From: a virus | Reading direction: 5' to 3' (one strand) | Virus record (IMG/VR): IMGVR_UViG_3300042893_001761 | Coordinates: 1-64,000 of that record | Length of the DNA stretch: 64,000 nt | Shown: positions 1 through 64,000 of the stretch, in pieces | How the letters are laid out: every line of letters begins with the position of its first letter | Position numbering within the stretch: position 1 is the stretch's first letter | Position numbers and translations under genes: made by a program | The notes under the pieces: generated by a model | Database searches by the model: none | Seen by the model: only the letters and a program-made list of their open reading frames with translations | Told to the model about the DNA's origin: nothing

Positions 1-743
1 TCGAACAAGCCTGCGCGGCTGCCGACCGCGAGTACATCCGCGTTCAGATTTCACCAGAAACCGACGAAGACGATCTTATCGGTGGCTTTCGTCTCCTCAA
101 CGGTGAGACTGTATTTGCCAAGGGTCCCGTGGTCAAGGCCATGGAACGTGGTGCAATCCTCCTCGTCGACGAAATCGACCGTTCCAGCAACAAAATCATG
201 TGTCTCCAAGGCGTCCTCGAAGGCAAGCCCATTCTGATCAAAAAGACTGGCGAAGTCATTCGTCCGGCTCCCGGCTTCAATGTGATTGCCACCGCAAATA
301 CCAAGGGCAAGGGTTCCGAGGATGGTCGGTTTGTGGCTGCTACAGTTATCGACGAAGCCTTCCTGGAACGCTTTGTATGCACCATCGAGCAGACGTACCC
401 ACCATTGGCAACCGAACGCAAAATCGTTGTGAAGCACATGGAAAAGTACAATGCCGTTGACGAAGAGTTTGCCGACCGTCTTGTGACCTGGTCGGAAGTC
501 ATTCGCAAAACGTTTGCGGATGGCGGTGTTGACGAAGTGATTTCCACTCGTCGCCTGTGCCATATTGCACACACCTTCTCAATCTTCCGCGACCGGCTCA
601 AGTCGATCAATATGTGTATCTCTCGGTTCGACGATGATACCAAAATCGCCTTTGCCGATCTTTACTCCAAGATTGATGCTTCGGTGAATCCAGCTCCAGC
701 AGCCACTCCAGTGGCAGCGGTACCGCCATTGAGCGACTTCTGA
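1..743 (+). CDS. AAA+ ATPase, MoxR/CobS type (5' end outside window)
   Basis: The frame is open from the left edge (first whole codon at base 3) to a TGA at 741-743, so only the C-terminal ~246 residues are seen. Walker B is GAILLVDEID (about residues 46-55 of the visible part), followed by a sensor-1-like VIATAN and an arginine-finger region DEAFLERF. The Walker A half lies upstream, outside the window. This layout fits the MoxR/CobS group of AAA+ ATPases, which remodel partner proteins and occur in many large phages. The partner is not visible here. The Ala/Pro-rich tail after residue ~225 looks disordered. Confidence 0.8.
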   Translation, partial: EQACAAADREYIRVQISPETDEDDLIGGFRLLNGETVFAKGPVVKAMERGAILLVDEIDRSSNKIMCLQGVLEGKPILIKKTGEVIRPAPGFNVIATANTKGKGSEDGRFVAATVIDEAFLERFVCTIEQTYPPLATERKIVVKHMEKYNAVDEEFADRLVTWSEVIRKTFADGGVDEVISTRRLCHIAHTFSIFRDRLKSINMCISRFDDDTKIAFADLYSKIDASVNPAPAATPVAAVPPLSDF

Positions 744-762
744 AAATAAATTCACTTTGTTG

Positions 763-790
763 TTTACAAACACAAGCAACAATATATGAT
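763..790 (+). promoter_or_regulatory. early-type promoter
   Basis: TTTACA at 763-768, 16-base spacer, TATGAT at 785-790. Same architecture as the other early promoters of this window. It serves the small gene at 864. Confidence 0.7.
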
Positions 791-794
791 TCTC

Positions 795-824
795 TTATGG
801 TTGAATTGGTCCCTTCAATCATAA
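795..824 (+). promoter_or_regulatory. 5' leader hairpin
   Basis: An 11-bp inverted repeat (795-805 with 814-824, one G-U pair, 8-base loop) directly follows the -10 box and so lies at the 5' end of the mRNA for the gene at 864. There is no T run. It may stabilise the transcript or control translation. Confidence 0.5.
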
Positions 825-863
825 GCAACTAAAACAATAGGACCAAACTGAAAGATAGATAAT

Positions 864-1094
864 ATGAATAGCAATACATCCACCCAGAAAGCTCGCCTGT
901 TTAAACTTCTTGCCAAAGGCACAGAGGTTACCATTGCCGAAGCCTCAAAGCGCCTCAGCATCGCGAACCCATCTGCGGTCGTAGCTCAACTTCGTGACGA
1001 TGGTCTCCCCATCTACACGAACCGCCGTAAGAATGCCCAAGGTCAAACGGTTTATAAGTACCGTCTCGACACCAAGGCTCTTGCCAGCGTCTAA
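864..1094 (+). CDS. small winged-helix-like DNA-binding protein
   Basis: 76 residues. The middle (TIAEASKRLSI then SAVVAQLRDDGLPI) reads as a helix-turn-helix, followed by a short beta wing ending KYRLD, as in small winged-helix proteins of T4-like phages. It has its own promoter at 763 and a strong terminator at 1110, so it is a monocistronic early unit. It could be a transcription factor; its target is unknown. The 89-residue protein at 21357 has a comparable layout. Confidence 0.6.
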   Translation: MNSNTSTQKARLFKLLAKGTEVTIAEASKRLSIANPSAVVAQLRDDGLPIYTNRRKNAQGQTVYKYRLDTKALASV

Positions 1095-1109
1095 TAAGTG
1101 AACTACAAA

Positions 1110-1146
1110 GGCTGCAGGACTCAACACCCTGCAGCCCTTTTCCTTT
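1110..1146 (+). terminator. rho-independent terminator
   Basis: Perfect 9-bp GC-rich stem (GGCTGCAGG 1110-1118 with CCTGCAGCC 1128-1136), 9-base loop, then a T-rich tract. It closes the unit started at 763. Confidence 0.85.
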
Positions 1147-1149
1147 TCC

Positions 1150-1476
1150 ATGGAACAACAAATCGAGCAACAGTCTCCCCTCGAAGGTCGCAAATATGAT
1201 TCGGACAAGCCGGAATACGGTTTGATTCCACCGTTTGCGCTTGAGGAACTGGCGCAGGTTCTTACCATCGGAGCCAAGAAATATGCCCGAGAAAATTGGA
1301 GACATGTACCAGAATCCGAACGTCGGTATTTTGATGCACTCCAACGCCATCTCTGGGCATGGAAACGTGGTGAGCGTTTTGATCCTGAAACGGGCCGACA
1401 TCACCTGGGACACGCAGCCGCGTGCCTCTTTTTCCTTTACGAACATGATACGGGACACGCAGCCACAGCTTTTTAA
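1150..1476 (+). CDS. dATP/dGTP diphosphohydrolase-like protein (DUF5664 type)
   Basis: 108 residues. It carries the family signatures RKYDSDKPEYGLIPP, IGAKKYARENW, ALQRHLWAWKRGE and the metal-binding style HHLGHAAACLFFL. Related phage proteins are described as dATP/dGTP pyrophosphohydrolases of the all-alpha NTP-PPase group that adjust the dNTP pool, including in phages with modified purines. No purine-modification synthetase is seen in this window, so general pool control is the safer reading. The start follows the terminator at 1110 closely and the stop is 3 bases from the clamp gene. Confidence 0.65.
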   Translation: MEQQIEQQSPLEGRKYDSDKPEYGLIPPFALEELAQVLTIGAKKYARENWRHVPESERRYFDALQRHLWAWKRGERFDPETGRHHLGHAAACLFFLYEHDTGHAATAF

Positions 1477-1479
1477 GTT

Positions 1480-2148
1480 ATGAAACTATCAGAAAATACA
1501 ATCAAGCTCCTTAAAAACTTTGCCGGAATTAATCCGAATATGGTATTCAAGGCTGGCAGTTCTATTGCTACAATCGCGGAAGCCAAGAACATCATGGCAT
1601 CCGCCACAGTCGCCGAAACCTTTCCTCAGGAATTTGGTATCTATGACCTGAATGAATTCCTTTCCACACTCACTCTTGTAGACGATCCAGAGTTGTCATT
1701 CAGCGACGATTCGATTACAATTAAGGATGGAAAGACTTCCATTCGGTACTTCTATGCTTCCATGGACCTTCTTACGGCTCCGTCCAAGCAGGTAACCATG
1801 CCGAATCCAGAAGTCACCTTCATTCTTTCCGAAGACACCCTCAACAAGATTCGTAAGGCGTCAGCAGTCCTCGGACACGCCAACATTGAAATCAAGGGCG
1901 AAAATGGCAAAATTATTGTAAATCTTACCGATGCAAAGAATGCCTCTGCGAATAAATACTCCATCGTGGTTGATGAGAACAATGCTTGCAAAGAGGTTTT
2001 CTCATTCATCATGGTCATCTCCAACCTGAAAATGGTTTCTGGTGACTACACGGTAGAGATTAGTTCTAAATTGATCTCTCATCTAAAGCATACCACACTC
2101 CCGGTGGAGTATTGGATTGCTCTGGAAAAAACTTCGACGTTCGCTTAA
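1480..2148 (+). CDS. 45: DNA polymerase sliding clamp (T4 gp45-like)
   Basis: 222 residues, close to T4 gp45. The N-terminal LSENTIKLLKNFAGINPNM and the later segment YDLNEFLSTLTLVDDPELSF match the gp45 family. The trimeric ring tethers the polymerase and, in T4, also activates late transcription by binding DsbA/gp33/gp55-type factors. It heads the order clamp, small protein, DsbA-like, loader large subunit, loader small subunit, RegA and polymerase, which mirrors T4. Its dual role fits the TATAAATA late promoters of this genome. Confidence 0.92.
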   Translation: MKLSENTIKLLKNFAGINPNMVFKAGSSIATIAEAKNIMASATVAETFPQEFGIYDLNEFLSTLTLVDDPELSFSDDSITIKDGKTSIRYFYASMDLLTAPSKQVTMPNPEVTFILSEDTLNKIRKASAVLGHANIEIKGENGKIIVNLTDAKNASANKYSIVVDENNACKEVFSFIMVISNLKMVSGDYTVEISSKLISHLKHTTLPVEYWIALEKTSTFA

Positions 2149-2173
2149 GGAGTCGATAACCTAGGAAACATAT

Positions 2174-2410
2174 ATGGACAACAGCAAAGTAATACCAGAA
2201 CAACAACAACCAGCAGCCGCTCCGCAACTTGGTCTTAATGACCTTGCCGCAGTGGTTCAAATGATCGACATCGTCTCCCGTCGTGGAGCCTTTGAAGGTC
2301 CAGAACTCACCGCAATCGGTGCACTCCGCAGTCGCTTTGAAGCCTTTGTAAAGGCAAGCACTCCGAAGCCAACTGAAGAGCCAAAGCAAGAAGCTCCGGC
2401 TCAAGCGTAA
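2174..2410 (+). CDS. conserved small protein between clamp and loader genes
   Basis: 78 residues. The core LGLNDLAAVVQMIDIVSRRGAFEGPELTAIGALRSRFEAFV is two predicted helices, flanked by Gln/Pro/Ala-rich tails. Similar short proteins with a SRRGAF-type segment are familiar from T4-like cyanophages; no function is known to me. It is co-transcribed with the clamp and followed by a terminator. Confidence 0.6.
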   Translation: MDNSKVIPEQQQPAAAPQLGLNDLAAVVQMIDIVSRRGAFEGPELTAIGALRSRFEAFVKASTPKPTEEPKQEAPAQA

Positions 2411-2434
2411 TTGTTCTAACTCCGTACGGACTTT

Positions 2435-2470
2435 TGGTGGGCAGTCATTAAAGAACCCACCACTTTTTTA
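2435..2470 (+). terminator. rho-independent terminator
   Basis: TGGTGGG (2435-2441) pairs with CCCACCA (2456-2462), followed by six T. It lies just before the start codon at 2473, so it may attenuate rather than stop transcription into the loader genes. Confidence 0.8.
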
Positions 2471-2472
2471 TT

Positions 2473-2733
2473 ATGAGCAACATTCCCACTTCGGCTGAAG
2501 ACCGCAAAGCCATCCTCACCGCCCTTGATCAAATCTCTGAAGCTATGTCGGAGATGCAAACACAAAAGGAACAGATTCGTGAGATTCTAAAAGCACTGGA
2601 AGACAAATACAAACTTCCGACCAAGACGTTCCGTAAGGTCGCAATGATGTACCACAAACAGAATGTGGTTGAGTTTGAAAATGAAACTTCGGAGATTAAA
2701 GAGGTTTACAAGACCATTGTCACTGGTGTATAA
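2473..2733 (+). CDS. dsbA: DsbA-like double-stranded DNA-binding late-transcription factor
   Basis: 86 residues. The C-terminal half FRKVAMMYHKQNVVEFENETSEIKEVYKTI aligns by eye with the end of T4 DsbA (FNRLLALYHKDN...FEAETEEVVELYDTV). The N-terminal half is a predicted coiled helix. In T4 this protein binds DNA and contributes to late transcription. Its place directly before the clamp-loader gene is consistent, and this genome carries T4-like TATAAATA late promoters. Confidence 0.7.
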   Translation: MSNIPTSAEDRKAILTALDQISEAMSEMQTQKEQIREILKALEDKYKLPTKTFRKVAMMYHKQNVVEFENETSEIKEVYKTIVTGV

Positions 2734-2742
2734 TAGACCCCT

Positions 2743-3696
2743 ATGTTAACAAACTCTAATGAATTTTTGTGGGTTGAAAAGTACCGTCCTCAAATACTTG
2801 ATGACTGTATCCTTCCAGAGGGTCTTCTAAAGACCTTTAAGAGCATTGTTGAGTCTGGTGAGATGCAGAACATGCTGCTCACTGGTACCGCTGGTCTTGG
2901 TAAAACAACAGTTGCACGCGCAATGTGCAACATGCTTGATCTTGACTATATGATCATTAACGGCTCGGAAGAATCTGGTATTGATGTTCTCCGTACCAAG
3001 ATTCGCCAGTTTGCCTCATCGGTATCTCTGCACTCCAGAGGACCCAAGGTTATTATCCTAGATGAAGCAGATTACCTGAATCCATCTTCCACGCAGCCCG
3101 CGCTTCGCGGCTTCATTGAGGAATTCAGCAACAACTGTCGGTTCATTCTTACGTGTAACTTTAAGAATCGCGTCATTGAACCACTTCATTCCCGATGCGC
3201 CGTAATTGAATTCAATACTTCCAAGAAACAAATGGCATCACTTGCCAATGCTTTTCTGAAGCGTCTTGAATTCATCCTTAAATCGGAAGGTATTCAGTAT
3301 GAGCAAGCCGTCGTTGCCGAACTCATTCTCCGCTTTGCTCCCGACTGGCGCCGAGTGCTCAATGAGTGCCAACGCTATTCGGTTTCTGGAAAGATTGACA
3401 AGGGTATCCTTGCAAACCTTTCGGATGCAAACATTACTCTGTTAATCAAGGCTCTTAAGGACAAGGACTTCAAGGCTGGTCGTGCGTGGGTGGTCAATAA
3501 CATTGATTCCGAACCTGCGGCAATCTTCCGCAAGATTTACGACAATATGACCGAGCATGCCAATCCCGACAGCATACCCAACATCGTGGTCATTCTTGCC
3601 AATTATCAATACAAAGACGCATTCGTTGCCGACCATGAGTTAAATCTTGTGGCGTGCATTACCGAACTTATGGCGTGTGCGGAATGGAAGCAATAA
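2743..3696 (+). CDS. 44: clamp loader large subunit, AAA+ (T4 gp44-like)
   Basis: 317 residues, the usual gp44 size. It opens with LWVEKYRPQILDDCILP, typical of clamp-loader ATPases. Walker A is GTAGLGKTT (~48-56), Walker B VIILDEADYL (~102-111) and the SRC arginine-finger motif is in LHSRCAVIEF (~148). With the small subunit encoded next it loads the clamp onto primer-template. The stop at 3696 abuts the small subunit start (ATG at 3698). Confidence 0.95.
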   Translation: MLTNSNEFLWVEKYRPQILDDCILPEGLLKTFKSIVESGEMQNMLLTGTAGLGKTTVARAMCNMLDLDYMIINGSEESGIDVLRTKIRQFASSVSLHSRGPKVIILDEADYLNPSSTQPALRGFIEEFSNNCRFILTCNFKNRVIEPLHSRCAVIEFNTSKKQMASLANAFLKRLEFILKSEGIQYEQAVVAELILRFAPDWRRVLNECQRYSVSGKIDKGILANLSDANITLLIKALKDKDFKAGRAWVVNNIDSEPAAIFRKIYDNMTEHANPDSIPNIVVILANYQYKDAFVADHELNLVACITELMACAEWKQ

Positions 3697-3697
3697 C

Positions 3698-4093
3698 ATG
3701 AATCCGTTTGAATACCTTAATTCCATCAACATGACCAAGACCAATATCATGGTCGACGATATTGCCGAAAAGCAATACCTTCCGTTTATGGTGAATCGAG
3801 GTCTTTCATACTTTGCGGATACCGTGGGCTTTGCCAATGAGATGAACCAAAATCATCACTTGGACAAGAGGCTCCAATACGAATATCTTATAAATATAGT
3901 TAGTAGGAATAAACGATTCAGCAAATGGCTCAAACCAACTGAATCGGAAGACCTCTTGATTGTTAAAGAACATTATGGATATAGTAATGAAAAGGCTAGA
4001 TCCGCTTTGACAATTTTGAGTTCCGAACAACTAAACGAACTTAAACAAAGACTATTTAAAGGTGGACGCTCAACAACCAAATCAAAGCATTGA
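3698..4093 (+). CDS. 62: clamp loader small subunit (T4 gp62-like)
   Basis: 131 residues from ATG 3698, chosen because it starts directly after the large-subunit stop and begins MNPFEYLNSINMTKTNIM, the family N-terminus. Other family segments are KQYLPFMVNRGLSYF and NKRFSKWLK. An upstream in-frame ATG inside the large-subunit gene would add unrelated residues. It forms the clamp loader with the preceding product. Its end overlaps the RegA gene by 32 bases if RegA starts at GTG 4062. Confidence 0.9.
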   Translation: MNPFEYLNSINMTKTNIMVDDIAEKQYLPFMVNRGLSYFADTVGFANEMNQNHHLDKRLQYEYLINIVSRNKRFSKWLKPTESEDLLIVKEHYGYSNEKARSALTILSSEQLNELKQRLFKGGRSTTKSKH

Positions 4094-4526
4094 TCCTATC
4101 CAAGGGACCGTCGTGGACGAAACCCCTGTGGCATGGACTCCTGCAATGATGCTTGAGATAACCTTGAATGAGCCGGATGATTTCCTTAAGGTTCGTGAGA
4201 CACTCACCCGTATTGGTGTTGCTTCTCGGAAGTCTTCCAACAAGCTATACCAATCATGCCATATCCTACACAAGCAGGGTCGGTATTTCATTGTGCATTT
4301 TAAAGAACTGTTTCTTCTTGATGGCAAGCCGTCCAATCTAAATGTAAATGATTTACAAAGACGGAATACCATTGCCACCCTTCTTTCGGATTGGGGTCTG
4401 GTTTCAATCGTAAATTCGGAACAGTCCAAGGATAAGGCACCACTCAGACAGATTAAGATCATTCCGTACCGAGATAAAGCTAATTGGGAATTGCTCCCAA
4501 AGTACAATATCGGCAACACGAAGTGA
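4062..4526 (+). CDS. regA: RegA translational repressor
   Basis: 154 residues from GTG 4062; T4 RegA has 122. The conserved part starts at MLEITLNEPDDFLKVRETLTR and ends WELLPKYNIGN, both close to T4. RegA binds start regions of early mRNAs and turns them off. The ~28 extra N-terminal residues are real only if GTG 4062, which has a purine-rich RBS, is used; ATG 4146 or 4149 would give a T4-like length but lacks a clear RBS. The position between loader and polymerase genes is as in T4. Confidence 0.9.
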   Translation: MDAQQPNQSIDPIQGTVVDETPVAWTPAMMLEITLNEPDDFLKVRETLTRIGVASRKSSNKLYQSCHILHKQGRYFIVHFKELFLLDGKPSNLNVNDLQRRNTIATLLSDWGLVSIVNSEQSKDKAPLRQIKIIPYRDKANWELLPKYNIGNTK

Positions 4527-4534
4527 TATAAATA
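4527..4534 (+). promoter_or_regulatory. T4-type late promoter box
   Basis: TATAAATA overlapping the end of regA, upstream of the small heat-shock gene (start 4624). The ~90-base leader between them holds a 6-bp hairpin (4540-4557). Confidence 0.45.
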
Positions 4535-4623
4535 AATTTGATGGCAATTACGCCATCGACCGATAATGCCCAACTGGGGTTGTCGGAGATTACATAACCT
4601 TGCATAACTGGAGGTAAAATAGC

Positions 4624-5043
4624 ATGTCAGGAAATACATACACGTTCCCACGGTCGGCCTTTGTAGGCTTCGACCATCTCTTCAACGAGCTCAACAGAGT
4701 CTCCTTAAGAGAGGATACATACCCACCGCACAATGTCGTCTATCTTGATGACGATAATTTCTTGGTGGAAATTGCCGTTGCAGGATTCTCTAAGGAGGAC
4801 CTCGACATTCAGCTAAAGGATTCGATCCTTACTGTCAGCGGCGAAATGGAAGACACCCGCGTCTATAATCACAAGGGTATTTCAACCCGTAAGTTCACCA
4901 GAACTTTTACGCTGTCGGAATACGTTCGGGTAAAAGGTGCCGACCTTAAGAATGGAATTCTTTCAATTCCGCTCACCAAGGTTGTTCCAGAATCCGAACG
5001 CCCAAAGAAGATTGAGATTGGCTCGACCTTTATTCAGGACTAA
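4624..5043 (+). CDS. Hsp20-type small heat-shock protein
   Basis: 139 residues with an alpha-crystallin domain: FLVEIAVAGFSKEDLDIQLKDSILTVSGE (about 43-72) and ILSIPLTKVVPE near the end, the I-x-I/V-like tail region. A clear GGAGGT RBS precedes the ATG. Such chaperones are common in T4-like cyanophages, where a scaffold or protein-folding role in infection is assumed. It is followed by a terminator, so it may form its own unit under the TATAAATA box at 4527. Confidence 0.88.
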   Translation: MSGNTYTFPRSAFVGFDHLFNELNRVSLREDTYPPHNVVYLDDDNFLVEIAVAGFSKEDLDIQLKDSILTVSGEMEDTRVYNHKGISTRKFTRTFTLSEYVRVKGADLKNGILSIPLTKVVPESERPKKIEIGSTFIQD

Positions 5044-5067
5044 TTAACTCTTAGTTGATCCTTGTGC

Positions 5068-5099
5068 GAGTGGTGGCTTTACAGTCACCACTCTTTTTT
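5068..5099 (+). terminator. rho-independent terminator
   Basis: GAGTGGTG (5068-5075) pairs with CACCACTC (5086-5093), then six T. Confidence 0.88.
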
Positions 5100-5100
5100 A

Positions 5101-5128
5101 TTTACAAACCCGCACAACATGATAGGAT
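5101..5128 (+). promoter_or_regulatory. early-type promoter of the polymerase gene
   Basis: TTTACA 5101-5106, 16-base spacer, TAGGAT 5123-5128, six bases before ATG 5135. Confidence 0.75.
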
Positions 5129-5134
5129 TGTAAT

Positions 5135-7660
5135 ATGAAATTCTATACTAATGTGAGCAGATGGGGTTCGCATATCCTTTACCGAGGTTATAATAACGGT
5201 AAGCGCGTAACCGAACGTGTGAAGTTCAAGCCCACCATGTATCTCCCTTCAAAGCATGAGAAAACCATCTGGACTGCGCTGGATGGAACTCCGGTTGAGC
5301 CTATGAAGTTTGATTCGATGAAAGATGCTAAAGAATTCATGGCTCCTTACGAGAACCTTGAATCCTTTAAGATCTATGGAAATACTCGCTATGTTGCTCA
5401 ATTTATTCAAGAGCGTTTTCCGGATGAAATCCACTTCGATCGCAATGTCATTAATGTTTCCACGCTTGACATCGAGGTAATGTCGAATGACGGCTTTCCA
5501 AAGCCCGAAGATGCGCTGCACGAAATTATTACCATTACGGTTAAAAATAGCATTGATGACGTATATTACGTATGGGGTACAAAACCGTATGATGCTGATA
5601 AAAAGCTAATTCATTCTCAAGTCGAATATCGTCAATTCGTCGATGAGCGAACGATGATGTTAGATTTTGTAACCTGGTTCGCCATGCCAAAAAACAATCC
5701 TGACATTATCACGGGGTGGAATAGCCGCGGCTTCGATATTCCATATATCGTGAATCGAATCATTTCAATATGTGGTCAGGGGACCGTAAATCTACTTTCG
5801 CCTTTTGGCAAAGTAGAACCTAAAGAGACCGTGATTAAAGGTCGTCCGGTGAAAATCTACGAGATTACTGGAATCTCTCAATTGGACTACATGGATCTGT
5901 TTAAGAAGTTTACAACTCATACGTATGGCAATCAAGAATCCTATAAGTTGGGACATATTGCGCACGTTGTTCTCGGAGATGGAAAACTGTCCTACGAAGA
6001 ATATGGTTCCCTGCATAACCTTTACGAGGAGAACTATCAAACTTTCGTGGATTACAACATCAAAGACGTTGAGATTGTGGATCGCCTTGAAGACAAACTA
6101 GGTCTCATTACTTTAGTTCTCACTCTCGCCTACATCGGCGGTGTAAATTATAACGATACGCTTGGAACTACGGCAATCTGGGATTCGATTATCTATCGAG
6201 ATCTTGCTCGTAAGGCAATTGCGATCCCACCATCCGTTAAAAACTTTAAGGCTGATTACCCGGGCGGTTATGTGAAAGAACCAAAGGTGGGACTTCACAA
6301 TTGGGTATGTTCATTCGACTTAAATTCTCTGTATCCGAATCTCATCATTCAATACAACATGTCACCCGAGACGATCACGTCTGAGACGACTCCAGGTATT
6401 TCACCCGATGTAATCCTGAATGATGTGCCGTTTGAACCTCATATGCCCGGAACCATCATGGCTGCAAATGGCGTTCATTTTCGTACGGACAAAGTCGGTG
6501 TAATCCCTCGAATCATTACTGAGATCTATGACAAGCGTGTTATCCTAAAGAAAGCCATGCTTCAGGAAAAGAAACGGCTCGAGACTATCGACAAGGGTAA
6601 CAAGGTTGAGTATTTTAGATGCGAACGAGAAATCTCTCGCCTCGAGAATCAACAGATTGCAGTTAAAATTCTTCTTAACTCACTCTACGGCGCCCTGGGC
6701 AATCAGTACTTTCGGTATTTCGATATGCGAATTGCCGAGGCGACAACTCTATCGGGCCAATTAGCAATCCGCTGGGCTGAAAAGGAAGTAAATCGTTTCC
6801 TAAATAAGACTCTTAAATCGAAAGACAAAGATTACGTTATCGCTATCGATACTGACTCATTGTATGTTTCAATGGATCCAATCGTTCAAAGCTTTGCTCC
6901 TAAAAATCCTGTTAAGTTCCTGGACGAATTTTGCGCAAAGGCTGTCGAGCCTATGCTAACTACATCCTACGATTTGTTGTCGAAAACGATGTTCTGTCCA
7001 ACAAATCGTATGGGAATGAAACGCGAGGCAATTGCGGATCGTGGTATTTGGACAGCAAAGAAACGCTATATCCTGAATGTTCACAATAATGAAGGTGTTC
7101 AATACGCCAAACCTAAGATTAAGATCATGGGAATCGAAGCAGTAAAATCTTCGACTCCGGCAGTATGTCGTGATGGGTTAAAGAAAATGTTCGAGGTCAT
7201 TATGACAAAATCTGAAGCTGAAGCTCAACTTGAAATTGTTAAAATCCGCGAAAACTTTATTTCATTACCTCCAGAAGAGATTGCATTCCCCCGTGGAGCA
7301 TCGGATGTTTCGGGGTATTCGAACAGAGCGGAAGGCGGAATTTACAAGAAAGGAACTCCGATCCATGTTCGCGGATGCTTGCTTTTTAACGATCAGATCG
7401 TGAAGCGCAGCCTTCAAAAAAAGCATCAGCTAATTCGTAGCGGTGATAAGATCAAATTCATCTATCTCAAAACTCCAAACCCGATGCAAGAAAATGTAAT
7501 TTCTTTCGTAGATGGTCTCCCAAAAGAATTAGGTCTCAATAGATATATTGATCACGATCTTCAATTTCAAAAAACCTTCCTTGATCCTTTATCCATCATC
7601 TTTGATTCTATTGGATGGACCATGGAAAAAACCTCGAATCTTGAAGAATTCTTCACTTAA
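5135..7660 (+). CDS. 43: family B DNA polymerase (T4 gp43-like)
   Basis: 841 residues, slightly shorter than T4 gp43. Exonuclease motifs: Exo I DIEVMS (~111), Exo II NPDIITGWNSRGFDIPY (~188) and Exo III YNIKDVEIVD (~308). Polymerase motifs: A, DLNSLYPNLI (~396); B, KILLNSLYGALGN (~511); C, AIDTDSLYVS (~570). The C-terminus keeps the DPLSIIFDSIGW-type clamp-contacting end of gp43 relatives. It is the replicative enzyme with proofreading and has its own promoter at 5101. Confidence 0.97.
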   Translation: MKFYTNVSRWGSHILYRGYNNGKRVTERVKFKPTMYLPSKHEKTIWTALDGTPVEPMKFDSMKDAKEFMAPYENLESFKIYGNTRYVAQFIQERFPDEIHFDRNVINVSTLDIEVMSNDGFPKPEDALHEIITITVKNSIDDVYYVWGTKPYDADKKLIHSQVEYRQFVDERTMMLDFVTWFAMPKNNPDIITGWNSRGFDIPYIVNRIISICGQGTVNLLSPFGKVEPKETVIKGRPVKIYEITGISQLDYMDLFKKFTTHTYGNQESYKLGHIAHVVLGDGKLSYEEYGSLHNLYEENYQTFVDYNIKDVEIVDRLEDKLGLITLVLTLAYIGGVNYNDTLGTTAIWDSIIYRDLARKAIAIPPSVKNFKADYPGGYVKEPKVGLHNWVCSFDLNSLYPNLIIQYNMSPETITSETTPGISPDVILNDVPFEPHMPGTIMAANGVHFRTDKVGVIPRIITEIYDKRVILKKAMLQEKKRLETIDKGNKVEYFRCEREISRLENQQIAVKILLNSLYGALGNQYFRYFDMRIAEATTLSGQLAIRWAEKEVNRFLNKTLKSKDKDYVIAIDTDSLYVSMDPIVQSFAPKNPVKFLDEFCAKAVEPMLTTSYDLLSKTMFCPTNRMGMKREAIADRGIWTAKKRYILNVHNNEGVQYAKPKIKIMGIEAVKSSTPAVCRDGLKKMFEVIMTKSEAEAQLEIVKIRENFISLPPEEIAFPRGASDVSGYSNRAEGGIYKKGTPIHVRGCLLFNDQIVKRSLQKKHQLIRSGDKIKFIYLKTPNPMQENVISFVDGLPKELGLNRYIDHDLQFQKTFLDPLSIIFDSIGWTMEKTSNLEEFFT

Positions 7661-7663
7661 GTG

Positions 7664-7692
7664 TTTACAATAAACGTCAGCTAAATTATTAT
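7664..7692 (+). promoter_or_regulatory. early-type promoter
   Basis: TTTACA 7664-7669, 17-base spacer, TATTAT 7687-7692, just before ATG 7699. Confidence 0.55.
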
Positions 7693-7698
7693 TAACTT

Positions 7699-8103
7699 AT
7701 GAAAACTAATTGGGTACACGATATCGAATATATGCATCGGAAATTTGGAGTAAATCCAATCGTACGCGAATTCGACAAAGAAAAGCTTAAAGCTTTCCTA
7801 GAGTTTCGCATTAAATTCTTGCAAGAAGAACTCGATGAAATGAAAAAGGCAGACAACGCCGATGATGTGGTTGATGCGCTCATTGATCTTTGCGTTGTTG
7901 CAATCGGTACGCTTGACGCCTTTGACGTTGATTCTGAAAAAGCCTGGGCTGCAGTATATGAAGCCAACATCACTAAACAAGTAGGAGTGAAAGAGTCTCG
8001 GCCAAATCCATTAGGTCTTCCAGACTTAATCAAGCCTCAAGGTTGGACTGCGCCATCTCATGCAGATAATGTAGGATTGCTTGGACCCATTTTCACAGAT
8101 TGA
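7699..8103 (+). CDS. mazG: MazG/HisE-like nucleotide pyrophosphohydrolase
   Basis: 134 residues. The metal-binding helices are visible as FLQEELDEMKKA (EELxE type) and VVDALIDLCVVAIG, with EKAWAAVYEANITK after them, as in all-alpha NTP pyrophosphatases annotated MazG-like or phosphoribosyl-ATP pyrophosphohydrolase-like. Such enzymes hydrolyse (d)NTPs or alarmones. The stop TGA overlaps the TTG start of the next gene. Confidence 0.78.
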   Translation: MKTNWVHDIEYMHRKFGVNPIVREFDKEKLKAFLEFRIKFLQEELDEMKKADNADDVVDALIDLCVVAIGTLDAFDVDSEKAWAAVYEANITKQVGVKESRPNPLGLPDLIKPQGWTAPSHADNVGLLGPIFTD

Positions 8104-9050
8104 ACTATTCACTTACAGTATTTAATTCCGTCTTTGACAATAAGACGGATAAGTTAGTAGTCTGTAAATCTTGGGCCGACTTCGAAAAGTTGCTTTTTAC
8201 GCTTTCAAGATTGCCCGGCTATAAGGCTAAAAAGGGCGAGACGAAGAAATCATCTTCTCTCATTTCCCCTGCCGTCTATGCCAAAGGTGGAACAAGATCT
8301 AATGCCAATGTAACGTCCTGGGGTGGCTGGGCTGCATTAGACGTAGATGAATATGAATGCTCTTTTGCAGATGCAGTGAAGGTATATTCTCAGTACAACC
8401 ATATTTGTTATTCGACTGCGTCATCTCGCCCAGACAAAAAGAAGTTTCGAATCGTCTTCCAATTGAACAAGGAAGTACCTCCGGATAAGATTCGTCATTT
8501 TTGGTATGCTCTGAATAAGCATTTTAATTCTATGGCGGATGAGCAGACCAAGGATCTGAGCCGGATGTATTACGTGCCCGCTCAGTACCCCCATGCTGAT
8601 AATTTCATTATGGCTCGGTCTGGCGAGGTCATGGATCCAGATCAGATTATGGCGCTGCATCCGTTCAGCGAAAAACCATCTCGGAGTTTCATTGATAAGC
8701 TTCCGCCTAATATTCAGAAAGAAATTCTGAATTATCGAAAAGGAGAGATGAACAATACTGCGGTGAGTTGGTCATCCTACACAGATTGTCCTTTCGTGAA
8801 TAAAAAGTTGATCAACGAGTATAAGGCAATCTCATCGATTGATGGCTCTGGAAGATACCGCATGATCTACAAAATCATGTCGAGTATTGCGTGCAATGCA
8901 GTAAAGCGAAAATACCCGATCACTGCATCGCAGATTGCGGAAATGATCCGTAGTCTTGATAGCGATACCTCTAGGCTTTATCAGAAACGGCCGTTAAACG
9001 CGGAAGCTGAACGTGCCATTGAGTTTGCCTACAAGAGTGTAATGCTTTGA
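8100..9050 (+). CDS. archaeo-eukaryotic primase (prim-pol)-like protein
   Basis: 316 residues. SWGGWAALDVDEYE (~73-86) gives the acidic D-x-D, CYSTASSRPDKKKFRIVFQL (~102) the strand with Ser/Arg found in prim-pol cores, and DLSRMYYVPAQYP (~155) the third motif. T4 itself uses a TOPRIM primase (gp61), so this could be the replication primase of this phage or an accessory prim-pol. Start: TTG 8100 overlaps the MazG stop. ATG alternatives lie well inside. Confidence 0.6.
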   Translation: MNYSLTVFNSVFDNKTDKLVVCKSWADFEKLLFTLSRLPGYKAKKGETKKSSSLISPAVYAKGGTRSNANVTSWGGWAALDVDEYECSFADAVKVYSQYNHICYSTASSRPDKKKFRIVFQLNKEVPPDKIRHFWYALNKHFNSMADEQTKDLSRMYYVPAQYPHADNFIMARSGEVMDPDQIMALHPFSEKPSRSFIDKLPPNIQKEILNYRKGEMNNTAVSWSSYTDCPFVNKKLINEYKAISSIDGSGRYRMIYKIMSSIACNAVKRKYPITASQIAEMIRSLDSDTSRLYQKRPLNAEAERAIEFAYKSVML

Positions 9051-9104
9051 TAGGCAACCATTTAAGAAGCATTGATAATCAATAACTTAGGACATTCTTA
9101 TTGT

Positions 9105-9132
9105 TTTACTTTCTGAGAGATTGATGTAGGAT
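9105..9132 (+). promoter_or_regulatory. early promoter cassette
   Basis: TTTACT 9105-9110, 16 bases, TAGGAT 9127-9132. It is preceded by the conserved cassette sequence AATCAATAACTTAGGAC from 9077. Confidence 0.75.
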
Positions 9133-9138
9133 ATCAGT

Positions 9139-9570
9139 GTGAATCATACAATCAAAAGCAAAAAGCTTCACCTTCTGGGTCTAAATCTTTTTGGAAAAGT
9201 GGCAAATCTCTCAACTCGGCAACTACGAACTGATTACGATGTGAGAATTCAGAATCGACATACGAGCAAAACCTTTGGCGATTGCATGACGGTCAATCCA
9301 AACTCAAAGGGAACTGTTGAGTGCATCACAGACACAGCTAAACTCATTTTTATCGATTATGACGATTCGAGGTATATTCGCGTCTACGAGTGCACCAATA
9401 AATCAAAATATGATATGGAATACGTGGGCGGCGAGGATCGCGAAGGGCTCAAGCGAGTGTCGGTATGTTACAATATTGCGGACATGAAACTCCTCCATGA
9501 AATCGACGAACCTAGTCTTTTGTCAGAAATGCAAGCTTTAAGTTCAGCCCGCAAATATCAAAAACTATGA
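9139..9570 (+). CDS. hypothetical protein
   Basis: 143 residues from GTG 9139, the first start after the promoter. Mostly beta-strand-like segments (KLIFIDYDDSRYIRVYEC), with no motif I recognise. It overlaps the next gene by 4 bases (ATGA), so the two are probably translationally coupled. Confidence 0.65.
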   Translation: MNHTIKSKKLHLLGLNLFGKVANLSTRQLRTDYDVRIQNRHTSKTFGDCMTVNPNSKGTVECITDTAKLIFIDYDDSRYIRVYECTNKSKYDMEYVGGEDREGLKRVSVCYNIADMKLLHEIDEPSLLSEMQALSSARKYQKL

Positions 9571-10076
9571 AATTCACTAAATATAATTTTAATGCAAAGG
9601 AAATTGATCTGTCAAAGGTAAAAGAACGAGCAAAGAAAGAAGCTGAAAAAATTTTTAAAAACCCAAAGACTGCCAGGGGTCGCACTCTAAGTAAAATCAT
9701 AGAAGATTGCATGTGGGGACAATGTCCAGAGATTTGGTTAATGTTGCAAGGTTATCATGATGATATTCGCGACTATCACGATTTAGTTGATCCCAAAGGA
9801 AGACCGATTGAAGTCAAAGCTACTGAAAACCTTCCGTACGGTAAAGATGGAATGACTGGTATTGATTTTGTTAAACGCCGATACGCAGAAAAGATGCAAC
9901 AAGGGTGGGGTGATTGCGCAACGCGTATGTATATATTCACCTATGTGAAAAGTACGCTTGAATACACCTTTGAAGGCATTTATGATTGGGATAAACAAAC
10001 TAAAGACTTTATCCGCTCCGATCCAAAATTAATTACTGCAAATTGTGATTTACAAACTACTATAACTAGTGTATGA
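9567..10076 (+). CDS. putative PD-(D/E)xK-fold nuclease-like protein
   Basis: 169 residues. The segment DYHDLVDPKGRPIEVKAT (about 70-87) has the D...E-V-K spacing of a restriction-endonuclease-like active site, preceded by ECMW-type conserved aromatic/acidic residues (EDCMWGQCPEIW). A lysine-rich helix forms the N-terminus. This supports a nuclease fold but not a target. An early promoter for the next gene lies within its 3' end. Confidence 0.5.
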   Translation: MKFTKYNFNAKEIDLSKVKERAKKEAEKIFKNPKTARGRTLSKIIEDCMWGQCPEIWLMLQGYHDDIRDYHDLVDPKGRPIEVKATENLPYGKDGMTGIDFVKRRYAEKMQQGWGDCATRMYIFTYVKSTLEYTFEGIYDWDKQTKDFIRSDPKLITANCDLQTTITSV

Positions 10077-10077
10077 T
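10049..10077 (+). promoter_or_regulatory. early-type promoter inside gene end
   Basis: TTTACA 10049-10054, 17-base spacer, TATGAT 10072-10077. It supports a downstream start at ATG 10090 and a promoter for the base-modification cassette. Confidence 0.6.
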
Positions 10078-10089
10078 TATCTCTTTATT

Positions 10090-10452
10090 ATGAAAGAATC
10101 CATCAAAGTCCTCCAAGAGTGTGCAGATCTGCAACTCAAAAAGTCCAATGATTACCAGAATGCGAATAGCACTATTCGGCAGGCTGATTATTACCCCCGC
10201 GGGGCTGCGTCAATCCTTGACGTCATGAACACAAAAGTACTGCGCATGCGTAGTGTTCTTGAGGCAATGGAATTTGATCCTAGCTATGCTCCTAACTTCG
10301 AGTCTCTCCAAGATTCTGCAAAAGATCTAATCAACTATTCGTCTTTCTTTGTTTCATTCTGCCGCGGCGGCATTGACGGACAATCCAAAGACCGCGACTT
10401 CCTTAACCGCAAAATTTCTTCTACTCGCAATGATGACACTACCCAGAGTTAA
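10090..10452 (+). CDS. DUF1599-like nucleotide-modification-associated protein
   Basis: 120 residues from ATG 10090, chosen because the upstream ATG 10069 overlaps the promoter -10 region. It reads QLKKSNDYQNANS, then RQADYYPRGAASILDVMNTKVLRMRSVLEA, then ESLQDSAKDLINYSSFFV: the K-x-x-DY / K-x-x-R / ES..D...DL.NY pattern of DUF1599, a family repeatedly found beside thymidylate synthase homologues in modified-DNA phages. It overlaps the next gene and is best seen as part of the modification cassette. Confidence 0.6.
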   Translation: MKESIKVLQECADLQLKKSNDYQNANSTIRQADYYPRGAASILDVMNTKVLRMRSVLEAMEFDPSYAPNFESLQDSAKDLINYSSFFVSFCRGGIDGQSKDRDFLNRKISSTRNDDTTQS

Positions 10453-11107
10453 TGATGTTCGTCAGCATTTTAAAGATGCTCTAGCGAACGGTGTCTATGT
10501 GACAGACAAGAGCGGCGTTAAAACCCTCGAGTTGTGTGGCGCATCATTTTTTGCAGATGAAGAATCCATCTTTGGCAAACTTAATTACGAGTACATCAAT
10601 GCTGAACTTCAATGGTATGATTCTCAGTCTCTGAACGTCAATGATATTCCTGGCGGTGCTCCTAAGATCTGGAAACAAGTCGCAACAAAAGATGGCCGGA
10701 TTAACTCAAACTACGGTTGGTGCATCTACTCAGAAACCAATCATAAACAATTTAATTCTGCGCGAAATGAGCTTATCGCAAATCCAAATAGTCGCAGAGC
10801 TATAATGATTTACACTCGGCCAGAGATGCACCGGCATTATTGCGAAGATGGTTGTTCCGATTTCATGTGCACGAATGCTGTGCAGTATCTTATTCGGGGC
10901 AATAAACTTCATGCCATCGTCCAAATGCGAAGTAATGATGTTGTTTTCGGTTACAAGAATGATCGTGCATGGCAATACATTGTACAAACCCGCCTTCTGC
11001 AAGATCTAAACACACTCGGAGAAAATAATTATGAAATGGGAGACCTTATCTGGCACGTCGGCTCGCTCCACGTCTATGAACGGCACTTCGCACTTATTAA
11101 TGGATAA
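10433..11107 (+). CDS. thymidylate synthase homologue, probable dUMP/dCMP hydroxymethylase
   Basis: 224 residues from ATG 10433 (ATG 10430 adds one Met). The catalytic-cysteine region is GCSDFMCTNAVQYLIRGNKL (~137-156), followed by VQMRSNDVVFGYKNDRAWQYIVQ, equivalent to the RS-x-D and N regions of ThyA, and WHVGSLHVYERHF near the end. The phage also has a ThyX (20527) able to make dTMP, which suggests this homologue makes 5-hydroxymethyl-pyrimidine monophosphate for DNA modification. It overlaps the deaminase gene. Confidence 0.75.
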   Translation: MTLPRVNDVRQHFKDALANGVYVTDKSGVKTLELCGASFFADEESIFGKLNYEYINAELQWYDSQSLNVNDIPGGAPKIWKQVATKDGRINSNYGWCIYSETNHKQFNSARNELIANPNSRRAIMIYTRPEMHRHYCEDGCSDFMCTNAVQYLIRGNKLHAIVQMRSNDVVFGYKNDRAWQYIVQTRLLQDLNTLGENNYEMGDLIWHVGSLHVYERHFALING

Positions 11108-11546
11108 TAAGTGGAAAGGTCGTTACCTTAAATTGGCACGCGAGATTGCTGGATGGTCGAAAGATCCTTCCACTAAAATCGGCTGTGTGATTATTGGGCC
11201 AAAGGGGCAGGTACTAGCTCAGGGGTATAATGGTTTCCCACGCGGAATCCAAGATACGCCGGATCGGTATGCTGATCGTCCGACGAAGTACAAATACGTG
11301 GTCCATGCGGAAATGAATGCCATATATAACGCAAGTTATAGTGGCGTCTCGCTCGATGGATCCATTTTGTTTGTGCATGGATTGCCAGTTTGCTCTGAAT
11401 GTGCAAAAGGCATCATCCAAGTTGGAATTAAAAACATTGTTATGCCATACCAGGAAATACCTGCAACGTGGCAAGACTCGTGGAATCTAACTCAGCAGAT
11501 GTTCGCTGAAGCAGGTATTACCTGGGAATTTGTCAAATTCGAATAA
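11100..11546 (+). CDS. dCMP deaminase
   Basis: 148 residues from ATG 11100, which overlaps the stop of the previous gene (ATGGATAA). Zinc motifs are HAEMNAIYN (~62) and LPVCSECAKGI (~88), the HAE and PxxC(x)2C signature of cytidine/deoxycytidylate deaminases; KDPSTKIGCVIIGP is also typical. It supplies dUMP for the neighbouring synthase homologue and ThyX. Confidence 0.93.
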   Translation: MDNKWKGRYLKLAREIAGWSKDPSTKIGCVIIGPKGQVLAQGYNGFPRGIQDTPDRYADRPTKYKYVVHAEMNAIYNASYSGVSLDGSILFVHGLPVCSECAKGIIQVGIKNIVMPYQEIPATWQDSWNLTQQMFAEAGITWEFVKFE

Positions 11547-11549
11547 TTT

Positions 11550-12710
11550 ATGGGACTCTCAACTACACACTATTACGATGAATTCCTTCGCTATTATCAA
11601 TTAGCAAAGGATCAACAGGAAAAATGCAACGTTTCATCCAAGCCTCCTTATGGGATGTTAACCCATGCTGAGTCGAAAATGGGTGATGCTTTGCTTGAAA
11701 ATGTTGAGCTCTACGATGTGGTTGAACGTAAATTTGCTGGATTCTCACAGATCGTGAATGATTGCTTTTATGGTTGGAATGCAGATCATCCCTATTGGAT
11801 GAAGATGTCATCAGGAAACCATACTGCCCAACGTAAGACTGTGGCGACAAGCTGGAATGGAAAGAAGTTCTCTCTTGCAGAATGGATGTACGTATTCATT
11901 CTTCACCGCGTAACAGGTTCTGCCATCAATTATGCGACGAAACCATCCGGTTACCATAATACATTATTGTTTAAACTCCATGCGGCTTCTTCAATTTCAG
12001 AGATGACGGAAATCGTAAAGGCCGAGAAGTCTCCGTTTTACACTTCAGTTGGATACCAGTTTCCTGCATTTCCAAAACCACCAGCAGGTTATAAACGTGG
12101 CGGCGATTACTACCTCTGCGAATTTGCCCCACGTTTGGCCACTGAACTTGCAGATTTCTTAGTTGCAGGAAACAAGAAAACGCTTCGCGAAATTGGCGAA
12201 TTCATGTTGAGCTGGAATCAAGCAAACGGAATGCGCAGGTTCGCTTTCCAATATGCAGCAGTTGTTGCTGACGTTGCTGATTGGTTTCCGCAATATGTTC
12301 ATCGAGATACTCCATTCTATTACGGTACCAATGCCATTGAGTGCATTTCTTATCTCGCGACGCCGACGAAAAAAATGAAGACTGAGGCTTTCCTCGATCT
12401 TGTCATGGAGAAGATTCAATCTGATACTGGAGCATTCCCATATAACGCAGAAGACGTGTGCTGTGACTTTATTCGTTGGGTTGAGAATTACGTTCGTCCA
12501 GGTGCGGCATACGGCCATCTGAACAGAGATAATCTTTGGTCATCACATCAGATTCACGATCACCCGTACGGCCGCCAGAAACCAATGCTCGAGCTGGGTC
12601 TCATTAAGTCATTTAACGATCTTGACGTGCATCCATCAGATGATTATGTCATTAGCCGTGCCGGAGTCACTGTAGAAAAATATAAAGAGCTCTGCAAAAC
12701 CTTAAAATAA
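11550..12710 (+). CDS. amino acid:DNA transferase / thymine pyrophosphorylase-like protein
   Basis: 386 residues, mostly helical. FSLAEWMYVFILHRVTGSAINY (~108-129) and FAFQYAAVVADVADWFP followed by DTPFYYGTNAIECISYL (~230-270) resemble the helical family described as alpha-glutamyl/putrescinyl thymine pyrophosphorylases or amino acid:DNA transferases. Those enzymes replace the activated 5-hydroxymethyl group of DNA uracil with an amine. The assignment rests on recall of the family pattern and on context between deaminase and PLP genes; a database search is needed to settle it. Confidence 0.5.
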   Translation: MGLSTTHYYDEFLRYYQLAKDQQEKCNVSSKPPYGMLTHAESKMGDALLENVELYDVVERKFAGFSQIVNDCFYGWNADHPYWMKMSSGNHTAQRKTVATSWNGKKFSLAEWMYVFILHRVTGSAINYATKPSGYHNTLLFKLHAASSISEMTEIVKAEKSPFYTSVGYQFPAFPKPPAGYKRGGDYYLCEFAPRLATELADFLVAGNKKTLREIGEFMLSWNQANGMRRFAFQYAAVVADVADWFPQYVHRDTPFYYGTNAIECISYLATPTKKMKTEAFLDLVMEKIQSDTGAFPYNAEDVCCDFIRWVENYVRPGAAYGHLNRDNLWSSHQIHDHPYGRQKPMLELGLIKSFNDLDVHPSDDYVISRAGVTVEKYKELCKTLK

Positions 12711-12711
12711 T

Positions 12712-13602
12712 ATGTCGCACGATACTCATGTCATAGACGGTTTAAATAAAGATGTTGGATTAATGTCCTGGAAAGAAGCCAAGGATTATTACCTTTCCCT
12801 TTGCGAAGGGTGGACTCCGTATAATCCGGATCCAGTCATTATTGAACACGAGGGTGTTCAAGTGGTTCGAGACGACCTCATCGTAGGAACGAAAACAAGA
12901 GCTGGAGATTTGCTTGTTGCAAAAATCAAATCGGATCATATCGTATATTCTCAGCCTCGAGTTGGACTCGCGGGAGTGTCGATTTGCGATACGGCAAACC
13001 GAATTAATAAAAAGGTTACTCTTTTTATGCCGTCTTCCAAAAGGATTTCAGTGCATCAGGCATGTTGCATTGAACGTGGAGCAACTGCGATCTTTGAACG
13101 TATTGCGGCAATGCCAAATTTAAATCGCCTTGCTGAAAAGTGGGCAAAAGACAATAATGCATTTTTTGTTCCATTAGGTCTAAGGCATGAGTATGCAACG
13201 GCCGGGATCATTCATGCTGCATCTAAATTGCCAGAACCGGATGAAGTCTATGTTGCTATTTCTACTGGCGTATTGACCCGAGCTCTTCAAATTGCCTGGC
13301 CCAATGCTAAATTTACATGTATTGCCGTAGCTCGTAATCTTAAAGAAGGTGAACTGGGTCGTGCCACCGTGATTAGCGAACCTCTAGATTTTCAAACTCC
13401 TGAAAAGCCAGAAAACGTACCGCCATTTCCAACAGTGGTCACGTATGATGCCAAAGTTTGGAAGTATATTCCAAAAAATACGGGCAAAAAGATTTTAATG
13501 TGGAATGTTGGAACCGATCCGGTTTTAAAAGATGCATCAATTATAGATAGAACGGATTCTTATAGAAAATGGAAGAAAGATGAACAATTGACAGAATTAT
13601 GA
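12712..13602 (+). CDS. PLP-dependent enzyme, fold type II (threonine synthase/ACC deaminase-like)
   Basis: 296 residues. DDLIVGTKTRAGDLLVA (~49) could hold the PLP lysine, AGVSICDTANRINKKVTLFMP the substrate loop, and YVAISTGVLTRALQIAW the glycine/serine phosphate-binding turn; all are looser than in housekeeping relatives. PLP enzymes act on amino acids tethered to thymine in hypermodified phage DNA, which fits its place two bases after the transferase-like gene. Reaction and substrate are inferred. Confidence 0.6.
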   Translation: MSHDTHVIDGLNKDVGLMSWKEAKDYYLSLCEGWTPYNPDPVIIEHEGVQVVRDDLIVGTKTRAGDLLVAKIKSDHIVYSQPRVGLAGVSICDTANRINKKVTLFMPSSKRISVHQACCIERGATAIFERIAAMPNLNRLAEKWAKDNNAFFVPLGLRHEYATAGIIHAASKLPEPDEVYVAISTGVLTRALQIAWPNAKFTCIAVARNLKEGELGRATVISEPLDFQTPEKPENVPPFPTVVTYDAKVWKYIPKNTGKKILMWNVGTDPVLKDASIIDRTDSYRKWKKDEQLTEL

Positions 13603-14597
13603 AAGTTTTAATTACAACTCCAATGGCTCCAATCTCGGAGCGTATTTCGTCTCACCGCGCGGCGCAGGCTGCAATCTATGCTGATCAATTAAGGCACTCT
13701 GGCCACGACGTTACTGTCAATTATGGCGGTAAGATCGAAGATTACAATGACTTTGAATGTATTGCCGTTTATCATGGTAATGATTGGGGCGGTACGGTGA
13801 ATTTGTTTGGCGGTGTAAAGCAGTATGGATCGATCGATCAGATTGTCCGTCTATCTAAATTCACTGGTAAAGTTTTTTCTCTCGTGATTGATTTCCCGAA
13901 ATACTCTGAGATGATTAAACCCCGGGTTGATAAGGAACCAGCATCACACCCGGATTGGAAGAGTGTCGACTGGACTAACTTGGCACAGATTGAAACATTT
14001 GCAACAGTTATCAATCCGAATAATCAATTCCTGAGTACTAAACTCGCATTTGGCGATTCTCACGCAATTTCTATGTATCGGCCCGGATGGAAAGTTAATT
14101 CGGTTCCCTTCAAGACCTTGCACGGTGCACTTAATATGGGTCTTGAATCATTTGTTCCGGATAATACGTTGGCATATTCTGAATTTGAAGTTTATTTTGG
14201 CAACATCGATATTCGCCACCATTTACTTCGCCAGCCGGATCCAATTAAAGCTACGAAGGCTCTTGTTGCGGAATACGTAAAGCAATGCCAAGATCTGTCT
14301 GAGAAAGGTAATGCAAAGGTTACAATCTGGGAACCGCTTCCAATCGAAAACGAATCTCGTAAACTACCAAAGACTGGGTATTATAAAGACGCTCCATTTT
14401 ACGGGAGCTGGAATGAGCGCAACGAAATTCGAAAGCTCTTTGTTAGGGAGCTGGAGGAAAACGTTAAAGGAAACGTTTGTGTATTTAAATGGGTTTCAAC
14501 GCTAATGAATCACAAAGAGGAACTGGACTTTGCCTATATGGAAAAGCCACAATCTGTTCATTTATCCAGAGAATTTTATCCTCACTGGAATCATTAA
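13599..14597 (+). CDS. SGNH/GDS-motif protein of the modification cassette
   Basis: 332 residues. TKLAFGDSHAISMYRP (~148) contains a GDS block like SGNH hydrolases, and SVHLSREFY near the C-terminus could supply the partner histidine. The N-terminus is MKVLITTPMAP then ISSHRAAQAAIYADQL. Gene start overlaps the PLP stop (ATGA), so it belongs to the same operon. It may add or trim a group on the modified base. The function is unproven. Confidence 0.5.
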   Translation: MKVLITTPMAPISERISSHRAAQAAIYADQLRHSGHDVTVNYGGKIEDYNDFECIAVYHGNDWGGTVNLFGGVKQYGSIDQIVRLSKFTGKVFSLVIDFPKYSEMIKPRVDKEPASHPDWKSVDWTNLAQIETFATVINPNNQFLSTKLAFGDSHAISMYRPGWKVNSVPFKTLHGALNMGLESFVPDNTLAYSEFEVYFGNIDIRHHLLRQPDPIKATKALVAEYVKQCQDLSEKGNAKVTIWEPLPIENESRKLPKTGYYKDAPFYGSWNERNEIRKLFVRELEENVKGNVCVFKWVSTLMNHKEELDFAYMEKPQSVHLSREFYPHWNH

Positions 14598-14601
14598 AAG
14601 A

Positions 14602-14630
14602 TGTACAGGATCAATCAACTATAGTATATT
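14602..14630 (+). promoter_or_regulatory. possible promoter of uvsX
   Basis: TGTACA 14602-14607, 17 bases, TATATT 14625-14630, close to ATG 14637. Weaker match than the other early promoters. Confidence 0.35.
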
Positions 14631-14636
14631 TCTATT

Positions 14637-15686
14637 ATGTCATCATTACTCGCTAAACTAAAAAAGAATTCCCGCATTGATAGTTCGTCTACCTTGGATG
14701 AATCCAAGTTTTTCAATCAAGGCGACAACAGTGTTCCGACCGATGTTCCTATGATCAATGTTGCCCTTTCGGGTGACCTCGACAAGGGTCTCACTTCCGG
14801 TCTTACCGTCCTTGCCGGTCCATCTAAACACTTCAAGACCTCATTCGCCCTCATCATGGTTGCGGCGTATATGAGAAAGCATCCTGATTCAATCGTACTA
14901 TTCTATGATTCTGAATTTGGTTCGCCTCAGGCTTACTTCAAGACCTTTGGCATTGATACCAGCCGCGTGCTCCACTGTCCCATCATGAATGTTGAAGACC
15001 TTAAATTCGACATCATGAAACAGCTTGATGGAATTGAGAAAAGCGACAAGGTCATCATCATGATTGACTCGGTCGGTAACCTTGCTTCCAAGAAGGAAGT
15101 TGAGGATGCCATGAATGAGAAATCGGTTGCCGATATGACTCGTGCCAAGGCTTTCAAGAGCCTGTTCCGTATGGTAACCCCACATCTTTCGATGAAGGAC
15201 ATTCCGATTGTTGCCATCGGTCACACCTACAAGACGCAGGACATGTATCCCAAGGATGTTCTTTCTGGCGGTACCGGTCTCTATTACTCGGCAAACACGG
15301 TCTGGATTCTCGGACGCCAACAAGACAAGGATGATGACGGTCTCCAAGGTTACCACTTTGTGATTAATGTTGACAAGTCTCGCTTTGTAAAAGAAAAGTC
15401 CAAGGTTCCGATTTCTGTTTCTTTTGCCAACGGCGTTGAGAAATACTCTGGTCTCCTTGAGGTTTCTCTTGATGGTGGCTTTGTCACTAAACCGACCCAG
15501 GGTTGGTACCAAAAGAAAGGCGACACCGCCAAGTACCGTGAGAAGGATACCTACACGAAGGAATTCTGGAAAGACATTCTTGACTCGAAAGAATTTAAGG
15601 ATTACATCCGTACCCGCTATACCCTAGGCGGCGAAGGTCAGAGTGGTCTCACCTCAATTGTGGATGATGAAGCCGATGAATCCTAA
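14637..15686 (+). CDS. uvsX: UvsX recombinase (RecA family)
   Basis: 349 residues. Walker A is the UvsX-type GPSKHFKTSFAL (~61), Walker B VIIMIDSVGNL (~138), and VAIGHTYKTQDMYPK (~195) followed by SGGTGLYYSANTVWIL is typical of UvsX. It forms filaments on ssDNA for strand exchange and recombination-primed replication. The acidic C-terminus overlaps the next start codon. Confidence 0.95.
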   Translation: MSSLLAKLKKNSRIDSSSTLDESKFFNQGDNSVPTDVPMINVALSGDLDKGLTSGLTVLAGPSKHFKTSFALIMVAAYMRKHPDSIVLFYDSEFGSPQAYFKTFGIDTSRVLHCPIMNVEDLKFDIMKQLDGIEKSDKVIIMIDSVGNLASKKEVEDAMNEKSVADMTRAKAFKSLFRMVTPHLSMKDIPIVAIGHTYKTQDMYPKDVLSGGTGLYYSANTVWILGRQQDKDDDGLQGYHFVINVDKSRFVKEKSKVPISVSFANGVEKYSGLLEVSLDGGFVTKPTQGWYQKKGDTAKYREKDTYTKEFWKDILDSKEFKDYIRTRYTLGGEGQSGLTSIVDDEADES

Positions 15687-16029
15687 AATTACAGATAAGG
15701 ATTTCTCATTCGTTGAAAAGCCAACTTCCGAAATGTATTCGGTTAAGTTGAAGAGTGGCCCATGGTCGGGTGTCATTGTTACCTACGGGAAGGTTTCCCT
15801 TAAGGTAAGCGAAGACAAAGAATCGGCCACTCTCTCTTTTCAATTCAAAGTAGACGAAGCTCCAGATGTTCATGATATTGATGAACTGGAAATGTCTGCC
15901 GATTTCAACAATCACCTTGGTGACATTCTAAGTCACATCATTCAAAATGCCTTCGACACGGGCCAGTATAAATTAGGGTCTAATGACAAACAATCTACAA
16001 ACGACGATTCTTCAGAAGTTAGTGAATGA
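15676..16029 (+). CDS. hypothetical protein between uvsX and helicase (T4 gene 40 position)
   Basis: 117 residues from ATG 15676, overlapping the uvsX stop by 11 bases. Beta-rich: SVKLKSGPWSGVIVTYGKVSLKV and SATLSFQFKVDEAP. Acidic Ser/Asp tail. It occupies the position of T4 gene 40, but I see no sequence that proves homology. It overlaps the helicase gene by 47 bases, so expression is probably coupled. Confidence 0.6.
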   Translation: MNPKITDKDFSFVEKPTSEMYSVKLKSGPWSGVIVTYGKVSLKVSEDKESATLSFQFKVDEAPDVHDIDELEMSADFNNHLGDILSHIIQNAFDTGQYKLGSNDKQSTNDDSSEVSE

Positions 16030-17377
16030 TGAAGGGTATTGCCGCAAGGTACTACCGTTCATTAAACGCGAATACTTTGAGGGGTCGCATAAGTCCGTCT
16101 ATAAACTCATCGTTGATTTCATTGAGAAGTACAATAAGTTGCCGACTCAGACGACACTCAACATTGATCTAGTAAACAAAAATACCGACATCAGTGAGGA
16201 GCAGTATGACAACACTGTTAAACTTATTGATTCACTCAAGGAGAACCCAGTTGTCCAGGATCAATGGTTGCTGGAACATACCGAAAAATGGTGTAAGGAC
16301 CGTGCGGTATTTCTGGCAATTATGGAATCTATTTCCATTATTGACGGCAAGAAAAAGGAAACCTCTCAAGATGCAATTCCCGATATTCTACAAAAGGCAT
16401 TGGGAATTAATTTTGATAATTCTGTTGGTCACGACTACATTGGTAATGCCGACGACCGCTTTGATTTCTATCATAAGGTTGAAGACCGTACTCCATTTGA
16501 TCTGGAGATGTTCAATACCATTACAAAGAATGGTGTTCCTCGGAAGACTCTCAATATCTGTCTTGCGGGTACGGGCGTGGGTAAATCTCTATTCATGTGT
16601 CATGTGGCTTCTTCGTTCCTTACTCAGGGCAGAAATGTGCTTTACATTACACTTGAAATGTCGGAGGAACGCATTGCCGAACGTATTGACGCCAATCTAA
16701 TGAATGTTCCGATTGATCAGTTGGCAAATATGCCAAAGGATCTTTATGAATCTAAAATCCAGAAGATTGCCGCAAAGACAAAGGGTACCCTTATTGTAAA
16801 AGAATATCCGACCGCTTCCGCTCATGCAGGACACTTTCGTGCTCTCCTGAATGAACTGAAACTTAAGAAGGACTTTAAGGCTGATGCCATCTTTATTGAC
16901 TACCTCAATATCTGCGCATCATCTCGTATGAAGGGTGTCGGCGGTTCCGTAAATACATATTCATTCATTAAGGCGATTGCCGAAGAAATCCGTGGGCTTG
17001 CCGTGGAGTTTGAAGTTCCCATCTTCTCTGCGACTCAGACGACCCGCTCGGGTTTCGGTAACAGCGATGTTGAACTCACCGACACTTCGGAGTCGTTCGG
17101 TCTTCCTGCTACGGCAGATTTAATGTTTGCATTAATCTCAACCGAGGAACTGGAGAAAATGAATCAGCTCCTCGTGAAACAGCTAAAGAATCGTTACAAC
17201 GACCCAACTAAAAACAAGAAATTCATCATCGGTGTCGACCGTGCCAAGATGCGGTTGTACGATGTTGAAAACAAAGCACAAACTCTCACTAAAGAACCAA
17301 CCTTCCGCCAAGCCAGCCCTTCGGTACCATCATTCGGTGTGACTCCGAAACGTGACTTCAGTGGATTCAAAATGTAA
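15983..17377 (+). CDS. 41: replicative DnaB-type helicase (T4 gp41-like)
   Basis: 464 residues. The N-terminal helical domain (VLPFIKREYFEGSHKSVYKLI) is as in gp41. The RecA core has Walker A GTGVGKSL (~194), Walker B DAIFIDYLNI (~300) and VPIFSATQTTRSG (~350). It unwinds DNA at the fork and works with primase, which in T4 is gp61. Upstream overlap with the small gene suggests one operon with uvsX. Confidence 0.95.
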   Translation: MTNNLQTTILQKLVNDEGYCRKVLPFIKREYFEGSHKSVYKLIVDFIEKYNKLPTQTTLNIDLVNKNTDISEEQYDNTVKLIDSLKENPVVQDQWLLEHTEKWCKDRAVFLAIMESISIIDGKKKETSQDAIPDILQKALGINFDNSVGHDYIGNADDRFDFYHKVEDRTPFDLEMFNTITKNGVPRKTLNICLAGTGVGKSLFMCHVASSFLTQGRNVLYITLEMSEERIAERIDANLMNVPIDQLANMPKDLYESKIQKIAAKTKGTLIVKEYPTASAHAGHFRALLNELKLKKDFKADAIFIDYLNICASSRMKGVGGSVNTYSFIKAIAEEIRGLAVEFEVPIFSATQTTRSGFGNSDVELTDTSESFGLPATADLMFALISTEELEKMNQLLVKQLKNRYNDPTKNKKFIIGVDRAKMRLYDVENKAQTLTKEPTFRQASPSVPSFGVTPKRDFSGFKM

Positions 17378-17381
17378 TACT

Positions 17382-17618
17382 ATGGAAACACAAACAGAAT
17401 TCAAAGACATTGAACCCAGTTTCAATCCGATTAGCTTTAGCCCTCTTTCAGTGGGCACTCAGATTACCGATGCCGTTCTCACCTTTAATGTGGAGAACAA
17501 AGAAATACTTAGAATTGAGCGAAATGGCAATGTAATTGCTCCCGATCTTGAATCGGCTTCTGAAGCTGGTAGGGTCTTCGTGCAAACAGTTAGAGACCAA
17601 CTTAATTTCAAACTGTAA
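17382..17618 (+). CDS. conserved small phage protein
   Basis: 78 residues from ATG 17382, four bases after the helicase stop. The C-terminal half ILRIERNGNVIAPDLESASEAGRVFVQTVRD is a pattern shared by many short tailed-phage proteins (ILRI..G.V.AP..E.A.EA.R.F). Function unknown. Confidence 0.65.
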   Translation: METQTEFKDIEPSFNPISFSPLSVGTQITDAVLTFNVENKEILRIERNGNVIAPDLESASEAGRVFVQTVRDQLNFKL

Positions 17619-17629
17619 GCATTTTGTTG

Positions 17630-17657
17630 TTTACTTTGCGGTACAACAATGTAATAT
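17630..17657 (+). promoter_or_regulatory. early-type promoter
   Basis: TTGTTGTTTACTTT context with TTTACT 17630-17635, 16 bases, TAATAT 17652-17657, before ATG 17670. Confidence 0.6.
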
Positions 17658-17669
17658 AGGAACTACAAT

Positions 17670-18248
17670 ATGGGAATGTTCGATACAATTCAATGGGGCG
17701 ACAACTTACCTTTCTCGGAAGAGATGAAGGAGTTTGGTCTCGATAAAAACAACTGGTCCTTTCAGACCAAGGATCTTCACTGCTGCTTGGGCAACTATGT
17801 TGTTCAAGACGGTAATTTCTTTCTTGAAAAATACAAGAGTGTGAAATGGGTCGAAGGTGATACCAACTCCAAAAATTGGTTCGACCGTATTGGTTGCCTC
17901 AAACGTACGGAACCATATCTTGAACTTCAAAAAATTACTGAAACTATTTACATGTATGACTACCGTCATGATGTGCTTGGTCTTTGGGATTGTTCTATTG
18001 AATTTAAAGTTGTACTCATTGACGGTAAGGTTCAATCTACCGAACTTTTTGAATTCAAAAAAGTGCCAAGTGCCGACAGAAAAGAGCAGGAACGCAAATG
18101 GCATGCAGACCGAGAATATGAGAATTCTCGTTGGTACAACCGCTTTATTTTCCACACATCGCCCTACCGCTGGGTTCGCCGTAAATTATCCATTACCCTT
18201 TACAAAACAGGTTCTTTCCTTCACACAATTTCCTATAAACTGCCATGA
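17670..18248 (+). CDS. hypothetical protein
   Basis: 192 residues beginning MGMFDTIQWGDNLPF, a start seen in unrelated phage proteins described only as hypothetical (MGMFDTI...). A Trp/Tyr-rich middle and a basic C-terminal third (RWVRRKLSITLYKT). No catalytic motif seen. It overlaps the next gene by 4 bases. Confidence 0.65.
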   Translation: MGMFDTIQWGDNLPFSEEMKEFGLDKNNWSFQTKDLHCCLGNYVVQDGNFFLEKYKSVKWVEGDTNSKNWFDRIGCLKRTEPYLELQKITETIYMYDYRHDVLGLWDCSIEFKVVLIDGKVQSTELFEFKKVPSADRKEQERKWHADREYENSRWYNRFIFHTSPYRWVRRKLSITLYKTGSFLHTISYKLP

Positions 18249-18520
18249 ACCATACTGACAAACGCACCAACTCGTATTCATATCGTCGGAAACTGAAAAA
18301 GTTAACCGAAGCGATTAAGTCTTACCGAGGACTTAGAAAGATTCCGGGACAGCCTCCAAAGCTAAAGTCCTCGGCATCTGCCCGCGAGCTTGCCGACTAT
18401 AAGGACAAGAATCAATTCCGCGTTGATCGCTCAACAATTCGTTATTTCCTCCTTGCCATGGAAGGCAGCAATACCGACCGCCGCTCAGCCAAGACCGAAG
18501 AAACTCCAGCCGTCGCCTAA
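18245..18520 (+). CDS. small basic hypothetical protein
   Basis: 91 residues, strongly Lys/Arg-rich in its first half (YRRKLKKLTEAIKSYRGLRK), suggesting nucleic-acid or anionic-partner binding. It is coupled by ATGA overlap to the gene before and one base from the next. Confidence 0.55.
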   Translation: MNHTDKRTNSYSYRRKLKKLTEAIKSYRGLRKIPGQPPKLKSSASARELADYKDKNQFRVDRSTIRYFLLAMEGSNTDRRSAKTEETPAVA

Positions 18521-18521
18521 C

Positions 18522-18710
18522 ATGAAAGAATTCCTTATTGCTCTTGTAATTGCATTTGCAATTGCATTCATTATATTTTATCCAATTGCCATCATCTGGT
18601 CGCTCAATCTTCTATTCGGTCTTACCATCCCGTTTACATTTAGCACCTGGTGTGCCACAATGGTTATTTCCGGAGTATTTGCCGCAAGAGTTACCGTGAA
18701 GAAAGATTAA
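18522..18710 (+). CDS. small membrane protein
   Basis: 62 residues with two predicted transmembrane helices (FLIALVIAFAIAFIIFYPIA and a second around WCATMVISGVFAA) and a basic end. Start ATG 18522 fits the preceding stop. Role unknown; host-membrane takeover or exclusion are possibilities. Confidence 0.6.
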   Translation: MKEFLIALVIAFAIAFIIFYPIAIIWSLNLLFGLTIPFTFSTWCATMVISGVFAARVTVKKD

Positions 18711-18714
18711 ACAC

Positions 18715-19425
18715 ATGAGAATCCTCTGCATATCAGATACCCACGGGCTACACAAAGCCCTGGGTGATTTACCAGAAGCCGATGTTATTGTACATGCCGG
18801 GGATTTCTGTAACCGCGGTTCCATGGAGGAATCCCTTCGGGCCCTCGGCTGGTTCAATGCACTTCCCTACAAGCATCGCGTCATTATTGCGGGCAACCAT
18901 GATATTTTTATGGACCCGGGTCATCTCGACTATCCCAGTAGTGAAAGTGCCATTAAGGCAATGCTTCCCGTCTCGGAAGGTTTCCATTATCTAAATGATT
19001 CTGGTGCCACAATTGAAGGAGTTAAGTTCTGGGGTTCTCCGGTACAACCAGAGTTCTTTGGCTGGGCATTCAACCGCAGACGTGGTGATGCTATCCAGAA
19101 ACACTGGGACCTTATTCCAAAGGATATTCAGGTGCTCGTCACTCACGGACCCGCATATGGTTTTGTGGATGAATGCCCCAATTACAAAATGCCTTGGGTG
19201 AATGAAAAAGTCGGATGCAGCAATCTGTTACAAACAATTCAAAAACTACCAAATCTTAAAGCTCATGTTTGCGGTCATATTCACGCTGCGTACGGTTACG
19301 CTTATTCTCCAGAGGATGTATTACACATTAATGCTTCAATCTGCAACGAACAGTATGTACCTATTAATAAGCCGATTGCCTTCGATCTAACCGAACACAT
19401 TGCACAGGTCTACACTTATGTTTAA
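18715..19425 (+). CDS. calcineurin-like metallophosphoesterase
   Basis: 236 residues. Metal motifs are complete: CISDTHG (~4), VHAGDFCNRGS (~25), AGNHDIF (~59), VTHGPAYG (~142) and CGHIHAAYG (~181). This is the five-motif set of metallophosphoesterases; the closest type by eye is the UPF0046/MPPED-like group. Substrate unknown. A second, unrelated-length phosphoesterase is at 61304. Confidence 0.88.
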   Translation: MRILCISDTHGLHKALGDLPEADVIVHAGDFCNRGSMEESLRALGWFNALPYKHRVIIAGNHDIFMDPGHLDYPSSESAIKAMLPVSEGFHYLNDSGATIEGVKFWGSPVQPEFFGWAFNRRRGDAIQKHWDLIPKDIQVLVTHGPAYGFVDECPNYKMPWVNEKVGCSNLLQTIQKLPNLKAHVCGHIHAAYGYAYSPEDVLHINASICNEQYVPINKPIAFDLTEHIAQVYTYV

Positions 19426-20101
19426 TGATAATCCTTACAAACACTGCGTCATGGTTCATACCGTTGACGAATACAAAGCGATGCCGCGGCAATCCAGAGA
19501 ACTGGTTGTGTGGTATTGGCCATTTCCTCTTTACATTAAACCCTATGCACTCAGTGCCGGAAAGGACCTTGTGGGCGAGTGGGAAAAATTTGATGCGTAT
19601 GTTAAAAAAGAATATCCGGTGCAATACTTCTTTCGCGATACCGTTGCTGGATTCTTTTGGGACATTGAAACAAGTTGCAAAAGAATTAAACGGAAGATAA
19701 AGCCCTATATTCAACACCCTCGCGCCGAAATGCGCGATAAGGTTTTCACTCGGGAGTATCGCGATCTTGATTGCATCATTGTAGAATTCTGTCTGCAATG
19801 CGTCATCGAGTATGTCGACCGTGAGAAGTGCTTTGACCAAATTCTATTTGATTATTCGGAGAAACTTGAAACCTTCGCCGCTCAATTAAAGGAGTGTTAT
19901 GCTTATGCGACCAAAGGTAGGCAAGAAATTCTGAATGAAATTAAAAAAGCGTGGGAAGATGTTCCTCTTATGATGAACGATCTTGCTCAGAATAAGATGG
20001 ACCGGTATAATAAAGTCACTGAATTAGAAGAGAAGTTGGTTGAAGCCGACACTCAGGTATGTGAATGGGTTGTTAAAAACCGCAGACTCCTTTGGACCTA
20101 A
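19418..20101 (+). CDS. hypothetical helical protein
   Basis: 227 residues from ATG 19418, which overlaps the previous gene. The N-terminus is Tyr/Trp-rich; the last ~90 residues are predicted coiled helix (KLETFAAQLKECYAY, VTELEEKLVEADTQ). No family recognised. Confidence 0.6.
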   Translation: MFNDNPYKHCVMVHTVDEYKAMPRQSRELVVWYWPFPLYIKPYALSAGKDLVGEWEKFDAYVKKEYPVQYFFRDTVAGFFWDIETSCKRIKRKIKPYIQHPRAEMRDKVFTREYRDLDCIIVEFCLQCVIEYVDREKCFDQILFDYSEKLETFAAQLKECYAYATKGRQEILNEIKKAWEDVPLMMNDLAQNKMDRYNKVTELEEKLVEADTQVCEWVVKNRRLLWT

Positions 20102-20102
20102 T

Positions 20103-20546
20103 ATGCTTGCCGACGACGATAACGAACAGGAAAAAAACAAACCAGACTATTCCGAGCACAAGACCGACGTTCATACTAATGAACGCGTCTTGGAGTTTGC
20201 TCACGACATTATCCATTCTGCGCAACTGCAAAATAAGGACATTAAGGTGTCCATTGATTTTGATACGGCAATTAATTCAGGTCAAACACTTATTGCTGCC
20301 AAAGCAAAAATCGATTCTGATTTTGGTACTATAATGGTATTCCCTAATTTTGGAAAAAAGACTTCTTGCGCCTACATTCTGAACAGAGGTATGGTTAACC
20401 GTATGCTCAAGGAGGGTTTTTCCGAAGAGTTTATCCAACGGAATGGTGGCATTTACAGTGATGAATTTGAATTCACTCAGAAGAATGTAAAAATGCTTGG
20501 GTACTATCTCACACATAAAATCAATCATGATAACCAAAAAAGTTAA
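20103..20546 (+). CDS. hypothetical protein
   Basis: 147 residues from ATG 20103, one base after the preceding stop. An acidic N-terminal 25 residues is followed by a globular part with alternating strands. No motif recognised. It overlaps the ThyX gene by 20 bases. Confidence 0.55.
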   Translation: MLADDDNEQEKNKPDYSEHKTDVHTNERVLEFAHDIIHSAQLQNKDIKVSIDFDTAINSGQTLIAAKAKIDSDFGTIMVFPNFGKKTSCAYILNRGMVNRMLKEGFSEEFIQRNGGIYSDEFEFTQKNVKMLGYYLTHKINHDNQKS

Positions 20547-21219
20547 ACTAATCAGCCACTCCAAGATGGCAGATGGAATGAAACCCATCGGAATTGAAAA
20601 TTTCAGTATGGATCTTCAGGATCTTATTGCATTTTGTGCAAGAGTATCAAATCCAAAGAACCAGTTTAATACCGAAACTTCCGACAAACTCATTCGGTAT
20701 CTTATTCGCAACAAGCATTGGTCTCCTTTGGAGATGGTGTCTGCCTGCGTCGAAGTCAATACGACCCGAGATATTGCCCGCCAGATTCTCCGCCATCGCT
20801 CATTCTCCTTCCAGGAGTTTAGCCAACGCTATGCCGACCCCGTGAAGGAGTTGGACTTCGTAACGCGTGAAGCACGTCTCCAGGATGATAAGAACCGTCA
20901 GAATTCCTTGGATACCGCAGATGATGCCACAAAATTGTGGTGGGAAATCAAACAGCAAGAAGTAATTGATTTAGCATCAACAACTTATAAAGCTGCACTG
21001 GAACGTGGTATCGCTAAAGAGCAAGCTCGTTCTATTCTACCAGAAGGTAACACGGTCTCCCGTCTTTACATCTCCGGAACGCTCCGTAGCTTCATCCATT
21101 ACATTGAGGTACGTTCGGGCAATGGTACTCAGAAGGAGCACATGGAAGTGGCTCAGAATATGGCTGTCGCTTTGGCTCCCATCTTTCCGATGATTACCGA
21201 ATTTTCCGTAAATACTTAA
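20527..21219 (+). CDS. thyX: flavin-dependent thymidylate synthase ThyX
   Basis: 230 residues from ATG 20527. The ThyX signature RHRSFSFQEFSQRY (~88-101) is complete, with EQARSILPEG (~160) and RSGNGTQKEHMEVAQ (~195). It makes dTMP from dUMP using FAD, NADPH and methylene-THF. Its presence beside a ThyA homologue (10433) argues that the latter has a different product. Confidence 0.95.
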   Translation: MITKKVKLISHSKMADGMKPIGIENFSMDLQDLIAFCARVSNPKNQFNTETSDKLIRYLIRNKHWSPLEMVSACVEVNTTRDIARQILRHRSFSFQEFSQRYADPVKELDFVTREARLQDDKNRQNSLDTADDATKLWWEIKQQEVIDLASTTYKAALERGIAKEQARSILPEGNTVSRLYISGTLRSFIHYIEVRSGNGTQKEHMEVAQNMAVALAPIFPMITEFSVNT

Positions 21220-21236
21220 AGATCAATCACTTAGTT

Positions 21237-21296
21237 TTTACGCAATCAATTTCAGCATTTTATTATTTACTTTGAACCATTTTTGTTTATTGTTAT
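21237..21296 (+). promoter_or_regulatory. promoter region with two possible -35 boxes
   Basis: A cassette-like GATCAATCACTTAG at 21221 is followed by TTTACG (21237) and by TTTACT (21266-21271); candidate -10 elements are TATTAT 21261-21266 and TGTTAT 21291-21296. It drives the gene at 21357. The exact start is unclear. Confidence 0.45.
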
Positions 21297-21356
21297 TGGT
21301 ATCGATTGAGAAACAACAAACACTCATCAAATAACAATAAACACAAAACGCAATAT

Positions 21357-21626
21357 ATGAATACGAATAACACCGCTAGTTCCAATACTACCGCTACCAC
21401 CAACACTCCTCGCCGCGGAGTCAAGAAGCCGGAGGCTATGTCTTTGGTCACGAAGTTTAACTTTCCAGCCACGCCGTTCACCCTTAAGGAAGCCGTTAAT
21501 GCTATTGGTATCAACCACTGGTACGTCTCGGAGTACGTAAAGAAAAACGCCACCGTTGTCGGTGATGCGCCTAAGGCCAAGGGTTCCCGTGGTCCGGCTG
21601 CCAAGTTGTATCAGATCAGCAAGTAA
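21357..21626 (+). CDS. small DNA-binding-like protein
   Basis: 89 residues from ATG 21357. A Thr/Asn-rich, probably disordered first 18 residues precede a helix-turn-helix-like TLKEAVNAIGINHWYVSEYVKKN and a basic tail GSRGPAAKLYQI. The layout is like the winged-helix protein at 864. It may bind DNA or regulate early genes. Confidence 0.5.
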   Translation: MNTNNTASSNTTATTNTPRRGVKKPEAMSLVTKFNFPATPFTLKEAVNAIGINHWYVSEYVKKNATVVGDAPKAKGSRGPAAKLYQISK

Positions 21627-21656
21627 TTGCTTCGAGATTTTTGTTCATTAAATCGG

Positions 21657-21682
21657 CTGGCTACTAAGCAATTGGTAGCCAG
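21657..21682 (+). terminator. terminator-like hairpin
   Basis: CTGGCTAC (21657-21664) pairs with GTAGCCAG (21675-21682), 10-base loop. Only a weak T tract follows, so termination may be partial. Confidence 0.5.
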
Positions 21683-21775
21683 TCATTTAGTTTATATTGG
21701 TTATCAACGACTTATGAAAGTTCAAAGTATTTTGTCGGGTTATTACTAATCAACAACTTAGGACAATCTATTTGA

Positions 21776-21803
21776 TTTACTTTTAGTCGGAATGTTGTAG
21801 GAT
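21776..21803 (+). promoter_or_regulatory. early promoter cassette
   Basis: AATCAACAACTTAGGACAAT at 21748, then TTTACT 21776-21781, 16 bases, TAGGAT 21798-21803. Confidence 0.8.
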
Positions 21804-21812
21804 TGTACCATA

Positions 21813-22166
21813 ATGAATAACACACCTATCAAAAAGCTTACTTTGAAATGCACCGTGACCGGCGAGCTGGTTACCTACCGCGGCTGGGATTACATCTCCA
21901 TGCGTATCGAAAAGGCTGGTTCGCTAGAGCTGCTTGAAAAGACCTTCAGGTCTAAAAAAGGCAAACGCATAGGTTCTGCTAGCGCATCGACTAAGCCGGT
22001 GAAGGTGAAACAGACGAAGGAGCAGTCGGTTGCTTCCTTTAACAAGCCAAAAGGTGAATCTAGCCCGGCGGCGCTAACGACCAGCTATGAAGCCTGTCTC
22101 GTCGATGGAAAGTACATCCTTTCTAAAAACGGTGAGGAATACGCTCAGATTGTCACTAAACCTTGA
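21813..22166 (+). CDS. hypothetical protein
   Basis: 117 residues. The N-terminal half KLTLKCTVTGELVTYRGWDYISMRIEKAG is beta-rich, with a basic, probably disordered Lys/Ser centre and a short C-terminal strand pair. Monocistronic behind a promoter cassette. Function unknown. Confidence 0.6.
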   Translation: MNNTPIKKLTLKCTVTGELVTYRGWDYISMRIEKAGSLELLEKTFRSKKGKRIGSASASTKPVKVKQTKEQSVASFNKPKGESSPAALTTSYEACLVDGKYILSKNGEEYAQIVTKP

Positions 22167-22216
22167 AGTATTTTTAACCCCTATTGATCATCAATCACTT
22201 AGGCAAATCGTTTTGA

Positions 22217-22244
22217 TTTACTTTTACCCAGAATTTAGTACTAT
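22217..22244 (+). promoter_or_regulatory. early promoter cassette
   Basis: ATCAATCACTTAGGCAAATC upstream, TTTACT 22217-22222, 16 bases, TACTAT 22239-22244, before ATG 22251. Confidence 0.7.
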
Positions 22245-22250
22245 TATCTT

Positions 22251-22454
22251 ATGAAATTAACCAAGAAACTTCCAAACGGAAAATTCCAAGTCAACAAAGC
22301 TGCGGTTATCGCTAAGCTCCGCAAATCCCTCAAGGCTAAGCATGAGGCTCTCGCCCTTGGAGTTATCCAGGTCGGTGATCGTGAACGCGATTCGGTCATC
22401 TCTGAGATGACAAAGTACAATGTCGACAACTTTATCAACACCAACGAGGAATAA
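22251..22454 (+). CDS. small hypothetical protein
   Basis: 67 residues. The first half is basic (LTKKLPNGKFQVNKAAVIAK), with an acidic end. One or two helices predicted. First gene behind the cassette at 22217. Confidence 0.55.
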   Translation: MKLTKKLPNGKFQVNKAAVIAKLRKSLKAKHEALALGVIQVGDRERDSVISEMTKYNVDNFINTNEE

Positions 22455-22460
22455 GATTTT

Positions 22461-23084
22461 ATGAAAATTACTCCCTTGCAAAAGAAAATTGCAGATTTAA
22501 AGGTTCTAAAACAAAAAGTTAATAAACTAGTTCCCAAAATAGATGGTAAGAAATTCAAAAAAATACAAATTTTAGAATGTATTGTCGTACCTTACTATAA
22601 GGGTTCGCAATTCGCTGATCTGCTTGACCCTGAACAGTACGATGAGACATATCTTGTTGAAAAAATGATTCGCCGGTATAACCCGAATTTAAAAAAAACT
22701 AATGGTAAGCATTCGGATGACATTTGCAAGGTGACACGAACAAAGAGCGATACTAAAACGTCAAGTTTTAGTAAGAATCATATGAAAGGGTTCCCAAATT
22801 CGCATCAAGGTCACATTACAGGTGTTCGTTCACGTTCCGGAAAATTAAAAGACGGTGCTCTTCGTGTTGTAATAACCGATCCATTTTCCTTGACACCTCA
22901 TTATTTCTACCTTCCAAAAAAAGTTTGGCGAAAGTGGAAGATTCAGGGTGGCGGAAAAAATAGTAGTGGTCAGCAGCCCGAGGGTTCAATTTCATACACA
23001 TACAATCGCAAAACTGGCCTTATTCGTAAATTGGAACCATACCGCGTCAACTCTTTCATGGAATTGGCTAATAAAACAGATTAA
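22461..23084 (+). CDS. hypothetical basic protein
   Basis: 207 residues, Lys-rich throughout. The middle has His/Ser segments (SFSKNHMKGFPNSHQGHITG) and PHYFYLPKKVWRKWKIQGGG. Base composition is more A-rich than neighbours, suggesting separate acquisition. No known motif. Confidence 0.55.
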   Translation: MKITPLQKKIADLKVLKQKVNKLVPKIDGKKFKKIQILECIVVPYYKGSQFADLLDPEQYDETYLVEKMIRRYNPNLKKTNGKHSDDICKVTRTKSDTKTSSFSKNHMKGFPNSHQGHITGVRSRSGKLKDGALRVVITDPFSLTPHYFYLPKKVWRKWKIQGGGKNSSGQQPEGSISYTYNRKTGLIRKLEPYRVNSFMELANKTD

Positions 23085-23104
23085 TACCCTATAAGGCACC
23101 TTCT

Positions 23105-23425
23105 ATGAAAATTAAACAAACACGCGAATTCTATCCTTCCCATCGCACGGGTACTCTCACTAACGTCTCGATCGACGAAGTGAACAAAATACTCGGATTT
23201 TCCGCTACCGAGTCGCTCGATGCTGGAGACGGTAAGGTGACGGTCGAATGGCGGTTTAAAGCGACAGTTCCTTGCGACATTCCAATGGCGGGTCCTCGTG
23301 ATATGCCGTGCGCTATCTGGGACTATAAGGGTAGTCTTTCGTTTAATCAATTGAGCGTCTGGATGCCACCCGAAGTTGGCACGCGCCTTTTCGGAGCAAA
23401 TTACACAAGCGAAACTCAATACTAA
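23105..23425 (+). CDS. hypothetical protein
   Basis: 106 residues, beta-rich. VEWRFKATVPCDIPM and CAIWDYKGS are the most conserved-looking stretches. Unknown function. Two bases separate it from the next start. Confidence 0.55.
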   Translation: MKIKQTREFYPSHRTGTLTNVSIDEVNKILGFSATESLDAGDGKVTVEWRFKATVPCDIPMAGPRDMPCAIWDYKGSLSFNQLSVWMPPEVGTRLFGANYTSETQY

Positions 23426-23426
23426 A

Positions 23427-23693
23427 ATGATTACCGCAACTGAAACTTATAGCCACGTGGGCTGGTCGTACCAACCATGGATCTGCCATGACGATGGTGA
23501 CTGCACTAAACTCTGGCACGATTTCGTTCATGAAAACGGTACTACCGTCTTTTGTGACTTTTCCCCATACGAGAAGATGACTCCCGAGGATATTCGTATC
23601 TGGATCGATCTTTGCATGCCCGATCGAATTGGTTGTAGTCCGCTCGACTCGCAAAGTCTGTTTGGCCTTTGGCGTAAAGAACACGGAATATGA
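23427..23693 (+). CDS. hypothetical protein
   Basis: 88 residues from ATG 23427. Trp/Cys/Asp-rich (HVGWSYQPWICHDDGDCTKLWHDF). No recognised domain. It overlaps the next gene by 4 bases. Confidence 0.55.
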   Translation: MITATETYSHVGWSYQPWICHDDGDCTKLWHDFVHENGTTVFCDFSPYEKMTPEDIRIWIDLCMPDRIGCSPLDSQSLFGLWRKEHGI

Positions 23694-24208
23694 GACTCCC
23701 CCTCTGCATCCTACTCCTTATTGGTTCGCTACGGGCCAACGACTGTGTACCGCTCACCTATCAGACTCTTTCGGGCCTTATGGATGCACCGGTATCCTAT
23801 AAGGAATGGGTGCAGAAATTAGTTCCGGATAGGCGAACGGCTCCCACATTCTTTGCTTCGATAGAAGCATGGAACAAACGGATGCCAACTGCCAAACTCC
23901 AGTGCATCTATGTGGTCTCAAAGGGGCTCGATGTCATTGACTGCAATGTGGACTTCGGTATGCCTTATTTCTGGATCGGTCTAATACCCGACGAGCTTGC
24001 TGCAAGAGTACCCGGAAATGTGAATAGGGATATGGTTCATGCCGCCATCGTCATAGTCACCTCGGAGGAGGACTACATCATATTCCATACAGTGGACCAA
24101 GGGGTCTATCACACCGAACGCATTACCGCCAAGGAATTCTTTAGTCGAACGTATGCCGTATTCCGCGTCAATTCCAAGTCTCCCATCAACTGGAAACCAT
24201 TACCATGA
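23690..24208 (+). CDS. exported papain-like Cys-His protein
   Basis: 172 residues. Residues 1-16 form a signal peptide (LPLCILLLIG core, SLRA cleavage-like). The mature part starts with C19 at the head of a helix (NDCVPLTYQTL). A histidine follows in DMVHAAIVIV (~117) and an Asp in HTVDQG (~135), the Cys-His-Asp order of papain-like peptidases and amidases. It could act in the periplasm on peptidoglycan or protein. It is coupled by ATGA to the zinc peptidase gene. Confidence 0.5.
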   Translation: MRLPLCILLLIGSLRANDCVPLTYQTLSGLMDAPVSYKEWVQKLVPDRRTAPTFFASIEAWNKRMPTAKLQCIYVVSKGLDVIDCNVDFGMPYFWIGLIPDELAARVPGNVNRDMVHAAIVIVTSEEDYIIFHTVDQGVYHTERITAKEFFSRTYAVFRVNSKSPINWKPLP

Positions 24209-24684
24209 ATGAAATCATCGTCTCCGGCGGTACCAAGCTACAAAAGAAGCTGGTCAAAGAAGCCGCCAACAATTACCTCAAGGACCTCATCCCAGCGTAC
24301 TCAGTCATGCTACTGATCAAACTGCGTAAGGGTCTCTTTAAGAAGGATGGGCTGAAAGCAGATTGTATCTGGGAGGATGACAGGGATAAGCCGCGAGAAT
24401 TCAATATCACAATTGATTCCAGCATGAAAATGCACGGCGTCCTACGGGCACTGGCTCACGAGTGCGTCCACGTCAAACAGTTTGTGAAACGAGAAATGTG
24501 CGATACCGACAATTGCTTTATCGTTAAGTGGAAGGGAAAAGAATACCACGTCAATGTCGGTAGTTATTGGGAACTACCGTGGGAAATTGATGCGTATGGG
24601 CGCGAGGTGGGTCTCTACGAAATGTTTGTGACCGACAAGCGGTACAACAAGAAACCGTGGTACTCTAAGGACCCAGACTATTGA
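24205..24684 (+). CDS. zinc metallopeptidase-like protein (HExxH)
   Basis: 159 residues. ALAHECVHVKQF (~82-93) is an HExxH helix, and the downstream PWEIDAYGREVGL (~126) offers a third acidic ligand, as in SprT-like or gluzincin small peptidases of phages. No signal peptide. Translationally coupled to the secreted Cys-His protein before it. The substrate is unknown. Confidence 0.7.
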   Translation: MNEIIVSGGTKLQKKLVKEAANNYLKDLIPAYSVMLLIKLRKGLFKKDGLKADCIWEDDRDKPREFNITIDSSMKMHGVLRALAHECVHVKQFVKREMCDTDNCFIVKWKGKEYHVNVGSYWELPWEIDAYGREVGLYEMFVTDKRYNKKPWYSKDPDY

Positions 24685-24686
24685 CC

Positions 24687-24694
24687 TATAAATA
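24687..24694 (+). promoter_or_regulatory. T4-type late promoter
   Basis: TATAAATA nine bases before ATG 24703. First of a series of such boxes through the head region. Confidence 0.7.
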
Positions 24695-24702
24695 TAGGTA
24701 CT

Positions 24703-25611
24703 ATGGCTAAAGACCTAAAAATTACCGGAAAAGATATAGCTGAAATCCTTAAAAAGAAAAAATTTAAAGTTAAGGACGTAACCAGTACAAAAATAACCGT
24801 AATGGTAAACGGTGATAGAATTGCAAAATTAGAAGATATTGCAACGACACTTTCTAATTTAGGAGCAAAAGTAAATAAAAATCTAAGTGGCTCATCGATT
24901 GGTGGTGTGATAGTCGGAGATGTAAAAATCTACGTTAAAGCCGACGGTAGAACAGGCGGGCTTGATGTCGAACTGGATGCAATTAATAAATTAACCACTG
25001 CTGTATTGAACGCCGTTACGGCGAATGGCGGTCCAATCACTGTTAAATTAAAAAACAGAATTGTTAAAGGAGTCTGTAAGGTCGCTAAAACAAATGGAAC
25101 ACCAAAAAGTGATTTCCATTTAGCTGACTCAAATGGTAGACCTCTTGTGCATATTTCACATAAAAAAGGTTCGACCCCAAGAGACTTTCAACAATGGGGC
25201 GGAGTTACGGAAGACAGAATTGCTGCTCATCCAGAGGTTAAACAATTTGCTGTAAAATGCAAGGCATTATACGGTGAACAAATGCCTAACGGTGAATCCG
25301 CGTATATGCCGATAAAAGATAAAAATCTAAAAATGATGTCGGTATTCGGCGTCAATTATGATACGGGCGGTATTAATGAAAATAAAGTAGATGTTTTATT
25401 ACAAGGCGACCCGGGTCTTGAACAATTATCCAATGGTGTTTTTAGATTAACTGCAACCGGACATGTTCATTATCATGGCGATATACCGTCTGGCGGATTT
25501 GATCCTGTACTTGCAATGATTTATAAAGGCGATAGAAGCCAATTTGATATTAAAGGAGCCAGAGTTTCGATTTACCCCTCTGGCGGCAGAACATTTAAAA
25601 CTCAGCTTTAA
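24703..25611 (+). CDS. late hypothetical protein, possibly nuclease-like
   Basis: 302 residues under a late promoter. The N-terminal ~75 residues are Lys-rich; the centre reads KSDFHLADSNGRPLVHISHKKG then DFQQWGGVTEDRI and HPEVKQF. The D...S-x-K spacing recalls a degenerate PD-(D/E)xK active site. The end is beta-rich and glycine-rich. Similar proteins occur beside head genes of T4-like marine phages as far as I recall, without assigned function. Faces the minus-strand trio tail to tail, overlapping by 4 bases. Confidence 0.5.
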   Translation: MAKDLKITGKDIAEILKKKKFKVKDVTSTKITVMVNGDRIAKLEDIATTLSNLGAKVNKNLSGSSIGGVIVGDVKIYVKADGRTGGLDVELDAINKLTTAVLNAVTANGGPITVKLKNRIVKGVCKVAKTNGTPKSDFHLADSNGRPLVHISHKKGSTPRDFQQWGGVTEDRIAAHPEVKQFAVKCKALYGEQMPNGESAYMPIKDKNLKMMSVFGVNYDTGGINENKVDVLLQGDPGLEQLSNGVFRLTATGHVHYHGDIPSGGFDPVLAMIYKGDRSQFDIKGARVSIYPSGGRTFKTQL

Positions 25612-26228
25612 CCAATACCCATTCCCTTACGGACATCGTGGTACATGGCGTCCTTATGATCAGCCGACATTTTTGAGGGTGCTCCTGCATGGAAGGCTTT
25701 CTTGTTACCCTCGGCAGCATGAGCGCGCATCTTGCTTGCTGAAATACCACTCACACCTTCTGCATCCGGATCACGTTGTCCGGCAGAATGTACAGTAATG
25801 GATTTAAAATTGTAACCCTTGTGTCCACCAGCCGATGGCTTTCCATTGTACTTGTGGAGTAAACCGTGCATCTCCTTGGCGCGGTCGGAACCGACAATCA
25901 CGTGTAGATGCTTTACACCTTTGTCGGATAGATGAGCCGCGTGATGCAGAATCGTTGGGCTTTCCTTACTGGAAGCAACAACATTAGTACCCGGGAAAGC
26001 GTGCTTGGCGTGCTTTACTTTCTGTGCGCCTGTGAGCGGATTCTTCTTTGCGTCCTGCGAGTGAGACACCACAACGGTGTGTCCGGCATTATGCTTCTTT
26101 GCAATTTCGTGGACCTTATTCACCACAGTCTCGTGTCCGTTGGTAATAGGATTCATACGACCGAATGCCAATACATGGTGCGAATCGGCTGCTGCGGCTT
26201 CAGTGACAAATTGTTTGAATGATAGCAT
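25608..26228 (-). CDS. nucleotidyltransferase (adenylyltransferase fold) with capsid-targeting leader
   Basis: 206 residues. LAFGRMNPITNGHETVV (~20-36) is the (H/T)xGH nucleotide-binding motif of NMNAT/PPAT-like transferases, and GISASKMRAHA (~165) the matching ISxxxxR. Residues 1-11, MLSFKQFVTEA, resemble the T4 internal-protein leader MKTYQEFIAEA that directs proteins into the prohead and is cut after xE. So an NAD-type or other nucleotidyltransferase may be packaged in the virion. Last gene of a three-gene minus-strand late operon. Confidence 0.75.
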   Translation of the reverse strand: MLSFKQFVTEAAAADSHHVLAFGRMNPITNGHETVVNKVHEIAKKHNAGHTVVVSHSQDAKKNPLTGAQKVKHAKHAFPGTNVVASSKESPTILHHAAHLSDKGVKHLHVIVGSDRAKEMHGLLHKYNGKPSAGGHKGYNFKSITVHSAGQRDPDAEGVSGISASKMRAHAAEGNKKAFHAGAPSKMSADHKDAMYHDVRKGMGIG

Positions 26229-26230
26229 AA

Positions 26231-26854
26231 TTATTGTGCTCCGTGATACGCCTTAATACTTCCGTTGTGCTGCACGTGCCATGCGTGAATTTTTGTATTA
26301 GGATGCTTTTTACCCAAAGCTAAAGAGTGATCTAAATTCTTAGTGTCGTCGTCGTACACATGCACACTCTTAAATTTATGTTGAGCGATATGATGGTCGA
26401 TTACACGTGCTTTCCTTTCTGCAACGCTACCTGGAGTCTTGTCATTACCTGCTCGGTTTACGTGAATATCATGAATCGGTAGACCGTGCTTTTTAAATTT
26501 AGCAAGGTACTTTTCCTTATCATTCATATCGCCTCTGGCGGTATTGATAATGATCTTATGCTGCGGAGAGTTCCTAATGTTATTATGAATCGCCTTTACC
26601 TTGGCCAACATCTTATGGATGGGATGCGATTCATCATGAAACTTTTTAGAATCTTGAAATTCGCTATAATCGTAGTGGTGACCAGGAGACAATTTATGAG
26701 TATTGTATTCCGAATTGCTTAGGGATGTAACGTGCTTATTTCCGTGCATCACGTGCACCTTTGCATTTGTCTTGAATAGAGTTTCGTCCACATCAAATGA
26801 ATGAAGTGTTCCGTGTTCACCTGCTTCGGCTAAAAACTCAAGGAATGATTTCAT
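26231..26854 (-). CDS. HAD-superfamily phosphatase with capsid-targeting leader
   Basis: 207 residues. HAD motif I is SFDVDETLF (~18-26), motif II IIINTARGD (~102), and motif IV-like VHVYDDDTKNLDH (~166), where the DD pair fits. The polynucleotide phosphatase/acid phosphatase branch is likely. It starts MKSFLEFLAEAGE, a very good match to the T4 capsid-targeting leader with an LAE cleavage site. It lies between the nucleotidyltransferase and ligase-like genes; stop/start overlap of 4 bases with the ligase-like gene. Confidence 0.78.
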   Translation of the reverse strand: MKSFLEFLAEAGEHGTLHSFDVDETLFKTNAKVHVMHGNKHVTSLSNSEYNTHKLSPGHHYDYSEFQDSKKFHDESHPIHKMLAKVKAIHNNIRNSPQHKIIINTARGDMNDKEKYLAKFKKHGLPIHDIHVNRAGNDKTPGSVAERKARVIDHHIAQHKFKSVHVYDDDTKNLDHSLALGKKHPNTKIHAWHVQHNGSIKAYHGAQ

Positions 26855-28074
26855 CCTCTTACTTTGGCAAAGTTTGCTTTTGCAAATTCGGCACGATTCA
26901 CCAGTTTGGTCGGATGAGTCTTACCCTTGAATTTGTGATTCACGACAAAACCTTCGGGCTTCGACTTGGCACCATCGATATGATGCTCCAGACCGCCTTC
27001 ATGGGTCTCAAGGTTCTTTACAAGGGTATTCTTTGCGGCAGCCAGATGACTGTGCATTGAAAGAAGATTATTGTAGTGTCCAGCGTGTTTCGACACGTGG
27101 GAGACATGTTCGGCGCCGGTTGCGTGGTGTCTTGCAACTGCAGCCGGAGTCTTTACCTTTGATGCCAGTTTGGCATGATGACCCATAAGATGCTTTTGGA
27201 AGCCCTGTGCATTTGGCGTCTCGCCGGTACGGACGGTCTGATTAATGTACGTTGAAAGATGTCCTGCCTCGCCCTGGTGCCGCGCGGTTGCTTTGTACAT
27301 TGAGGCGCCGTGCTTGTCGTGAATTGCCTTGGCTGCTCCCATATGTTTATGGAACGCACTTTGATCCGATTTACCGTATTCAACTTTACTTGTATCGTGT
27401 TCGGCAGTCTTGAGATGAACGTCGGGATGCTGTTTAAAATTGTGGGTGTCGGGATGCGGGCTCACCGACATATGCTCGACGCCCGGCTTATTCGGATGCG
27501 GATGATACTGTTGGTGCACTACGATACCGACATGAGATTTCTTTACCTTTTTTTCTTCATCTCCGCGTGCCGTGTAGGTAATAGTGTTGGGAGTGAATGA
27601 GACTGCTTCATGCAGTTTATGATCTTCACGGGTGTGCATGAGGTCGCCTTGATAGACGCCTTGTTTTGGAGCAACCTTTGGAAGATGCTTCAGAGCATGT
27701 TTCAACTTACCGACCAAGCCCGGAGCATGACCATGATGCTTTTCAATGTCGGAATCAGAATAGTTTAATTTTGGATTCTTATTGAAAGCCGACTTGGTCG
27801 CAACAAAGAATTTCTTGGTGACTGGATGATGTCCGAAGACCAATGACGGAGAACCGTCATACTTCATGGTAAGGTCGGAACTATGTTTCTTCGCCTTCAT
27901 ATGCTCGTGCGCATGCATGAGAGCCGCGTGTGCATGTTCAAATCCCTGTGAGCCGTGCATTAACGGTCGGTCTTCCGGATGATGAATATGAGTCAGCTGA
28001 TTGGGATTCGTTGCTTCCGACAACATATCGATGTACGTATCGGCAACAGATTGGAGTGAAAGTAGTTCAAACAT
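26851..28074 (-). CDS. RNA/DNA ligase-like nucleotidyltransferase, probably virion-packaged
   Basis: 407 residues from the ATG at 28074, chosen because a late promoter (TATAAATA on the minus strand, 28090-28083) lies 8 bases upstream; a longer frame to 28263 would overlap the divergent gene. Motif I LTMKYDGSPSLVFG (K-x-D-G, lysine ~75) and a late EGFVVNHKF...KLVN segment match motifs I, IV and V of covalent nucleotidyltransferases (ligases/capping enzymes). Very His-rich in the middle. The N-terminus ends in IDMLSEATNP, a possible prohead-protease site. Confidence 0.65.
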   Translation of the reverse strand: MFELLSLQSVADTYIDMLSEATNPNQLTHIHHPEDRPLMHGSQGFEHAHAALMHAHEHMKAKKHSSDLTMKYDGSPSLVFGHHPVTKKFFVATKSAFNKNPKLNYSDSDIEKHHGHAPGLVGKLKHALKHLPKVAPKQGVYQGDLMHTREDHKLHEAVSFTPNTITYTARGDEEKKVKKSHVGIVVHQQYHPHPNKPGVEHMSVSPHPDTHNFKQHPDVHLKTAEHDTSKVEYGKSDQSAFHKHMGAAKAIHDKHGASMYKATARHQGEAGHLSTYINQTVRTGETPNAQGFQKHLMGHHAKLASKVKTPAAVARHHATGAEHVSHVSKHAGHYNNLLSMHSHLAAAKNTLVKNLETHEGGLEHHIDGAKSKPEGFVVNHKFKGKTHPTKLVNRAEFAKANFAKVRG

Positions 28075-28082
28075 GGATGTTC

Positions 28083-28090
28083 TATTTATA
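28083..28090 (-). promoter_or_regulatory. T4-type late promoter (minus strand)
   Basis: TATTTATA on the + strand reads TATAAATA on the minus strand, 8 bases from the start at 28074. The adjoining plus-strand ATAATAAATA (28087-28096) probably serves the divergent gene at 28105. Confidence 0.7.
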
Positions 28091-28104
28091 ATAAATAACC
28101 ATTT

Positions 28105-28812
28105 ATGAAACTTACTCTCGTGACTCCCACATGCAACCGTCAAGAAGCATTTAAACTCTGTGAAAGATTTATGGCTCGACAGACGGTGCCTTACCATCAA
28201 TGGATTGTCTTGGACGATAGCACAATGCCCGTCAATTGCACACTCGGTCAGCAGCATATCCATACGCCCGAGACCAAGGGAAAACAGAGTTTGGTGTTAA
28301 AGTTAAGGAATCTATTTGAGCATCAGGAAATGATTACGGGAGATGCCGTGGTCATTATCGAGGACGATGACTGGTATTCCAAGGACTATCTTGAAAAAAC
28401 AATAGGCTGGTTTAATTCGGGCACCTACGATCTAGTCGGAGAGGGTCGCGCTCTTTATTACAATGTGCTTAAAAGAACGTGGTCGATCCATAGCAATATG
28501 ACCCATTGCAGTCTCTGTCAGAGCTCGTTTAATCGCAATCTATTCCACGAGATGCCCAATATCTTAAAAGATACGTGCCCATTTGTTGATGTTCGCCTCT
28601 GGAACATAAAGAAGGCAAGTAAAAAGATCCATGAACCCAAAGATTTCGAGAGAACTCTTATCGGAATCAAAGGTATGTATGGAGTCAGTGGTGGTTACGG
28701 TAACGGACACAATCGTATCGACGGTACCCGAGACCCAGCACTTGAATTCCTCAGAAAGAATATCGGAGCCGAAGAAACCGAATTGTACCGCGGCTTTTAC
28801 GAAAACAAATAA
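28105..28812 (+). CDS. glycosyltransferase, GT-A fold
   Basis: 235 residues. It begins LTLVTPTCNRQEAF and has VIIEDDDWYSKDYLE (~84-98), the DxD metal site of family 2-like glycosyltransferases. HSNMTHCSLCQSSF and SGGYGNGHN are also present. It probably moves a sugar from a nucleotide-sugar to a protein, lipid or modified DNA base. The acceptor is unknown. Divergent from the late minus-strand operon, with an ATAATAAATA box before it. Confidence 0.75.
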   Translation: MKLTLVTPTCNRQEAFKLCERFMARQTVPYHQWIVLDDSTMPVNCTLGQQHIHTPETKGKQSLVLKLRNLFEHQEMITGDAVVIIEDDDWYSKDYLEKTIGWFNSGTYDLVGEGRALYYNVLKRTWSIHSNMTHCSLCQSSFNRNLFHEMPNILKDTCPFVDVRLWNIKKASKKIHEPKDFERTLIGIKGMYGVSGGYGNGHNRIDGTRDPALEFLRKNIGAEETELYRGFYENK

Positions 28813-28860
28813 CCCCGAGATTGCTCCCGGGGTCAATGTTGTTAAGATTTACCTAAACGA

Positions 28861-29166
28861 TTAGTACTGTTTTGGAGCTGGTGTCGAAGGAGCAATAATG
28901 TCGGAGGTGCCTTTTACGACGCCGCCAATAAGATCGAGACCGCCGCCAACAACTCTACCCGCGCCAGAAACAACTTTGCCGGTGGCTTCAGAAGCGACTC
29001 CAAGAGTCTTGGAAGCATCCGACGCGCCATTGCCGACGATATTGCCTACGCCGCCGATAGCAGCAGAACCAATACCCTTTGTGGATTGGTACGCCGAATC
29101 AACAGTTCCGCAACCGGTGAGGAGAGCAGTAATAACTGCAAGGATAAGAAGTGTAGTGTATTTCAT
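28861..29166 (-). CDS. small outer-membrane-type lipoprotein
   Basis: 101 residues. Signal peptide with lipobox LLTGC (Cys ~19). The mature part is Gly/Ser/Val-rich with repeated GSG/GGV turns and no catalytic motif. Late box TATAAATA on the minus strand at 29181-29174, 7 bases before the start. Possible roles are superinfection exclusion or an outer-membrane spanin-like partner; neither is shown by the sequence. Confidence 0.7.
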   Translation of the reverse strand: MKYTTLLILAVITALLTGCGTVDSAYQSTKGIGSAAIGGVGNIVGNGASDASKTLGVASEATGKVVSGAGRVVGGGLDLIGGVVKGTSDIIAPSTPAPKQY

Positions 29167-29173
29167 GCAGGTA

Positions 29174-29181
29174 TATTTATA
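29174..29181 (-). promoter_or_regulatory. T4-type late promoter (minus strand)
   Basis: Minus-strand TATAAATA just upstream of the lipoprotein start at 29166. Confidence 0.6.
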
Positions 29182-29202
29182 AAACCGAAAGCATTGACAA
29201 TG

Positions 29203-29210
29203 TATAAATA
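29203..29210 (+). promoter_or_regulatory. T4-type late promoter
   Basis: TATAAATA. The ~60-base leader to ATG 29272 contains a 7-bp hairpin (GGTAACA with TGTTACC, about 29227-29250). Confidence 0.6.
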
Positions 29211-29271
29211 GTATTCTACATAAACGGGTAACAGTAATTCCATTGTTACCTATGGGAAACTCGAAACTATC

Positions 29272-29724
29272 ATGTTAAGCTTTAAAGACTTTACTCCAGT
29301 ACAGTATACCGGCGGCGAATCAGAACAGCAGGACCTTAACGCAATGAAGCGTAAGCGCCGTCCTATGGATGAAGAGAATGATGCTCTTGATACCCGTAGA
29401 CAGGCCGACATCAAGAAAGATCACGAGAACCTAAAGAGCAAATCCACCGATGAAGTCCATAAGATTCATCAGGGAACACTAGGTAGGGTTCATTCAAAAT
29501 ACACTCCAGCTGAGGTTGGTGGTAAAAGAGCAATGATCGGTGATATTCTTCGCTACCGCCACGGCGATAGACATGTTGCAAAACACTTTGGTCTCGAAGA
29601 AGAAACGGATAACGTAAGTGTTGGAAGAAGCCGCGAGCTAGCGATTATTAAAACTCTCCACGGTTTAGCGGATAAGGATCGTGAAAAAAAGCGGAACCGT
29701 CTGAAAAAGAAGCCTTCTAAGTAA
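29272..29724 (+). CDS. late basic protein, head-associated candidate
   Basis: 150 residues, highly charged (many Lys/Arg/His and Glu/Asp). It starts MLSFKDFTPVQY, resembling the first half of the capsid-targeting leader seen in nearby genes, but without an obvious LxE site. The C-terminus is very basic (KKRNRLKKKPSK). A DNA-associated internal head protein is plausible. First gene of a late operon running to about 32 kb. Confidence 0.55.
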   Translation: MLSFKDFTPVQYTGGESEQQDLNAMKRKRRPMDEENDALDTRRQADIKKDHENLKSKSTDEVHKIHQGTLGRVHSKYTPAEVGGKRAMIGDILRYRHGDRHVAKHFGLEEETDNVSVGRSRELAIIKTLHGLADKDREKKRNRLKKKPSK

Positions 29725-29726
29725 TA

Positions 29727-30632
29727 ATGAAGTCCTTTATACAATTTGTAAGTGAGTCGGTGACAAAGGAAGTTGTTTTTACCTTTGGCAAATTTAATCC
29801 GCCCACGATCGAGAGTGAAGACCTCATTGAGAATGTAGCAAAGATTGCGAACGGTAAAACATATCGCATCTATACTTCTCATGTCGATGACCAAAAGAAC
29901 AATCCGCTCAAGCTTGAAGAAAAGGTGAAGTGGATGCGCAAAATGTCTCCGAAATATGCTCGGAACATTATGAGCGATGATGTTGATGGTCCTCTTGCCA
30001 TCTGCACAAAACTGTTTGAACAAGGATTTACTGGTGCCACCATGGTTGCTCCTGCCGACAGAGTGGTTGAGTACCAAGCACTCCTCGATAGCTATAATGG
30101 TTTTGCATTTACCTTTAAAGGTGGCGTCAAGGTTGTTGCGGCAACAGAATGCAACAATATCCTTTCGGAATCAAAATTACGTGCTGCTGCGATTGCAAAT
30201 GACCTTGAGACCTTTTCAAAGGGGCTTCCAGCCGACTTTGCGGAATGCGAAGATTATTTTAATGCCGTCCGTAATGGGCTTGGCCTCAAGGAATCACGCA
30301 ACTTCCGTAAACACATCCAGCTGGAATCCGTTGGCGACCGTAGAGAAGCATATGTGTCTGGAGAACTCTTTGAAATTGGCGACGATGTTGTCATTAAGGA
30401 ATCCGAAGAGGTTGGCAAGATTACTCACTGTGGATCCAATTATCTTATTGTCGAACTCACGGATGGCAAGAAGGTCCGTAAATGGCTGAATGCCGTGGAG
30501 CTTGTCGAGAAAAAGGTCATCATTCAGGAAGACCAGAAATTAGAAGAAAAAGCATTTCCAATCTATCAACCAAAAATTAGAATACCATCGAGTCAAGGTA
30601 TTCCATTAAGCAAATTCCGTAAACAATCATGA
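29727..30632 (+). CDS. nucleotidyltransferase-fold protein with altered active site and leader
   Basis: 301 residues. It starts MKSFIQFVSESV (capsid-targeting-like, VSE site). VVFTFGKFNPPTIESEDLI (~15) aligns with the GRxNPxTxGH motif of the nucleotidyltransferase at 25608, but GH is replaced by ES; the later ILSESKLRAAA (~151) keeps an ISxxxxR-like element. A C-terminal SH3/KOW-like part (GDDVVIKESEEVGKITHCG) is added. It is probably a divergent or non-catalytic paralogue adapted as a virion protein. Confidence 0.6.
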   Translation: MKSFIQFVSESVTKEVVFTFGKFNPPTIESEDLIENVAKIANGKTYRIYTSHVDDQKNNPLKLEEKVKWMRKMSPKYARNIMSDDVDGPLAICTKLFEQGFTGATMVAPADRVVEYQALLDSYNGFAFTFKGGVKVVAATECNNILSESKLRAAAIANDLETFSKGLPADFAECEDYFNAVRNGLGLKESRNFRKHIQLESVGDRREAYVSGELFEIGDDVVIKESEEVGKITHCGSNYLIVELTDGKKVRKWLNAVELVEKKVIIQEDQKLEEKAFPIYQPKIRIPSSQGIPLSKFRKQS

Positions 30633-32020
30633 AAAGCATCAAACAAATCCGCGAATCTAACTTAGAAGAAGCCTCAAAGAAAAAGAGCTCAGACATGGCA
30701 CGCGTCAATGCAGGTGCAATGTCCAAATCAGAATTTGATTCTAAATGGAAGAAGCCAGCCAAGAAAAAGAGTTTAGCTGGTCCGGGTGGGCTCTACAAGA
30801 ATCTTGTAAAAGAAGGTTCAGCCGAAGATATGGCCAAGCATCACGCAGCAGCTCAAGCAGCAAAGGCTGCCGGTGACAATGATGCGTTCCATAAACACAT
30901 GGATGCTAAGTTTGAAGTTGCCAAAAACCGGGATGCAGAAAATGCAAAGAAGCCCGTCACTCGTATGGAAGAGGACCTTGAAAATGCGTGCTGGAAGGGT
31001 TATGAAGCAATCGGAATGAAGATGAAGAATGGCAGAAAGGTTCCAAACTGCGTACCAAAAGAAGGTGTTAAAGAAGGCACCGAGGAAAGTCTTGATGAAT
31101 CGGCACACGGAGTCAAGGCTGCTAAGTTCTCTCAGAAAGCCAAACTGAACCCGTCAATCTCAACGCACGTCCGCGCTTCCGATGCACACGCAAAAGCTGC
31201 ATCGGCGTATGAAAAGAAGATTGCGGCCCATATTAAATCGGGTGGTGAAGCAAGCGAATTGAAGCCACTTGAGGCTATGGCAAAAAGCCATAATCGTTCG
31301 TCAACACTTCACAAGTTTATGGCACATCGCCTTGTGAAACAGGGGCTCAAGGAAGCCGTGGAAATGGCAGCCGAAGCAGCCGATGAGAAACTAAACCTTA
31401 AAATCACAAAACATTCACAGATGGCAGTGAATGCCGGTAAACGTGGTGATACTGCTGCTCAGAAATTCCATTTAGATATGGTAAGCAAGCTGAAGGCTGG
31501 CGAAGGTTCAGTAAATGAGGAAGCCGAGCATGACGACGATCAAGAGGAAATCATTATGGCCAAGGGACAGCTCCTTAAGATTGCCGATATGGCCAAGGAC
31601 CTTGCCGATTCAATGGATGATGAGGATGAACTGGAAGCCTGGATCCAAGCAAAAATTACAAGTGCGCGTGATCAAATGGATGACGTTCATTCATATGTTG
31701 AGTACACTCAGGACCTCTACGACGACCAACCGGAAGCAGAGAAGGAATATGCCACCGAGCAGGTAAATGAGGATGTTGCTTCTAATAACGATGCAAAGGA
31801 ACTTGCCCATATGCAGATGCTTGTCCGTCTTGGTCTCCTTGACCGCCTTAAACTAAATACTGTTACACGTGCGATTAAGAAACTGGATAACAAAATTCCG
31901 GTTACAACAACTGCTGAAAAAGACGTTCTCTTTGAATTGCTCCAGAACCTTATTGGAGCCATTAGTTCAGATGAAAGCATCTTCAGAAAAGTCAAATATA
32001 ACGTTGCCAATAAATCATAA
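30629..32020 (+). CDS. late head-associated protein
   Basis: 463 residues, charged, Ala/Lys/Glu-rich. The segment NACWKGYEAIGMKMKNGRKVPNCVP (~112-136) is a short motif I recall from internal or scaffold-like proteins of T4-like marine phages. The start MKSIKQIRESNLEEASKKK contains two possible prohead-protease sites (IRE, LEE). Long predicted helices elsewhere. Role in prohead core or internal protein is inferred. Overlaps both neighbours by a few bases. Confidence 0.55.
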   Translation: MKSIKQIRESNLEEASKKKSSDMARVNAGAMSKSEFDSKWKKPAKKKSLAGPGGLYKNLVKEGSAEDMAKHHAAAQAAKAAGDNDAFHKHMDAKFEVAKNRDAENAKKPVTRMEEDLENACWKGYEAIGMKMKNGRKVPNCVPKEGVKEGTEESLDESAHGVKAAKFSQKAKLNPSISTHVRASDAHAKAASAYEKKIAAHIKSGGEASELKPLEAMAKSHNRSSTLHKFMAHRLVKQGLKEAVEMAAEAADEKLNLKITKHSQMAVNAGKRGDTAAQKFHLDMVSKLKAGEGSVNEEAEHDDDQEEIIMAKGQLLKIADMAKDLADSMDDEDELEAWIQAKITSARDQMDDVHSYVEYTQDLYDDQPEAEKEYATEQVNEDVASNNDAKELAHMQMLVRLGLLDRLKLNTVTRAIKKLDNKIPVTTTAEKDVLFELLQNLIGAISSDESIFRKVKYNVANKS

Positions 32021-32310
32021 TGACTAAAACAGTAGAAACCCAACAACGACTTGATCGGATTGAGTCGAAGATCGACAAGCTTGCCGAGGCAATTATTTCA
32101 TTGGCCCGTGCCGAAGAAAAACTGATTCAACTCGAAAATGACAAGAAGTTCCTTATGGAGAAAATGCTCAAATTTGAGGAACGCCTACTCCAGGTAGAAA
32201 GAAACACCAGCGAGACGGCATCAGGTCTATCCTTTATTAACCGATTCTTCTGGATCGGAATGTCGGCAATCGGTGCAACCGTCATCGGTATGTGGTTTGC
32301 TCGCAAATAA
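32020..32310 (+). CDS. coiled-coil protein with C-terminal membrane helix (XhlA-like)
   Basis: 96 residues. Residues 1-68 form a heptad-like coiled coil (LDRIESKIDKLAEAIISL, then LEERLLQVERNTSETA-type repeats) and residues ~73-92 a single membrane helix ending ARK. This is the layout of XhlA-like hemolysin/holin-associated proteins. A lysis or membrane-tether function is possible. The start overlaps the preceding stop (TAATGA). Confidence 0.6.
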   Translation: MTKTVETQQRLDRIESKIDKLAEAIISLARAEEKLIQLENDKKFLMEKMLKFEERLLQVERNTSETASGLSFINRFFWIGMSAIGATVIGMWFARK

Positions 32311-32312
32311 AA

Positions 32313-32320
32313 TATAAATA
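32313..32320 (+). promoter_or_regulatory. T4-type late promoter
   Basis: TATAAATA nine bases before ATG 32330. Confidence 0.7.
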
Positions 32321-32329
32321 TAGTTTCCC

Positions 32330-32767
32330 ATGGCTCAACTTCCAAACACCATTTTATCCGTCGCAGAATCCTACAAACAGATGATTGTTCTTGATGAACA
32401 ATTTGATACCATTGAGGAAATGGTAATGGACCTTGCCGAAAAGAACAACGTAGATCCTGAAGTCATCTGGGAAGATTTTGAATCGGTAGATGATACCGAA
32501 CTCTTCGAGGCTGCAATCGACGCCAAAGGCCATAAAAGTTCTACTGGTGGTCTCACTCAAAAAGGTCGTGACGCATACAATAGAGAGACTGGCAGCAATC
32601 TAAAGGCGCCCGTCACAACAAAGCCGAGCAAGCTAAAACCGGGTAGCAAAGCTGCAGGTCGCCGTAAGAGTTTTTGCGCCAGAATGAGCGGCGTCAAAGG
32701 TCCCATGAAGGATAAAAAAGGTAGACCCACACGTAAGGCTCTTGCCCTACGCAAATGGAATTGCTAA
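32330..32767 (+). CDS. DUF6321-type basic protein
   Basis: 145 residues. An acidic first half (EEMVMDLAEKNNVDPEVIWED) leads into GGLTQKGRDAYNRETGSNLKAPV and then SFCARMSGVKGPMKDKKGRPTRKALALRKWNC, a block found in phages, marine viruses and annotated DUF6321. The C-terminal part is strongly basic and likely binds nucleic acid. Function not established. Late expressed. Confidence 0.75.
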   Translation: MAQLPNTILSVAESYKQMIVLDEQFDTIEEMVMDLAEKNNVDPEVIWEDFESVDDTELFEAAIDAKGHKSSTGGLTQKGRDAYNRETGSNLKAPVTTKPSKLKPGSKAAGRRKSFCARMSGVKGPMKDKKGRPTRKALALRKWNC

Positions 32768-32797
32768 TAGACTCTCCAACAATCAATAGTTAAAAAT

Positions 32798-34399
32798 ATG
32801 TCAACAATCACTCAGATTATCGCCGATGCCTATCGCAAGATGGTAAATCCTCCACAAGCAGTTGCCCGTCCAAAGTGGGTACCAGCTTCCATTACCGAAG
32901 AAAGTGTACCAGCATTTGTTCAAGCCGTAACCGAAGCCCGTAAGGCCAATAAGTCCATTGTTAAATTTGATGGTAAGAGATACGGTATCACTGTTAAAGA
33001 AGAAACCAATAAAGAAGACGACAACAAGTCCAAAAAGATTCAGGACATGGATACAGAAAATGCATTAAAGCAAGCATCCGATGAGGTTCCTTCCGAAGTC
33101 AAGGAAGAGGATGCAGAAGAGATCAAGATGGACAATCACGATGAAAAAGAAAAGGATGCAGAAGAAATGCAGAGAATTTCTGCTTCCGAAGCACCAGGCG
33201 ACAAACGTGCAGAAATGGCCGAAAAGCTTGTCGGAAATCAACACAAGCTTGATGTGAATAAGAACGGTAAAATTGATGGTGAAGACCTCAAGAAACTTCG
33301 CGGCGAAGAAAAGGAAGAAGATTCCGAAGAAGAACATCCAGAACCCGATGCAGACAACATGGGTGGTCCAAGCGACCATGACGCCGATAACAAGGGCGAA
33401 GATGAAAACGAAGATGAGAAGCCAAAAATGACGGGTGAACAAACCATTGCTTCCGTTGCTGCAACATACGCTGCAATGGTCAATGAGAATGAATCTATTA
33501 ATGAAGCTGCCAACACACATTCCATTTGGCACCTTCATGGCCGTCATGCTGATGCTGCTTCTGGTGGTTATATGGCCGATGACGACCGTGCACACAGTAA
33601 AAAGAAAGCTATTGAAAAGCACGTTGAAAAGAAACACGGAGCCGAACATAAAGCTGATATGATGGCTCATAGCAGACTTCATAATGCAGTGTCTTATGCA
33701 CAAAACCCTTCACGCAAGGTAATCGATAATAAACTTTCTAAGATGCGTTCTCTTCGAAATAAACACGGTATTCCTCATCATGGATTTCCGCAAGATTCGC
33801 ATGATATGAATCACTGGCATAGTTTTAATGAATCCACTAATTTTTCAGATACCGAAATGGTTAATGAAAATGTTGCAGGAGATCCTCATGCACATAACCT
33901 CACGAACAAAGCAAATGAGTTAACCGCCCTGGCTCATTCGTCCGGGTCGGACACGCATCATGAGGATGCTCAGCATGCTCACCATCTAGCAGCAGAACAC
34001 TACCGCGTGTACGCTCACCAACACCACGATCCGATGGTTCGAGGCGCAGCTAATATCCATCATGAATTCCATCGGAGTATGTACAACCATCATATGCTTC
34101 ATCTTGTTTCGGCGGATCAAGACAGAGAGGCAAGCGATGCAGCAGCAAAACACTACGGAAAGAAATCAGTTGAGGAAGGTACCGCGGCTGATGCAGAAGC
34201 GGGTCCGGAAGTCATGGATCCTGCAACACAGAAGATGAAAGATGATGCTGATGATGAAACCGAAATTAAAGATGGAGTTCCAGGCGCAGCTCAGGACGGC
34301 GGCGATAAGGTAACCCCGGCCGATAAACCAGCTCCAGCCAATTCATCTGCTGCTCTTCCAAAGGTTCCAGTTATTACTGCTCCCGTAACCACAAAATAA
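32798..34399 (+). CDS. large acidic/His-rich late protein, prohead core-like
   Basis: 533 residues. The N-terminal domain starts STITQIIADAYRKM; a long Glu/Asp/Lys-rich stretch (~70-225) and two His-rich modules (about 245-350 and 365-460: IWHLHGRHADAASGG, HHEDAQHAHHLAAEHY) follow, ending in a Pro/Ala tail. KHKLDVNKNGKIDGEDLKKL (~147) reads like an EF-hand/dockerin loop (DVNKNGKIDGED). Low complexity and charge suggest scaffold or internal head protein. No enzyme motif. Confidence 0.55.
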   Translation: MSTITQIIADAYRKMVNPPQAVARPKWVPASITEESVPAFVQAVTEARKANKSIVKFDGKRYGITVKEETNKEDDNKSKKIQDMDTENALKQASDEVPSEVKEEDAEEIKMDNHDEKEKDAEEMQRISASEAPGDKRAEMAEKLVGNQHKLDVNKNGKIDGEDLKKLRGEEKEEDSEEEHPEPDADNMGGPSDHDADNKGEDENEDEKPKMTGEQTIASVAATYAAMVNENESINEAANTHSIWHLHGRHADAASGGYMADDDRAHSKKKAIEKHVEKKHGAEHKADMMAHSRLHNAVSYAQNPSRKVIDNKLSKMRSLRNKHGIPHHGFPQDSHDMNHWHSFNESTNFSDTEMVNENVAGDPHAHNLTNKANELTALAHSSGSDTHHEDAQHAHHLAAEHYRVYAHQHHDPMVRGAANIHHEFHRSMYNHHMLHLVSADQDREASDAAAKHYGKKSVEEGTAADAEAGPEVMDPATQKMKDDADDETEIKDGVPGAAQDGGDKVTPADKPAPANSSAALPKVPVITAPVTTK

Positions 34400-34404
34400 A
34401 AGAT

Positions 34405-34812
34405 ATGAAAAACGTGATTGAATCAATTAAAGATTGTTGGAAAGGTATTACTAATCTTTTCAAGGATGAACCAGCATCCTATTATTACAAGCTGGATGAA
34501 AAGAATGAACCGGTGAAAGTTTGCACCCCAGGGGATTCAGATTGCCCTAACAAATGTGGGTGCAAACAGACATCGGATTTTACATACGACGAAGAATTCA
34601 AGTGTGACGATGCTCCAGTAGTTCTTGACGAAGCGTTGGATCCAGTACCCGAAGCTCCAGCACCCAGTGTCAAATCTGTATCAAAAGCCGACCTCACAAA
34701 AATGTCCAAACTTGAACTTCAGGTTATGGCACAAAATGCAGGAGTCATTCTAACAGGTAAGGAAAAGAAATCTCAGTTGGTCTCAAAACTGGCAAAACAT
34801 CTTGATCTTTAA
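34405..34812 (+). CDS. late protein with C-terminal SAP/HeH-like domain
   Basis: 135 residues. A Cys-rich middle (VCTPGDSDCPNKCGCKQT) may bind metal or form disulfides; the last ~35 residues, LTKMSKLELQVMAQNAGVILTGKEKKSQLVSKL, have the helix-extended-helix pattern of SAP/HeH DNA-binding motifs. Starts five bases after the gene before. Role unknown. Confidence 0.55.
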   Translation: MKNVIESIKDCWKGITNLFKDEPASYYYKLDEKNEPVKVCTPGDSDCPNKCGCKQTSDFTYDEEFKCDDAPVVLDEALDPVPEAPAPSVKSVSKADLTKMSKLELQVMAQNAGVILTGKEKKSQLVSKLAKHLDL

Positions 34813-34828
34813 AACACGCCTTTTATCG

Positions 34829-34837
34829 TGATAAATA
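34829..34837 (+). promoter_or_regulatory. T4-type late promoter variant
   Basis: TGATAAATA seven bases before ATG 34844. Confidence 0.55.
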
Positions 34838-34843
34838 ACCACG

Positions 34844-35212
34844 ATGAAAGTATTTGAAGAACTAAATGAAGAGAATTTTTTGTTGTTCGCGGCAAAGAAT
34901 TATGACAACCCACAATGTCTCGACGTTGATGAGTTTTATGATGACCTATCAAGGTTCAAGTATATCAAGAGACTGTTGAGAAAATATCAGCAGTCGGGTA
35001 TCGTTCAGGAAAGACTCGTTCTCAACCACATCATTGTTCTCTATAATGTCTTCGGAATCGAAGCCGCAAACCGGATGATCTTTTACAAGATCGAAAAGGA
35101 GTTATGGCCCGTTCTAAAGACATTTCTTGTTTATCTCAACTATCTTCCTGAAGCGGATAAGGTAGAAATACCAATGGACGATTATGTAATTTCAATCCTC
35201 AGAAAAATCTAA
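34844..35212 (+). CDS. conserved T4-like phage protein (DUF7207-like)
   Basis: 122 residues, all helical: EFYDDLSRFKYIKRLLRKYQQSG, ERLVLNHIIVLYNVFGIEAANRMIFYKIEKELWPVLKTFLVYLNYLP. I recognise this as a conserved T4-like cyanophage/pelagiphage late protein of unknown function. Late promoter-like box upstream. Confidence 0.7.
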   Translation: MKVFEELNEENFLLFAAKNYDNPQCLDVDEFYDDLSRFKYIKRLLRKYQQSGIVQERLVLNHIIVLYNVFGIEAANRMIFYKIEKELWPVLKTFLVYLNYLPEADKVEIPMDDYVISILRKI

Positions 35213-35213
35213 C

Positions 35214-35564
35214 ATGGAAACAAAACTTCTACAATCACTAGTTCAACAGTACAACGAAATCGCCGAGGGTTACAACCTTGATAAGAACAATCGCGTTGAA
35301 CACGATGCCGCATCTGCCGAGTTTGCAAAGCACTATGTTGCCGGACATAAGGGTGATCATTCCACTTCGGCTCCGACTCCGAAACATGAAAAGGACGCCG
35401 AACACTTTCATTCAACATATAGCGTAAATCATGTGCGCACTGGATTTGGTGGTTCTGGTACAAGTGTATACCAACATAAAACTACCGGCGATAAGTTTGA
35501 AGTAAATCGCACGGCGTCCGGTAAAGGTTTCCACGGAACGAACCACAACATTAAAAAGCTGTGA
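35214..35564 (+). CDS. hypothetical late protein
   Basis: 116 residues; helical N-terminus, His-rich centre (HKGDHSTSAPTPKHEKDAEHF), beta-like end. In an operon with its neighbours (1-base spacing before, 4-base overlap after). Confidence 0.55.
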   Translation: METKLLQSLVQQYNEIAEGYNLDKNNRVEHDAASAEFAKHYVAGHKGDHSTSAPTPKHEKDAEHFHSTYSVNHVRTGFGGSGTSVYQHKTTGDKFEVNRTASGKGFHGTNHNIKKL

Positions 35565-35866
35565 GCAACATTAAAGAAGACGAAGGCGGAGTTGCTGCAA
35601 ATGTAACGGGAGATAGTTCCACCATGGCAATGCCACCGACATCGGGTGGGCTTATGCGCCGCAAATACAAAGCGTTCAATGTTGATTCAAAACTGTTCAA
35701 TAAATTTGAAAAGGGTAAGGTTAAGTTTGAACACTGGTCAAAGTACCTTGATATGCAAAACGAAGGTCATACCAGCATTTATGAATACGCCAAGAAGAAT
35801 CCCAACCATGTGATTGTTCTTCGTAATTCGGATAACGGAGCTCTGAGAGCAATCCGCCGCCGCTAA
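35561..35866 (+). CDS. conserved T4-like phage protein
   Basis: 101 residues from GTG 35561. A flexible start is followed by FNVDSKLFNKFEKGKVKFEHWSKYLDMQ and VIVLRNSDNGALRAIRRR, segments I recall from a short conserved protein of T4-like marine phages. Function unknown. Confidence 0.65.
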   Translation: MSNIKEDEGGVAANVTGDSSTMAMPPTSGGLMRRKYKAFNVDSKLFNKFEKGKVKFEHWSKYLDMQNEGHTSIYEYAKKNPNHVIVLRNSDNGALRAIRRR

Positions 35867-35935
35867 AAAGCAAAAATAGTTTGTGGTCCAAGGTGTGTTA
35901 TGATATACATAACCTACCTTAAACGTATTTTGATG

Positions 35936-35964
35936 TTTACAAATAGGGGTAGGCAATATACTAT
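35936..35964 (+). promoter_or_regulatory. early-type promoter of nrdB
   Basis: TTTACA 35936-35941 with TATACT/TACTAT at 35957-35964. A short dyad GTTATG/CATAAC (35897-35913) lies upstream. Confidence 0.6.
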
Positions 35965-36013
35965 TGTACCAACATTCAAATTAATTAACCCAACAACAAA
36001 ACTTTAACGACTT

Positions 36014-36985
36014 ATGATTTTTGAAGAACAAATCTCCCGGAAACCCGACTACTATCCTTGGACGCAGGACTACATTGAGGCAATGCAAAATGGTTTTTGG
36101 ACCCATAGAGAATTCAATTTTCAAAGTGATATTCAGGATTACAGAGTCACCCTGACTCCTCAGGAACGTGAGATTATTGTTCGTGCCCTTTCTACCATCG
36201 GACAGCTTGAGATTTCAGTCAAGAAGTTCTGGGCCAAGGTGGGTGAAAATCTTCCGCATCCTACAATCACCGACCTCGGTTATGTAATGGCCAATTCCGA
36301 GGTTGTTCACGGTGATGCGTATGAACGCCTCCTGGATGTTTTAGGTATTGATGATTCGTTTGATCGTATTCTTCAAGAGGACATTATTCGCGGTCGTGTT
36401 ACCTACCTTCGTAAGTACCTCCAGCCATTTACTCCCGACAAGAAAAAGCAGTTTGTTTATTCGCTGATTCTGTTCACACTGTTCGTTGAGAACATTGCTC
36501 TTTTTAGTCAATTCTACACTATTAGCTACTTTGGTCGTTTCCGCAATCTCCTTAAGGATACCAATAAGCAAGTGGAGTACACTTCCCGAGAGGAGAATCT
36601 CCATGCCATGATTGGTATCAAGCTCATCAATACCATCCGCGACGAACACCCCGAACTCTTTGATGCCGAACTGAAAGAGAAGATTATTTCCGAATCCCTC
36701 CTTGCCATTGAATACGAGTGCAAGATCATTGATTGGATTATGAATGGTTATAGCGTTGAAAGTCTCAACACACCCATTCTCCGCGAGTTCATTAAGAACC
36801 GTATGAATGAATCTCTTGTCCAGATTGGCTTTGAAAAGCTGTTTGATGTCAATAAGGAAATGGTCAAGAAGACACTTTGGTTTGATGAACAGATTCTCGG
36901 TAACAATATGACCGACTTCTTCCATTCACGTCCTATTGAATACTCCAAGAAGGGGCAGAGCTTCAATCAATCTGATCTATTTTAA
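36014..36985 (+). CDS. nrdB: class I ribonucleotide reductase small subunit
   Basis: 323 residues. Iron-ligand segments typical of the R2 fold are seen: SNSEVVHGDAYERLL-type helix (~93), FTLFVENIALFSQFY (~155), SREENLHAMIGIKL (~193) and LAIEYECKIIDWIM (~228). With NrdA it makes deoxyribonucleotides. Slightly shorter than bacterial R2. It is followed two bases later by nrdA and preceded by an early-type promoter. Confidence 0.92.
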   Translation: MIFEEQISRKPDYYPWTQDYIEAMQNGFWTHREFNFQSDIQDYRVTLTPQEREIIVRALSTIGQLEISVKKFWAKVGENLPHPTITDLGYVMANSEVVHGDAYERLLDVLGIDDSFDRILQEDIIRGRVTYLRKYLQPFTPDKKKQFVYSLILFTLFVENIALFSQFYTISYFGRFRNLLKDTNKQVEYTSREENLHAMIGIKLINTIRDEHPELFDAELKEKIISESLLAIEYECKIIDWIMNGYSVESLNTPILREFIKNRMNESLVQIGFEKLFDVNKEMVKKTLWFDEQILGNNMTDFFHSRPIEYSKKGQSFNQSDLF

Positions 36986-36987
36986 TT

Positions 36988-38646
36988 ATGAGTTCCACGC
37001 AAGAAAAATACTATTGGCTAAACACGCACTCGCGTCAGTTCCTTGAAAGAGGATACCTGAAGGAAGGAATGACTCCGGAAAAGCGTATTCGTCAGATTGC
37101 CGACCGTGCAGAGAAACTGTTGGATATTGAAGGTTTTGCCGATAAGTTCGAGGACTATATGGCACGTGGATTCTATTCACTTTCCACTCCGGTATGGACC
37201 AACTATGGTAATGACCGCGGTCTTCCAGTCTCCTGCTTCAATTCCCATATTGGCGACAAGATGGAAGTCATCCTGAATAAGGCCGCAGAAGTTGGTATTA
37301 TGTCGAAGCATGGCGGAGGTACCTCGGGTTACTTCGGAGACCTTCGTGCTCGCGGTACTCCCATCTCTGTCGGCGGTGAATCTTCGGGTCCCGTTCATTT
37401 CATGGAACTGTTTGATACCATTGCCGAAGTCATCTCACAGGGTTCCGCCCGTCGTGGTTCCTTTGCTGCGTATCTACCAATCGAGCATCCAGATGTGGCA
37501 GAATTCCTTCAGATTCGTTCGGACGGTCATGCCATTCAGAATATGTCAATTGGTATTACCATTACAGACAAGTGGATGGAGTCCATGATTGCCGGTGATA
37601 AGGATAAACGTGAGACATGGACGAATGTCATTAAGAAACGCTTTGAGACTGGTTATCCCTACATCTTCTTTACGGATACCGTCAATAAAGGAGCTCCTGC
37701 AATTTACAAAGAAAAGAAGCGCAAGATTAATTCAAGCAATCTTTGTTCCGAAATCTGTCTTTCATCCAATGAGGATGAGTCATTCGTCTGCGTCCTTTCC
37801 TCTCTGAATCTCCTACATTGGGAAGAAATTAAGGAGACCGATGCCGTTGAGACAATGATCTACTTCCTTGATTCCGTGAACCAAGAGTTCGTGGACAAGA
37901 CTGCAGACATGAAGTTTATGGAGGCTCCGCACCAGTTTGCAAAGAATCAACGCGCATTGGGTCTTGGTGTTCTTGGCTGGCACTCATTGCTCCAGTCCAA
38001 GTCCATCGGTTTTGAATCCATTGAAGCCAAACTGCTCAATACGGGCATCTGGCGCGTCATTCGTGAACGTGCCGATAAAGCCACTCTGGAGCTTGGTGCA
38101 AAGTTTGGTGAGCCGGAACTCTTGAAGGGTACCGGTCGCCGTAATGTCACCACCCTTGCTGTGGCTCCGACCACTTCATCCAGCTTCATTTTGGGTCAGG
38201 TTTCTCCGTCAATTGAGCCATTGAATTCTAATTACTTCGTAAAGAAATTGGCCAAGGGTTCCTTTACCTATAAGAATCCATATCTCAAGGACGTGCTCAA
38301 GAAGCACGATAGAAACGATGAGGATACATGGAAGTCAATCCTGACCCATGGTGGTTCGGTACTTCATCTGAAGTTCCTCACGAATGAGGAAAGAGAAGTC
38401 TTCAAGACATTCGGTGAGATTTCTCAAAAGGAAATTATTATCCAAGCCTCTGCTCGCCAGAAATACATTGATCAAGGTCAGTCCTTGAACCTTATGGTCC
38501 ATCCAAAGACCTCTCCGAAGGAAGTAAATCAGCTTATGATCTACGCCTGGGAGAACAAGATTAAGACACTCTATTACCAACGTGGAACGCACCCGGCTCA
38601 GGAGCTTGGTCGTAACCTACTTAACTGCGCGTCCTGCGAAGCCTAA
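36988..38646 (+). CDS. nrdA: class I ribonucleotide reductase large subunit
   Basis: 552 residues, short because the N-terminal ATP cone is missing. Key parts are PVSCFNSHIGD (first redox Cys), KHGGGTSGYFGDLRARGTPI, the active-site NSSNLCSEICLSS (N-x-C-x-E), and a C-terminal NCASCEA with CxxC for re-reduction. Loss of the ATP cone suggests loss of dATP feedback inhibition, which suits massive phage DNA synthesis. The stop overlaps the next ATG. Confidence 0.95.
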   Translation: MSSTQEKYYWLNTHSRQFLERGYLKEGMTPEKRIRQIADRAEKLLDIEGFADKFEDYMARGFYSLSTPVWTNYGNDRGLPVSCFNSHIGDKMEVILNKAAEVGIMSKHGGGTSGYFGDLRARGTPISVGGESSGPVHFMELFDTIAEVISQGSARRGSFAAYLPIEHPDVAEFLQIRSDGHAIQNMSIGITITDKWMESMIAGDKDKRETWTNVIKKRFETGYPYIFFTDTVNKGAPAIYKEKKRKINSSNLCSEICLSSNEDESFVCVLSSLNLLHWEEIKETDAVETMIYFLDSVNQEFVDKTADMKFMEAPHQFAKNQRALGLGVLGWHSLLQSKSIGFESIEAKLLNTGIWRVIRERADKATLELGAKFGEPELLKGTGRRNVTTLAVAPTTSSSFILGQVSPSIEPLNSNYFVKKLAKGSFTYKNPYLKDVLKKHDRNDEDTWKSILTHGGSVLHLKFLTNEEREVFKTFGEISQKEIIIQASARQKYIDQGQSLNLMVHPKTSPKEVNQLMIYAWENKIKTLYYQRGTHPAQELGRNLLNCASCEA

Positions 38647-38828
38647 TGCCTAAAGTACAAATTAATTGCTATTGCTGCGGTTGCACCTCCACCATTTCAT
38701 TCATAGAGGAGATTATCGATCCTGATGTGGATGAAGGTGAGGAGGATACTTCGGTAGAGAACTATCCCGAGTATTGCCCAATGTGCGGCAATCATTGCAG
38801 CGAAGAAGGCGACATCGACGAGGAATGA
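38646..38828 (+). CDS. small zinc-ribbon-like protein
   Basis: 60 residues with Cys clusters at the start (CYCCGC) and in CPMCGNHC, an acidic centre and tail. It probably binds zinc. Coupled to nrdA by overlap; may be a redox or regulatory accessory. Unknown family. Confidence 0.6.
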   Translation: MPKVQINCYCCGCTSTISFIEEIIDPDVDEGEEDTSVENYPEYCPMCGNHCSEEGDIDEE

Positions 38829-38834
38829 TAAATA
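38827..38834 (+). promoter_or_regulatory. T4-type late promoter variant
   Basis: GATAAATA (TGATAAATA context) seven bases before ATG 38842. Confidence 0.5.
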
Positions 38835-38841
38835 AGCCATT

Positions 38842-39276
38842 ATGTGGCTTCATCATGACTCTCCGTTTGAACCAATTGAATTAGACCCAAAAAAAATTTA
38901 CGGGTTCGTCTATTTAATAGAGAACCTCGTGAATGGTCGTAAGTACGTCGGAAAGAAACTCTTTTTCTTTAAGGGCTTTAAAACGGTCAAGAAGAAAAAG
39001 AAGCGCATCCTTGTTGAGTCGGACTGGAAGACCTATTATGGTTCCAGCAATGCACTTCAAAAGGATTTAGATGAAATAGGCAAAATAAATTTCCGTAGGA
39101 TTATTCTGCACCTATGCACCAGCAAGAGCGAGTGTTCCTATTTAGAAATGAAGGAACAGGTGGAAAGAAATGCCATTCTCTCCGACGAGTACTACAATGA
39201 CCAGATTCGTGTAAGAGTGACTCGTGTTCAACTCACAAAGTACCGTAAGTCCTTATTGGTTAATACAGTTGAATAG
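38842..39276 (+). CDS. GIY-YIG-type endonuclease-like protein
   Basis: 144 residues. GFVYLIENLVNGRKYVGKK (~21-39) is the GIY...YVG strand pair, followed by WKTYYGSSNAL (~75) and the catalytic-region Glu in LEMKEQ (~110). Such small nucleases occur in T4-like phages as repair or homing-type enzymes. It sits under a late-type box and is not embedded in another gene. Confidence 0.72.
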   Translation: MWLHHDSPFEPIELDPKKIYGFVYLIENLVNGRKYVGKKLFFFKGFKTVKKKKKRILVESDWKTYYGSSNALQKDLDEIGKINFRRIILHLCTSKSECSYLEMKEQVERNAILSDEYYNDQIRVRVTRVQLTKYRKSLLVNTVE

Positions 39277-39304
39277 AGATTCATTATAACGGTTACAGGT
39301 TAAA

Positions 39305-39362
39305 TGTAAACCATCAAATAGATGAATTTTATGGTTTACAAGGAGCCGTAATATGGTATGAT
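39305..39362 (+). promoter_or_regulatory. early-type promoter with inverted -35 boxes
   Basis: TTTACA 39335-39340, 16 bases, TATGAT 39357-39362. The -35 box is half of a perfect 10-bp inverted repeat: TGTAAACCAT (39305-39314) and ATGGTTTACA (39331-39340). Confidence 0.75.
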
Positions 39363-39371
39363 TGATTCATA

Positions 39372-40217
39372 ATGATACTCATCGACTATTCCGGCATTGC
39401 CATTTCCAACATCTTTGCACAAAAAGTTACCGTCTCCGAGGATATGGTACGCCACATGATCCTAAACTCTTTGCGGATGTACAACCTTAAATACCGCAAG
39501 GAATACGGTACAATGGTTCTTGCGTGTGACGGTGGTTCATGGCGCAAGGAAATCTTTCCGCAATACAAAGCCAGCCGTAAGACCAGCCGTGACGCCAGTG
39601 GGCTTGATTGGAATGAATTCTTCCGCATCCTGAGTGTGGTTCGTGACGAGGTCAAGGAACACCTTCCCTACAAAGTGGTTCATATCCAGAATATCGAAGC
39701 CGATGACATCATTGGTACCTTAACCGAAAATCATTGGTACCTCGAGCGCGGGCCCGTCATGATCATTTCTGCCGACAAGGATTTTATTCAGCTCCAGCGG
39801 TACCCCAATGTTCGTCAATTCTCCCCTATGACGAAAGCCTTTGTGAAGGAAAACAAGCCTTTTAATTATCTTTACGAGCATATTATGCGTGGAGACAGTG
39901 GCGATGGTATTCCCAATGTCCTTTCTCCCGACAATACGTTTGTCGATAAGATTCGTCAGAAGCCTATTTCTACCAAGAAAATCGAGCAATGGATTGCTTC
40001 TTATGATAACCTTGATAAGGTAATGGACGAAGCGACCTACCGTAACTTCCAGCGTAACCAAGCTCTTATTGACCTAAACAAAGTACCTCGGGACAAGAAG
40101 GCGCTTATTATAAATACCTTTGAATCGGTGAAACCCAATTCAAACGTCCTAAACTATCTTATATCAAAACGATGCACTCAACTTATTGAATGTGCAGAGG
40201 AATTTAATTCACTATGA
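39372..40217 (+). CDS. rnh: 5'-3' exonuclease / RNase H (T4 rnh-like)
   Basis: 281 residues. FEN-type nuclease: LIDYSGIAISN start, LACDGGSWRKEIFPQYKASRK (~52-72), IEADDIIGTL (~114) and ISADKDFIQLQ (~136), then GDSGDGIPNVLSP (~178). It removes RNA primers from lagging-strand fragments. The overlap of 4 bases with the next gene repeats the arrangement of T4-like marine phages. Confidence 0.93.
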   Translation: MILIDYSGIAISNIFAQKVTVSEDMVRHMILNSLRMYNLKYRKEYGTMVLACDGGSWRKEIFPQYKASRKTSRDASGLDWNEFFRILSVVRDEVKEHLPYKVVHIQNIEADDIIGTLTENHWYLERGPVMIISADKDFIQLQRYPNVRQFSPMTKAFVKENKPFNYLYEHIMRGDSGDGIPNVLSPDNTFVDKIRQKPISTKKIEQWIASYDNLDKVMDEATYRNFQRNQALIDLNKVPRDKKALIINTFESVKPNSNVLNYLISKRCTQLIECAEEFNSL

Positions 40218-40645
40218 AACTAGAAATCTACGAAATCCTTGAAAAGGCTGCCGCTGCTCCAACGAGAGTGGAGAAAATTAATGTCCTCAAAAAGTATGAC
40301 TCACTTGGTCTCAGGGATATTCTCCGTGCCGCCTATGATGATTTCATTGAATTTAATCTTCCTCCAGGAGTCCCCGAATACAAATCAAATGTATCAAAGG
40401 AAGGTCTCACTCCGACATCACTTCTCCGCCAGACCAAGATGATGACCTACTTTGTAAAGAAGGGTCAGGGAGACAAATTAATGCCGGTCAAGCGTGAACG
40501 TATATTTCTTCAAGTGCTTGAAGGTATCCATCCAAAGGATGCAGAGATTCTGCTTGCCGTAAAGGATAAGAAGTTTGCGGGCAAATACAAAGGTCTCACT
40601 AAGGCTTTGGTCCAAGAAGTTTGGCCAAAACTCATTGAGCTCTAA
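40214..40645 (+). CDS. DUF6433-type conserved protein
   Basis: 143 residues. DDFIEFNLPPGVPEY, YFVKKGQGDKLMPVKRERIFLQVLEGIHPKDAEILLAVKDKK and YKGLTKALVQEVWPKLI are features I recall for DUF6433 proteins next to the RNase H gene of T4-like phages. Function unknown; the context suggests replication or repair. Confidence 0.75.
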   Translation: MKLEIYEILEKAAAAPTRVEKINVLKKYDSLGLRDILRAAYDDFIEFNLPPGVPEYKSNVSKEGLTPTSLLRQTKMMTYFVKKGQGDKLMPVKRERIFLQVLEGIHPKDAEILLAVKDKKFAGKYKGLTKALVQEVWPKLIEL

Positions 40646-40681
40646 CACTTTCTTGAAAGGCGCAATTGCGTCTTCTATATC

Positions 40682-40888
40682 ATGTCGGGTAGTAAACAAA
40701 CCAAAAAACACATGATCGCTTCACAACTGGAAAGACTCAAGCAAGATTATACTGATCTAGACTATTATATCCAGAGATTGCAAAAAGAAGGAAATACCCT
40801 ATCCATTACCGGTATGCAAAAGAAGCAACAGTTTATCAAGGAAGTAATTGAATCTCTCCAATCAGAAGAGATTATGCAAGCGGCATAA
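40682..40888 (+). CDS. small coiled-coil protein
   Basis: 68 residues, fully helical, heptad-like (ASQLERLKQDYTDLDYYIQRL). A weak hairpin in the preceding spacer (GGCGCAATTGCGTC at 40659). Unknown function. Confidence 0.5.
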   Translation: MSGSKQTKKHMIASQLERLKQDYTDLDYYIQRLQKEGNTLSITGMQKKQQFIKEVIESLQSEEIMQAA

Positions 40889-40895
40889 TTAATGG

Positions 40896-40923
40896 TTTAC
40901 ATTTGACCGTATCCGTATAGGAT
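40896..40923 (+). promoter_or_regulatory. early-type promoter
   Basis: TTTACA 40896-40901, 16 bases, TAGGAT 40918-40923, before ATG 40936. Confidence 0.72.
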
Positions 40924-40935
40924 ATACACTACATT

Positions 40936-41511
40936 ATGAATATCTTTGTTTTAGACCGTGACCCTGTCATTGCGGCTCAGCTGCAATGCGATAAGCACGT
41001 CGTCAAAATGATTGTCGAATCGGCGCAGATGCTCTGCACTGCACATCGTTTGCTCGATGGTACAATGCGCGAGACCAAGAAATATGTTGCCGGTTCTCTT
41101 CCCGCTCGTTGGCGCAAGGGTAAGGAATGGCTGCTTCCGAATGCAGAAAAAGACGCCAAGTTCTACAAAGCCGTTCATATGCACCATCCGTGCACAATAT
41201 GGACCATGGAAAGTATTGCCAACTACGAATGGCATCACCAGCACTTCGATGCTCTGTGCACCGAATACACTCATCGTTACGGCAAGGTCCACAATACGGA
41301 AAAACTGTTACTCGAAGACCTTATTGACCCACCAACTTCCATTCCCAGCGGTCCCATGACGCAGTTTAAACTTGCCATGAAATCCTTTCCTCAATGTATG
41401 CACCCCGATGATCCCGTGCGTTCATACCGTGAGTTCTATCAGACCAAGCAGGATCGGTTTAAAATGACCTGGTCAAACCGCAATGTTCCAGAATGGTTCA
41501 TTGTTACCTAA
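40936..41511 (+). CDS. pyrimidine-dimer-glycosylase-like conserved protein
   Basis: 191 residues. It starts MNIFVLDRDPVIAAQLQCDKHVVKMIVESAQMLCTAHRLLDG, a pattern shared by T4-like phage proteins annotated as pyrimidine dimer DNA glycosylase-like. The remainder has PCTIWTMESIANYEWHHQHF and WSNRNVPEWF. True glycosylase activity is not shown, as the T4 DenV catalytic N-terminal Thr is not evident. Confidence 0.65.
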   Translation: MNIFVLDRDPVIAAQLQCDKHVVKMIVESAQMLCTAHRLLDGTMRETKKYVAGSLPARWRKGKEWLLPNAEKDAKFYKAVHMHHPCTIWTMESIANYEWHHQHFDALCTEYTHRYGKVHNTEKLLLEDLIDPPTSIPSGPMTQFKLAMKSFPQCMHPDDPVRSYREFYQTKQDRFKMTWSNRNVPEWFIVT

Positions 41512-41512
41512 T

Positions 41513-41773
41513 ATGCCAAACTACGACTATCACTGTAAAGAATGTGGACACGAGTTCACCCAAATGACTCCTATTGATGACCGCGATAAGCCCACGACCG
41601 CCGAATGCCCATCCTGCCATAAGATTGGTGCCGTGTCCCGCGGAGTCACCGCAGTGAAAGTGAGCTATTCTGGTTTTAAGGATATGTACAACCGTGCCGG
41701 AAATGGCTGGAAGGAAATACAACAGAGAATTAAGAAGGGTTCGGGTCGCAAGAATTCCATCAAAACAAAATAA
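41513..41773 (+). CDS. FmdB-type zinc-ribbon protein
   Basis: 86 residues from ATG 41513. MPNYDYHCKECGHEFTQMTPIDDRDKP and AECPSCHKIGA give the CxxC...CxxC ribbon of the FmdB/CxxC_CxxC_SSSS regulatory family. Small, basic tail. Role unknown in phages. Confidence 0.8.
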   Translation: MPNYDYHCKECGHEFTQMTPIDDRDKPTTAECPSCHKIGAVSRGVTAVKVSYSGFKDMYNRAGNGWKEIQQRIKKGSGRKNSIKTK

Positions 41774-41777
41774 TCTC

Positions 41778-42500
41778 ATGGCCAAACTGAAAAACAAACA
41801 GAAAAACAAACAACCGTCAACGGTAATTCCTTTGATTTCCTACAACAATCTAAGGGTTGTTGAACCGTTGACTCTGACTCAAAAGAAAGTGTTTGCTGCG
41901 TACAAGAAAAAGAATCATCTATGCCTTTCTGGTGCAGCGGGTACGGGTAAGACCTTTGTGGCAATGTACCTTGCACTTGAGGAGGTAATGAAGGGTGAAT
42001 CTCCCTACGAGAAAATCATTATTGTTCGTTCGGTTGTTCCGACACGTGACATTGGTTTCCTTCCGGGCGACCGTTCCGAAAAGGAAGCAACATATCTTAC
42101 ACCCTACATTAGTATCCTTGCGGAACTGTTTGGTGATAAACTGGCATGGAATAAACTGGTGGCCAAGGGTACCGTGGAATTCCTCACAACCTCATTTATT
42201 CGTGGTATCACTCTGCGCAAGTCTATTGTGATTGTGGATGAAATGCAGAACCTCACATTCCATGAACTTGATTCGATCATTACTCGATTGGGTGAGGACT
42301 GCCGATTCATTATGTGCGGCGACTATTACCAATCCGACCTTGAGAAATCCAAGGACAAGAGCGGTATCGTCGACTTTATGAAAATCATTTCTCAGATGAA
42401 ATACTTCCATCAGTCCGAGTTCGGCTGGCAGGACATCGTGCGATCCGGAATCGTACGAGACTATATCATGACAAAAGAACTCCTTCGCAAAGAAAAATAA
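41778..42500 (+). CDS. phoH: PhoH-like ATPase
   Basis: 240 residues from ATG 41778. Walker A GAAGTGKTFVAMYLAL (~53), Walker B SIVIVDEMQNLT (~150), then RLGEDCRFIMCGDYYQSDL. PhoH proteins are RNA helicase-like ATPases common in marine phages. It lies among nuclease and repair genes. Confidence 0.9.
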   Translation: MAKLKNKQKNKQPSTVIPLISYNNLRVVEPLTLTQKKVFAAYKKKNHLCLSGAAGTGKTFVAMYLALEEVMKGESPYEKIIIVRSVVPTRDIGFLPGDRSEKEATYLTPYISILAELFGDKLAWNKLVAKGTVEFLTTSFIRGITLRKSIVIVDEMQNLTFHELDSIITRLGEDCRFIMCGDYYQSDLEKSKDKSGIVDFMKIISQMKYFHQSEFGWQDIVRSGIVRDYIMTKELLRKEK

Positions 42501-42505
42501 GCAAT

Positions 42506-42688
42506 ATGTACAGCAAAGGCAAATCTGACGAATCGGACAAATTCGATCGTAATTTTCGTCGCCAGAACAAAAAGAAAAATGCTCGTCCTACTCATACGAA
42601 TGAGGACGAAGAGGACTTCCGTTTGAGCGGTCCCATTGATGCCGAAGAGGTTTTCAAGAGCTACGAAGAATACGAAGATACTAAATGA
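42506..42688 (+). CDS. small charged hypothetical protein
   Basis: 60 residues; basic first half, acidic second half (EDEEDFRLSG, EEVFKSYEEYED). Probably disordered. Four-base overlap with the nuclease gene. Confidence 0.5.
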   Translation: MYSKGKSDESDKFDRNFRRQNKKKNARPTHTNEDEEDFRLSGPIDAEEVFKSYEEYEDTK

Positions 42689-43365
42689 TTTTTACGCATA
42701 AACCCATTGATCTAGGATATAAAGACCTAGTATGTGAGACCCTAGAAACAGGGCGCACATACATGACGCCGAAAGGTACCAAGTACCCATCCGTCACTAC
42801 GGTCCTTGGGATACTGAGTAAGAATGACATTCTTGCATGGCGCAAACGTGTCGGTGAAGAAGAAGCCAATCGTATCTCTCGTAGGGCTGCTGTTCGCGGT
42901 GAAGATGTCCATAAAATGGCAGAACGTTATCTCAATAATGAGACATTGGACCCAAAGAAATATATGCCGCATCTATGGCATACCTTTGGTACGATTAAAC
43001 CCATCCTCGAGAAGAGAGTCAATAACATAGTACTTCAAGAGTGCCCTCTGTATTCCGATCATCTGGGTCTTGCAGGAAGAGTTGATCTTATTGCAGAGTT
43101 TGATAGTGTGCTGTCGATTATTGACATTAAAACATCCAAGAGAGTGAAGGAGAAGGAAGACATCCACAGTTACTTCATGCAGGAAACATCCTACGCAATT
43201 ATGTTCGAGGAGCGCACTGGGATTCCTATTACCAACATTGTGACCATTATGGCCATTGATGAGAACGAACCACGGGTATTTAAGGAACACCGTGATAACT
43301 GGGTAAAACCTCTCCGCGAAACAATTGCAGAATACACTCGGATGAGAATCTTCGGACGGGTATAA
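42685..43365 (+). CDS. PD-(D/E)xK exonuclease (RecB/MGME1-like)
   Basis: 226 residues. RRAAVRGEDVHKMAERYL (~72), GLAGRVDLIAEFDSVLSIIDIKTSKR (~132-157) with D...D-I-K catalytic spacing, and HSYFMQETSYAIMFEE (QxxxY-like, ~166). It matches the RecB-type nuclease of T4-like marine phages. Likely acts in DNA processing or repair. Confidence 0.85.
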   Translation: MIFTHKPIDLGYKDLVCETLETGRTYMTPKGTKYPSVTTVLGILSKNDILAWRKRVGEEEANRISRRAAVRGEDVHKMAERYLNNETLDPKKYMPHLWHTFGTIKPILEKRVNNIVLQECPLYSDHLGLAGRVDLIAEFDSVLSIIDIKTSKRVKEKEDIHSYFMQETSYAIMFEERTGIPITNIVTIMAIDENEPRVFKEHRDNWVKPLRETIAEYTRMRIFGRV

Positions 43366-43368
43366 ATA
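43361..43368 (+). promoter_or_regulatory. T4-type late promoter
   Basis: TATAAATA overlapping the stop of the nuclease gene, 9 bases before ATG 43377. Confidence 0.65.
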
Positions 43369-43376
43369 AAACAATT

Positions 43377-43985
43377 ATGATGAATGAACCTAAACTTGGT
43401 AATCCATTGCTCGATATGCTAAATGTTGAAAAGAAGCAAACCACTTCTTTTACTGATAAAGCCATTGCACATTTACATGAGTATTATCTTGTGGGTGAAA
43501 TCGAAGAAGCCTCGAAATACACCGAATGGTTCAACCAGATGCGGCACTGTCCCGCGAACGACTTCATCAAGATTTACATCAACTCCTGCGGCGGCGACCT
43601 CTGGTCGGCAATTCAATTCATGCGTGTCATTCGTGAGTGTAAGGCTCCCGTAATGGTCTCCGTTGAAGGCGCCTGTATGTCGGCAGCCACAATTGTTTTT
43701 CTTATGGCAGATGAATTTGAAATCTCGGCTCACTCAATGTTTATGTTTCACAACTATTCCGGTGGGACAATCGGTAAGGGCGGAGAGATGATCGACCAGA
43801 TTAAACACGAACGTAAGTGGTCGGAGAGTCTCCTTAATGAAATCTATTCCAATTTCTTGAATCCCGATGAAATTCAAGCAATTTTGGACAATAAGGATAT
43901 TTGGATGGGTGGAGAGGAAGTGGTCAACCGTCTCAATAAACGGAAGAAAGCCCTTCAAAATAAGCGAAAAAAGACTGCAAAATAA
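43377..43985 (+). CDS. clpP: ClpP-like serine protease
   Basis: 202 residues. INSCGGDLWSAIQFMRVIRECKAPVMVSVEGACMSAATIVFLMADEFEI gives the oxyanion glycines and the nucleophile serine in CMSAA (~101); HSMFMFHNYSGG holds the catalytic His (~122). No unfoldase gene is nearby. Late expression would suit turnover of host or scaffold proteins. ATG 43380 is an alternative start. Confidence 0.88.
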   Translation: MMNEPKLGNPLLDMLNVEKKQTTSFTDKAIAHLHEYYLVGEIEEASKYTEWFNQMRHCPANDFIKIYINSCGGDLWSAIQFMRVIRECKAPVMVSVEGACMSAATIVFLMADEFEISAHSMFMFHNYSGGTIGKGGEMIDQIKHERKWSESLLNEIYSNFLNPDEIQAILDNKDIWMGGEEVVNRLNKRKKALQNKRKKTAK

Positions 43986-44015
43986 GCACTATTTTTAGCT
44001 AATGTTGAGGGTCAA

Positions 44016-44065
44016 TCACTTAGGTAATTCTAAGTGATTTACTTTTTGAAGGTTTGTTGTAGGAT
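44016..44065 (+). promoter_or_regulatory. early promoter cassette with 8-bp dyad
   Basis: TCACTTAG (44016-44023) and CTAAGTGA (44030-44037) form a perfect dyad. It runs directly into TTTACT 44038-44043, 16 bases, TAGGAT 44060-44065. Confidence 0.82.
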
Positions 44066-44071
44066 GGTAGC

Positions 44072-44317
44072 ATGTTAAACAACCCAACCTTCAAAAAGTA
44101 TGAATCAACTGTTACCGACATGGAACAGTTCGGCGTCACGAACATTGATGTTTGGTACGAAAGAGCCACGGAATACCGTGTCTCGGCTCAGGACCTTGTG
44201 ATGTCCCTTCTCTCTGATGTTCAACATCTTATGGGTGACTCCGAAAACGAACTTCGGGTCCGTTACATGATCAACCGTGCTAAATGGGTGACCATGAACA
44301 AGTTGGACAACAAGTGA
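44072..44317 (+). CDS. hypothetical protein
   Basis: 81 residues, helical (ERATEYRVSAQDLVMSLLSDVQHL). Single gene between two promoter cassettes. Unknown. Confidence 0.6.
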   Translation: MLNNPTFKKYESTVTDMEQFGVTNIDVWYERATEYRVSAQDLVMSLLSDVQHLMGDSENELRVRYMINRAKWVTMNKLDNK

Positions 44318-44318
44318 T

Positions 44319-44374
44319 AATCAACAACTTAGGACAATCTAATTGATTTACTTTTAGCCAATTTAGTGTAGGAT
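44319..44374 (+). promoter_or_regulatory. early promoter cassette copy A
   Basis: AATCAACAACTTAGGACAAT start, TTTACT 44347-44352, 16 bases, TAGGAT 44369-44374. Near-identical over ~65 bases to copies at 44562 and 44998. Confidence 0.85.
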
Positions 44375-44383
44375 TACATCATA

Positions 44384-44554
44384 ATGAAAAACACGACCAA
44401 ACTTAACCTCACATTCCGTACCGTTACAATCGGCGAGCACTTTATTTCCAGCGGCGCCATCTTTAAGAAGAAGTCGACCAGAACCGCAGCACTTGTCAGC
44501 ACTGGTAGAGTTTTCTATTTTGGTCAATATGATAGCTGCATTGTTGGATGGTAA
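44384..44554 (+). CDS. small hypothetical protein
   Basis: 56 residues, start ATG at the end of the cassette, stop TAA 44552. Beta-rich: LNLTFRTVTIGEHFISSGAIFKKKSTRTAALV, a pattern (vGE.F...g..y.KkS.rta) seen in small phage proteins. Function unknown. Confidence 0.6.
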   Translation: MKNTTKLNLTFRTVTIGEHFISSGAIFKKKSTRTAALVSTGRVFYFGQYDSCIVGW

Positions 44555-44561
44555 CATTACT

Positions 44562-44617
44562 AATCAACAACTTAGGACAATCTAATTGATTTACTTTTAG
44601 CCAATTTAGTGTAGGAT
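44562..44617 (+). promoter_or_regulatory. early promoter cassette copy B
   Basis: Identical to copy A from AATCAACAAC to the start codon; TTTACT 44590-44595, TAGGAT 44612-44617. Confidence 0.85.
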
Positions 44618-44626
44618 TACATCATA

Positions 44627-44965
44627 ATGAAACCTGAAAAACAAAGAATAGCCATTGCGGAAGCGTGTGGATGGAAGATGCACGATCACCCCGACTGCCT
44701 AGCCAAGAAAGAAGGCTGGGTTTCCCGTGCTTGGGAAACTTGGGTTATGAATCCTAGTGGGCTTTTAGTGTTCAAGCATGACATCCCCAACTACCTCAAC
44801 GACCTCAATGCTATGCACAAGGCGGAGAATTTAGTTCTTAGAAGCGCGCAACAGCGCAGGGATTACGCTGATGCCCTAGACGATGGGAATGGCGGTCATT
44901 TCGCAACCTCCGCGCAACGCGCCGAGGCTTTTCTCCGCACGATTGGCAAATGGGAAGAAAGCTAA
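44627..44965 (+). CDS. phage ABA-sandwich-like small protein
   Basis: 112 residues. IAEACGWKMHDHPDCL and the FKHDIPNYLNDLNAM segment resemble the phage ABA-sandwich domain proteins (short, accessory-region proteins with pxYl.D..a). GC content of the 3' half is higher than neighbours, as in recently acquired genes. Confidence 0.6.
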   Translation: MKPEKQRIAIAEACGWKMHDHPDCLAKKEGWVSRAWETWVMNPSGLLVFKHDIPNYLNDLNAMHKAENLVLRSAQQRRDYADALDDGNGGHFATSAQRAEAFLRTIGKWEES

Positions 44966-44997
44966 TGAAACCAAAACAAAAAAACATTGACATTACT

Positions 44998-45053
44998 AAT
45001 CAACAACTTAGGACAATCTAATTGATTTACTTTTAGCCAATTTAGTGTAGGAT
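44998..45053 (+). promoter_or_regulatory. early promoter cassette copy C
   Basis: One mismatch relative to copies A and B (TATATCAT for TACATCAT); TTTACT 45026-45031, TAGGAT 45048-45053. Confidence 0.85.
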
Positions 45054-45062
45054 TATATCATA

Positions 45063-45227
45063 ATGACCAACGACGAATTTCAAGAACTAGTGGATAAGCT
45101 TTTCAATAAGCACGCAAAGCGCCTCGGTGGGGATCATTGGTGTAAGGGCGATCTTGGATTGGATGAATACTTTGTCCTTGATTTCGCCAAGGAATTGAAG
45201 GAGATTCTCGAAAAGGAAAAGAAGTAA
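45063..45227 (+). CDS. small hypothetical protein
   Basis: 54 residues, ATG at the end of cassette C. Helical, Lys/Glu-rich (EFQELVDKLFNKHAKRL, FAKELKEILEKEKK). Unknown. Confidence 0.55.
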   Translation: MTNDEFQELVDKLFNKHAKRLGGDHWCKGDLGLDEYFVLDFAKELKEILEKEKK

Positions 45228-45256
45228 CAAACAATCGAAAATCATAAATTCTACAA

Positions 45257-45442
45257 ATGAAACACAACACCGATTTAAGAAATGCGGAATTTGAATTGAC
45301 TTGGAACGAAACAAATCTTCGTTATCTGTTGACCGACGTAAACCCAAGCCAAGAAAAAATCGAAGCTACGAAAAAAAGAATTGACCAAGTGAAGGCAAAA
45401 ATTCAAAGTTTGAAAAATGAAACCAAATCAAAAAAACATTGA
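45257..45442 (+). CDS. small coiled-coil protein
   Basis: 61 residues; helical hairpin-like (AEFELTWNETNLRYLL, KIEATKKRIDQVKAKIQSLKNE). Overlaps the next small gene by 26 bases. Confidence 0.5.
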   Translation: MKHNTDLRNAEFELTWNETNLRYLLTDVNPSQEKIEATKKRIDQVKAKIQSLKNETKSKKH

Positions 45443-45578
45443 CATTGCAGAGTGGATCGAACTTGACTCAATGAAAAGAGACATCCGAAATGTGTTCGCT
45501 TCATTTCTCAAAACCGACGAAATTTCAGCCGACGACATAAATGCGATCCATAACATTTTGTTTAAAAAGAAAAAATAA
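45417..45578 (+). CDS. small hypothetical protein
   Basis: 53 residues, ATG 45417 to TAA 45576. It starts MKPNQKNIDIAEWIELD; its first ~30 bases recur at 44965 in front of cassette C, where the frame is cut short. Unknown function. Confidence 0.5.
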   Translation: MKPNQKNIDIAEWIELDSMKRDIRNVFASFLKTDEISADDINAIHNILFKKKK

Positions 45579-45616
45579 GTCTCGACATTTATAAAAACTC
45601 TGCTACTTTCTTAAAT

Positions 45617-45811
45617 ATGAAAATCTCCGAATTAATTAACGAACTCAATGCTGTTAAGGCCAAACATGGAGACGTCGAAGCAGTAGTCTACAATTCTGAG
45701 TATGCTAACTATGATACAATTGCGCGTACCCATCCTGTTTATCCAGGTTATCCAGGTCTTAAAAAAGATGAAAACGCGCCCGCTTGGGGTGTTTGTTTTA
45801 CCACTTACTAA
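45617..45811 (+). CDS. small hypothetical protein
   Basis: 64 residues. It starts MKISELINELNAVKAKHGDVEAVVYNSEY, a common small-phage-protein pattern (selI..L....Gd..V.i.), with no assigned role. Confidence 0.55.
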   Translation: MKISELINELNAVKAKHGDVEAVVYNSEYANYDTIARTHPVYPGYPGLKKDENAPAWGVCFTTY

Positions 45812-45812
45812 A

Positions 45813-46037
45813 ATGTCCAACGACAAAATCATTCAAAGTCTTATTCGGTCTGGTATCCTACCCGACCCTAACTTCGTCCCACGTGAGACCAAGGTCAACC
45901 GCTTTGGTATCATGATCTGGGACCACAAAACCGCTGGCCACTGCCAAGTGCTCAATGGTGAATCCTACTCTAACGCTCGCAAATACAATGTCCCACGAAA
46001 AGGCTTCTCTTCAGTTGTTAAATCAATTACAGGTTAA
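45813..46037 (+). CDS. small hypothetical protein
   Basis: 74 residues from ATG 45813. Contains IRSGILPDPNFVPRETKVNRFGIMIWDHKTAGHCQVL and a basic end. It overlaps the HNH gene by 50 bases. Confidence 0.5.
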   Translation: MSNDKIIQSLIRSGILPDPNFVPRETKVNRFGIMIWDHKTAGHCQVLNGESYSNARKYNVPRKGFSSVVKSITG

Positions 46038-46671
46038 TGTATTGACGCCCGTTGATGCAACCGCACGGACCACCTTGGTGCTTGACGGTTCGTACCAAGC
46101 CTATGCCTTCTTTACTGCGCGTGCGTGCATGCGTCATATGATGAATGGTAGGGCTCACGGTATTGACGCCAGTGGTAACACAATTCCATGGGACGGTCGT
46201 GAAGACAATGACGGCTATTCTTGGTCGAAGAACACCATAGAACTATTTTCTAATCAGCCCTGTTTACGTTCGGCTCCCGACCGTATCAGCGGTGAAGAAA
46301 AGCAATGGGCAATTCCGACCATCGTCGTCTGCACTACTCACTTCGGACATACTGTTCGTCGTGGTCAGCAAACCTCACTTCGGAGTCTTTACAGCATCTA
46401 TAAGGGCACCTGTCAGTACTGCCTCAAAAAGATACCTTTCTGCGTTGCCACCAAGGATCACGTGCATCCCAAGTCGAAGGGTGGTACCAATGACGGGTTC
46501 AACCTTGTTCTTGCCTGCCGCGACTGTAATGCTGCCAAGGACAACATTTTTCCATACTTCGACATCAATGGCAAGGAAGTGGTTCCAAAGAACCGTATCC
46601 GAATCGGTGTTCAAATTCCCGAGGATATGGGTATCCGCGAGGAATGGAAGCCATATCTTTATCTACAATGA
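45988..46671 (+). CDS. HNH endonuclease
   Basis: 227 residues from ATG 45988. The HNH fold is visible as YKGTCQYCLKKIPFCVATKDHVHPKSKGGTNDGFNLVLACRDCNAAKDN: two CxxC zinc pairs around H and N. The N-terminal ~110 residues are unrelated and may bind DNA. It may be a free-standing homing-type nuclease or a functional phage nuclease. Confidence 0.85.
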   Translation: MSHEKASLQLLNQLQVNVLTPVDATARTTLVLDGSYQAYAFFTARACMRHMMNGRAHGIDASGNTIPWDGREDNDGYSWSKNTIELFSNQPCLRSAPDRISGEEKQWAIPTIVVCTTHFGHTVRRGQQTSLRSLYSIYKGTCQYCLKKIPFCVATKDHVHPKSKGGTNDGFNLVLACRDCNAAKDNIFPYFDINGKEVVPKNRIRIGVQIPEDMGIREEWKPYLYLQ

Positions 46672-46988
46672 GTTCGTTAATTGACAATCTAGCCAAGCAT
46701 CTTCCAAAGCCACCGCCGGCAGAATTTAAGGTTTCTTATCGTGCTCAATCGTATCCGTATTATAAAGATCTGGATCGTCCATACGATGTACGAAAGATTG
46801 CGATACCCCGGACCATGACGGGGTTGTTGTCACCGGCAATGAGCAATCCATATCTTGATAAACCTACGGAGCTAACTGTGGTATCGTCTGTAGTTACACC
46901 CAATGTGATCGTCGGGGCGGTGTGGCATGATGAGGAAGAAGGCGTCTTGAAGGTTTGGACGATCAATGGATGGCTTCAATTACTTTAA
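46668..46988 (+). CDS. hypothetical protein
   Basis: 106 residues from ATG 46668, overlapping the HNH stop by 4. A Pro-rich N-terminal third and a beta-rich end (VVTPNVIVGAVWHDEEEGVLKVWTINGWLQL). Unknown. Last protein gene before the RNA region. Confidence 0.55.
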   Translation: MSSLIDNLAKHLPKPPPAEFKVSYRAQSYPYYKDLDRPYDVRKIAIPRTMTGLLSPAMSNPYLDKPTELTVVSSVVTPNVIVGAVWHDEEEGVLKVWTINGWLQLL

Positions 46989-47006
46989 AAATAAGTGCTT
47001 TTGTTG

Positions 47007-47047
47007 TTTACTTTTGATGGAAATAGGGTATGATTGTCTTATAAATA
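47007..47047 (+). promoter_or_regulatory. promoter of the RNA region (early box plus late-like box)
   Basis: TTGTTGTTTACTTTT with TTTACT 47007-47012, 16 bases, TATGAT 47029-47034. A TATAAATA box at 47040-47047 follows directly, so the tRNA region may be read both early and late. Confidence 0.7.
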
Positions 47048-47224
47048 AATCAACAAACACTTCAAATGCTTTCAGTACAGATTAAATCAAATACAGAACA
47101 ATATCCACATAGCTGTGGCTTGTTCTGGTCCGTACGCGGAACAGGTTACAGGGGTTAAAAATAAGGTCGATCTAAAATCGAAATTATCTTTAACCTCTGG
47201 GCCATAAAGCTCAGAGGTTTTTTT
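47048..47224 (+). ncRNA. leader RNA with hairpins and terminator (possible attenuator)
   Basis: Between the promoter and a rho-independent terminator there is no ordinary gene. A long hairpin joins CAGAACAA (47094-47101) with TTGTTCTG, with an inner CCACA/TGTGG pair; a 5-bp hairpin TCGAT/ATCGA follows at 47167. A 30-codon frame (47066-47158, MLSVQIKSNTEQ...) spans the large hairpin and could be a leader peptide. The arrangement would allow read-through control into the tRNA genes. Confidence 0.45.
47192..47224 (+). terminator. rho-independent terminator
   Basis: AACCTCTG (47192-47199) pairs with CAGAGGTT (47212-47219) and is followed by T7. Confidence 0.85.
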
Positions 47225-47457
47225 ATCACTTTCAATTTCACTGCCAGACTCCGGCTTTAAGGAGTCCAAACGACCGACAAAGGGTATCCAAACCAGCAAA
47301 GGCTGAGAGGGGTAAAATTAGTTCTTTTTTCAAATAAAAACAGACGAGCCCCGGACGTCTTTAAATAACAGCCGGGCAATTTTTCCTACCTGCACTGAAT
47401 GTCGGGTTCATCCGTGAAAGCAGCAATGCTTCTAGGTGCATGGTGGGATGTTAGTTT
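47225..47457 (+). ncRNA. structured spacer before first tRNA
   Basis: No gene. Hairpins: GACTCC/GGAGTC near 47248 and AGACG/CGTCT at 47342-47360; the loop of the latter (GCCCCGG) can pair with GCCGGGC at 47370, a possible pseudoknot. Contains the recurring GTTCTTTT motif at 47320. Confidence 0.3.
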
Positions 47458-47532
47458 GCCCTTGTAGCTCAATGGTAGAGCACTTGTTTTGTAAACAAGC
47501 GGTTGCGGGTTCAAATCCCATCGGGGGCTCCA
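47458..47532 (+). tRNA. tRNA-Thr(UGU)
   Basis: Acceptor GCCCTTG/CGGGGGC, anticodon loop TTTGTAA, T-loop TTCAAAT, encoded CCA. Confidence 0.92.
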
Positions 47533-47536
47533 TTTT

Positions 47537-47608
47537 CAGTAAGTTCTTCCACAGAAGAACTCCAAACCTGTTGAGTCTGGGGAAGGTTACAACCCAATGT
47601 AACTACTG
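47537..47608 (+). ncRNA. degenerate tRNA-like element
   Basis: CAGTA/TACTG ends; an 8-bp D-arm-like hairpin (47542-47561); a 7-base loop CTGTTGA in anticodon position (stem with one mismatch); and a 5-bp T-arm-like hairpin with loop AACCCAAT. The 3' end is GTTA instead of NCCA. Conserved tRNA bases are missing. Confidence 0.4.
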
Positions 47609-47617
47609 TTATTTTAC

Positions 47618-47707
47618 GGAAGGGTGGCTGAGTGGTTTAAGGCGCTAGTCTTGAAAACTTGAGTCGCCTAAAAACGACCGTGGGTTCGAATCCCACCCCT
47701 TCCTCCA
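47618..47707 (+). tRNA. tRNA-Ser(UGA)
   Basis: Acceptor GGAAGGG/CCCTTCC, anticodon loop CTTGAAA, long variable arm, T-loop TTCGAAT, encoded CCA. Confidence 0.93.
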
Positions 47708-47712
47708 ATTTA

Positions 47713-47802
47713 GGAAATATGGCCGAGTGGTTTAAGGCAAGACTTTGCTAAAGTCTCGGGTCCTCAAAAGCCCCGAAGGTTCGAATCCTTCTATTTCCGC
47801 CA
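47713..47802 (+). tRNA. tRNA-Ser(GCU)
   Basis: Acceptor GGAAATA/TATTTCC, anticodon loop TTGCTAA, long variable arm, encoded CCA. Confidence 0.93.
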
Positions 47803-47807
47803 TTTTC

Positions 47808-47884
47808 GGTCTAGTAGCTCAGTTGGTTAGAGCAATGTGTTGATAACGCATAGGTCGTTGGTTCGAATCCGACCTGGACCACCA
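47808..47884 (+). tRNA. tRNA-Ile(GAU)
   Basis: Acceptor GGTCTAG/CTGGACC, anticodon loop TTGATAA, T-loop TTCGAAT, encoded CCA. Confidence 0.93.
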
Positions 47885-47889
47885 TTTTT

Positions 47890-47964
47890 GCGGTATAGGT
47901 GTTAATGGATACACGTGAGTTTTCCAAACTTGAGTTCTGGGATCGTTACCCGGATACCGCTCCA
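47890..47964 (+). tRNA. tRNA-Gly(UCC) with unusual T-loop
   Basis: Acceptor GCGGTAT/ATACCGC, anticodon loop TTTCCAA, encoded CCA. The T-loop is ATCGTTA rather than TTCRANY; same variant as in tRNA-Phe at 48868. Confidence 0.75.
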
Positions 47965-47967
47965 TTT

Positions 47968-48044
47968 TATTGATGAGAGACAGAACCACTTAAATGTTCG
48001 GGAACCTGTTGGTTGGCTCGACTCTATTCTTTCATCAATATCCA
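47968..48044 (+). ncRNA. CCA-ended stem-closed RNA
   Basis: Exactly tRNA-sized and spaced, but the ends form a continuous 13-bp stem (47968-47980 with 48028-48040, one G-U) followed by T and CCA. No D- or T-arm fits. The inner part has only a 4-bp GAAC/GTTC hairpin and a TTGGCTCGACTC stretch. Confidence 0.4.
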
Positions 48045-48055
48045 TTTTGCAAACG

Positions 48056-48093
48056 CCACGTCATTGGCGAAATTGAGGTTGACTCAAATGACA
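48056..48093 (+). ncRNA. stem-closed RNA fragment
   Basis: A 6-bp closing stem GTCATT/AATGAC near 48060 and 48087 with an inner hairpin TTGAG/CTCAA, or alternatively CGCCA/TGGCG. Followed by CAATTTT, like the tRNA spacers. Confidence 0.25.
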
Positions 48094-48186
48094 ATTTTAA
48101 TGATCTTAAACGTAAACAAAAACGTTATGTTAGAAGCACTGTACACGCTCGACTAACAAAGTGACAGATGGAGAGACATCACCAAT
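48094..48186 (+). ncRNA. CCA-ended structured segment
   Basis: Ends ATCACCA before the ATTTT spacer. Hairpins AACGT/ACGTT (48109), TGTTAG/CTAACA (48128-48158) and GATG/CATC (48168). No cloverleaf found. Confidence 0.25.
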
Positions 48187-48190
48187 TTTT

Positions 48191-48299
48191 GGACCGAAAC
48201 TGATCTTAACACTCACGGGTGTTAATACGTTGAACATTCAACATGACGCTAAAGCATGGAACAGAATGTCGATAGGTTTGATTCCTATACGGTCCACTA
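48191..48299 (+). ncRNA. expanded tRNA-like RNA
   Basis: GGACCG/CGGTCC ends, A discriminator then CTA in place of CCA. A canonical T-arm (ATAGG TTTGATT CCTAT, 48272-48288) abuts the acceptor. About 74 bases lie where a tRNA has ~41, holding hairpins TTAACAC/GTGTTAA and GTTGA/TCAAC. Confidence 0.4.
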
Positions 48300-48306
48300 T
48301 TTTTTT

Positions 48307-48392
48307 GGGCGCGTCGCATAGCGGCTATTGCAGGACACTGTAAATGTCCCCTCTTCGGATAACCCTTGGTTCGAGTCCAAGCGTGCCCACCA
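48307..48392 (+). tRNA. tRNA-Tyr(GUA)
   Basis: Acceptor GGGCGCG/CGTGCCC, anticodon loop CTGTAAA, extra arm, T-loop TTCGAGT, encoded CCA. Confidence 0.93.
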
Positions 48393-48398
48393 TTTTAT

Positions 48399-48471
48399 GT
48401 AGTGTGGTAGCCGAGTTCAATGAACGCGGTGATTGGTAATATGGGTGAATGTAACCCGTCACACTGCTCCA
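48399..48471 (+). ncRNA. CCA-ended tRNA-like element
   Basis: 7-bp acceptor-like stem GTAGTGT/ACACTGC, T, CCA, 73 bases. Inside, hairpins GCCG-GTTC/GAAC-CGGT and GGGT GAATGTA ACCC. No anticodon arm could be assigned. Confidence 0.4.
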
Positions 48472-48475
48472 TTTT

Positions 48476-48570
48476 GAGTAGAAATCCAGTTGTTCGTAAA
48501 ACAGGAGTCGGTGTTATCATTCAGTATGTTGAACAACAGGTAACCGTGCTCGGAACAATCGGTACTACTC
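48476..48570 (+). ncRNA. stem-closed RNA
   Basis: GAGTAG/CTACTC ends. The interior is dominated by a long-range stem GTTGTTC/GAACAAC (about 48489 and 48530). No CCA; followed by ATTTTT. Confidence 0.35.
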
Positions 48571-48578
48571 ATTTTTAT

Positions 48579-48653
48579 AGACCCGTAGTGAAACGTATAT
48601 CACGCAAAGCTACGAACTTTGTATTGAAGGTTAGATTCCTTCCGGGTCTACCA
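48579..48653 (+). tRNA. tRNA-Arg(ACG)
   Basis: Acceptor AGACCCG/CGGGTCT, D-stem GTGA/TCAC, anticodon loop CTACGAA, T-loop TTAGATT, encoded CCA. The D-loop AACGTATA lacks the usual GG. Confidence 0.82.
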
Positions 48654-48657
48654 TTTT

Positions 48658-48737
48658 AGGTCGAAAGAACGCGTCTGTAGGATTCGATGAAACGGTTGGC
48701 TAATAACCAACAGCCACTTTTCTTGGCTCGACCTTTA
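48658..48737 (+). ncRNA. tRNA-like element with abnormal T-loop
   Basis: AGGTCG/CGACCT ends; an anticodon-arm-like hairpin GTTGG CTAATAA CCAAC and a T-arm-like AGCCA CTTTTCT TGGCT directly before the acceptor. The 3' end reads TTTA before ATTTT, with TTA where CCA is expected. Confidence 0.4.
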
Positions 48738-48738
48738 A

Positions 48739-48859
48739 TTTTGATAGTGTATGTTTTCGTCTATAAAAACTTACGGCATATGGAAGACGTGTAACTGGGT
48801 TCGAAGTCCGGCCAAGCACTTGTAGGGTGTTTGAGCAAGCCAACCATACACTATCAAAA
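48739..48859 (+). ncRNA. large stem-closed RNA
   Basis: Perfect 15-bp closing stem (48739-48753 with 48845-48859). Inside: CGTCT/AGACG, and a T-arm-like CTGGG TTCGAAG TCCGG at 48796, followed by a third hairpin. 121 bases, no frame of note. Confidence 0.5.
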
Positions 48860-48867
48860 CTATTTAC

Positions 48868-48943
48868 GGGAGTTTGGTGAAGCAGGTGCTCACGTGCCGC
48901 TGAAGACGGCAAGAATCTGGATCGTTACCAGAAGCTCCCACCA
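48868..48943 (+). tRNA. tRNA-Phe(GAA) with unusual T-loop
   Basis: Acceptor GGGAGTT/AGCTCCC, D-stem GTGA/TCAC, anticodon loop CTGAAGA, T-arm TCTGG ATCGTTA CCAGA, encoded CCA. Confidence 0.82.
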
Positions 48944-48948
48944 TTTTT

Positions 48949-49048
48949 GCATATCGGGACGGTAAGGCGTCAGTGAAAACTCTACCGCATCAGGGTAGCG
49001 ATTAACGGATAATTACAGAAGTAACTAATGTTTTATCTTAGCAAAAAT
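48949..49048 (+). ncRNA. structured spacer
   Basis: No gene. Hairpin CTACC GCATCAG GGTAG (48982-48998) and weaker pairings. It leads into the stem-closed RNA at 49049. Confidence 0.2.
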
Positions 49049-49159
49049 TTATTCGGTTAACGGTAGAAGTCCGTGTTGTCGTACACACTTAACGACGTAG
49101 GACGGCGTAGTGAGCCGCGCGGGTCGATAAGACCTTCGATTGAAGTTCCGACCGAATAA
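49049..49159 (+). ncRNA. multi-hairpin stem-closed RNA
   Basis: Closing stem TTATTCGGT/ACCGAATAA (9 bp). Inner hairpins in a row: ACGG/CCGT, GTCGT/ACGAC, CGGC/GCCG, GGTC/GACC, CTTC/GAAG. Five arms do not fit a tRNA. Confidence 0.45.
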
Positions 49160-49168
49160 TTAATTTAT

Positions 49169-49244
49169 AGTAGCGAGGTCGATTGGTTAAGGCAAGAGTT
49201 TCATAAGCTCTTTTATGTGGGTTCAATTCCCACCGCTACTACCA
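49169..49244 (+). tRNA. tRNA-Met(CAU)
   Basis: Acceptor AGTAGCG/CGCTACT, anticodon loop TTCATAA, T-loop TTCAATT, encoded CCA. Could also be an Ile2 tRNA if the wobble C is modified. Confidence 0.9.
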
Positions 49245-49250
49245 TTTTAG

Positions 49251-49327
49251 GCGCCAGTGTTGTTGAAAGGCTAAACTTCTGTTTGCAAAACAGACACATG
49301 CAGGTTCGAGTCCTGTCTGGCGCTCCA
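49251..49327 (+). tRNA. tRNA-Cys(GCA)
   Basis: Acceptor GCGCCAG/CTGGCGC, anticodon loop TTGCAAA, T-loop TTCGAGT, encoded CCA. Confidence 0.92.
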
Positions 49328-49332
49328 TTTAC

Positions 49333-49410
49333 GGCGATCATAGCTCAATTGGCCAGAGCACGAGATTGTGATTTTCGGGGTTACGGGTTCAAGCCCCGTT
49401 GATCGCCCCA
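49333..49410 (+). tRNA. tRNA-His(GUG) with encoded G-1
   Basis: Anticodon loop TTGTGAT. G at 49333 pairs with C73 at 49407, the His identity pair, followed by a 7-bp acceptor and encoded CCA. Confidence 0.92.
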
Positions 49411-49419
49411 TTTATTTTT

Positions 49420-49494
49420 ACGGACGTGGTACATTAGTAGTGCAGCAGTCTCCAAAACTGCCTTATGAGGGTGCGATTCCCTCCGTCCGTGCCA
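49420..49494 (+). tRNA. tRNA-Trp(CCA)
   Basis: Acceptor ACGGACG/CGTCCGT, anticodon loop CTCCAAA, G discriminator, encoded CCA. Confidence 0.92.
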
Positions 49495-49496
49495 AT

Positions 49497-49675
49497 TTGC
49501 GATAGAGGGATCTTAGTCTCCACGCTTGTAGTGACCTGATAAGCGGTCACAATCGCATTCAATTTGCGGCGGCGTGGAAGGACACGCAGCCTTCCGAGTC
49601 CACGGCAGCAAGGGACCCCGCTAAGTCGCGGATATTTGGCGCTGTCAGCTGGTATCGAGTCCAGCCCGCAATCCA
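49497..49675 (+). ncRNA. large CCA-ended multi-hairpin RNA
   Basis: TTGCG/CGCAA ends, then T and CCA, 179 bases. A T-arm-like hairpin GCTGG TATCGAGT CCAGC sits just before the 3' strand. Inner stems: CCACGC/GCGTGG enclosing GTGACC/GGTCAC and CGCA/TGCG; GGAAGG/CCTTCC; CCGC/GCGG. Looks like a tRNA-ended ornate RNA. Confidence 0.45.
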
Positions 49676-49677
49676 AT

Positions 49678-49744
49678 TTTGATAGTTAGCACACCCTTAA
49701 TGAGGACAGCTTTAATAGTCTTGGGTACGGAATCAACTATCAAA
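49678..49744 (+). ncRNA. stem-closed RNA
   Basis: Perfect 10-bp closing stem TTTGATAGTT/AACTATCAAA with an inner ACCC/GGGT hairpin carrying AGGAC/GTCTT. 67 bases. Confidence 0.42.
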
Positions 49745-49749
49745 TTAAT

Positions 49750-49937
49750 TTCTTCTGTGTTTATGCAGACCGTTACATTCGCCGGCGCTAAGGTAAAGCT
49801 CCATGTTGCTAAGAAACTGGGCAATCTTATACCTGTGTAAAAGGTTGCGTTCCTTTAGGGGGTTTAAGAGTGTAACGCATACAAGTGCATTCATCTTCTG
49901 GAAATGTTCTGGAAGACTTGTATGGCAGAAGGATCCA
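49750..49937 (+). ncRNA. large CCA-ended multi-hairpin RNA
   Basis: TTCTTCTG/CAGAAGGA ends (8 bp, one G-U), T, CCA, 188 bases. Inner stems GCGTT/AACGC and an 8-bp perfect ATACAAGT/ACTTGTAT enclosing CTTC/GAAG. Confidence 0.45.
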
Positions 49938-49939
49938 AT

Positions 49940-50149
49940 TTTGAATAGCAGCTCGGAATGTAGAAGATTGTTTCCATCTTCGGTACGAGCACGGGGTCTA
50001 ACCGTCAGCGGAAAAACATGGAAGTAACGAAAAGCCTCTGAGTTCATAACAGTACGTTTATTGGGAAACATTAAACGTGTTGGAGCTTATGCGTAAATAA
50101 GAAACTCGCTGGAGTGTAGTCATATAAAGCAAAGCTACATCTATTCAAA
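49940..50149 (+). ncRNA. large stem-closed RNA
   Basis: TTTGAATAG/CTATTCAAA closing stem (9 bp), 210 bases. Inner hairpins GAAGAT/ATCTTC inside GCTCG/CGAGC, ACGTTTA/TAAACGT, and TGTAG/CTACA. Confidence 0.45.
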
Positions 50150-50160
50150 TAATTTAACAT

Positions 50161-50206
50161 ACACAGTAGTCCTCTCGATTTATATCAATGACAATAATGG
50201 CTGTGT
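50161..50206 (+). ncRNA. short hairpin RNA segment
   Basis: ACACAG/CTGTGT stem, 34-base loop, before tRNA-Asp. Confidence 0.25.
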
Positions 50207-50215
50207 GAAACTTTA

Positions 50216-50293
50216 GGGGTGGTAGCTCAGCTGGTTTAGAGCGTCTGCCTGTCACGCAGAAGGTCGCGGGTTCGAGTCCCGTCCATCCCGCCA
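50216..50293 (+). tRNA. tRNA-Asp(GUC)
   Basis: Acceptor GGGGTGG/CCATCCC, anticodon loop CTGTCAC, T-loop TTCGAGT, encoded CCA. Confidence 0.93.
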
Positions 50294-50298
50294 TTTTG

Positions 50299-50405
50299 AT
50301 TCCGATTAATTACCGGAATTAAACGTCCGATACGTTAAAGTCGATAGCAAAGAGGTACAGTTGACTCAGGAACCTCTCGTGGTGCAAACCCATCGGTCGG
50401 ACGTT
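50299..50405 (+). ncRNA. hairpin plus stem-closed RNA
   Basis: A 6-bp hairpin ATTCCG/CGGAAT (50299-50319), then an element closed by a perfect 9-bp AACGTCCGA/TCGGACGTT (50322-50405) with an inner AGAGGT/ACCTCT arm. Followed by AATTATTTT. Confidence 0.42.
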
Positions 50406-50415
50406 AATTATTTTC

Positions 50416-50493
50416 GGTGCTGAAGCCACAGTGGACGGGCATCCGGTTCTTACCCGGAATAGCGTGAGGGTTCAACTCCCTCCGGCACCACCA
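50416..50493 (+). tRNA. tRNA-Lys(CUU)
   Basis: Acceptor GGTGCTG/CGGCACC, anticodon loop TTCTTAC, T-loop TTCAACT, encoded CCA. Confidence 0.9.
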
Positions 50494-50500
50494 ATTTCAT

Positions 50501-50578
50501 CCGAGCGTAGCGTAACTTGGCTATCGCGTCTGCTTTGGGAGCAGAAGACTGTGGGTTCAAATCCCGCCGCTCGGACCA
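50501..50578 (+). tRNA. tRNA-Pro(UGG)
   Basis: Acceptor CCGAGCG/CGCTCGG, anticodon loop TTTGGGA, T-loop TTCAAAT, encoded CCA. Confidence 0.93.
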
Positions 50579-50582
50579 CTTT

Positions 50583-50657
50583 TGGCATATAGCTCAATGG
50601 CAGAGCATCGCACTGTTAATGCGAGGGTTGTAGGTTCGAGTCCTACTTTGCCAGCCA
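50583..50657 (+). tRNA. tRNA-Asn(GUU)
   Basis: Acceptor TGGCATA/TTTGCCA (one mismatch), anticodon loop CTGTTAA, encoded CCA. Confidence 0.9.
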
Positions 50658-50664
50658 ATTTCGA

Positions 50665-50741
50665 GGACTTGTAGCTTAGCGTCCTAAAGCAAGGGACTCA
50701 TAATCCCTAGATCGTGGGTTAAAATCCCACCGGGTCCACCA
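50665..50741 (+). tRNA. tRNA-Met/Ile2(CAU)
   Basis: Acceptor GGACTTG/CGGGTCC, anticodon loop CTCATAA, encoded CCA. Second of three CAU tRNAs. Confidence 0.9.
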
Positions 50742-50745
50742 CTTT

Positions 50746-50819
50746 TCCCCGATTGTGTAATGGTAGCACAGGTGACTTTGACTCACCTAGTCTAGGTTCG
50801 AACCCTAGTTGGGGAGCCA
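50746..50819 (+). tRNA. tRNA-Gln(UUG)
   Basis: Acceptor TCCCCGA/TTGGGGA, anticodon loop CTTTGAC, G discriminator, encoded CCA. Confidence 0.93.
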
Positions 50820-50830
50820 TTTTATGTTAT

Positions 50831-50908
50831 GCCCTCGTGGTGGAATTGGTAGACACAACAGACTTAAAATCTGTTCAACTGTGGGTTCGACTCCCATCGT
50901 GGGTACCA
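50831..50908 (+). tRNA. tRNA-Leu(UAA), short variable arm
   Basis: Acceptor GCCCTCG/CGTGGGT with one T-T mismatch, Leu-type D-loop, anticodon loop CTTAAAA, encoded CCA. Variable region only ~6 bases instead of a long class II arm. Confidence 0.87.
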
Positions 50909-50919
50909 TATAACTTTTT

Positions 50920-50996
50920 GCTCGGATGGTGAAATTGGTAAACACACTACTTTGAGGGAGTAGCTGCTGAGAGTTCGAATCTCTCTCCGAGCACCA
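50920..50996 (+). tRNA. tRNA-Leu(GAG), short variable arm
   Basis: Acceptor GCTCGGA/TCCGAGC, anticodon loop TTGAGGG, T-loop TTCGAAT, encoded CCA; no long variable arm. Confidence 0.87.
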
Positions 50997-51004
50997 CTTT
51001 TTTA

Positions 51005-51081
51005 GCCTCGGTGACGGAATTGGCATACGTGTTAGATTTAGAATCTAAATTTTGTGGGTTCGACTCCCACCTGAGGCACCA
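51005..51081 (+). tRNA. tRNA-Leu(UAG), short variable arm
   Basis: Acceptor GCCTCGG/CTGAGGC, anticodon loop TTTAGAA, T-loop TTCGACT, encoded CCA; no long variable arm. Confidence 0.87.
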
Positions 51082-51106
51082 TTTATCATGTATACATATA
51101 CCAAAC

Positions 51107-51182
51107 GCTTCCATAGCTCAGCTGGTAGAGCACGTTCTTGGTAAGGACGAGGTCATCAGTTCAACCCTGATTGGAAGCTCCA
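51107..51182 (+). tRNA. tRNA-Thr(GGU)
   Basis: Acceptor GCTTCCA/TGGAAGC, anticodon loop TTGGTAA, T-loop TTCAACC, encoded CCA. Confidence 0.93.
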
Positions 51183-51194
51183 CTTAAACAATTT

Positions 51195-51269
51195 GCGGAA
51201 GTAGCTCAATGGTCGAGCACTTCGTTGCCAACGAAGATGTTGAGGGTTCGAGTCCCTTCTTCCGCTCCA
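51195..51269 (+). tRNA. tRNA-Gly(GCC)
   Basis: Acceptor GCGGAAG/CTTCCGC, anticodon loop TTGCCAA, T-loop TTCGAGT, encoded CCA. Confidence 0.94.
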
Positions 51270-51273
51270 CTCT

Positions 51274-51768
51274 ATGATTGCACATATTCTCGGAAACGGT
51301 CCTTCTCGAAAGGATTTTATCAATACGCCTCAGGGTGACATCTTTGGATGTAACCTGTCGGACCCTGCGTTGCCGCTCAAGGCGACCTTCATTATGGACA
51401 AGGTGGTGATCAACCACATCCATAACAATAAACTGAAGTTGAATTTTCCCGTCATCATCCCGAATGCAATTAAAAAGATTGCGACTCAATGCAATCCGGC
51501 TCCCGAGATTCGAGATGTAATGCATCATCAACTGAGGGCTGGTGAATCCACTGGGCATCGTGGAGTGTTCTGGTTAATGCAGAACGGTTACACGGAGATT
51601 CATATGTGGGGGTTTGATTCCATGAAGAAGGATAGTGTTGAATCTGATACCCACCAGAAAATTCCAGAGGGTAGCTTTTGCCCCACGAATTACAAACGCT
51701 GGAGAAAGTCCTGGGACACACTTCTAAAATCAGATTCCTCAAAAAAATGTAGAGTCATTATCCATTAA
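51274..51768 (+). CDS. glycosyltransferase-like (DUF115/GNGPS) protein within the tRNA array
   Basis: 164 residues. It starts IAHILGNGPSRKDF, the GNGPS nucleotide-sugar-type loop of DUF115/sialyltransferase-like phage proteins, and later has STGHRGVFWLMQNGYTEIHMWGFDSM. It begins five bases after tRNA-Gly, so it may be translated from the tRNA transcript. Acceptor and donor unknown. Confidence 0.65.
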   Translation: MIAHILGNGPSRKDFINTPQGDIFGCNLSDPALPLKATFIMDKVVINHIHNNKLKLNFPVIIPNAIKKIATQCNPAPEIRDVMHHQLRAGESTGHRGVFWLMQNGYTEIHMWGFDSMKKDSVESDTHQKIPEGSFCPTNYKRWRKSWDTLLKSDSSKKCRVIIH

Positions 51769-51824
51769 TTTGTGCGGTTGTTGACCATCAACAACTTAAA
51801 CACAGTCGAAGTTGCATTATTTGT

Positions 51825-51852
51825 TTTACTTTGACCGACATTGATGTATGAT
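51825..51852 (+). promoter_or_regulatory. early promoter cassette for the second tRNA block
   Basis: Preceded by ACCATCAACAACTTAAACAC at 51784; TTTACT 51825-51830, 16 bases, TATGAT 51847-51852. A short frame starting ATG 51859 runs into the tRNA and may be a leader. Confidence 0.7.
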
Positions 51853-51906
51853 TGTATTATGAAATTGAGCAACACTTCAAGTGTCTCGGTTTTAGTTCTT
51901 TTTAAT

Positions 51907-51981
51907 GCCTCGGTCGTTCAACGGATAGGACCACCGCCTTCTAAGCGGTTAATGGGGGTTCGATTCCCTCTCGGGGCACCA
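51907..51981 (+). tRNA. tRNA-Arg(UCU)
   Basis: Acceptor GCCTCGG/TCGGGGC, anticodon loop CTTCTAA, T-loop TTCGATT, encoded CCA. Confidence 0.93.
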
Positions 51982-52010
51982 CTTTTGTTCTTTTAAAACA
52001 CATTTTTATT

Positions 52011-52086
52011 GCCCCCGTCGTCTAGTGGCCTAGGACATCACCCTTTCACGGTGCATACAGGGATTCGAATTCCCTCGGGGGCACCA
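52011..52086 (+). tRNA. tRNA-Glu(UUC)
   Basis: Acceptor GCCCCCG/CGGGGGC, anticodon loop CTTTCAC, T-loop TTCGAAT, encoded CCA. Confidence 0.94.
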
Positions 52087-52094
52087 TTTTGTTG

Positions 52095-52122
52095 TTTACT
52101 TTTAAATGAATATGTGTATGAT
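52095..52122 (+). promoter_or_regulatory. early-type promoter inside tRNA array
   Basis: TTGTTGTTTACTTTT context, TTTACT 52095-52100, 16 bases, TATGAT 52117-52122, upstream of tRNA-Lys. Confidence 0.7.
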
Positions 52123-52157
52123 TGTACCATAATTAATTTCGTTCATTTACAATTTAC

Positions 52158-52234
52158 GCCTCCTTAGCTCAACGGTTCAGAGCTGCTGACTTTTAATCAG
52201 TGGGTTCCGAGTTCGAATCTCGGAGGAGGCACCA
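52158..52234 (+). tRNA. tRNA-Lys(UUU)
   Basis: Acceptor GCCTCCT/AGGAGGC, anticodon loop CTTTTAA, T-loop TTCGAAT, encoded CCA. Confidence 0.94.
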
Positions 52235-52239
52235 ATTTG

Positions 52240-52315
52240 AAAAAATGGCAAACGGTAATCAGTACGGAGCCTGTGGTATAAATCCACCGTCGTCGGGCAA
52301 CGATAAAGTCCACCA
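52240..52315 (+). ncRNA. CCA-ended unassigned element
   Basis: tRNA-spaced and ends GTCCACCA before ATTTTTGTTCTTT. Hairpins GTGG TATAAAT CCAC and TCGT/ACGA; no 5' partner for the 3' end was found. Possibly a decayed tRNA. Confidence 0.25.
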
Positions 52316-52337
52316 ATTTTTGTTCTTTAAAAACTTT

Positions 52338-52458
52338 TAGAATCGTATCAGAGGTTACAAAAATGCCGCTCTTTCGGCCTAATTGGACTTCGCAGGGTGC
52401 GACGGATGGCAAGACCCAAAGACTCTTGAAATCTTCACGGCCTATACGATTCTATCTA
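52338..52458 (+). ncRNA. stem-closed RNA with CTA tail
   Basis: 11-bp perfect closing stem TAGAATCGTAT/ATACGATTCTA (52338-52348, 52444-52454), then T-CTA in the place of N-CCA. Inner hairpins GCCG/CGGC and TCGCA/TGCGA. Confidence 0.45.
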
Positions 52459-52462
52459 ATTT

Positions 52463-52533
52463 TCAGTGAGGATACTATCCAAGCAGGTATATGTAAAGTG
52501 AAGATAAATTGCTGCAACTTCACCACTGATTCA
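52463..52533 (+). ncRNA. stem-closed RNA with TCA tail
   Basis: TCAGTG/CACTGA ends (6 bp), inner GTGAAG/CTTCAC hairpin, then T-TCA before ATTT. Confidence 0.38.
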
Positions 52534-52536
52534 ATT

Positions 52537-52638
52537 TCAAGTAGATACCCGTTTAATGAAAATAATCGCCTAATATGTCTAGGGCTGATTGGCTACGGTG
52601 CGGAAATTGACAAATACACCGAACATCTACTTGATTCA
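52537..52638 (+). ncRNA. stem-closed RNA with TCA tail
   Basis: Perfect 10-bp TCAAGTAGAT/ATCTACTTGA closing stem, inner CCTA/TAGG and CGGTG/CACCG hairpins, then T-TCA before TTTTT. Confidence 0.45.
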
Positions 52639-52642
52639 TTTT

Positions 52643-52715
52643 TGTCCAGCCTTTCTAGCTAGAAGGTGGTGGCCCATAATCATATTATGTGAAAAACGGT
52701 TCGACTCCGTGGACA
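52643..52715 (+). ncRNA. tRNA-like element, CAU-type loop
   Basis: TGTCCA/TGGACA ends, canonical T-arm ACGG TTCGACT CCGT, an anticodon-like CATA ATCATAT TATG and a strong CCTT...AAGG arm in D position. No CCA encoded. Degenerate tRNA or mimic. Confidence 0.4.
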
Positions 52716-52759
52716 TTTTTTCTTGACTTTCTTTATAAATTCCCTTCACTATTACTTTT

Positions 52760-52933
52760 ATGAAACTAATATTAACTTTGTTGTTCTTCGCTGGTTGGTT
52801 ATTCACCTTCTGGAAAGTCATCGTGGACCGCCCAGGCTTTATGCGGAGCTGGAACAAATATTCTATCTCTTTGCTTGTTGGTAATGTTGTTTGCTTTTTC
52901 GGAACTTTACTAACGGCATTCTTTAAATCTTGA
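52760..52933 (+). CDS. small membrane protein
   Basis: 57 residues, ATG 52760 to TGA 52931. Two hydrophobic helices (LILTLLFFAGWLFTFW and ISLLVGNVVCFFGTLLTAFF) around a short polar loop. It lies inside the RNA region after a TTTATAAATT box. Function unknown; a membrane or lysis-related role is possible. Confidence 0.5.
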   Translation: MKLILTLLFFAGWLFTFWKVIVDRPGFMRSWNKYSISLLVGNVVCFFGTLLTAFFKS

Positions 52934-52979
52934 CTTTTTATATAAAGCCACGAATAGAGGCTCACTCGTTACAATTCGG

Positions 52980-53287
52980 TTTTGTTCTTTCTAAAAACTT
53001 TCCAAGGCTTGATCTCCTTGGACTCTCATTCTGCAACTGGTTTCACGAACCTATTGTCACCACGGTCTGCAACAGTTGTAGAATCTCGATAATAGTGGAA
53101 TAGGCACTGGTCGGGACTGTATGCTGACGTTGCCGGAATGAGAGAAATTTTGTCGGTGCACTTAAACTGCCCGACACCCTGGAGAGGAAGCATTGTCACT
53201 CTTTAAACCAATGCCTTGGCTGGATACAAGTTCTACCAGCAGGTTACGGGACAGACCGGTGCGTGGCATTAATCCACGGTCCCACTA
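52980..53287 (+). ncRNA. series of stem-closed RNAs
   Basis: No gene. In order: hairpin CCAAGG/CCTTGG (52992-53011); element closed by CTCTCATTC/GAATGAGAG (53023-53144); hairpins TGTCGG/CCGACA (53151-53176), GCATTG/CAATGC (53190-53214), GCTGG/CCAGC (53219); and element GGGAC/GTCCC (53248-53283) with inner CGTGG/CCACG followed by A-CTA. Confidence 0.38.
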
Positions 53288-53560
53288 ATTTTTGTTCTTT
53301 TTTAATTTTTGTGGCGGAATAAGCCTTTCTAATGGGGCTAACGCATGGGTGGTGTGAAGAACATCACTCAGTTCTACAATGTGTAAGTAGGTAAGGTACT
53401 ACGCTGAAAACTTGGGTCGGCCAACCTAAGCAACCAGAGGTATAGTCTTGTAAGCATGAAATACAATGACAAGCGGACTATTAAGGTGCGACGGCACCAT
53501 ATGACTGAATAACTGAAAACACTAGGACGATGGAGGTAATCATTAATCCTCCCAAATTCA
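53288..53560 (+). ncRNA. hairpin-rich segment without gene
   Basis: Eight consecutive hairpins of 4-7 bp, e.g. GTGGTG/CATCAC, CTTGGGT/ACCTAAG, TAGTC/GACTA with inner CTTGT/ACAAG, GGTGC/GCACC and GGAGG/CCTCC. Starts with the GTTCTTTT motif and ends AATTCATTTT before tRNA-Met. Confidence 0.3.
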
Positions 53561-53566
53561 TTTTCC

Positions 53567-53640
53567 TGCCGGGTAGAGTAACGGTAACTCGTCGCGCTCA
53601 TAACGCGGAGCTGATGGTTCAATTCCATCCCCAGCATCCA
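53567..53640 (+). tRNA. tRNA-Met(CAU)
   Basis: Acceptor TGCCGGG/CCCAGCA with one C-A mismatch, D-stem GAGT/ACTC, anticodon loop CTCATAA, T-loop TTCAATT, encoded CCA. Third CAU tRNA. Confidence 0.87.
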
Positions 53641-53661
53641 ATTTCGTTCTTTTAAATTTAT

Positions 53662-54032
53662 GGGCCTGTACTGGATTCGACTCAGTAATAGACTTATAGT
53701 AAGCAAGCAAGGTTCTCCGGATACCTTTTAAAAACTGGTAAAAAGTTAAACGGCATTAATAAAGCCCTCAGCAATTTCTTCGGTTTCGCCGAAGAAATGC
53801 CACTCGCAGCCTAAAAACTGTGATCGAGTAGATAACACAGATTCTCGCTAAGTGTTACACTCGTCATAAAAAGCGAGACCGTCTTGAAGTGGTGTACAAG
53901 ATGTGTATCCTCACCAAAACAATCATGATACAGTATTACGGTATCATGGCGACAGTTAAGTAGTACTAAGCTTGTAGAAAATTATCGGAAAAATTATTGA
54001 ACACAGGGGTTCAACTCCCCTCAGGTCCACCA
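53662..54032 (+). ncRNA. ssrA: tmRNA (transfer-messenger RNA)
   Basis: 371 bases. The tRNA-like ends pair GGGCCTG with CAGGTCC, followed by A and encoded CCA; the 5' side reads TGGATTCGACTC, as in tmRNAs, and the 3' T-arm is GGGG TTCAACT CCCC. The tag frame ends CTC GCA GCC TAA (Leu-Ala-Ala stop, 53803-53814). With GCC as resume codon after TAAA the tag is ALSNFFGFAEEMPLAA. An 8-bp hairpin TTCTTCGG/CCGAAGAA lies within the tag codons. It would rescue stalled ribosomes and tag proteins for proteolysis. Single-piece form. Confidence 0.9.
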
Positions 54033-54035
54033 TTT

Positions 54036-54113
54036 TCACTAATAGCTCAACGGAGAGCAGTTTGCCATGCCGGCAAAAAGGAGGAACACGGCTTCCAGTT
54101 CCATAGTGAACCA
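54036..54113 (+). ncRNA. degenerate tRNA-like element (Ala-like anticodon)
   Basis: TTCACTA/TAGTGAA ends and encoded CCA; canonical D-arm AGCTC AACGGA GAGC; anticodon arm TTTGC CATGCCG GCAAA lacks U33; T-arm GGAAC/GTTCC has a 10-base loop. The intact Ala(UGC) gene is at 55470. Confidence 0.5.
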
Positions 54114-54117
54114 TTTT

Positions 54118-54194
54118 GCTCGTTTAGCTCAGTTGGTTAGAGCATCTCGCTTACACCGAGAGGGTCGTAGGTTCGAGTCCTACAATGAGCACCA
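54118..54194 (+). tRNA. tRNA-Val(UAC)
   Basis: Acceptor GCTCGTT/AATGAGC, anticodon loop CTTACAC, T-loop TTCGAGT, encoded CCA. Confidence 0.94.
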
Positions 54195-54226
54195 CTTCTA
54201 AATGTTACAAAATAATAAATAGATAG

Positions 54227-54463
54227 ATGGAGATAGCACCGATACAACCAATGGCAATGAATCCGTCCATGAAGACGGTTGCCAATGCGTATGCGAGAAA
54301 CTCTCCATTGACGCCAAACTCTCTTGCATATAGCATGGATGCGTGGACCGATGCTGAAAAGGCGTGGAATTTGAAAAAAGAACTAATTGCGGCCATTGAC
54401 TGTGGAAACTTTCAAATGGCTCTTTACATTTTAGATAGACTTATTGAATTGCAGAAAAAGTGA
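54227..54463 (+). CDS. small hypothetical protein within the RNA region
   Basis: 78 residues. A flexible Met/Pro-rich start is followed by a helical pair (TDAEKAWNLKKELIAAIDCGNFQMALYILDRLIELQ). An AATAAATA box lies just upstream (54212-54219), late-like. Unknown. Confidence 0.55.
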   Translation: MEIAPIQPMAMNPSMKTVANAYARNSPLTPNSLAYSMDAWTDAEKAWNLKKELIAAIDCGNFQMALYILDRLIELQKK

Positions 54464-54472
54464 ACTTTGTTG

Positions 54473-54500
54473 TTTACTTTTGACGGCGTTGAGATATAGT
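54473..54500 (+). promoter_or_regulatory. early-type promoter
   Basis: TTGTTGTTTACTTTT context, TTTACT 54473-54478, 16 bases, TATAGT 54495-54500. Confidence 0.7.
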
Positions 54501-54504
54501 TCTA

Positions 54505-54672
54505 TCATAGTTCTTTTACAGTCATTCTCAAAAGATTCCAGGTACTGAACCTCACGCGGATATTATGCGTATCCGCGGTCTTTAAATAAAGTCCATCGGC
54601 TAAGTAGCGAATCGGATGTGATCTATTATTGATCGAATATGAGGCTATGGAATACGGCAAAGTAAAGCATAA
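54505..54672 (+). ncRNA. hairpin-rich leader of expanded tRNA-like RNA
   Basis: No gene. Perfect 7-bp hairpin GCGGATA/TATCCGC (about 54556-54576), CTTT/AAAG and GATC/GATC hairpins; GTTCTTTT motif near the start. Confidence 0.3.
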
Positions 54673-54767
54673 ACCGCGTTCGTCTAAAGGATAAGATTTC
54701 AGTGTTACAGGTCAAGTACACCCTGAACGAAACTGAAGATGTAGGTTCGAGCCCTACACGCGGTCCA
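54673..54767 (+). ncRNA. tRNA-like RNA with expanded anticodon loop
   Basis: ACCGCGT/ACGCGGT plus CCA, D-arm GTCTAAAGGATAAGAT and canonical T-arm GTAGG TTCGAGC CCTAC. The anticodon stem TTCAG/CTGAA encloses ~31 bases instead of 7, including a CAGG/CCTG hairpin. It could be a tRNA with an insertion. Confidence 0.45.
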
Positions 54768-54781
54768 CTTTGGATAGGAAA

Positions 54782-54789
54782 TATAAATA
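54782..54789 (+). promoter_or_regulatory. T4-type late promoter
   Basis: TATAAATA seven bases before ATG 54797. Confidence 0.65.
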
Positions 54790-54796
54790 ATAACGT

Positions 54797-55462
54797 ATGA
54801 ATAAACTAATCAAACTCACACTCATCTCGGTTCTTGCTGTTGCGTCTGCCTTTGCTGGCGGCACGGTTTCGGTTGGATACCAAGAAAAAGGAATTGACTT
54901 CGGCAAAGTCACTGATACGAAGGGTTCGGCTGTTACCGCAGTCGACTACTCAATCGGCAGTTTCAATGTTGGAGCATCGGCAGATACCCATCTCAATGGT
55001 ATTGATTCTGTCGATTTCTACCAGTTCAAATTCCTTGGCGGTTATACATTCGTCTCAACTCTTGCCGACGTAAAAGTTGGTACCGAGTATGCAATGAAGA
55101 ATCGTCCGGGTAAGGATTCAAATGGACACTTCCGTCCATTCGTTACCGTTGGTAAGGGTCCAGTGACCGTTACCGGACGCTATGATGTTGAATCCGACCT
55201 CTCCAATGTTGAAGCTAAGTTTGCACAAACTGCCAAGTTTGCTGGCGACTTCGGTCTCACGGGTACAGTATTTGCTGGTTATACCGACGCAAATGATGTT
55301 TTCCCACGCACCGTCAAGGAAATCAAATACACCAATGCCTACTACGGCGGTTCACTTGATGCTTCATGGAAGGTCCTATCAGCCGGTTTTGTTGTCCTCC
55401 AGGACGGCAATCTCGATAAGACCACGGTTGGTCTCCGTTCGGCTGTTACCCTCAAGTTCTAA
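54797..55462 (+). CDS. secreted beta-barrel outer-membrane-like protein
   Basis: 221 residues. Signal peptide MNKLIKLTLISVLAVASAFA, then alternating strands typical of a small barrel (GTVSVGYQEKGIDF, AKFAGDFGLTGTVFAGY) ending in TVGLRSAVTLKF, with a terminal Phe as in outer-membrane proteins. Late promoter directly upstream. It may alter the host envelope late in infection, e.g. block reinfection. Codon use is like phage structural genes. Confidence 0.72.
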   Translation: MNKLIKLTLISVLAVASAFAGGTVSVGYQEKGIDFGKVTDTKGSAVTAVDYSIGSFNVGASADTHLNGIDSVDFYQFKFLGGYTFVSTLADVKVGTEYAMKNRPGKDSNGHFRPFVTVGKGPVTVTGRYDVESDLSNVEAKFAQTAKFAGDFGLTGTVFAGYTDANDVFPRTVKEIKYTNAYYGGSLDASWKVLSAGFVVLQDGNLDKTTVGLRSAVTLKF

Positions 55463-55469
55463 TTAATTC

Positions 55470-55545
55470 GGGCTAGTATCTCAGTTGGTAGAGAGGCTGC
55501 TTTGCAAGCAGACGGTCGCAGGTTCGATCCCTGTCTGGTCCACCA
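55470..55545 (+). tRNA. tRNA-Ala(UGC)
   Basis: Acceptor GGGCTAG/CTGGTCC, anticodon loop TTTGCAA, T-loop TTCGATC, encoded CCA. Confidence 0.9.
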
Positions 55546-55550
55546 CTTAA

Positions 55551-55590
55551 AGGACCCAATGAAAAAATAAATTCATTGGGTCCTTTTTTG
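55551..55590 (+). terminator. rho-independent terminator of the tRNA region
   Basis: A 13-bp perfect stem (55551-55563 with 55572-55584) followed by TTTTTT. Confidence 0.92.
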
Positions 55591-55619
55591 TTTACAAATT
55601 TGGATAAGTAATATAGTAT
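55591..55619 (+). promoter_or_regulatory. early-type promoter
   Basis: TTTACA 55591-55596 and TATAGT/TAGTAT 55612-55619, just before ATG 55626. Confidence 0.6.
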
Positions 55620-55625
55620 TCTTTT

Positions 55626-56123
55626 ATGGCTAAAACTAAATACATTTTTGTTGATCTTGATGAAACTCTGATTCATTGCGACCCATGGAATGATGAGCCG
55701 CGTGAAGGTTCCAAGGTCATTAAAATTGACCATAATGATACCTATAGAGCGGTGCTCCGCCCCGGAGCACTCGACCTATTAAAGGTACTCAGAGAAATTG
55801 CACCCTGTTACATTCTTACCGCTGCAACGCAGGAATATGCGGAAAGCTGGAATGAAGTATTTAAATTAGGGTTTAAGAATTCACAAATCTATCATCGGGA
55901 CGACATTCATATCCGCGGAGGAATTGAGCTGTCTGGATTTCCAAATGCACAATCATACCTTATTGATAACCTTCCTAGGAGAGACAATATGAGCAAGATT
56001 GAATTTCTTAACCTCATTGATCCGATTCCAAAGTATTTTAACATCAAGCCGTATTACGGTTATGAAGCTCAGGACCTCACTCCAGAAATGATCCAAGAAA
56101 TTGTGGATTTTATCAATGATTAA
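55626..56123 (+). CDS. HAD phosphatase, FCP/SCP (NLI-interacting) type
   Basis: 165 residues. KYIFVDLDETLIHCDPW (~5-21) is the DLDETL motif of CTD-type phosphatases, followed by VLRPGALDLLKVLRE (~42) and CYILTAATQEYAESW (motif II, ~62). Substrate unknown; DNA 3'-phosphatase or protein phosphatase are options. First gene of an early operon of small genes. Confidence 0.8.
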   Translation: MAKTKYIFVDLDETLIHCDPWNDEPREGSKVIKIDHNDTYRAVLRPGALDLLKVLREIAPCYILTAATQEYAESWNEVFKLGFKNSQIYHRDDIHIRGGIELSGFPNAQSYLIDNLPRRDNMSKIEFLNLIDPIPKYFNIKPYYGYEAQDLTPEMIQEIVDFIND

Positions 56124-56253
56124 AAGCATTCTCATTATTGGAGGTCTTATTGCGCTTTGTGCCGTAGTGGTGCTAATTGTCTTTATATCAGTTCTAAATG
56201 AAAAAAACAAAAAAATTGAAAAAGAACTTAGAGAGGACGGCTACTATGACTGA
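56116..56253 (+). CDS. small membrane protein
   Basis: 45 residues, ATG 56116 overlapping the previous stop. One hydrophobic helix (SILIIGGLIALCAVVVLIVF) and a charged tail (EKNKKIEKELREDG). Unknown. Confidence 0.5.
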   Translation: MIKSILIIGGLIALCAVVVLIVFISVLNEKNKKIEKELREDGYYD

Positions 56254-56461
56254 GACTCGTGCCGACAATACCCTAATCTATAAAACTAGTACCGTTGAAC
56301 CGTTGACGTTCCGGGAAAAGAAAGAGCCGATCTATAAGTGCGATGTTTTCGGAGACGAATGGCTCGTAGTCTGTTTTGTCTATGAAAAAAAGCATGTACC
56401 GAATTGGTTCCGTAGACAATGCCAACGATTCTTTCTCGGTACAAAATGGACGAAGTTATGA
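56246..56461 (+). CDS. small hypothetical protein
   Basis: 71 residues from ATG 56246, overlapping the previous gene by 8 bases. Beta-rich, ends basic (WFRRQCQRFFLGTKWTKL). Unknown. Confidence 0.5.
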   Translation: MTETRADNTLIYKTSTVEPLTFREKKEPIYKCDVFGDEWLVVCFVYEKKHVPNWFRRQCQRFFLGTKWTKL

Positions 56462-56685
56462 AAAAGAAGGTTTTCCAGATGGAGCTTGAGGTTGAGGTAT
56501 TCGATCACATTGTGGCAAATGACCTTCAGTACCATTATACGTTAATGTCGGAGGACGTCCGAAAGCTCCGTAAGAAAGCAGAGAAATCAGGAAAACCGGT
56601 TTATATCCAAGAACTTAAATACCTTGAAAACTTATTGCCCGCAATACGCAGGGTCGGGGCTTTTTACGGTAAGAAACTAAAATGA
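56458..56685 (+). CDS. small hypothetical protein
   Basis: 75 residues from ATG 56458, overlapping the previous stop (ATGA). Helical, with SEDVRKLRKKAEKSGKPVYIQELKYLENLLPAI. Unknown; in-frame ATG 56446 is an alternative start. Confidence 0.5.
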   Translation: MKKKVFQMELEVEVFDHIVANDLQYHYTLMSEDVRKLRKKAEKSGKPVYIQELKYLENLLPAIRRVGAFYGKKLK

Positions 56686-56831
56686 ACACAAATGGCAAAG
56701 GATCAAAGCCGCGACCATTCTCTGTATCGCGAGACGAGTTCAATTCAACCTGGGACGACATCTTCAAGAAGATTCCCAAGGAGCACAAGGAAGTAGTCAA
56801 GAAAAACAAACCTTCTAAGAAGTATAAATAA
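56682..56831 (+). CDS. conserved small phage protein
   Basis: 49 residues, ATG 56682 overlapping the preceding stop. RPFSVSRDEFNSTWDDIFKK matches a widespread short phage protein (R+P.SV....F...WD.IF.K). Basic tail. Function unknown. Confidence 0.6.
   Translation: MNTNGKGSKPRPFSVSRDEFNSTWDDIFKKIPKEHKEVVKKNKPSKKYK
56823..56830 (+). promoter_or_regulatory. T4-type late promoter
   Basis: TATAAATA overlapping the preceding stop codon, ~66 bases before ATG 56897; the leader ends in an AAAGGAT RBS region. Confidence 0.5.
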
Positions 56832-56896
56832 TTTTTCAAGGGGAACGTCTGTCTCCTTGAATTTACACACACAGACACAAAGAAAAGGATAACATC

Positions 56897-57133
56897 ATGT
56901 CAAATAACAACAGTGGTAAAAACGCCTACGAGATTCGTCTCGAGGTTCTTCAACTCGCAATGGGTCAGGCCGACTCTGCTTATTATAACGAAGTCGAGCG
57001 CACGCGTGCGGCCCGTCCAGACGATAAAGGTGAGTATGAACTCCCAGAGGATAAGCGAGTTCGCGATGCTCTGAAGATTGCAAAGAAACTGTATGCCTTC
57101 GTTGAAGGTGACCAGACGGAATCTGAAGAATAA
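56897..57133 (+). CDS. conserved T4-like small protein
   Basis: 78 residues. KNAYEIRLEVLQLAMGQADSAYYNEVERTR is a segment I recall from short proteins of T4-like marine phages; acidic tail. Probably late expressed. Function unknown. Confidence 0.6.
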   Translation: MSNNNSGKNAYEIRLEVLQLAMGQADSAYYNEVERTRAARPDDKGEYELPEDKRVRDALKIAKKLYAFVEGDQTESEE

Positions 57134-57153
57134 TTCTGTAATTCTTTAAACCA

Positions 57154-57182
57154 TTGATGGCCAGTATTTTATTGGCCATCAA
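57154..57182 (+). terminator. strong hairpin without T tract
   Basis: Perfect 10-bp stem TTGATGGCCA/TGGCCATCAA with a 9-base loop. The following TTACAT lacks a T run, so it may be a processing or stability element instead of a full terminator. Confidence 0.55.
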
Positions 57183-57193
57183 TTACATAAACT

Positions 57194-57781
57194 ATGGAAC
57201 ATATTGCAAAATCGGAAACAGGAACTGTAAGAGGACCGCGCTGGATTGAATGGCTCGGCCATTTCAAGGACACGCCGTGCAAAGGCATGGAGCTTGGAAC
57301 CTTCCAGGGTTCTTCTGCCGAATGGTTTTTGGATAACATCTGCACCCATAAAGATTCTTTTCTGTATTGCGTCGATACCTTTAAAGGTAGTGACGAACAT
57401 CATCTCCATGGAATTGATGTATCGAGGAATTATGAGATTGCAGAGGAACGTTTAGCCCGTTTCACCAATAAGGCATTCATCGAGAACATGTCTCACAAAC
57501 AGATGTTATCTGAGACGAGTGTGGGTTCCGGTACCTTTGACTTCCTTTATGTCGATGCCGACCATTCGGCGCGTGGTTGTCTCCGTGATGCCGTCATTGG
57601 TTTCGAGCTGCTCAAGGTCGGCGGTATCATGATTTTTGACGACTATCAATGGACGGCATTGCCAAAGGAGATTGACCGCCCCAAGATGGCAGTTGATGCT
57701 TTCATCAATTGCTATGCCAAGGAAATGGAACTTCTTCCGGGTCGTGGTTACCAGGTCGCTCTCAAGAAGATTAAAGAATGA
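57194..57781 (+). CDS. class I SAM-dependent methyltransferase
   Basis: 195 residues. GMELGTFQGSSAEWFL (~31) is motif I, YCVDTFKG the ribose-binding acid, FDFLYVDADHSARGCLRDA (~116) and GGIMIFDDYQW (~143) the later motifs, as in Methyltransf_24-type sugar or small-molecule methylases. Paired with a glycosyltransferase gene by a 4-base overlap, suggesting glycan or modified-base methylation. Confidence 0.82.
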   Translation: MEHIAKSETGTVRGPRWIEWLGHFKDTPCKGMELGTFQGSSAEWFLDNICTHKDSFLYCVDTFKGSDEHHLHGIDVSRNYEIAEERLARFTNKAFIENMSHKQMLSETSVGSGTFDFLYVDADHSARGCLRDAVIGFELLKVGGIMIFDDYQWTALPKEIDRPKMAVDAFINCYAKEMELLPGRGYQVALKKIKE

Positions 57782-58533
57782 AGATTCAGGTTCATATCCT
57801 TACCTACAATGAGGAGGATATTCTGCCCTACACGTTAAGGCATTACTCCCAATTTGCGACTCGAATCATAGTTCATGACTCCTTTAGCACGGATAGAACG
57901 AGAGAAATCTGTAAGGAGTATGGTGCCGAGGTACGTGATTGGGATACGGGCGGCGTGCTCAATGACGATCTAAGCCGTGAACTCAAAGGCACAGCATGGA
58001 TTGGAACCGATGCCGATTGGGTCATTACTGCGGATGCCGATGAACTGATCTACTTTCCGAATGGTGTTACCAAGACATTGGAGGAATACGACCGCAACAA
58101 TGTTCATATCGTCCAACCGTATGGCTACGAAATGTATTCGGAAAACTTTCCCACGGGCTCGGGTCAGATTTATGATGAGGTAATCCATGGAGCCAGAGAT
58201 GACAGATGGTACTCCAAGCCGATTCTGTTTGCGCCAAAGCGAATCACCAAGCTGGAGTTTGCTCCTGGCGCCCATCAGTGCCATGTGACTCCTAAGTTGG
58301 GTGAACGGTATCTAATAGATAATAAGAACCATAGGTTCACGGTACCAACGTGCTGGTTGCTTCATTGCAAACACCTCGGACCCATAGCTCGGGTGGGAAA
58401 GAAGTACGATGTCCAACGCACTCGCCTTGCTGAAATCAATGTAAAACAGAAGTGGGGTAACTTTGATCCTGGTGAAAAACACGCCCGCGACAAGAGGGCC
58501 AACATAATCAACAAGTTAGAGAAGATTTTCTGA
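57778..58533 (+). CDS. glycosyltransferase, family 2-like
   Basis: 251 residues. It starts IQVHILTYNEEDILPYTLRHYSQ and has IIVHDSFSTDRT (~29) and WVITADADELIYF (~81), the DxD site. Typical GT-A enzyme adding sugars; the end is basic. Overlaps the methyltransferase stop. Confidence 0.83.
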   Translation: MKIQVHILTYNEEDILPYTLRHYSQFATRIIVHDSFSTDRTREICKEYGAEVRDWDTGGVLNDDLSRELKGTAWIGTDADWVITADADELIYFPNGVTKTLEEYDRNNVHIVQPYGYEMYSENFPTGSGQIYDEVIHGARDDRWYSKPILFAPKRITKLEFAPGAHQCHVTPKLGERYLIDNKNHRFTVPTCWLLHCKHLGPIARVGKKYDVQRTRLAEINVKQKWGNFDPGEKHARDKRANIINKLEKIF

Positions 58534-58603
58534 TACTCTTGGTTTTTGGGCATATTAATATTGCCCATATTGACTATCAACAACTTAGACCATATCTTTG
58601 TGG

Positions 58604-58631
58604 TTTACTTTTTGATGGAATGTTGTAGGAT
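58604..58631 (+). promoter_or_regulatory. early promoter cassette
   Basis: TATCAACAACTTAGACCAT upstream, dyad half-sites ACCATA/TGTGGT with TCTT between, TTTACT 58604-58609, 16 bases, TAGGAT 58626-58631. Confidence 0.82.
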
Positions 58632-58637
58632 GTATGC

Positions 58638-58997
58638 ATGATCAAATTTAACATTGTCATTTCCACTCAGGTTCACGAGAACTACGGAGCCCATGACTGG
58701 GACGGCAAAGGCCAGTGCCCGCAGTACTGGAAAGCCAAGGGTGGTTATGAGTACCGCCATCCGATTGCTCTAGACCTCACCGAGGTCCAGGATCGGTCAA
58801 AGGTCAGTTCCTTTGTGGAAGAGCTTCGTATTGCGGTAACCCGCAACGATGACTCGTGGCAGGAGTACGTCATTGACTGGTACCTTCTTCCCGTGGGCGA
58901 ACTGACCCACGAGGAGAAGCAGCAGGTTGAGTGGCACGGTTCCGTCAAGGAGCCAACCAAGTCGCCCTATAAATTGCAGAATGCCTACGCGGCTTAA
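58638..58997 (+). CDS. conserved phage protein of unknown function
   Basis: 119 residues. It starts IKFNIVISTQVHENYGAHDWDGKG, a segment I know from unannotated phage proteins; further WQEYVIDWYLLPVGELT. No catalytic motif. Confidence 0.6.
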   Translation: MIKFNIVISTQVHENYGAHDWDGKGQCPQYWKAKGGYEYRHPIALDLTEVQDRSKVSSFVEELRIAVTRNDDSWQEYVIDWYLLPVGELTHEEKQQVEWHGSVKEPTKSPYKLQNAYAA

Positions 58998-59004
58998 TTT
59001 TAAC

Positions 59005-60096
59005 ATGAAACTTCTAACACTTTATTCACGCACCTCTACGGGTGCCACGCAGACCTGGACCATCGAAATTGACGGCGGTCGTTACCGCACCATCTATGGT
59101 CAGGTCGATGGTAAGAAAACCACGACCGAATGGTACTATGCCCAGCCCACCAATGTCGGCCGCGCAAATGAACGTAATGCGGAAATGCAGGCGCGCTTTG
59201 AGGCCGATGCAATCTTCCGTAAACGTGAGGAAACAGGTTACCATCTTGATATTAAAAACATCGACAAGCCCACGATGATCGATTGTATGCTGGCGCAGAA
59301 GTTTGAGGACCGTGAAGATGACCTTAAATACCCCGTCTTTTCACAGCCCAAGCTAGATGGCATTCGTTGCCTCTGCACTTCTACGACGATGTTTAGTCGT
59401 CAGGGCAAGATTTTTAAATCGGCTCCGCATATCCTTAAGGCTCTGGAGTCCTTCTTTCAAGAGTTTCCCGATGCCGTTTTGGACGGTGAGCTTTACTGCG
59501 ACAAGTTAAATAATGATTTTAATAAGATTGTGTCGCTGGTCCGTAAGACCAAGCCGACACAGGCTGATCTAGATGAATCTGCCAATGTGATTCAGTATTG
59601 GGTCTATGATGTCATCGATACCAATAAGACATTTAGCGACCGTCGTAAGTGGCTTTGCGGAAACCTTCCGGAAGACGATACCATTGTCCTCGTGGAAACT
59701 TCGGTCGCCTTCGACAAAAAGGACCTTGATACCGAATATGAAAGCTATATGAGCGACGGTTATGAGGGTCAGATGGTTCGCACGGATGGTCTCTATGAAC
59801 GCAAACGGTCAAAGACTCTGCTGAAGCGCAAAGAATTCCAGGACGCCGAATATGAAATCCTTGAAATCGGTGAGGGTACGGGTAACCGCACGGGCATGGC
59901 TGGATTCATGGTACTCAAAAATGATAAGGGTGAGAACTTCAATTCCAACATCAAGGGTTCTCACGAATTCCTTGCCGATCTATTCCAGAACAAGGATCGA
60001 TACATCGGTGAGAAAGCCACGTGCCAGTTCTTCCACCTCAGCCCATACGGTATTCCACGGTTTCCATACGTCACTTCTATCAGAAATTATGAGTGA
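59005..60096 (+). CDS. ATP-dependent DNA ligase with N-terminal WGR-like domain
   Basis: 363 residues from ATG 59005. An N-terminal WGR-like part (TWTIEIDGGRYRTIYGQVDGKK, ~13-34) precedes the ligase core: motif I VFSQPKLDGIRC (lysine ~115), motif III VLDGELYC (~163), motif IV DGYEGQMVR (~252) and motif V LLKRKEFQDAEYEI (~272), then an OB-type end. It seals nicks during replication and repair. Confidence 0.93.
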   Translation: MKLLTLYSRTSTGATQTWTIEIDGGRYRTIYGQVDGKKTTTEWYYAQPTNVGRANERNAEMQARFEADAIFRKREETGYHLDIKNIDKPTMIDCMLAQKFEDREDDLKYPVFSQPKLDGIRCLCTSTTMFSRQGKIFKSAPHILKALESFFQEFPDAVLDGELYCDKLNNDFNKIVSLVRKTKPTQADLDESANVIQYWVYDVIDTNKTFSDRRKWLCGNLPEDDTIVLVETSVAFDKKDLDTEYESYMSDGYEGQMVRTDGLYERKRSKTLLKRKEFQDAEYEILEIGEGTGNRTGMAGFMVLKNDKGENFNSNIKGSHEFLADLFQNKDRYIGEKATCQFFHLSPYGIPRFPYVTSIRNYE

Positions 60097-60133
60097 GTGT
60101 TGACTATCAATCACTTAGACCACATCTTTGTGG

Positions 60134-60161
60134 TTTACTTTTTGATGGAATGTTGTAGGAT
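60134..60161 (+). promoter_or_regulatory. early promoter cassette with perfect dyad
   Basis: AATCACTTAG, then ACCACA-TCTT-TGTGGT (perfect dyad, 60119-60134), TTTACT 60134-60139, 16 bases, TAGGAT 60156-60161. Confidence 0.82.
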
Positions 60162-60170
60162 TGTATCATA

Positions 60171-60356
60171 ATGAATAACATCGATCTGGCTTACAAATGC
60201 GGCGTGCTTGAAGGCACTATCAAATCTTTCAAGTATCGCTTTTCAATACCAGGCGTAGAAATTACGAACCATGGCCTCTTTGAAGAATTTCTTGAAAGAG
60301 AATTGGCTAGAGCCAATGAGTTGGCCAAGGAATACTCTAAAACCAATCCAAACTAA
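60171..60356 (+). CDS. small hypothetical protein
   Basis: 61 residues; a helical second half (LFEEFLERELARANELAKEYSK). First gene behind the cassette; unknown function. Confidence 0.55.
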   Translation: MNNIDLAYKCGVLEGTIKSFKYRFSIPGVEITNHGLFEEFLERELARANELAKEYSKTNPN

Positions 60357-60357
60357 T

Positions 60358-60744
60358 ATGAACCCACCCGATCAACCGAGCGAGACACACAAGCAACTTG
60401 CCGCCGATGTTTTCCGCATGGTTCACAACCGCGACCTGACCGCAGCCGCCCAACTCATCGCCGACTCCGAGGCGTGGGCGGTGGCTCAACTACGCAGTGA
60501 ACTCAACTACACCAAGGCGAGCGAGACGCTTTACCATGACGAAGGGACTGCCGCGCTTGCCGCCCTCACCGCCGAGCGCGAGCGGGTGCGCGTGCTAAGG
60601 GAGCACGGCGTCGAATCCCTTATGATCGCGCGATCTTGGCAAATGGTTTGGGGAGACAAGCTCTCGCCCGACTCGGTAGCGGTTTTCGCAAAACATGAGC
60701 AGGCGTTTCTTGCCGCCCTTGCCGCGACGGAGGAAATCAAATGA
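60358..60744 (+). CDS. hypothetical protein, GC-rich insert
   Basis: 128 residues from ATG 60358. It begins MNPPDQPSETHKQLAADVF; Ala-rich helices (AAQLIADSEAWAVAQLRSEL). Distinctly richer in GC than neighbouring genes. Shares its first residues with the next gene. Likely acquired recently. Unknown function. Confidence 0.6.
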   Translation: MNPPDQPSETHKQLAADVFRMVHNRDLTAAAQLIADSEAWAVAQLRSELNYTKASETLYHDEGTAALAALTAERERVRVLREHGVESLMIARSWQMVWGDKLSPDSVAVFAKHEQAFLAALAATEEIK

Positions 60745-61301
60745 ACCCACCCGACCAACCCACCGACACGCCACGCACGGATGCCATGCTCAATGGATGC
60801 GAGTGGGGCAACAGGCAGGACCAAGCGCATACCGCTCTATGTCGCACGCTTGAACGCGAACTCACCGCCGCGAAAGCGGAGTGCGAGGAGCTACTTAGCG
60901 TAAATGCAACGGGAGCCGAAAGGCTAAGGTTTGTGCTTGAAGAAAATTCCCGCCTTCGCGCCGAGGTGGAGCGGTATAAAGACGACTACCGGGACGCAGG
61001 AAAGCACATCAGCTTACAGGTAGCCCGCGCCGAACGTGCCGAGGCTGATCTAAAACATATGCAATCCTCAGCTTTAACTTGGGCACGGTTTGCTGCAGAT
61101 AAATCGGCTTGTGCCGACATAGCCGAACAATGCGCCCAGATAACGGAGCGTCTCTGGAAAGAGTTCATTACCCTAATGGAAATCACCGAGGAAAGCGATT
61201 CTGGAAACGAGTTTCGTCCCAACAAAATCAGCAGCTGTCGAGCAATGGACGGTAAGAGACTCAATGAGATTCTTGCTGAGGCTCGCCGAATTGTATTTTA
61301 A
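60741..61301 (+). CDS. coiled-coil hypothetical protein
   Basis: 186 residues. It starts MNPPDQPTDTPRTDAML, a pattern found in many accessory phage proteins, then a long coiled coil (LCRTLERELTAAKAECEELL, LEENSRLRAEVERYKDD). First two thirds GC-rich like the gene before; the end returns to local composition. Overlaps the previous stop by 4 bases. Confidence 0.6.
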   Translation: MNPPDQPTDTPRTDAMLNGCEWGNRQDQAHTALCRTLERELTAAKAECEELLSVNATGAERLRFVLEENSRLRAEVERYKDDYRDAGKHISLQVARAERAEADLKHMQSSALTWARFAADKSACADIAEQCAQITERLWKEFITLMEITEESDSGNEFRPNKISSCRAMDGKRLNEILAEARRIVF

Positions 61302-61303
61302 CT

Positions 61304-61855
61304 ATGAACACATTCTTCACAAGCGATACCCATTTTGGGCACGCAAACATCATTAAATACTGTAAACGTCCTTTTGCCTCGGTAGAAGAGATGGACAATA
61401 CACTCATTCATAATTGGAACGCTATTGTTCGTCCAGAAGATACCGTGTACCATCTCGGTGATTTTGCGGTGGGTGGCGGTCCTGCCGCTCCCTATCTCCG
61501 GCGTTTAAATGGTAAAATTCAATTCTGCTTGGGCAACCATGATAAACGGCTCATGCGGAGCTACCTAGATTCTGGATGGGAGTTTGATATACCACATCTT
61601 CGAGAAGTAACAGTTGACAAACAAGAAATCATTCTCTGTCACTATGCCATGAAGGTATGGAACGGCAGCCACAAAGGGCACTGGCAACTTTACGGACACT
61701 CGCACGGCACTCTTCCGGATGATCCTACCACTCTTAGCTGTGATGTTGGTGTAGATTGCTGGAACTACTTTCCAGTATCTATGGAGCAGCTTCGGGATAA
61801 GATGAAGACTAAAACTTATAAGCCCGTTGACCATCACGGTCCACACACAACATAA
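61304..61855 (+). CDS. calcineurin-like metallophosphoesterase
   Basis: 183 residues. FFTSDTHFGHANII (~4), VYHLGDFAVGG (~48), CLGNHDKRL (~73), ILCHYAMKVW (~104) and LYGHSHGTLPD (~122) complete the metal-site set of small phage phosphoesterases. Substrate unknown. Confidence 0.9.
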   Translation: MNTFFTSDTHFGHANIIKYCKRPFASVEEMDNTLIHNWNAIVRPEDTVYHLGDFAVGGGPAAPYLRRLNGKIQFCLGNHDKRLMRSYLDSGWEFDIPHLREVTVDKQEIILCHYAMKVWNGSHKGHWQLYGHSHGTLPDDPTTLSCDVGVDCWNYFPVSMEQLRDKMKTKTYKPVDHHGPHTT

Positions 61856-61859
61856 CTAT

Positions 61860-62225
61860 ATGAGCTACAAACTATTTCTGGATGACGAACGCCTTCCCTC
61901 TCAGGTAAAATGGGTACAATTACCCCTGGGACCTTATACCACGGTGCGAAGCTATAAAAAATTCGTTGAATGTATTGAACGGCTTGGTATACCTTCATTC
62001 GTGACCTTTGATCACGACCTGGGACAGGAACACTATGCCGCTGGCATTGCTGGTACCGAACCGACGTATGACTCCTATAAGGAGAAAACTGGATACGACT
62101 GCGCTAAATGGCTGGTGAACTACTGCTATGAAAAAGGCGTTGAGTTTCCCGACTATGAGGTTCATTCGATGAACATTATCGGTAAGCAGAACATCATTCA
62201 ATACATTGAAAACTCCAAGAAGTAA
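61860..62225 (+). CDS. cyclic-phosphate-processing receiver (cREC)-like domain protein
   Basis: 121 residues from ATG 61860. YKLFLDDERLPSQVKW (DDERxP) and FVTFDHDLGQEH (DHDLG, ~41) with TGYDCAKWLVNYC are the hallmarks of the cREC domain described in RNA repair and nucleotide signalling contexts. It may act on cyclic phosphate ends or metabolites. It follows the phosphoesterase gene by four bases. Confidence 0.7.
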   Translation: MSYKLFLDDERLPSQVKWVQLPLGPYTTVRSYKKFVECIERLGIPSFVTFDHDLGQEHYAAGIAGTEPTYDSYKEKTGYDCAKWLVNYCYEKGVEFPDYEVHSMNIIGKQNIIQYIENSKK

Positions 62226-62233
62226 CTTTGTTG

Positions 62234-62261
62234 TTTACTTTCAGCACTTTCAGCATATGAT
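62234..62261 (+). promoter_or_regulatory. early-type promoter
   Basis: TTGTTGTTTACTTT context, TTTACT 62234-62239, 16 bases, TATGAT 62256-62261, before ATG 62268. Confidence 0.75.
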
Positions 62262-62267
62262 TGTATT

Positions 62268-62534
62268 ATGAAAACCACTAAAAACCAGCAAAAAGCAATC
62301 GACCAAATGTATTCCGTTTCAGCAATGGACCATAAACTAAAAGTCAAATTCACTAAAAAGCAGCAGAAGGAAATCGCAAAGATCCGCAAGGTAATTGCTG
62401 CTCATCACGCGGAGCAAGATAAACTTGTTGATGGTTTCATTGAGTCCATGGGATTCTCGGGTAAAGAACCAGAAGATACCATCGTATGGGACTACATTTA
62501 CAACGATTCACATTGGATGGTTGAACTGGAATAA
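62268..62534 (+). CDS. small hypothetical protein
   Basis: 88 residues; a basic helical first half (KLKVKFTKKQQKEIAKIRKVIAAHH), acidic end. Unknown. Confidence 0.55.
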   Translation: MKTTKNQQKAIDQMYSVSAMDHKLKVKFTKKQQKEIAKIRKVIAAHHAEQDKLVDGFIESMGFSGKEPEDTIVWDYIYNDSHWMVELE

Positions 62535-62538
62535 TTTT

Positions 62539-62751
62539 ATGAAAGCAATACTGGAATTCAACCTGCCCGAAGATAACTATGAGCATATGCGAGCCGTTCA
62601 TTGCAATCAAGCTTGGGCGTCATTGTATGAAATTGATTCTATATGTCGCAATATATTGAAGCACGGTACCAGTGATTATAAAACTGTAGAACAACTAGCC
62701 CAATATATTCGCACCGAAGCAGGAAATGCTCTTCATCAGGTCGAAGAATAA
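62539..62751 (+). CDS. conserved small phage protein
   Basis: 70 residues from ATG 62539. AILEFNLPEDNYEHMRAVHCNQAWASLYEIDSICRNILKHG fits a common short phage family (FnLPe...e...a......al.e.d..lR...Kyg). Function unknown. Confidence 0.65.
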   Translation: MKAILEFNLPEDNYEHMRAVHCNQAWASLYEIDSICRNILKHGTSDYKTVEQLAQYIRTEAGNALHQVEE

Positions 62752-62755
62752 CTTT

Positions 62756-62956
62756 ATGACAATGCCTGAATTTATTAATGCGGTACTTATGTATTGGTTG
62801 GGGCTTGGAACTCTGGCATTTATCGTTCTACACGATTCGGTAAATCGGTTTCCTCAGAGACTCGTATTCTTTATCATTTGTGGTCCTATTCCATGGGGCT
62901 TCATATTTTTAAAGGTAGTCCTAACGCCTTTTTATCGCTGGATGACAAAAGAGTAA
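62756..62956 (+). CDS. small membrane protein
   Basis: 66 residues from ATG 62756 (62762 also possible); two hydrophobic helices (AVLMYWLGLGTLAFIVL, LVFFIICGPIPWGFIFL). Followed three bases later by another membrane protein. Confidence 0.55.
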   Translation: MTMPEFINAVLMYWLGLGTLAFIVLHDSVNRFPQRLVFFIICGPIPWGFIFLKVVLTPFYRWMTKE

Positions 62957-62959
62957 TTT

Positions 62960-63160
62960 ATGAAACTATTTCAACGCTCTATCGGTCATTATATTTTTTG
63001 GGTTAGCTTTATTTACTTTTGGGTAGGCATGTACAATCTGTTCATCGACAAATTCACCGATATATTTATTATTCAAATTGTCTGGTTGTTCATAACGGCT
63101 CTTCCCCTTTGGTTTAAACCTCTTGCTAAATTTTTAAATACCACCACATTATTCCAATGA
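62960..63160 (+). CDS. small membrane protein
   Basis: 66 residues, two aromatic-rich hydrophobic helices (YIFWVSFIYFWVGMYNLF, IIQIVWLFITALPLWF). Pairs with the gene before; overlaps the next by 4 bases. Unknown. Confidence 0.55.
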   Translation: MKLFQRSIGHYIFWVSFIYFWVGMYNLFIDKFTDIFIIQIVWLFITALPLWFKPLAKFLNTTTLFQ

Positions 63161-63759
63161 AAACAGAACTAGAACAAAAACTATTTGAGAAGTATCCAAA
63201 GATTTTCGCCGATCGTACCAAGCCAAAGACCGAGAGCTGTATGTTCTGGGGTCTTGAAGTGGGGGATGGTTGGTACGATCTTATTGATATTCTTTGCGAA
63301 GCTCTTACCCACACTTATACTACCAGCGTACCGGTGGATAAAGAAGATGGTGAGCGTCTTGGTATCACACCGTATATTAACAAGAAGGACGGAGAAGCTA
63401 TCTACTACTTTAAAGTAGGGCCACCTCAAGTGATCGCAACGCAAGTTAAAGAGAAGTTCGGCACACTTCGGTTTTATTACAGGTTTGAGCTTGACGAAAA
63501 AAATACCTCTCTAGTAGAAACTGAAAAGTATCCTGCTCTCGAAAAGGCTAATGAACGGTTTTATAATTACATTGAGGGTATCATTCACTTTGCTGAAACT
63601 GCTTCTGGTAAAACTTGTGAAGCGACGGGTCAACTTGGTGAACTGCATTCGCGTGGCGGATGGTTAAAGACGCTGAACAAACAATTCGCAAAGACCAATG
63701 TGACGACACAAAACTATATTCCTTACTCGGAGATTCCTAAAAATGAAGAAACCAATTAA
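63157..63759 (+). CDS. conserved phage protein of unknown function
   Basis: 200 residues. GWYDLIDILCEAL, PPQVIATQVKEKFGTLRFYY and AETASGKTCEATGQLGELH..GGW are the conserved blocks of a protein found in many tailed phages without function. The CE.tG block looks like a degenerate zinc or redox site. Confidence 0.7.
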   Translation: MKTELEQKLFEKYPKIFADRTKPKTESCMFWGLEVGDGWYDLIDILCEALTHTYTTSVPVDKEDGERLGITPYINKKDGEAIYYFKVGPPQVIATQVKEKFGTLRFYYRFELDEKNTSLVETEKYPALEKANERFYNYIEGIIHFAETASGKTCEATGQLGELHSRGGWLKTLNKQFAKTNVTTQNYIPYSEIPKNEETN

Positions 63760-64000
63760 ACAATTTAGACTCAATAAAGAATACCTGAGTTCGGTACCCG
63801 ATGAGAAGTACCTGGTTCTGAGCGATCTTGTTGGCAAAATTATTTTAAAAGGAGATTCGTATGCATGCAAGGACCATCCAGAATTTACAAAGCTGCGCAA
63901 TAAACTTTGTGAGCTGGGTTACATCTCCATTGAACCTACGTATTGGAACGGAGATAGAGTCCTGAAACCATTTAAACTTAACAAACTTTCTTTTAAGAAA
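63743..64000 (+). CDS. hypothetical protein (3' end outside window)
   Basis: 86 codons visible from ATG 63743, open to the window edge, overlapping the previous gene by 17 bases. KPIKQFRLNKEYLSSVPDEKYLVLSDLVGKIILKGDSYA is followed by helical and strand segments. Unknown. Confidence 0.55.
   Translation, partial: MKKPIKQFRLNKEYLSSVPDEKYLVLSDLVGKIILKGDSYACKDHPEFTKLRNKLCELGYISIEPTYWNGDRVLKPFKLNKLSFKK

Follow-up and report, generated by a model that had tools for sequence, protein, structure and literature searches.

The internal proteins IPI-IPIII of phage T4 are small proteins (IPI is a restriction inhibitor) made from late genes, and each carries a 10-residue capsid targeting sequence (CTS) with aromatics at positions 4 and 7, a hydrophobic residue at 8 and E10 followed by A, the substrate of a gp21-type protease. 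The passages of PMC9026906 that deal with this sequence assign positions 4 and 7 to targeting and positions 8 and 10 to processing, at an L/I-x-E site. RNA ends are handled by T4 Pnkp-Rnl1 (pseT, rnlA) and bacterial Pnkp1-Rnl-Hen1, which combine a Pnkp-type 3'-phosphatase with a ligase-fold enzyme. T4 Pnkp and Rnl1 are not known to be packaged. In jumbo phages, "Swiss-army-knife" and PNK-type HADs encoded near ligases are thought to clean RNA 3' ends; the sections of these accounts devoted to RNA repair mention neither capsid leaders nor DUF6267 (PMC7824862, PMC9503650). Our literature search found no paper naming DUF6267.

The window analyzed here is a stretch of 64,000 nucleotides (positions 1 to 64,000 of IMG/VR record IMGVR_UViG_3300042893_001761, a 66.5-kb fragment of a T4-like phage). 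It encodes a DUF6267 protein, a HAD phosphatase and an HxGH nucleotidyltransferase (NTase) (Table 1). As in T4 Pnkp-Rnl1 and Pnkp1-Rnl-Hen1, a Pnkp-type phosphatase accompanies a ligase-fold enzyme, but here the phosphatase is free-standing without a kinase domain, the ligase belongs to a divergent family, and the genes are late and bear putative capsid tags.

Table 1. Features of the locus, in window coordinates
Feature	Position	Strand	Basis or remark
T4-type late promoter TATAAATA	28083..28090	-	8 nt upstream of the DUF6267 start codon
DUF6267 protein, 407 aa	26851..28074	-	predicted covalent nucleotidyltransferase, RNA-ligase fold
DUF6267 long (20-residue) leader, core TYIDMLSE then A	28015..28074	-	E20 conservation
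KYDG nucleotidyl-transfer motif, DUF6267 residues 71-74	27864-27853	-	candidate motif
HAD phosphatase, T4 Pnkp 3'-phosphatase type, 207 aa, facultative	26231..26854	-	VIA match and catalytic residues
HAD leader MKSFLEFLAE, then A	26825..26854	-	capsid-targeting-like
NTase, 206 aa, cytidyl/adenylyltransferase, NMNAT-like by weak matches	25608..26228	-	profiles and signature
NTase leader MLSFKQFVTE, then A	26199..26228	-	capsid-targeting-like
Convergent neighbour	24703-25611		weak PADLOC hit to a type II restriction enzyme (E 6.2e-7)
Second HxGH nucleotidyltransferase, 301 aa, leader MKSFIQFVSES	29727..30632	+	phrog_395 E 2e-44; strict leader

The three ORFs were confirmed at the place and on the strand of the minus-strand operon (28074-25608) of the original prediction, and its description as late was borne out by a T4-type late promoter motif ahead of the first gene. 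The window holds 12 copies of this motif, TATAAATA, where 2.5 are expected, and none of 100 shuffled sequences contains as many. Of 31 relatives checked, 10 have the motif starting 14-22 nt upstream of DUF6267, and 6 have it farther away, at about 50-70 nt. The listed DUF6267 ORF opens at 28263, and the predicted start at 28074 yields 407 residues (MFELLSLQSVADTYIDMLSEA). We adopt the latter, because the late promoter lies just upstream and starts in relatives agree. PADLOC named none of the three genes.

The DUF6267 protein matches Pfam PF19782 (E 7.5e-89), a family with matches in 466 of 50,697 phage records. Across 35 homologues, K71, D73 and G74 of the KYDG motif are invariant, as are Y141, Q142, G143, D144, G183 and H187, P373, E374 and G375 (EG motif IV) and K390 (lysine motif V). 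When Foldseek candidates for the AF2 model (pLDDT 89.5) were given a second look with VIA, the best 50 matches listed were all RNA or DNA ligases (Z 9.2 to 6.0), headed by RNA ligases (Z 8-9), with DNA ligases at about 7 or less (up to 7.1). The fold resembles that of the Naegleria RNA ligase, T4 Rnl2 and T. brucei REL1, which share an adenylyltransferase fold with KxDG, a glycine-acid motif III-like element, EG motif IV and lysine motif V in the same order; identity to them is about 11%, and in DUF6267 motifs IIIa and IV are separated by an inserted helical segment (about residues 235-355). Run by itself, Foldseek returned no hit at E<=0.001 with the DUF6267 or HAD model, profile searches of PDB with either protein returned nothing useful, hhalign found no usable match between DUF6267 and T4 Rnl1, and Pfam RNA_ligase had no match in the records examined. 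Since these profile comparisons are weak, the fold assignments of DUF6267 and HAD are based on the structure models, which were built on 35 and 28 locus sequences, respectively; near-identical rows were partly omitted, and frameshifted or truncated rows, such as L048, L045 and L049-L051, were excluded from the DUF6267 set. Judged from model and motifs together, the identification of DUF6267 as a covalent nucleotidyltransferase with an RNA-ligase fold is well supported, in keeping with the "KxDG ligase-like enzyme" first proposed, and ligase activity is predicted.

The best VIA match of the HAD model is T4 Pnkp phosphatase (5uj0; Z 14.2, rmsd 2.5, 134 residues). T4 Pnkp occupies ranks 1 and 4 and bacterial Pnkp1 ranks 2 and 3 (Z 14.2-13.4), a small margin over the next unrelated HAD at Z 13.0. 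Residues D21, D23, T25, T105, R107, K148, D168 and D169 are invariant in 28 homologues and align with the catalytic DxDxT, S/T-x-R, K and DD of T4 Pnkp, whose counterparts we take to be D165, D167, T169, S211, R213, K258, D277 and D278, in that order. The direct hhalign comparison was weak (probability 23, E 0.0009 over 40 columns), and a Pfam TAT_ubiq match was set aside as chance. The predicted HAD phosphatase thus has the fold and active-site residues of a T4 Pnkp 3'-phosphatase, and the corresponding activity is predicted. The 207-residue protein contains no 5'-kinase domain, the window's record yielded no convincing 5' kinase, and no P-loop kinase matched above the cut-off in 12 records; HTVC008M encodes a P-loop kinase in the same operon. 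On its model, the HAD is Pnkp-phosphatase-like and not a Pnkp.

The HAD gene is present at 12 of 52 DUF6267 loci, and DUF6267 is linked to the NTase at 44 of the 52. The core pair is therefore ligase plus NTase, and the HAD is facultative. The proposed resemblance to end-healing and sealing holds for both folds; because the HAD is missing at most DUF6267 loci and the search of the record gave no convincing 5' kinase, a full end-healing set does not emerge. Cyanophage T4-GC71 (DUF6267) and T4-GC190 (cytidyltransferase/NMNAT) have homologous bodies in the same ligase-then-NTase order. Searching with the HAD profile retrieved nothing from S-CREM2, S-SCSM1 or the examined parts of S-PM2, ACG-2014h and S-SM1.

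These enzymes might instead be packaged in the capsid for DNA repair, mending nicks or breaks that the incoming genome suffers from host restriction or packaging damage, with RNA not a substrate. T4 Pnkp-type phosphatases act on DNA as well as RNA, DNA ligases follow RNA ligases among the listed VIA matches of DUF6267, and the convergent neighbour weakly resembles a restriction enzyme. We nevertheless consider this unlikely, given that the best-ranked structures are RNA ligases and that a separate T4-type DNA ligase is encoded in the same record. The latter led us to reject DUF6267 as the replicative ligase of the phage, and leaves it free for another substrate.

The NTase matched phrog_3041 (E 1.5e-60), Pfam CTP_transf_like at the cut-off and NCBIfam cyt_tran_rel just below it; three NCBIfam NMNAT models scored far below their cut-offs (E 0.007-0.03), and a profile search of PDB retrieved PPAT and NMNAT alike. 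From these profiles and its signature motifs TNGH and ISASKMR, we assign it to the HxGH-type superfamily. An NCBIfam GBS_alph_likeN match and ankyrin matches in the PDB search were set aside as chance. Detection of NTase homologues in virions is already published, and they were read there as NMNAT, an NAD+ enzyme (PMC9602691, PMC10665884), a reading that rivals nucleic-acid repair. Extended to the whole locus, it would have the NMNAT restore defence-depleted NAD+, the HAD act as a nucleotidase, and DUF6267 transfer AMP or nucleotides without ligating ends. The weak NCBIfam equivalog matches to NMNATs and a core of DUF6267 and NTase rather than ligase and HAD fit such a module, which we find improbable in view of the ligase fold of DUF6267 and of a HAD nearest to polynucleotide 3'-phosphatases, not nucleotidases. 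Moreover, a single one of 12 records contained NAMPT (NadV), and none turned up in the trio-bearing records, some of which are fragments.

A T4-type leader on all three proteins is well supported at the sequence level. The leaders match T4 ipII/ipIII (taken from the T4 record) at positions 4, 7, 8 and 10, and the candidate cleavage sites are LAE (HAD), VTE (NTase, whose V falls outside L/I) and LSE (DUF6267). The LSEA site foreseen in the ligase is thus correct; the leader there is longer and contains the common core. Across 28 HAD and 23 NTase homologues, F4 and E10 vary little or not at all, and the linker after the leader differs in length and sequence; E20 of DUF6267 is nearly invariant across 35 homologues, most others having the short 10-residue form. 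The rule for positions 4, 7, 8 and 10 holds for 14/15 distinct 10-mers of HAD, 17/17 of DUF6267 (short-form rows only) and 21/28 of NTase, where at least 3 of the 7 misses are mis-called starts kept in the count. In relatives, the residues next to these conserved positions are variable. Of 562 ATG starts with at least 60 aa behind them in the window, 3 carry the strict leader (NTase, HAD and the second NTase), as do 2 of 1,111 starts in a 140-kb relative (G009), one a clear false positive; MRIFDDLTEENF (T4-GC198-like) was rejected as a false positive. By its leader, the second NTase, on the opposite strand, appears to be cargo of the same class as the trio. The long leader is also found on an unrelated 362-aa protein at three loci (L007, L008, L020), and a relative of that protein at L033 (57% identical) bears the short form instead. 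The leader thus appears to be modular, the same short or long form occurring on unrelated proteins.

Published virion proteomes of related cyanophages offer an independent test of the leader and associate it with virion proteins. In S-CREM2 (virion list from Table 3 of PMC10665884), 4 of 52 virion ORFs and 0 of 167 undetected ORFs carry the strict leader (Fisher p=0.0029), and one of the four is an NTase homologue. A looser pattern was not enriched (7/52 vs 14/167, p=0.29); requiring F/Y at 4, a hydrophobic residue at 7 and E at 9-11 selected 8 S-CREM2 ORFs, 4 of them virion proteins. T4-GC190 of S-SM1 and the S-SCSM1 NMNAT MKSFLQFLKEAA both have the leader and were detected in virions. On annotated S-SCSM1 starts, the strict leader marks SSCSM1_31 and SSCSM1_91, labelled virion, and the unlabelled SSCSM1_30, that is, 2/48 virion-labelled vs 1/234 other CDS (about p=0.08, not significant; we counted 48 CDS with the label "virion protein", 45 according to the paper). 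The S-CBWM1 NMNAT is reported in virions and has no such leader. Unlike DUF6267 of this phage, the cyanophage DUF6267 proteins that were checked have no leader, and two of them, S-CREM2 gp87 and SSCSM1_257, were not detected among virion proteins; packaging would therefore be lineage-specific.

The leader could also serve as a different N-terminal signal, or be inherited from a common ancestral N-terminus, with the enzymes acting in the cytoplasm late in infection. None of the reports we consulted describes N-terminal processing of these proteins, and the leaderless cyanophage DUF6267 proteins fit this account as well. It is nonetheless quite improbable, because the leader occurs on unrelated folds with long and short forms swapped, matches the T4 functional positions, and is associated with virion proteins in S-CREM2. 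As for the protease, gp21 and gp23 were not found in the 66.5-kb fragment; they occur in 4 of 12 records, among them the trio-bearing G001 and G009, so that the gp21-like protease expected from the prediction is present in relatives; gp23 of these relatives has [LI]-x-E sites followed by A/T at about residues 52-57. Positional match, virion proteomes and gp21/gp23 in relatives together uphold the T4-like leaders proposed for HAD and NTase, and cleavage by gp21 is predicted.

Taken together, we propose that the trio is a late capsid-cargo operon whose ligase and 3'-phosphatase heal and seal RNA, with the NTase co-packaged, an explanation to which we give an even chance. The proteins would dock in the prohead core through their aromatics at positions 4 and 7; cleavage by gp21, the prohead protease, after E10 (E20 in DUF6267) would free mature enzymes that exit the head together with the DNA. 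Unlike the small T4 internal proteins, this cargo would consist of a ligase, a Pnkp-type phosphatase and an HxGH transferase. DUF6267 would be an ATP-dependent ligase of nucleic acids belonging to the RNA-ligase group, and the HAD would heal 3' ends in the manner of the T4 Pnkp 3'-phosphatase, so that breaks in RNA could be sealed by DUF6267. Of tRNA, DNA and NAD as conceivable substrates, the target would most likely be tRNA cut by host anticodon nucleases, before phage protein synthesis; the NTase may be an NMNAT-like adenylyltransferase that is co-packaged, perhaps restoring NAD+. More tentatively, we hypothesize a modular capsid-cargo system in which CTS tags of 10-20 residues are swapped among enzymes, one set being an injected tRNA end-healing and sealing kit made up of a ligase of a new RNA-ligase family, a free-standing Pnkp-type 3'-phosphatase and an NMNAT.

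DUF6267 hereby gains a function class, the RNA-ligase fold, and the leader rule predicts which enzymes of T4-like phages are packaged, which bears on the doubt in the S-CREM2 and S-SCSM1 papers as to whether enzymes detected with virions represent genuine cargo or contamination. Our data also raise the question of whether premade nucleic-acid repair enzymes are injected to beat tRNA- or DNA-cutting defence at time zero. If so, tRNA cut by host defences would be mended before any phage gene is expressed, whereas T4 waits for its early genes.

The HAD and NTase proteins of the window start with MKSFLEFLAEA and MLSFKQFVTEA, respectively, and T4 ipII and ipIII with MKTYQEFIAEA (T4 record). According to PMC9026906, the first 10 residues of T4 IPIII are enough for head targeting, with residues 4 and 7 counting for targeting and residues 8 and 10 for processing, and gp21 cleaves after L/I-x-E. 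Homologues were chosen by their protein bodies, and distinct 10-mers were counted. HAD leaders carry E at position 10 in 15 of 15 10-mers and F at position 4 in 14 of 15, and vary at positions 3, 5 and 9; 22 of 28 NTase 10-mers combine an aromatic residue at 4, a hydrophobic residue at 7 and E at 10. Most short-form DUF6267 relatives start with MxSFxxFLKE, while DUF6267 of the window's clade bears a 20-residue leader ending in TYIDMLSE|A (|, predicted cut), with spacing equal to that of the short form. A 150-aa protein adjoining the leader-bearing second NTase starts with the leader-like MLSFKDFTPVQYTGGE, which lacks E10. Searching open-licence literature for "cyanophage" with "capsid targeting" returned "cyanophage" solely in a reference title.

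Coordinates of features in the window
Feature	Position	Strand	Remark
DUF6267	28074-26851	minus	
HAD	26854-26231	minus	4-base overlap with DUF6267
NTase	26228-25608	minus	
Convergent gene	24703-25611	plus	overlaps NTase end by 4 bases
150-aa protein	29272-29724	plus	
tmRNA	53662-54032		Rfam RF00023, 105.6 bits
ATP-dependent DNA ligase	58927-60096		PHROG match

Published virion proteomes served to test a link between the leader and the virion. A strict pattern was derived from the window family ahead of inspecting the cyanophage S-CREM2, whose virion list in Table 3 of PMC10665884 comprises 52 proteins. Among 219 annotated ORFs, the strict pattern matched four in this list and none of the other 167 (Fisher p=0.0029): gp6 SAM hydrolase, gp14 kinase, gp136 and gp154 cytidylyltransferase, the last a homologue of the window NTase (H94). 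A loose pattern tried alongside gave 7/52 vs 14/167 with the same list (p=0.29). Moreover, S-SM1 T4-GC190 starts with MKKFSAFLNEAE and S-SCSM1 NMNAT with MKSFLQFLKEAA, and both were found in virions according to PMC3037559 and PMC9602691, respectively. Two cases count against the link: S-CBWM1 NMNAT, reported from virions in PMC9602691, has no leader, and SSCSM1_30 has a leader but no virion label. The DUF6267 homologues S-CREM2 gp87 and SSCSM1_257 (E 1.6e-32 and 2.7e-21, two-sequence search) provide natural controls: both are leaderless and are absent from the virion list or labels in those sources. Therefore, DUF6267 is predicted to be capsid cargo only in lineages that gained the tag. The virion-detected, Cas9-like S-CREM2 gp12 (L057 7704-10313) contains the CTS-like string RFASFMAEA (CTS, capsid targeting sequence) at about residues 18-26, not at its annotated start; either this is a leader within a longer N-terminus or the start was mis-called.

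Leaders also appear to be exchanged between proteins. The DUF6267 family includes long and short forms, and in three related loci (L007, L008, L020) the long leader MINLQSLHSVANTYISVIAES stands on a protein of 362 aa that has no relationship to the trio; its 57% identical relative in L033 bears the short leader MKSFKSFLNEE. The strict pattern matched 182 of 7,399 ATG starts (ORFs of at least 60 aa, 96 loci). The 119 distinct sequences fell into 14 clusters once the first 15 residues were removed, several of them singletons and at least one a false positive. Small leader-bearing proteins (L016:9193-9516, L037:3800-4087 and others) have a AAVDAKGHKSSTGGLTQKGRDHYNRKTGG segment in common; in the related record G002 (L105), this segment likewise comes after an IDE|A site, in the protein preceding gp21; these small proteins are perhaps prohead-core peptides.

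The IMG/VR record comprises 66,546 bases, 64,000 of them in the window. The original prediction called for a search for a gp21-like protease in the rest of the genome; neither this protease nor gp23 was found in the 66.5-kb record. Twelve records were searched, and four have both genes, among them the trio carriers G001 and G009. By eye, gp23 reads SLHE|A at residue 57 in G001 and G009, AITE|T at 57 in G002 and LFE|T at 52 in G005.

PHROG matches revealed a T4-type replication region in the window (DNA polymerase, clamp loader, UvsX, replicative helicase, NrdA/NrdB). ARAGORN identified 29 tRNA genes and a tmRNA there, and Rfam at the gathering threshold 26 tRNAs and the tmRNA, which lies inside the tRNA cluster (tag GINKALSNFFGFAEEMPLAA). 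The late promoter TATAAATA lies 8 nt ahead of the operon's first start codon, and its motif has 12 copies in the window vs a shuffle mean of 2.5. Such motifs end 7-9 nt ahead of start codons at several genes (24687, 32313, 43361, 54782 (+), 28090 (-)); presuming T4 late-promoter spacing, late mRNAs would be nearly leaderless. The convergent gene matches phrog_13937 and, weakly, a type II restriction enzyme of PADLOC (E 6.2e-7).

No mention of DUF6267 was found in open-licence literature. Foldseek alone returned nothing at E<=0.001 for its AlphaFold model (pLDDT 89.5), with Trl1, REL1, Rnl and a DNA-ligase adenylation domain among the top 50. VIA-align was run on Foldseek's 1000 candidates, and the best 50 listed were all RNA or DNA ligases, led by N. 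gruberi RNA ligase (Z 9.2, rmsd 3.5, 184 residues), T4 Rnl2 (8.7), REL1 (8.4) and Trl1 (8.2), with DNA ligases at most 7.1. Motifs follow a ligase-like order, K71YDG at a strand end, YQGD 141-144, GIVVH 183-187, PEGFVV 373-378 and TKLVN 389-393, and the family's invariant residues lie within this series. For HAD (pLDDT 85.8), VIA-align ranked T4 Pnkp and bacterial Pnkp1 in rows 1-4 (Z 14.2-13.4), followed by another HAD at 13.0; the modelled fold alone would set the Pnkp type only slightly apart. More weight comes from the residue alignment: the catalytic residues of T4 Pnkp (D, D, T, S/T, R, K, D, D) are conserved, and R176 is matched by K or R. By its sequence, NTase is an HxGH transferase with an ISASKMR motif.

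NTase (at least 40% identity) follows DUF6267 on the same strand in 44 of 52 loci; the other eight end near or inside the gene. HAD occurs in 12 of the 52 and is cleanly absent from L004 and L006 (DUF6267 98% identical), and many of 47 loci with HAD homologues have no DUF6267 within the fetched flanks. In the Pelagibacter phage HTVC008M, the P-loop kinase gp129 (L055 7742-8404; Zeta_toxin/AAA_33, Zeta_toxin E 3e-13; phrog polynucleotide kinase E 8.5e-8) lies between DUF6267 and NTase (cytidyltransferase). A less likely reading of the operon, in terms of NAD+, draws on NTase, not HAD, being the conserved partner of DUF6267 and on published authors having taken NTase for an NMNAT.

Taken together, the best account is that leaders would target the trio enzymes to the capsid and then be cut by gp21, and that the injected enzymes would heal and seal cut nucleic acid. 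Because RNA ligases rank first and the phage already encodes a DNA ligase, RNA is favoured here over DNA as the probable substrate; in T4, anticodon-nuclease damage is mended by PseT and RnlA (T4 record note). In our reading, the trio belongs to a cargo operon whose core pairs the ligase with NTase and whose healing enzymes can be exchanged.
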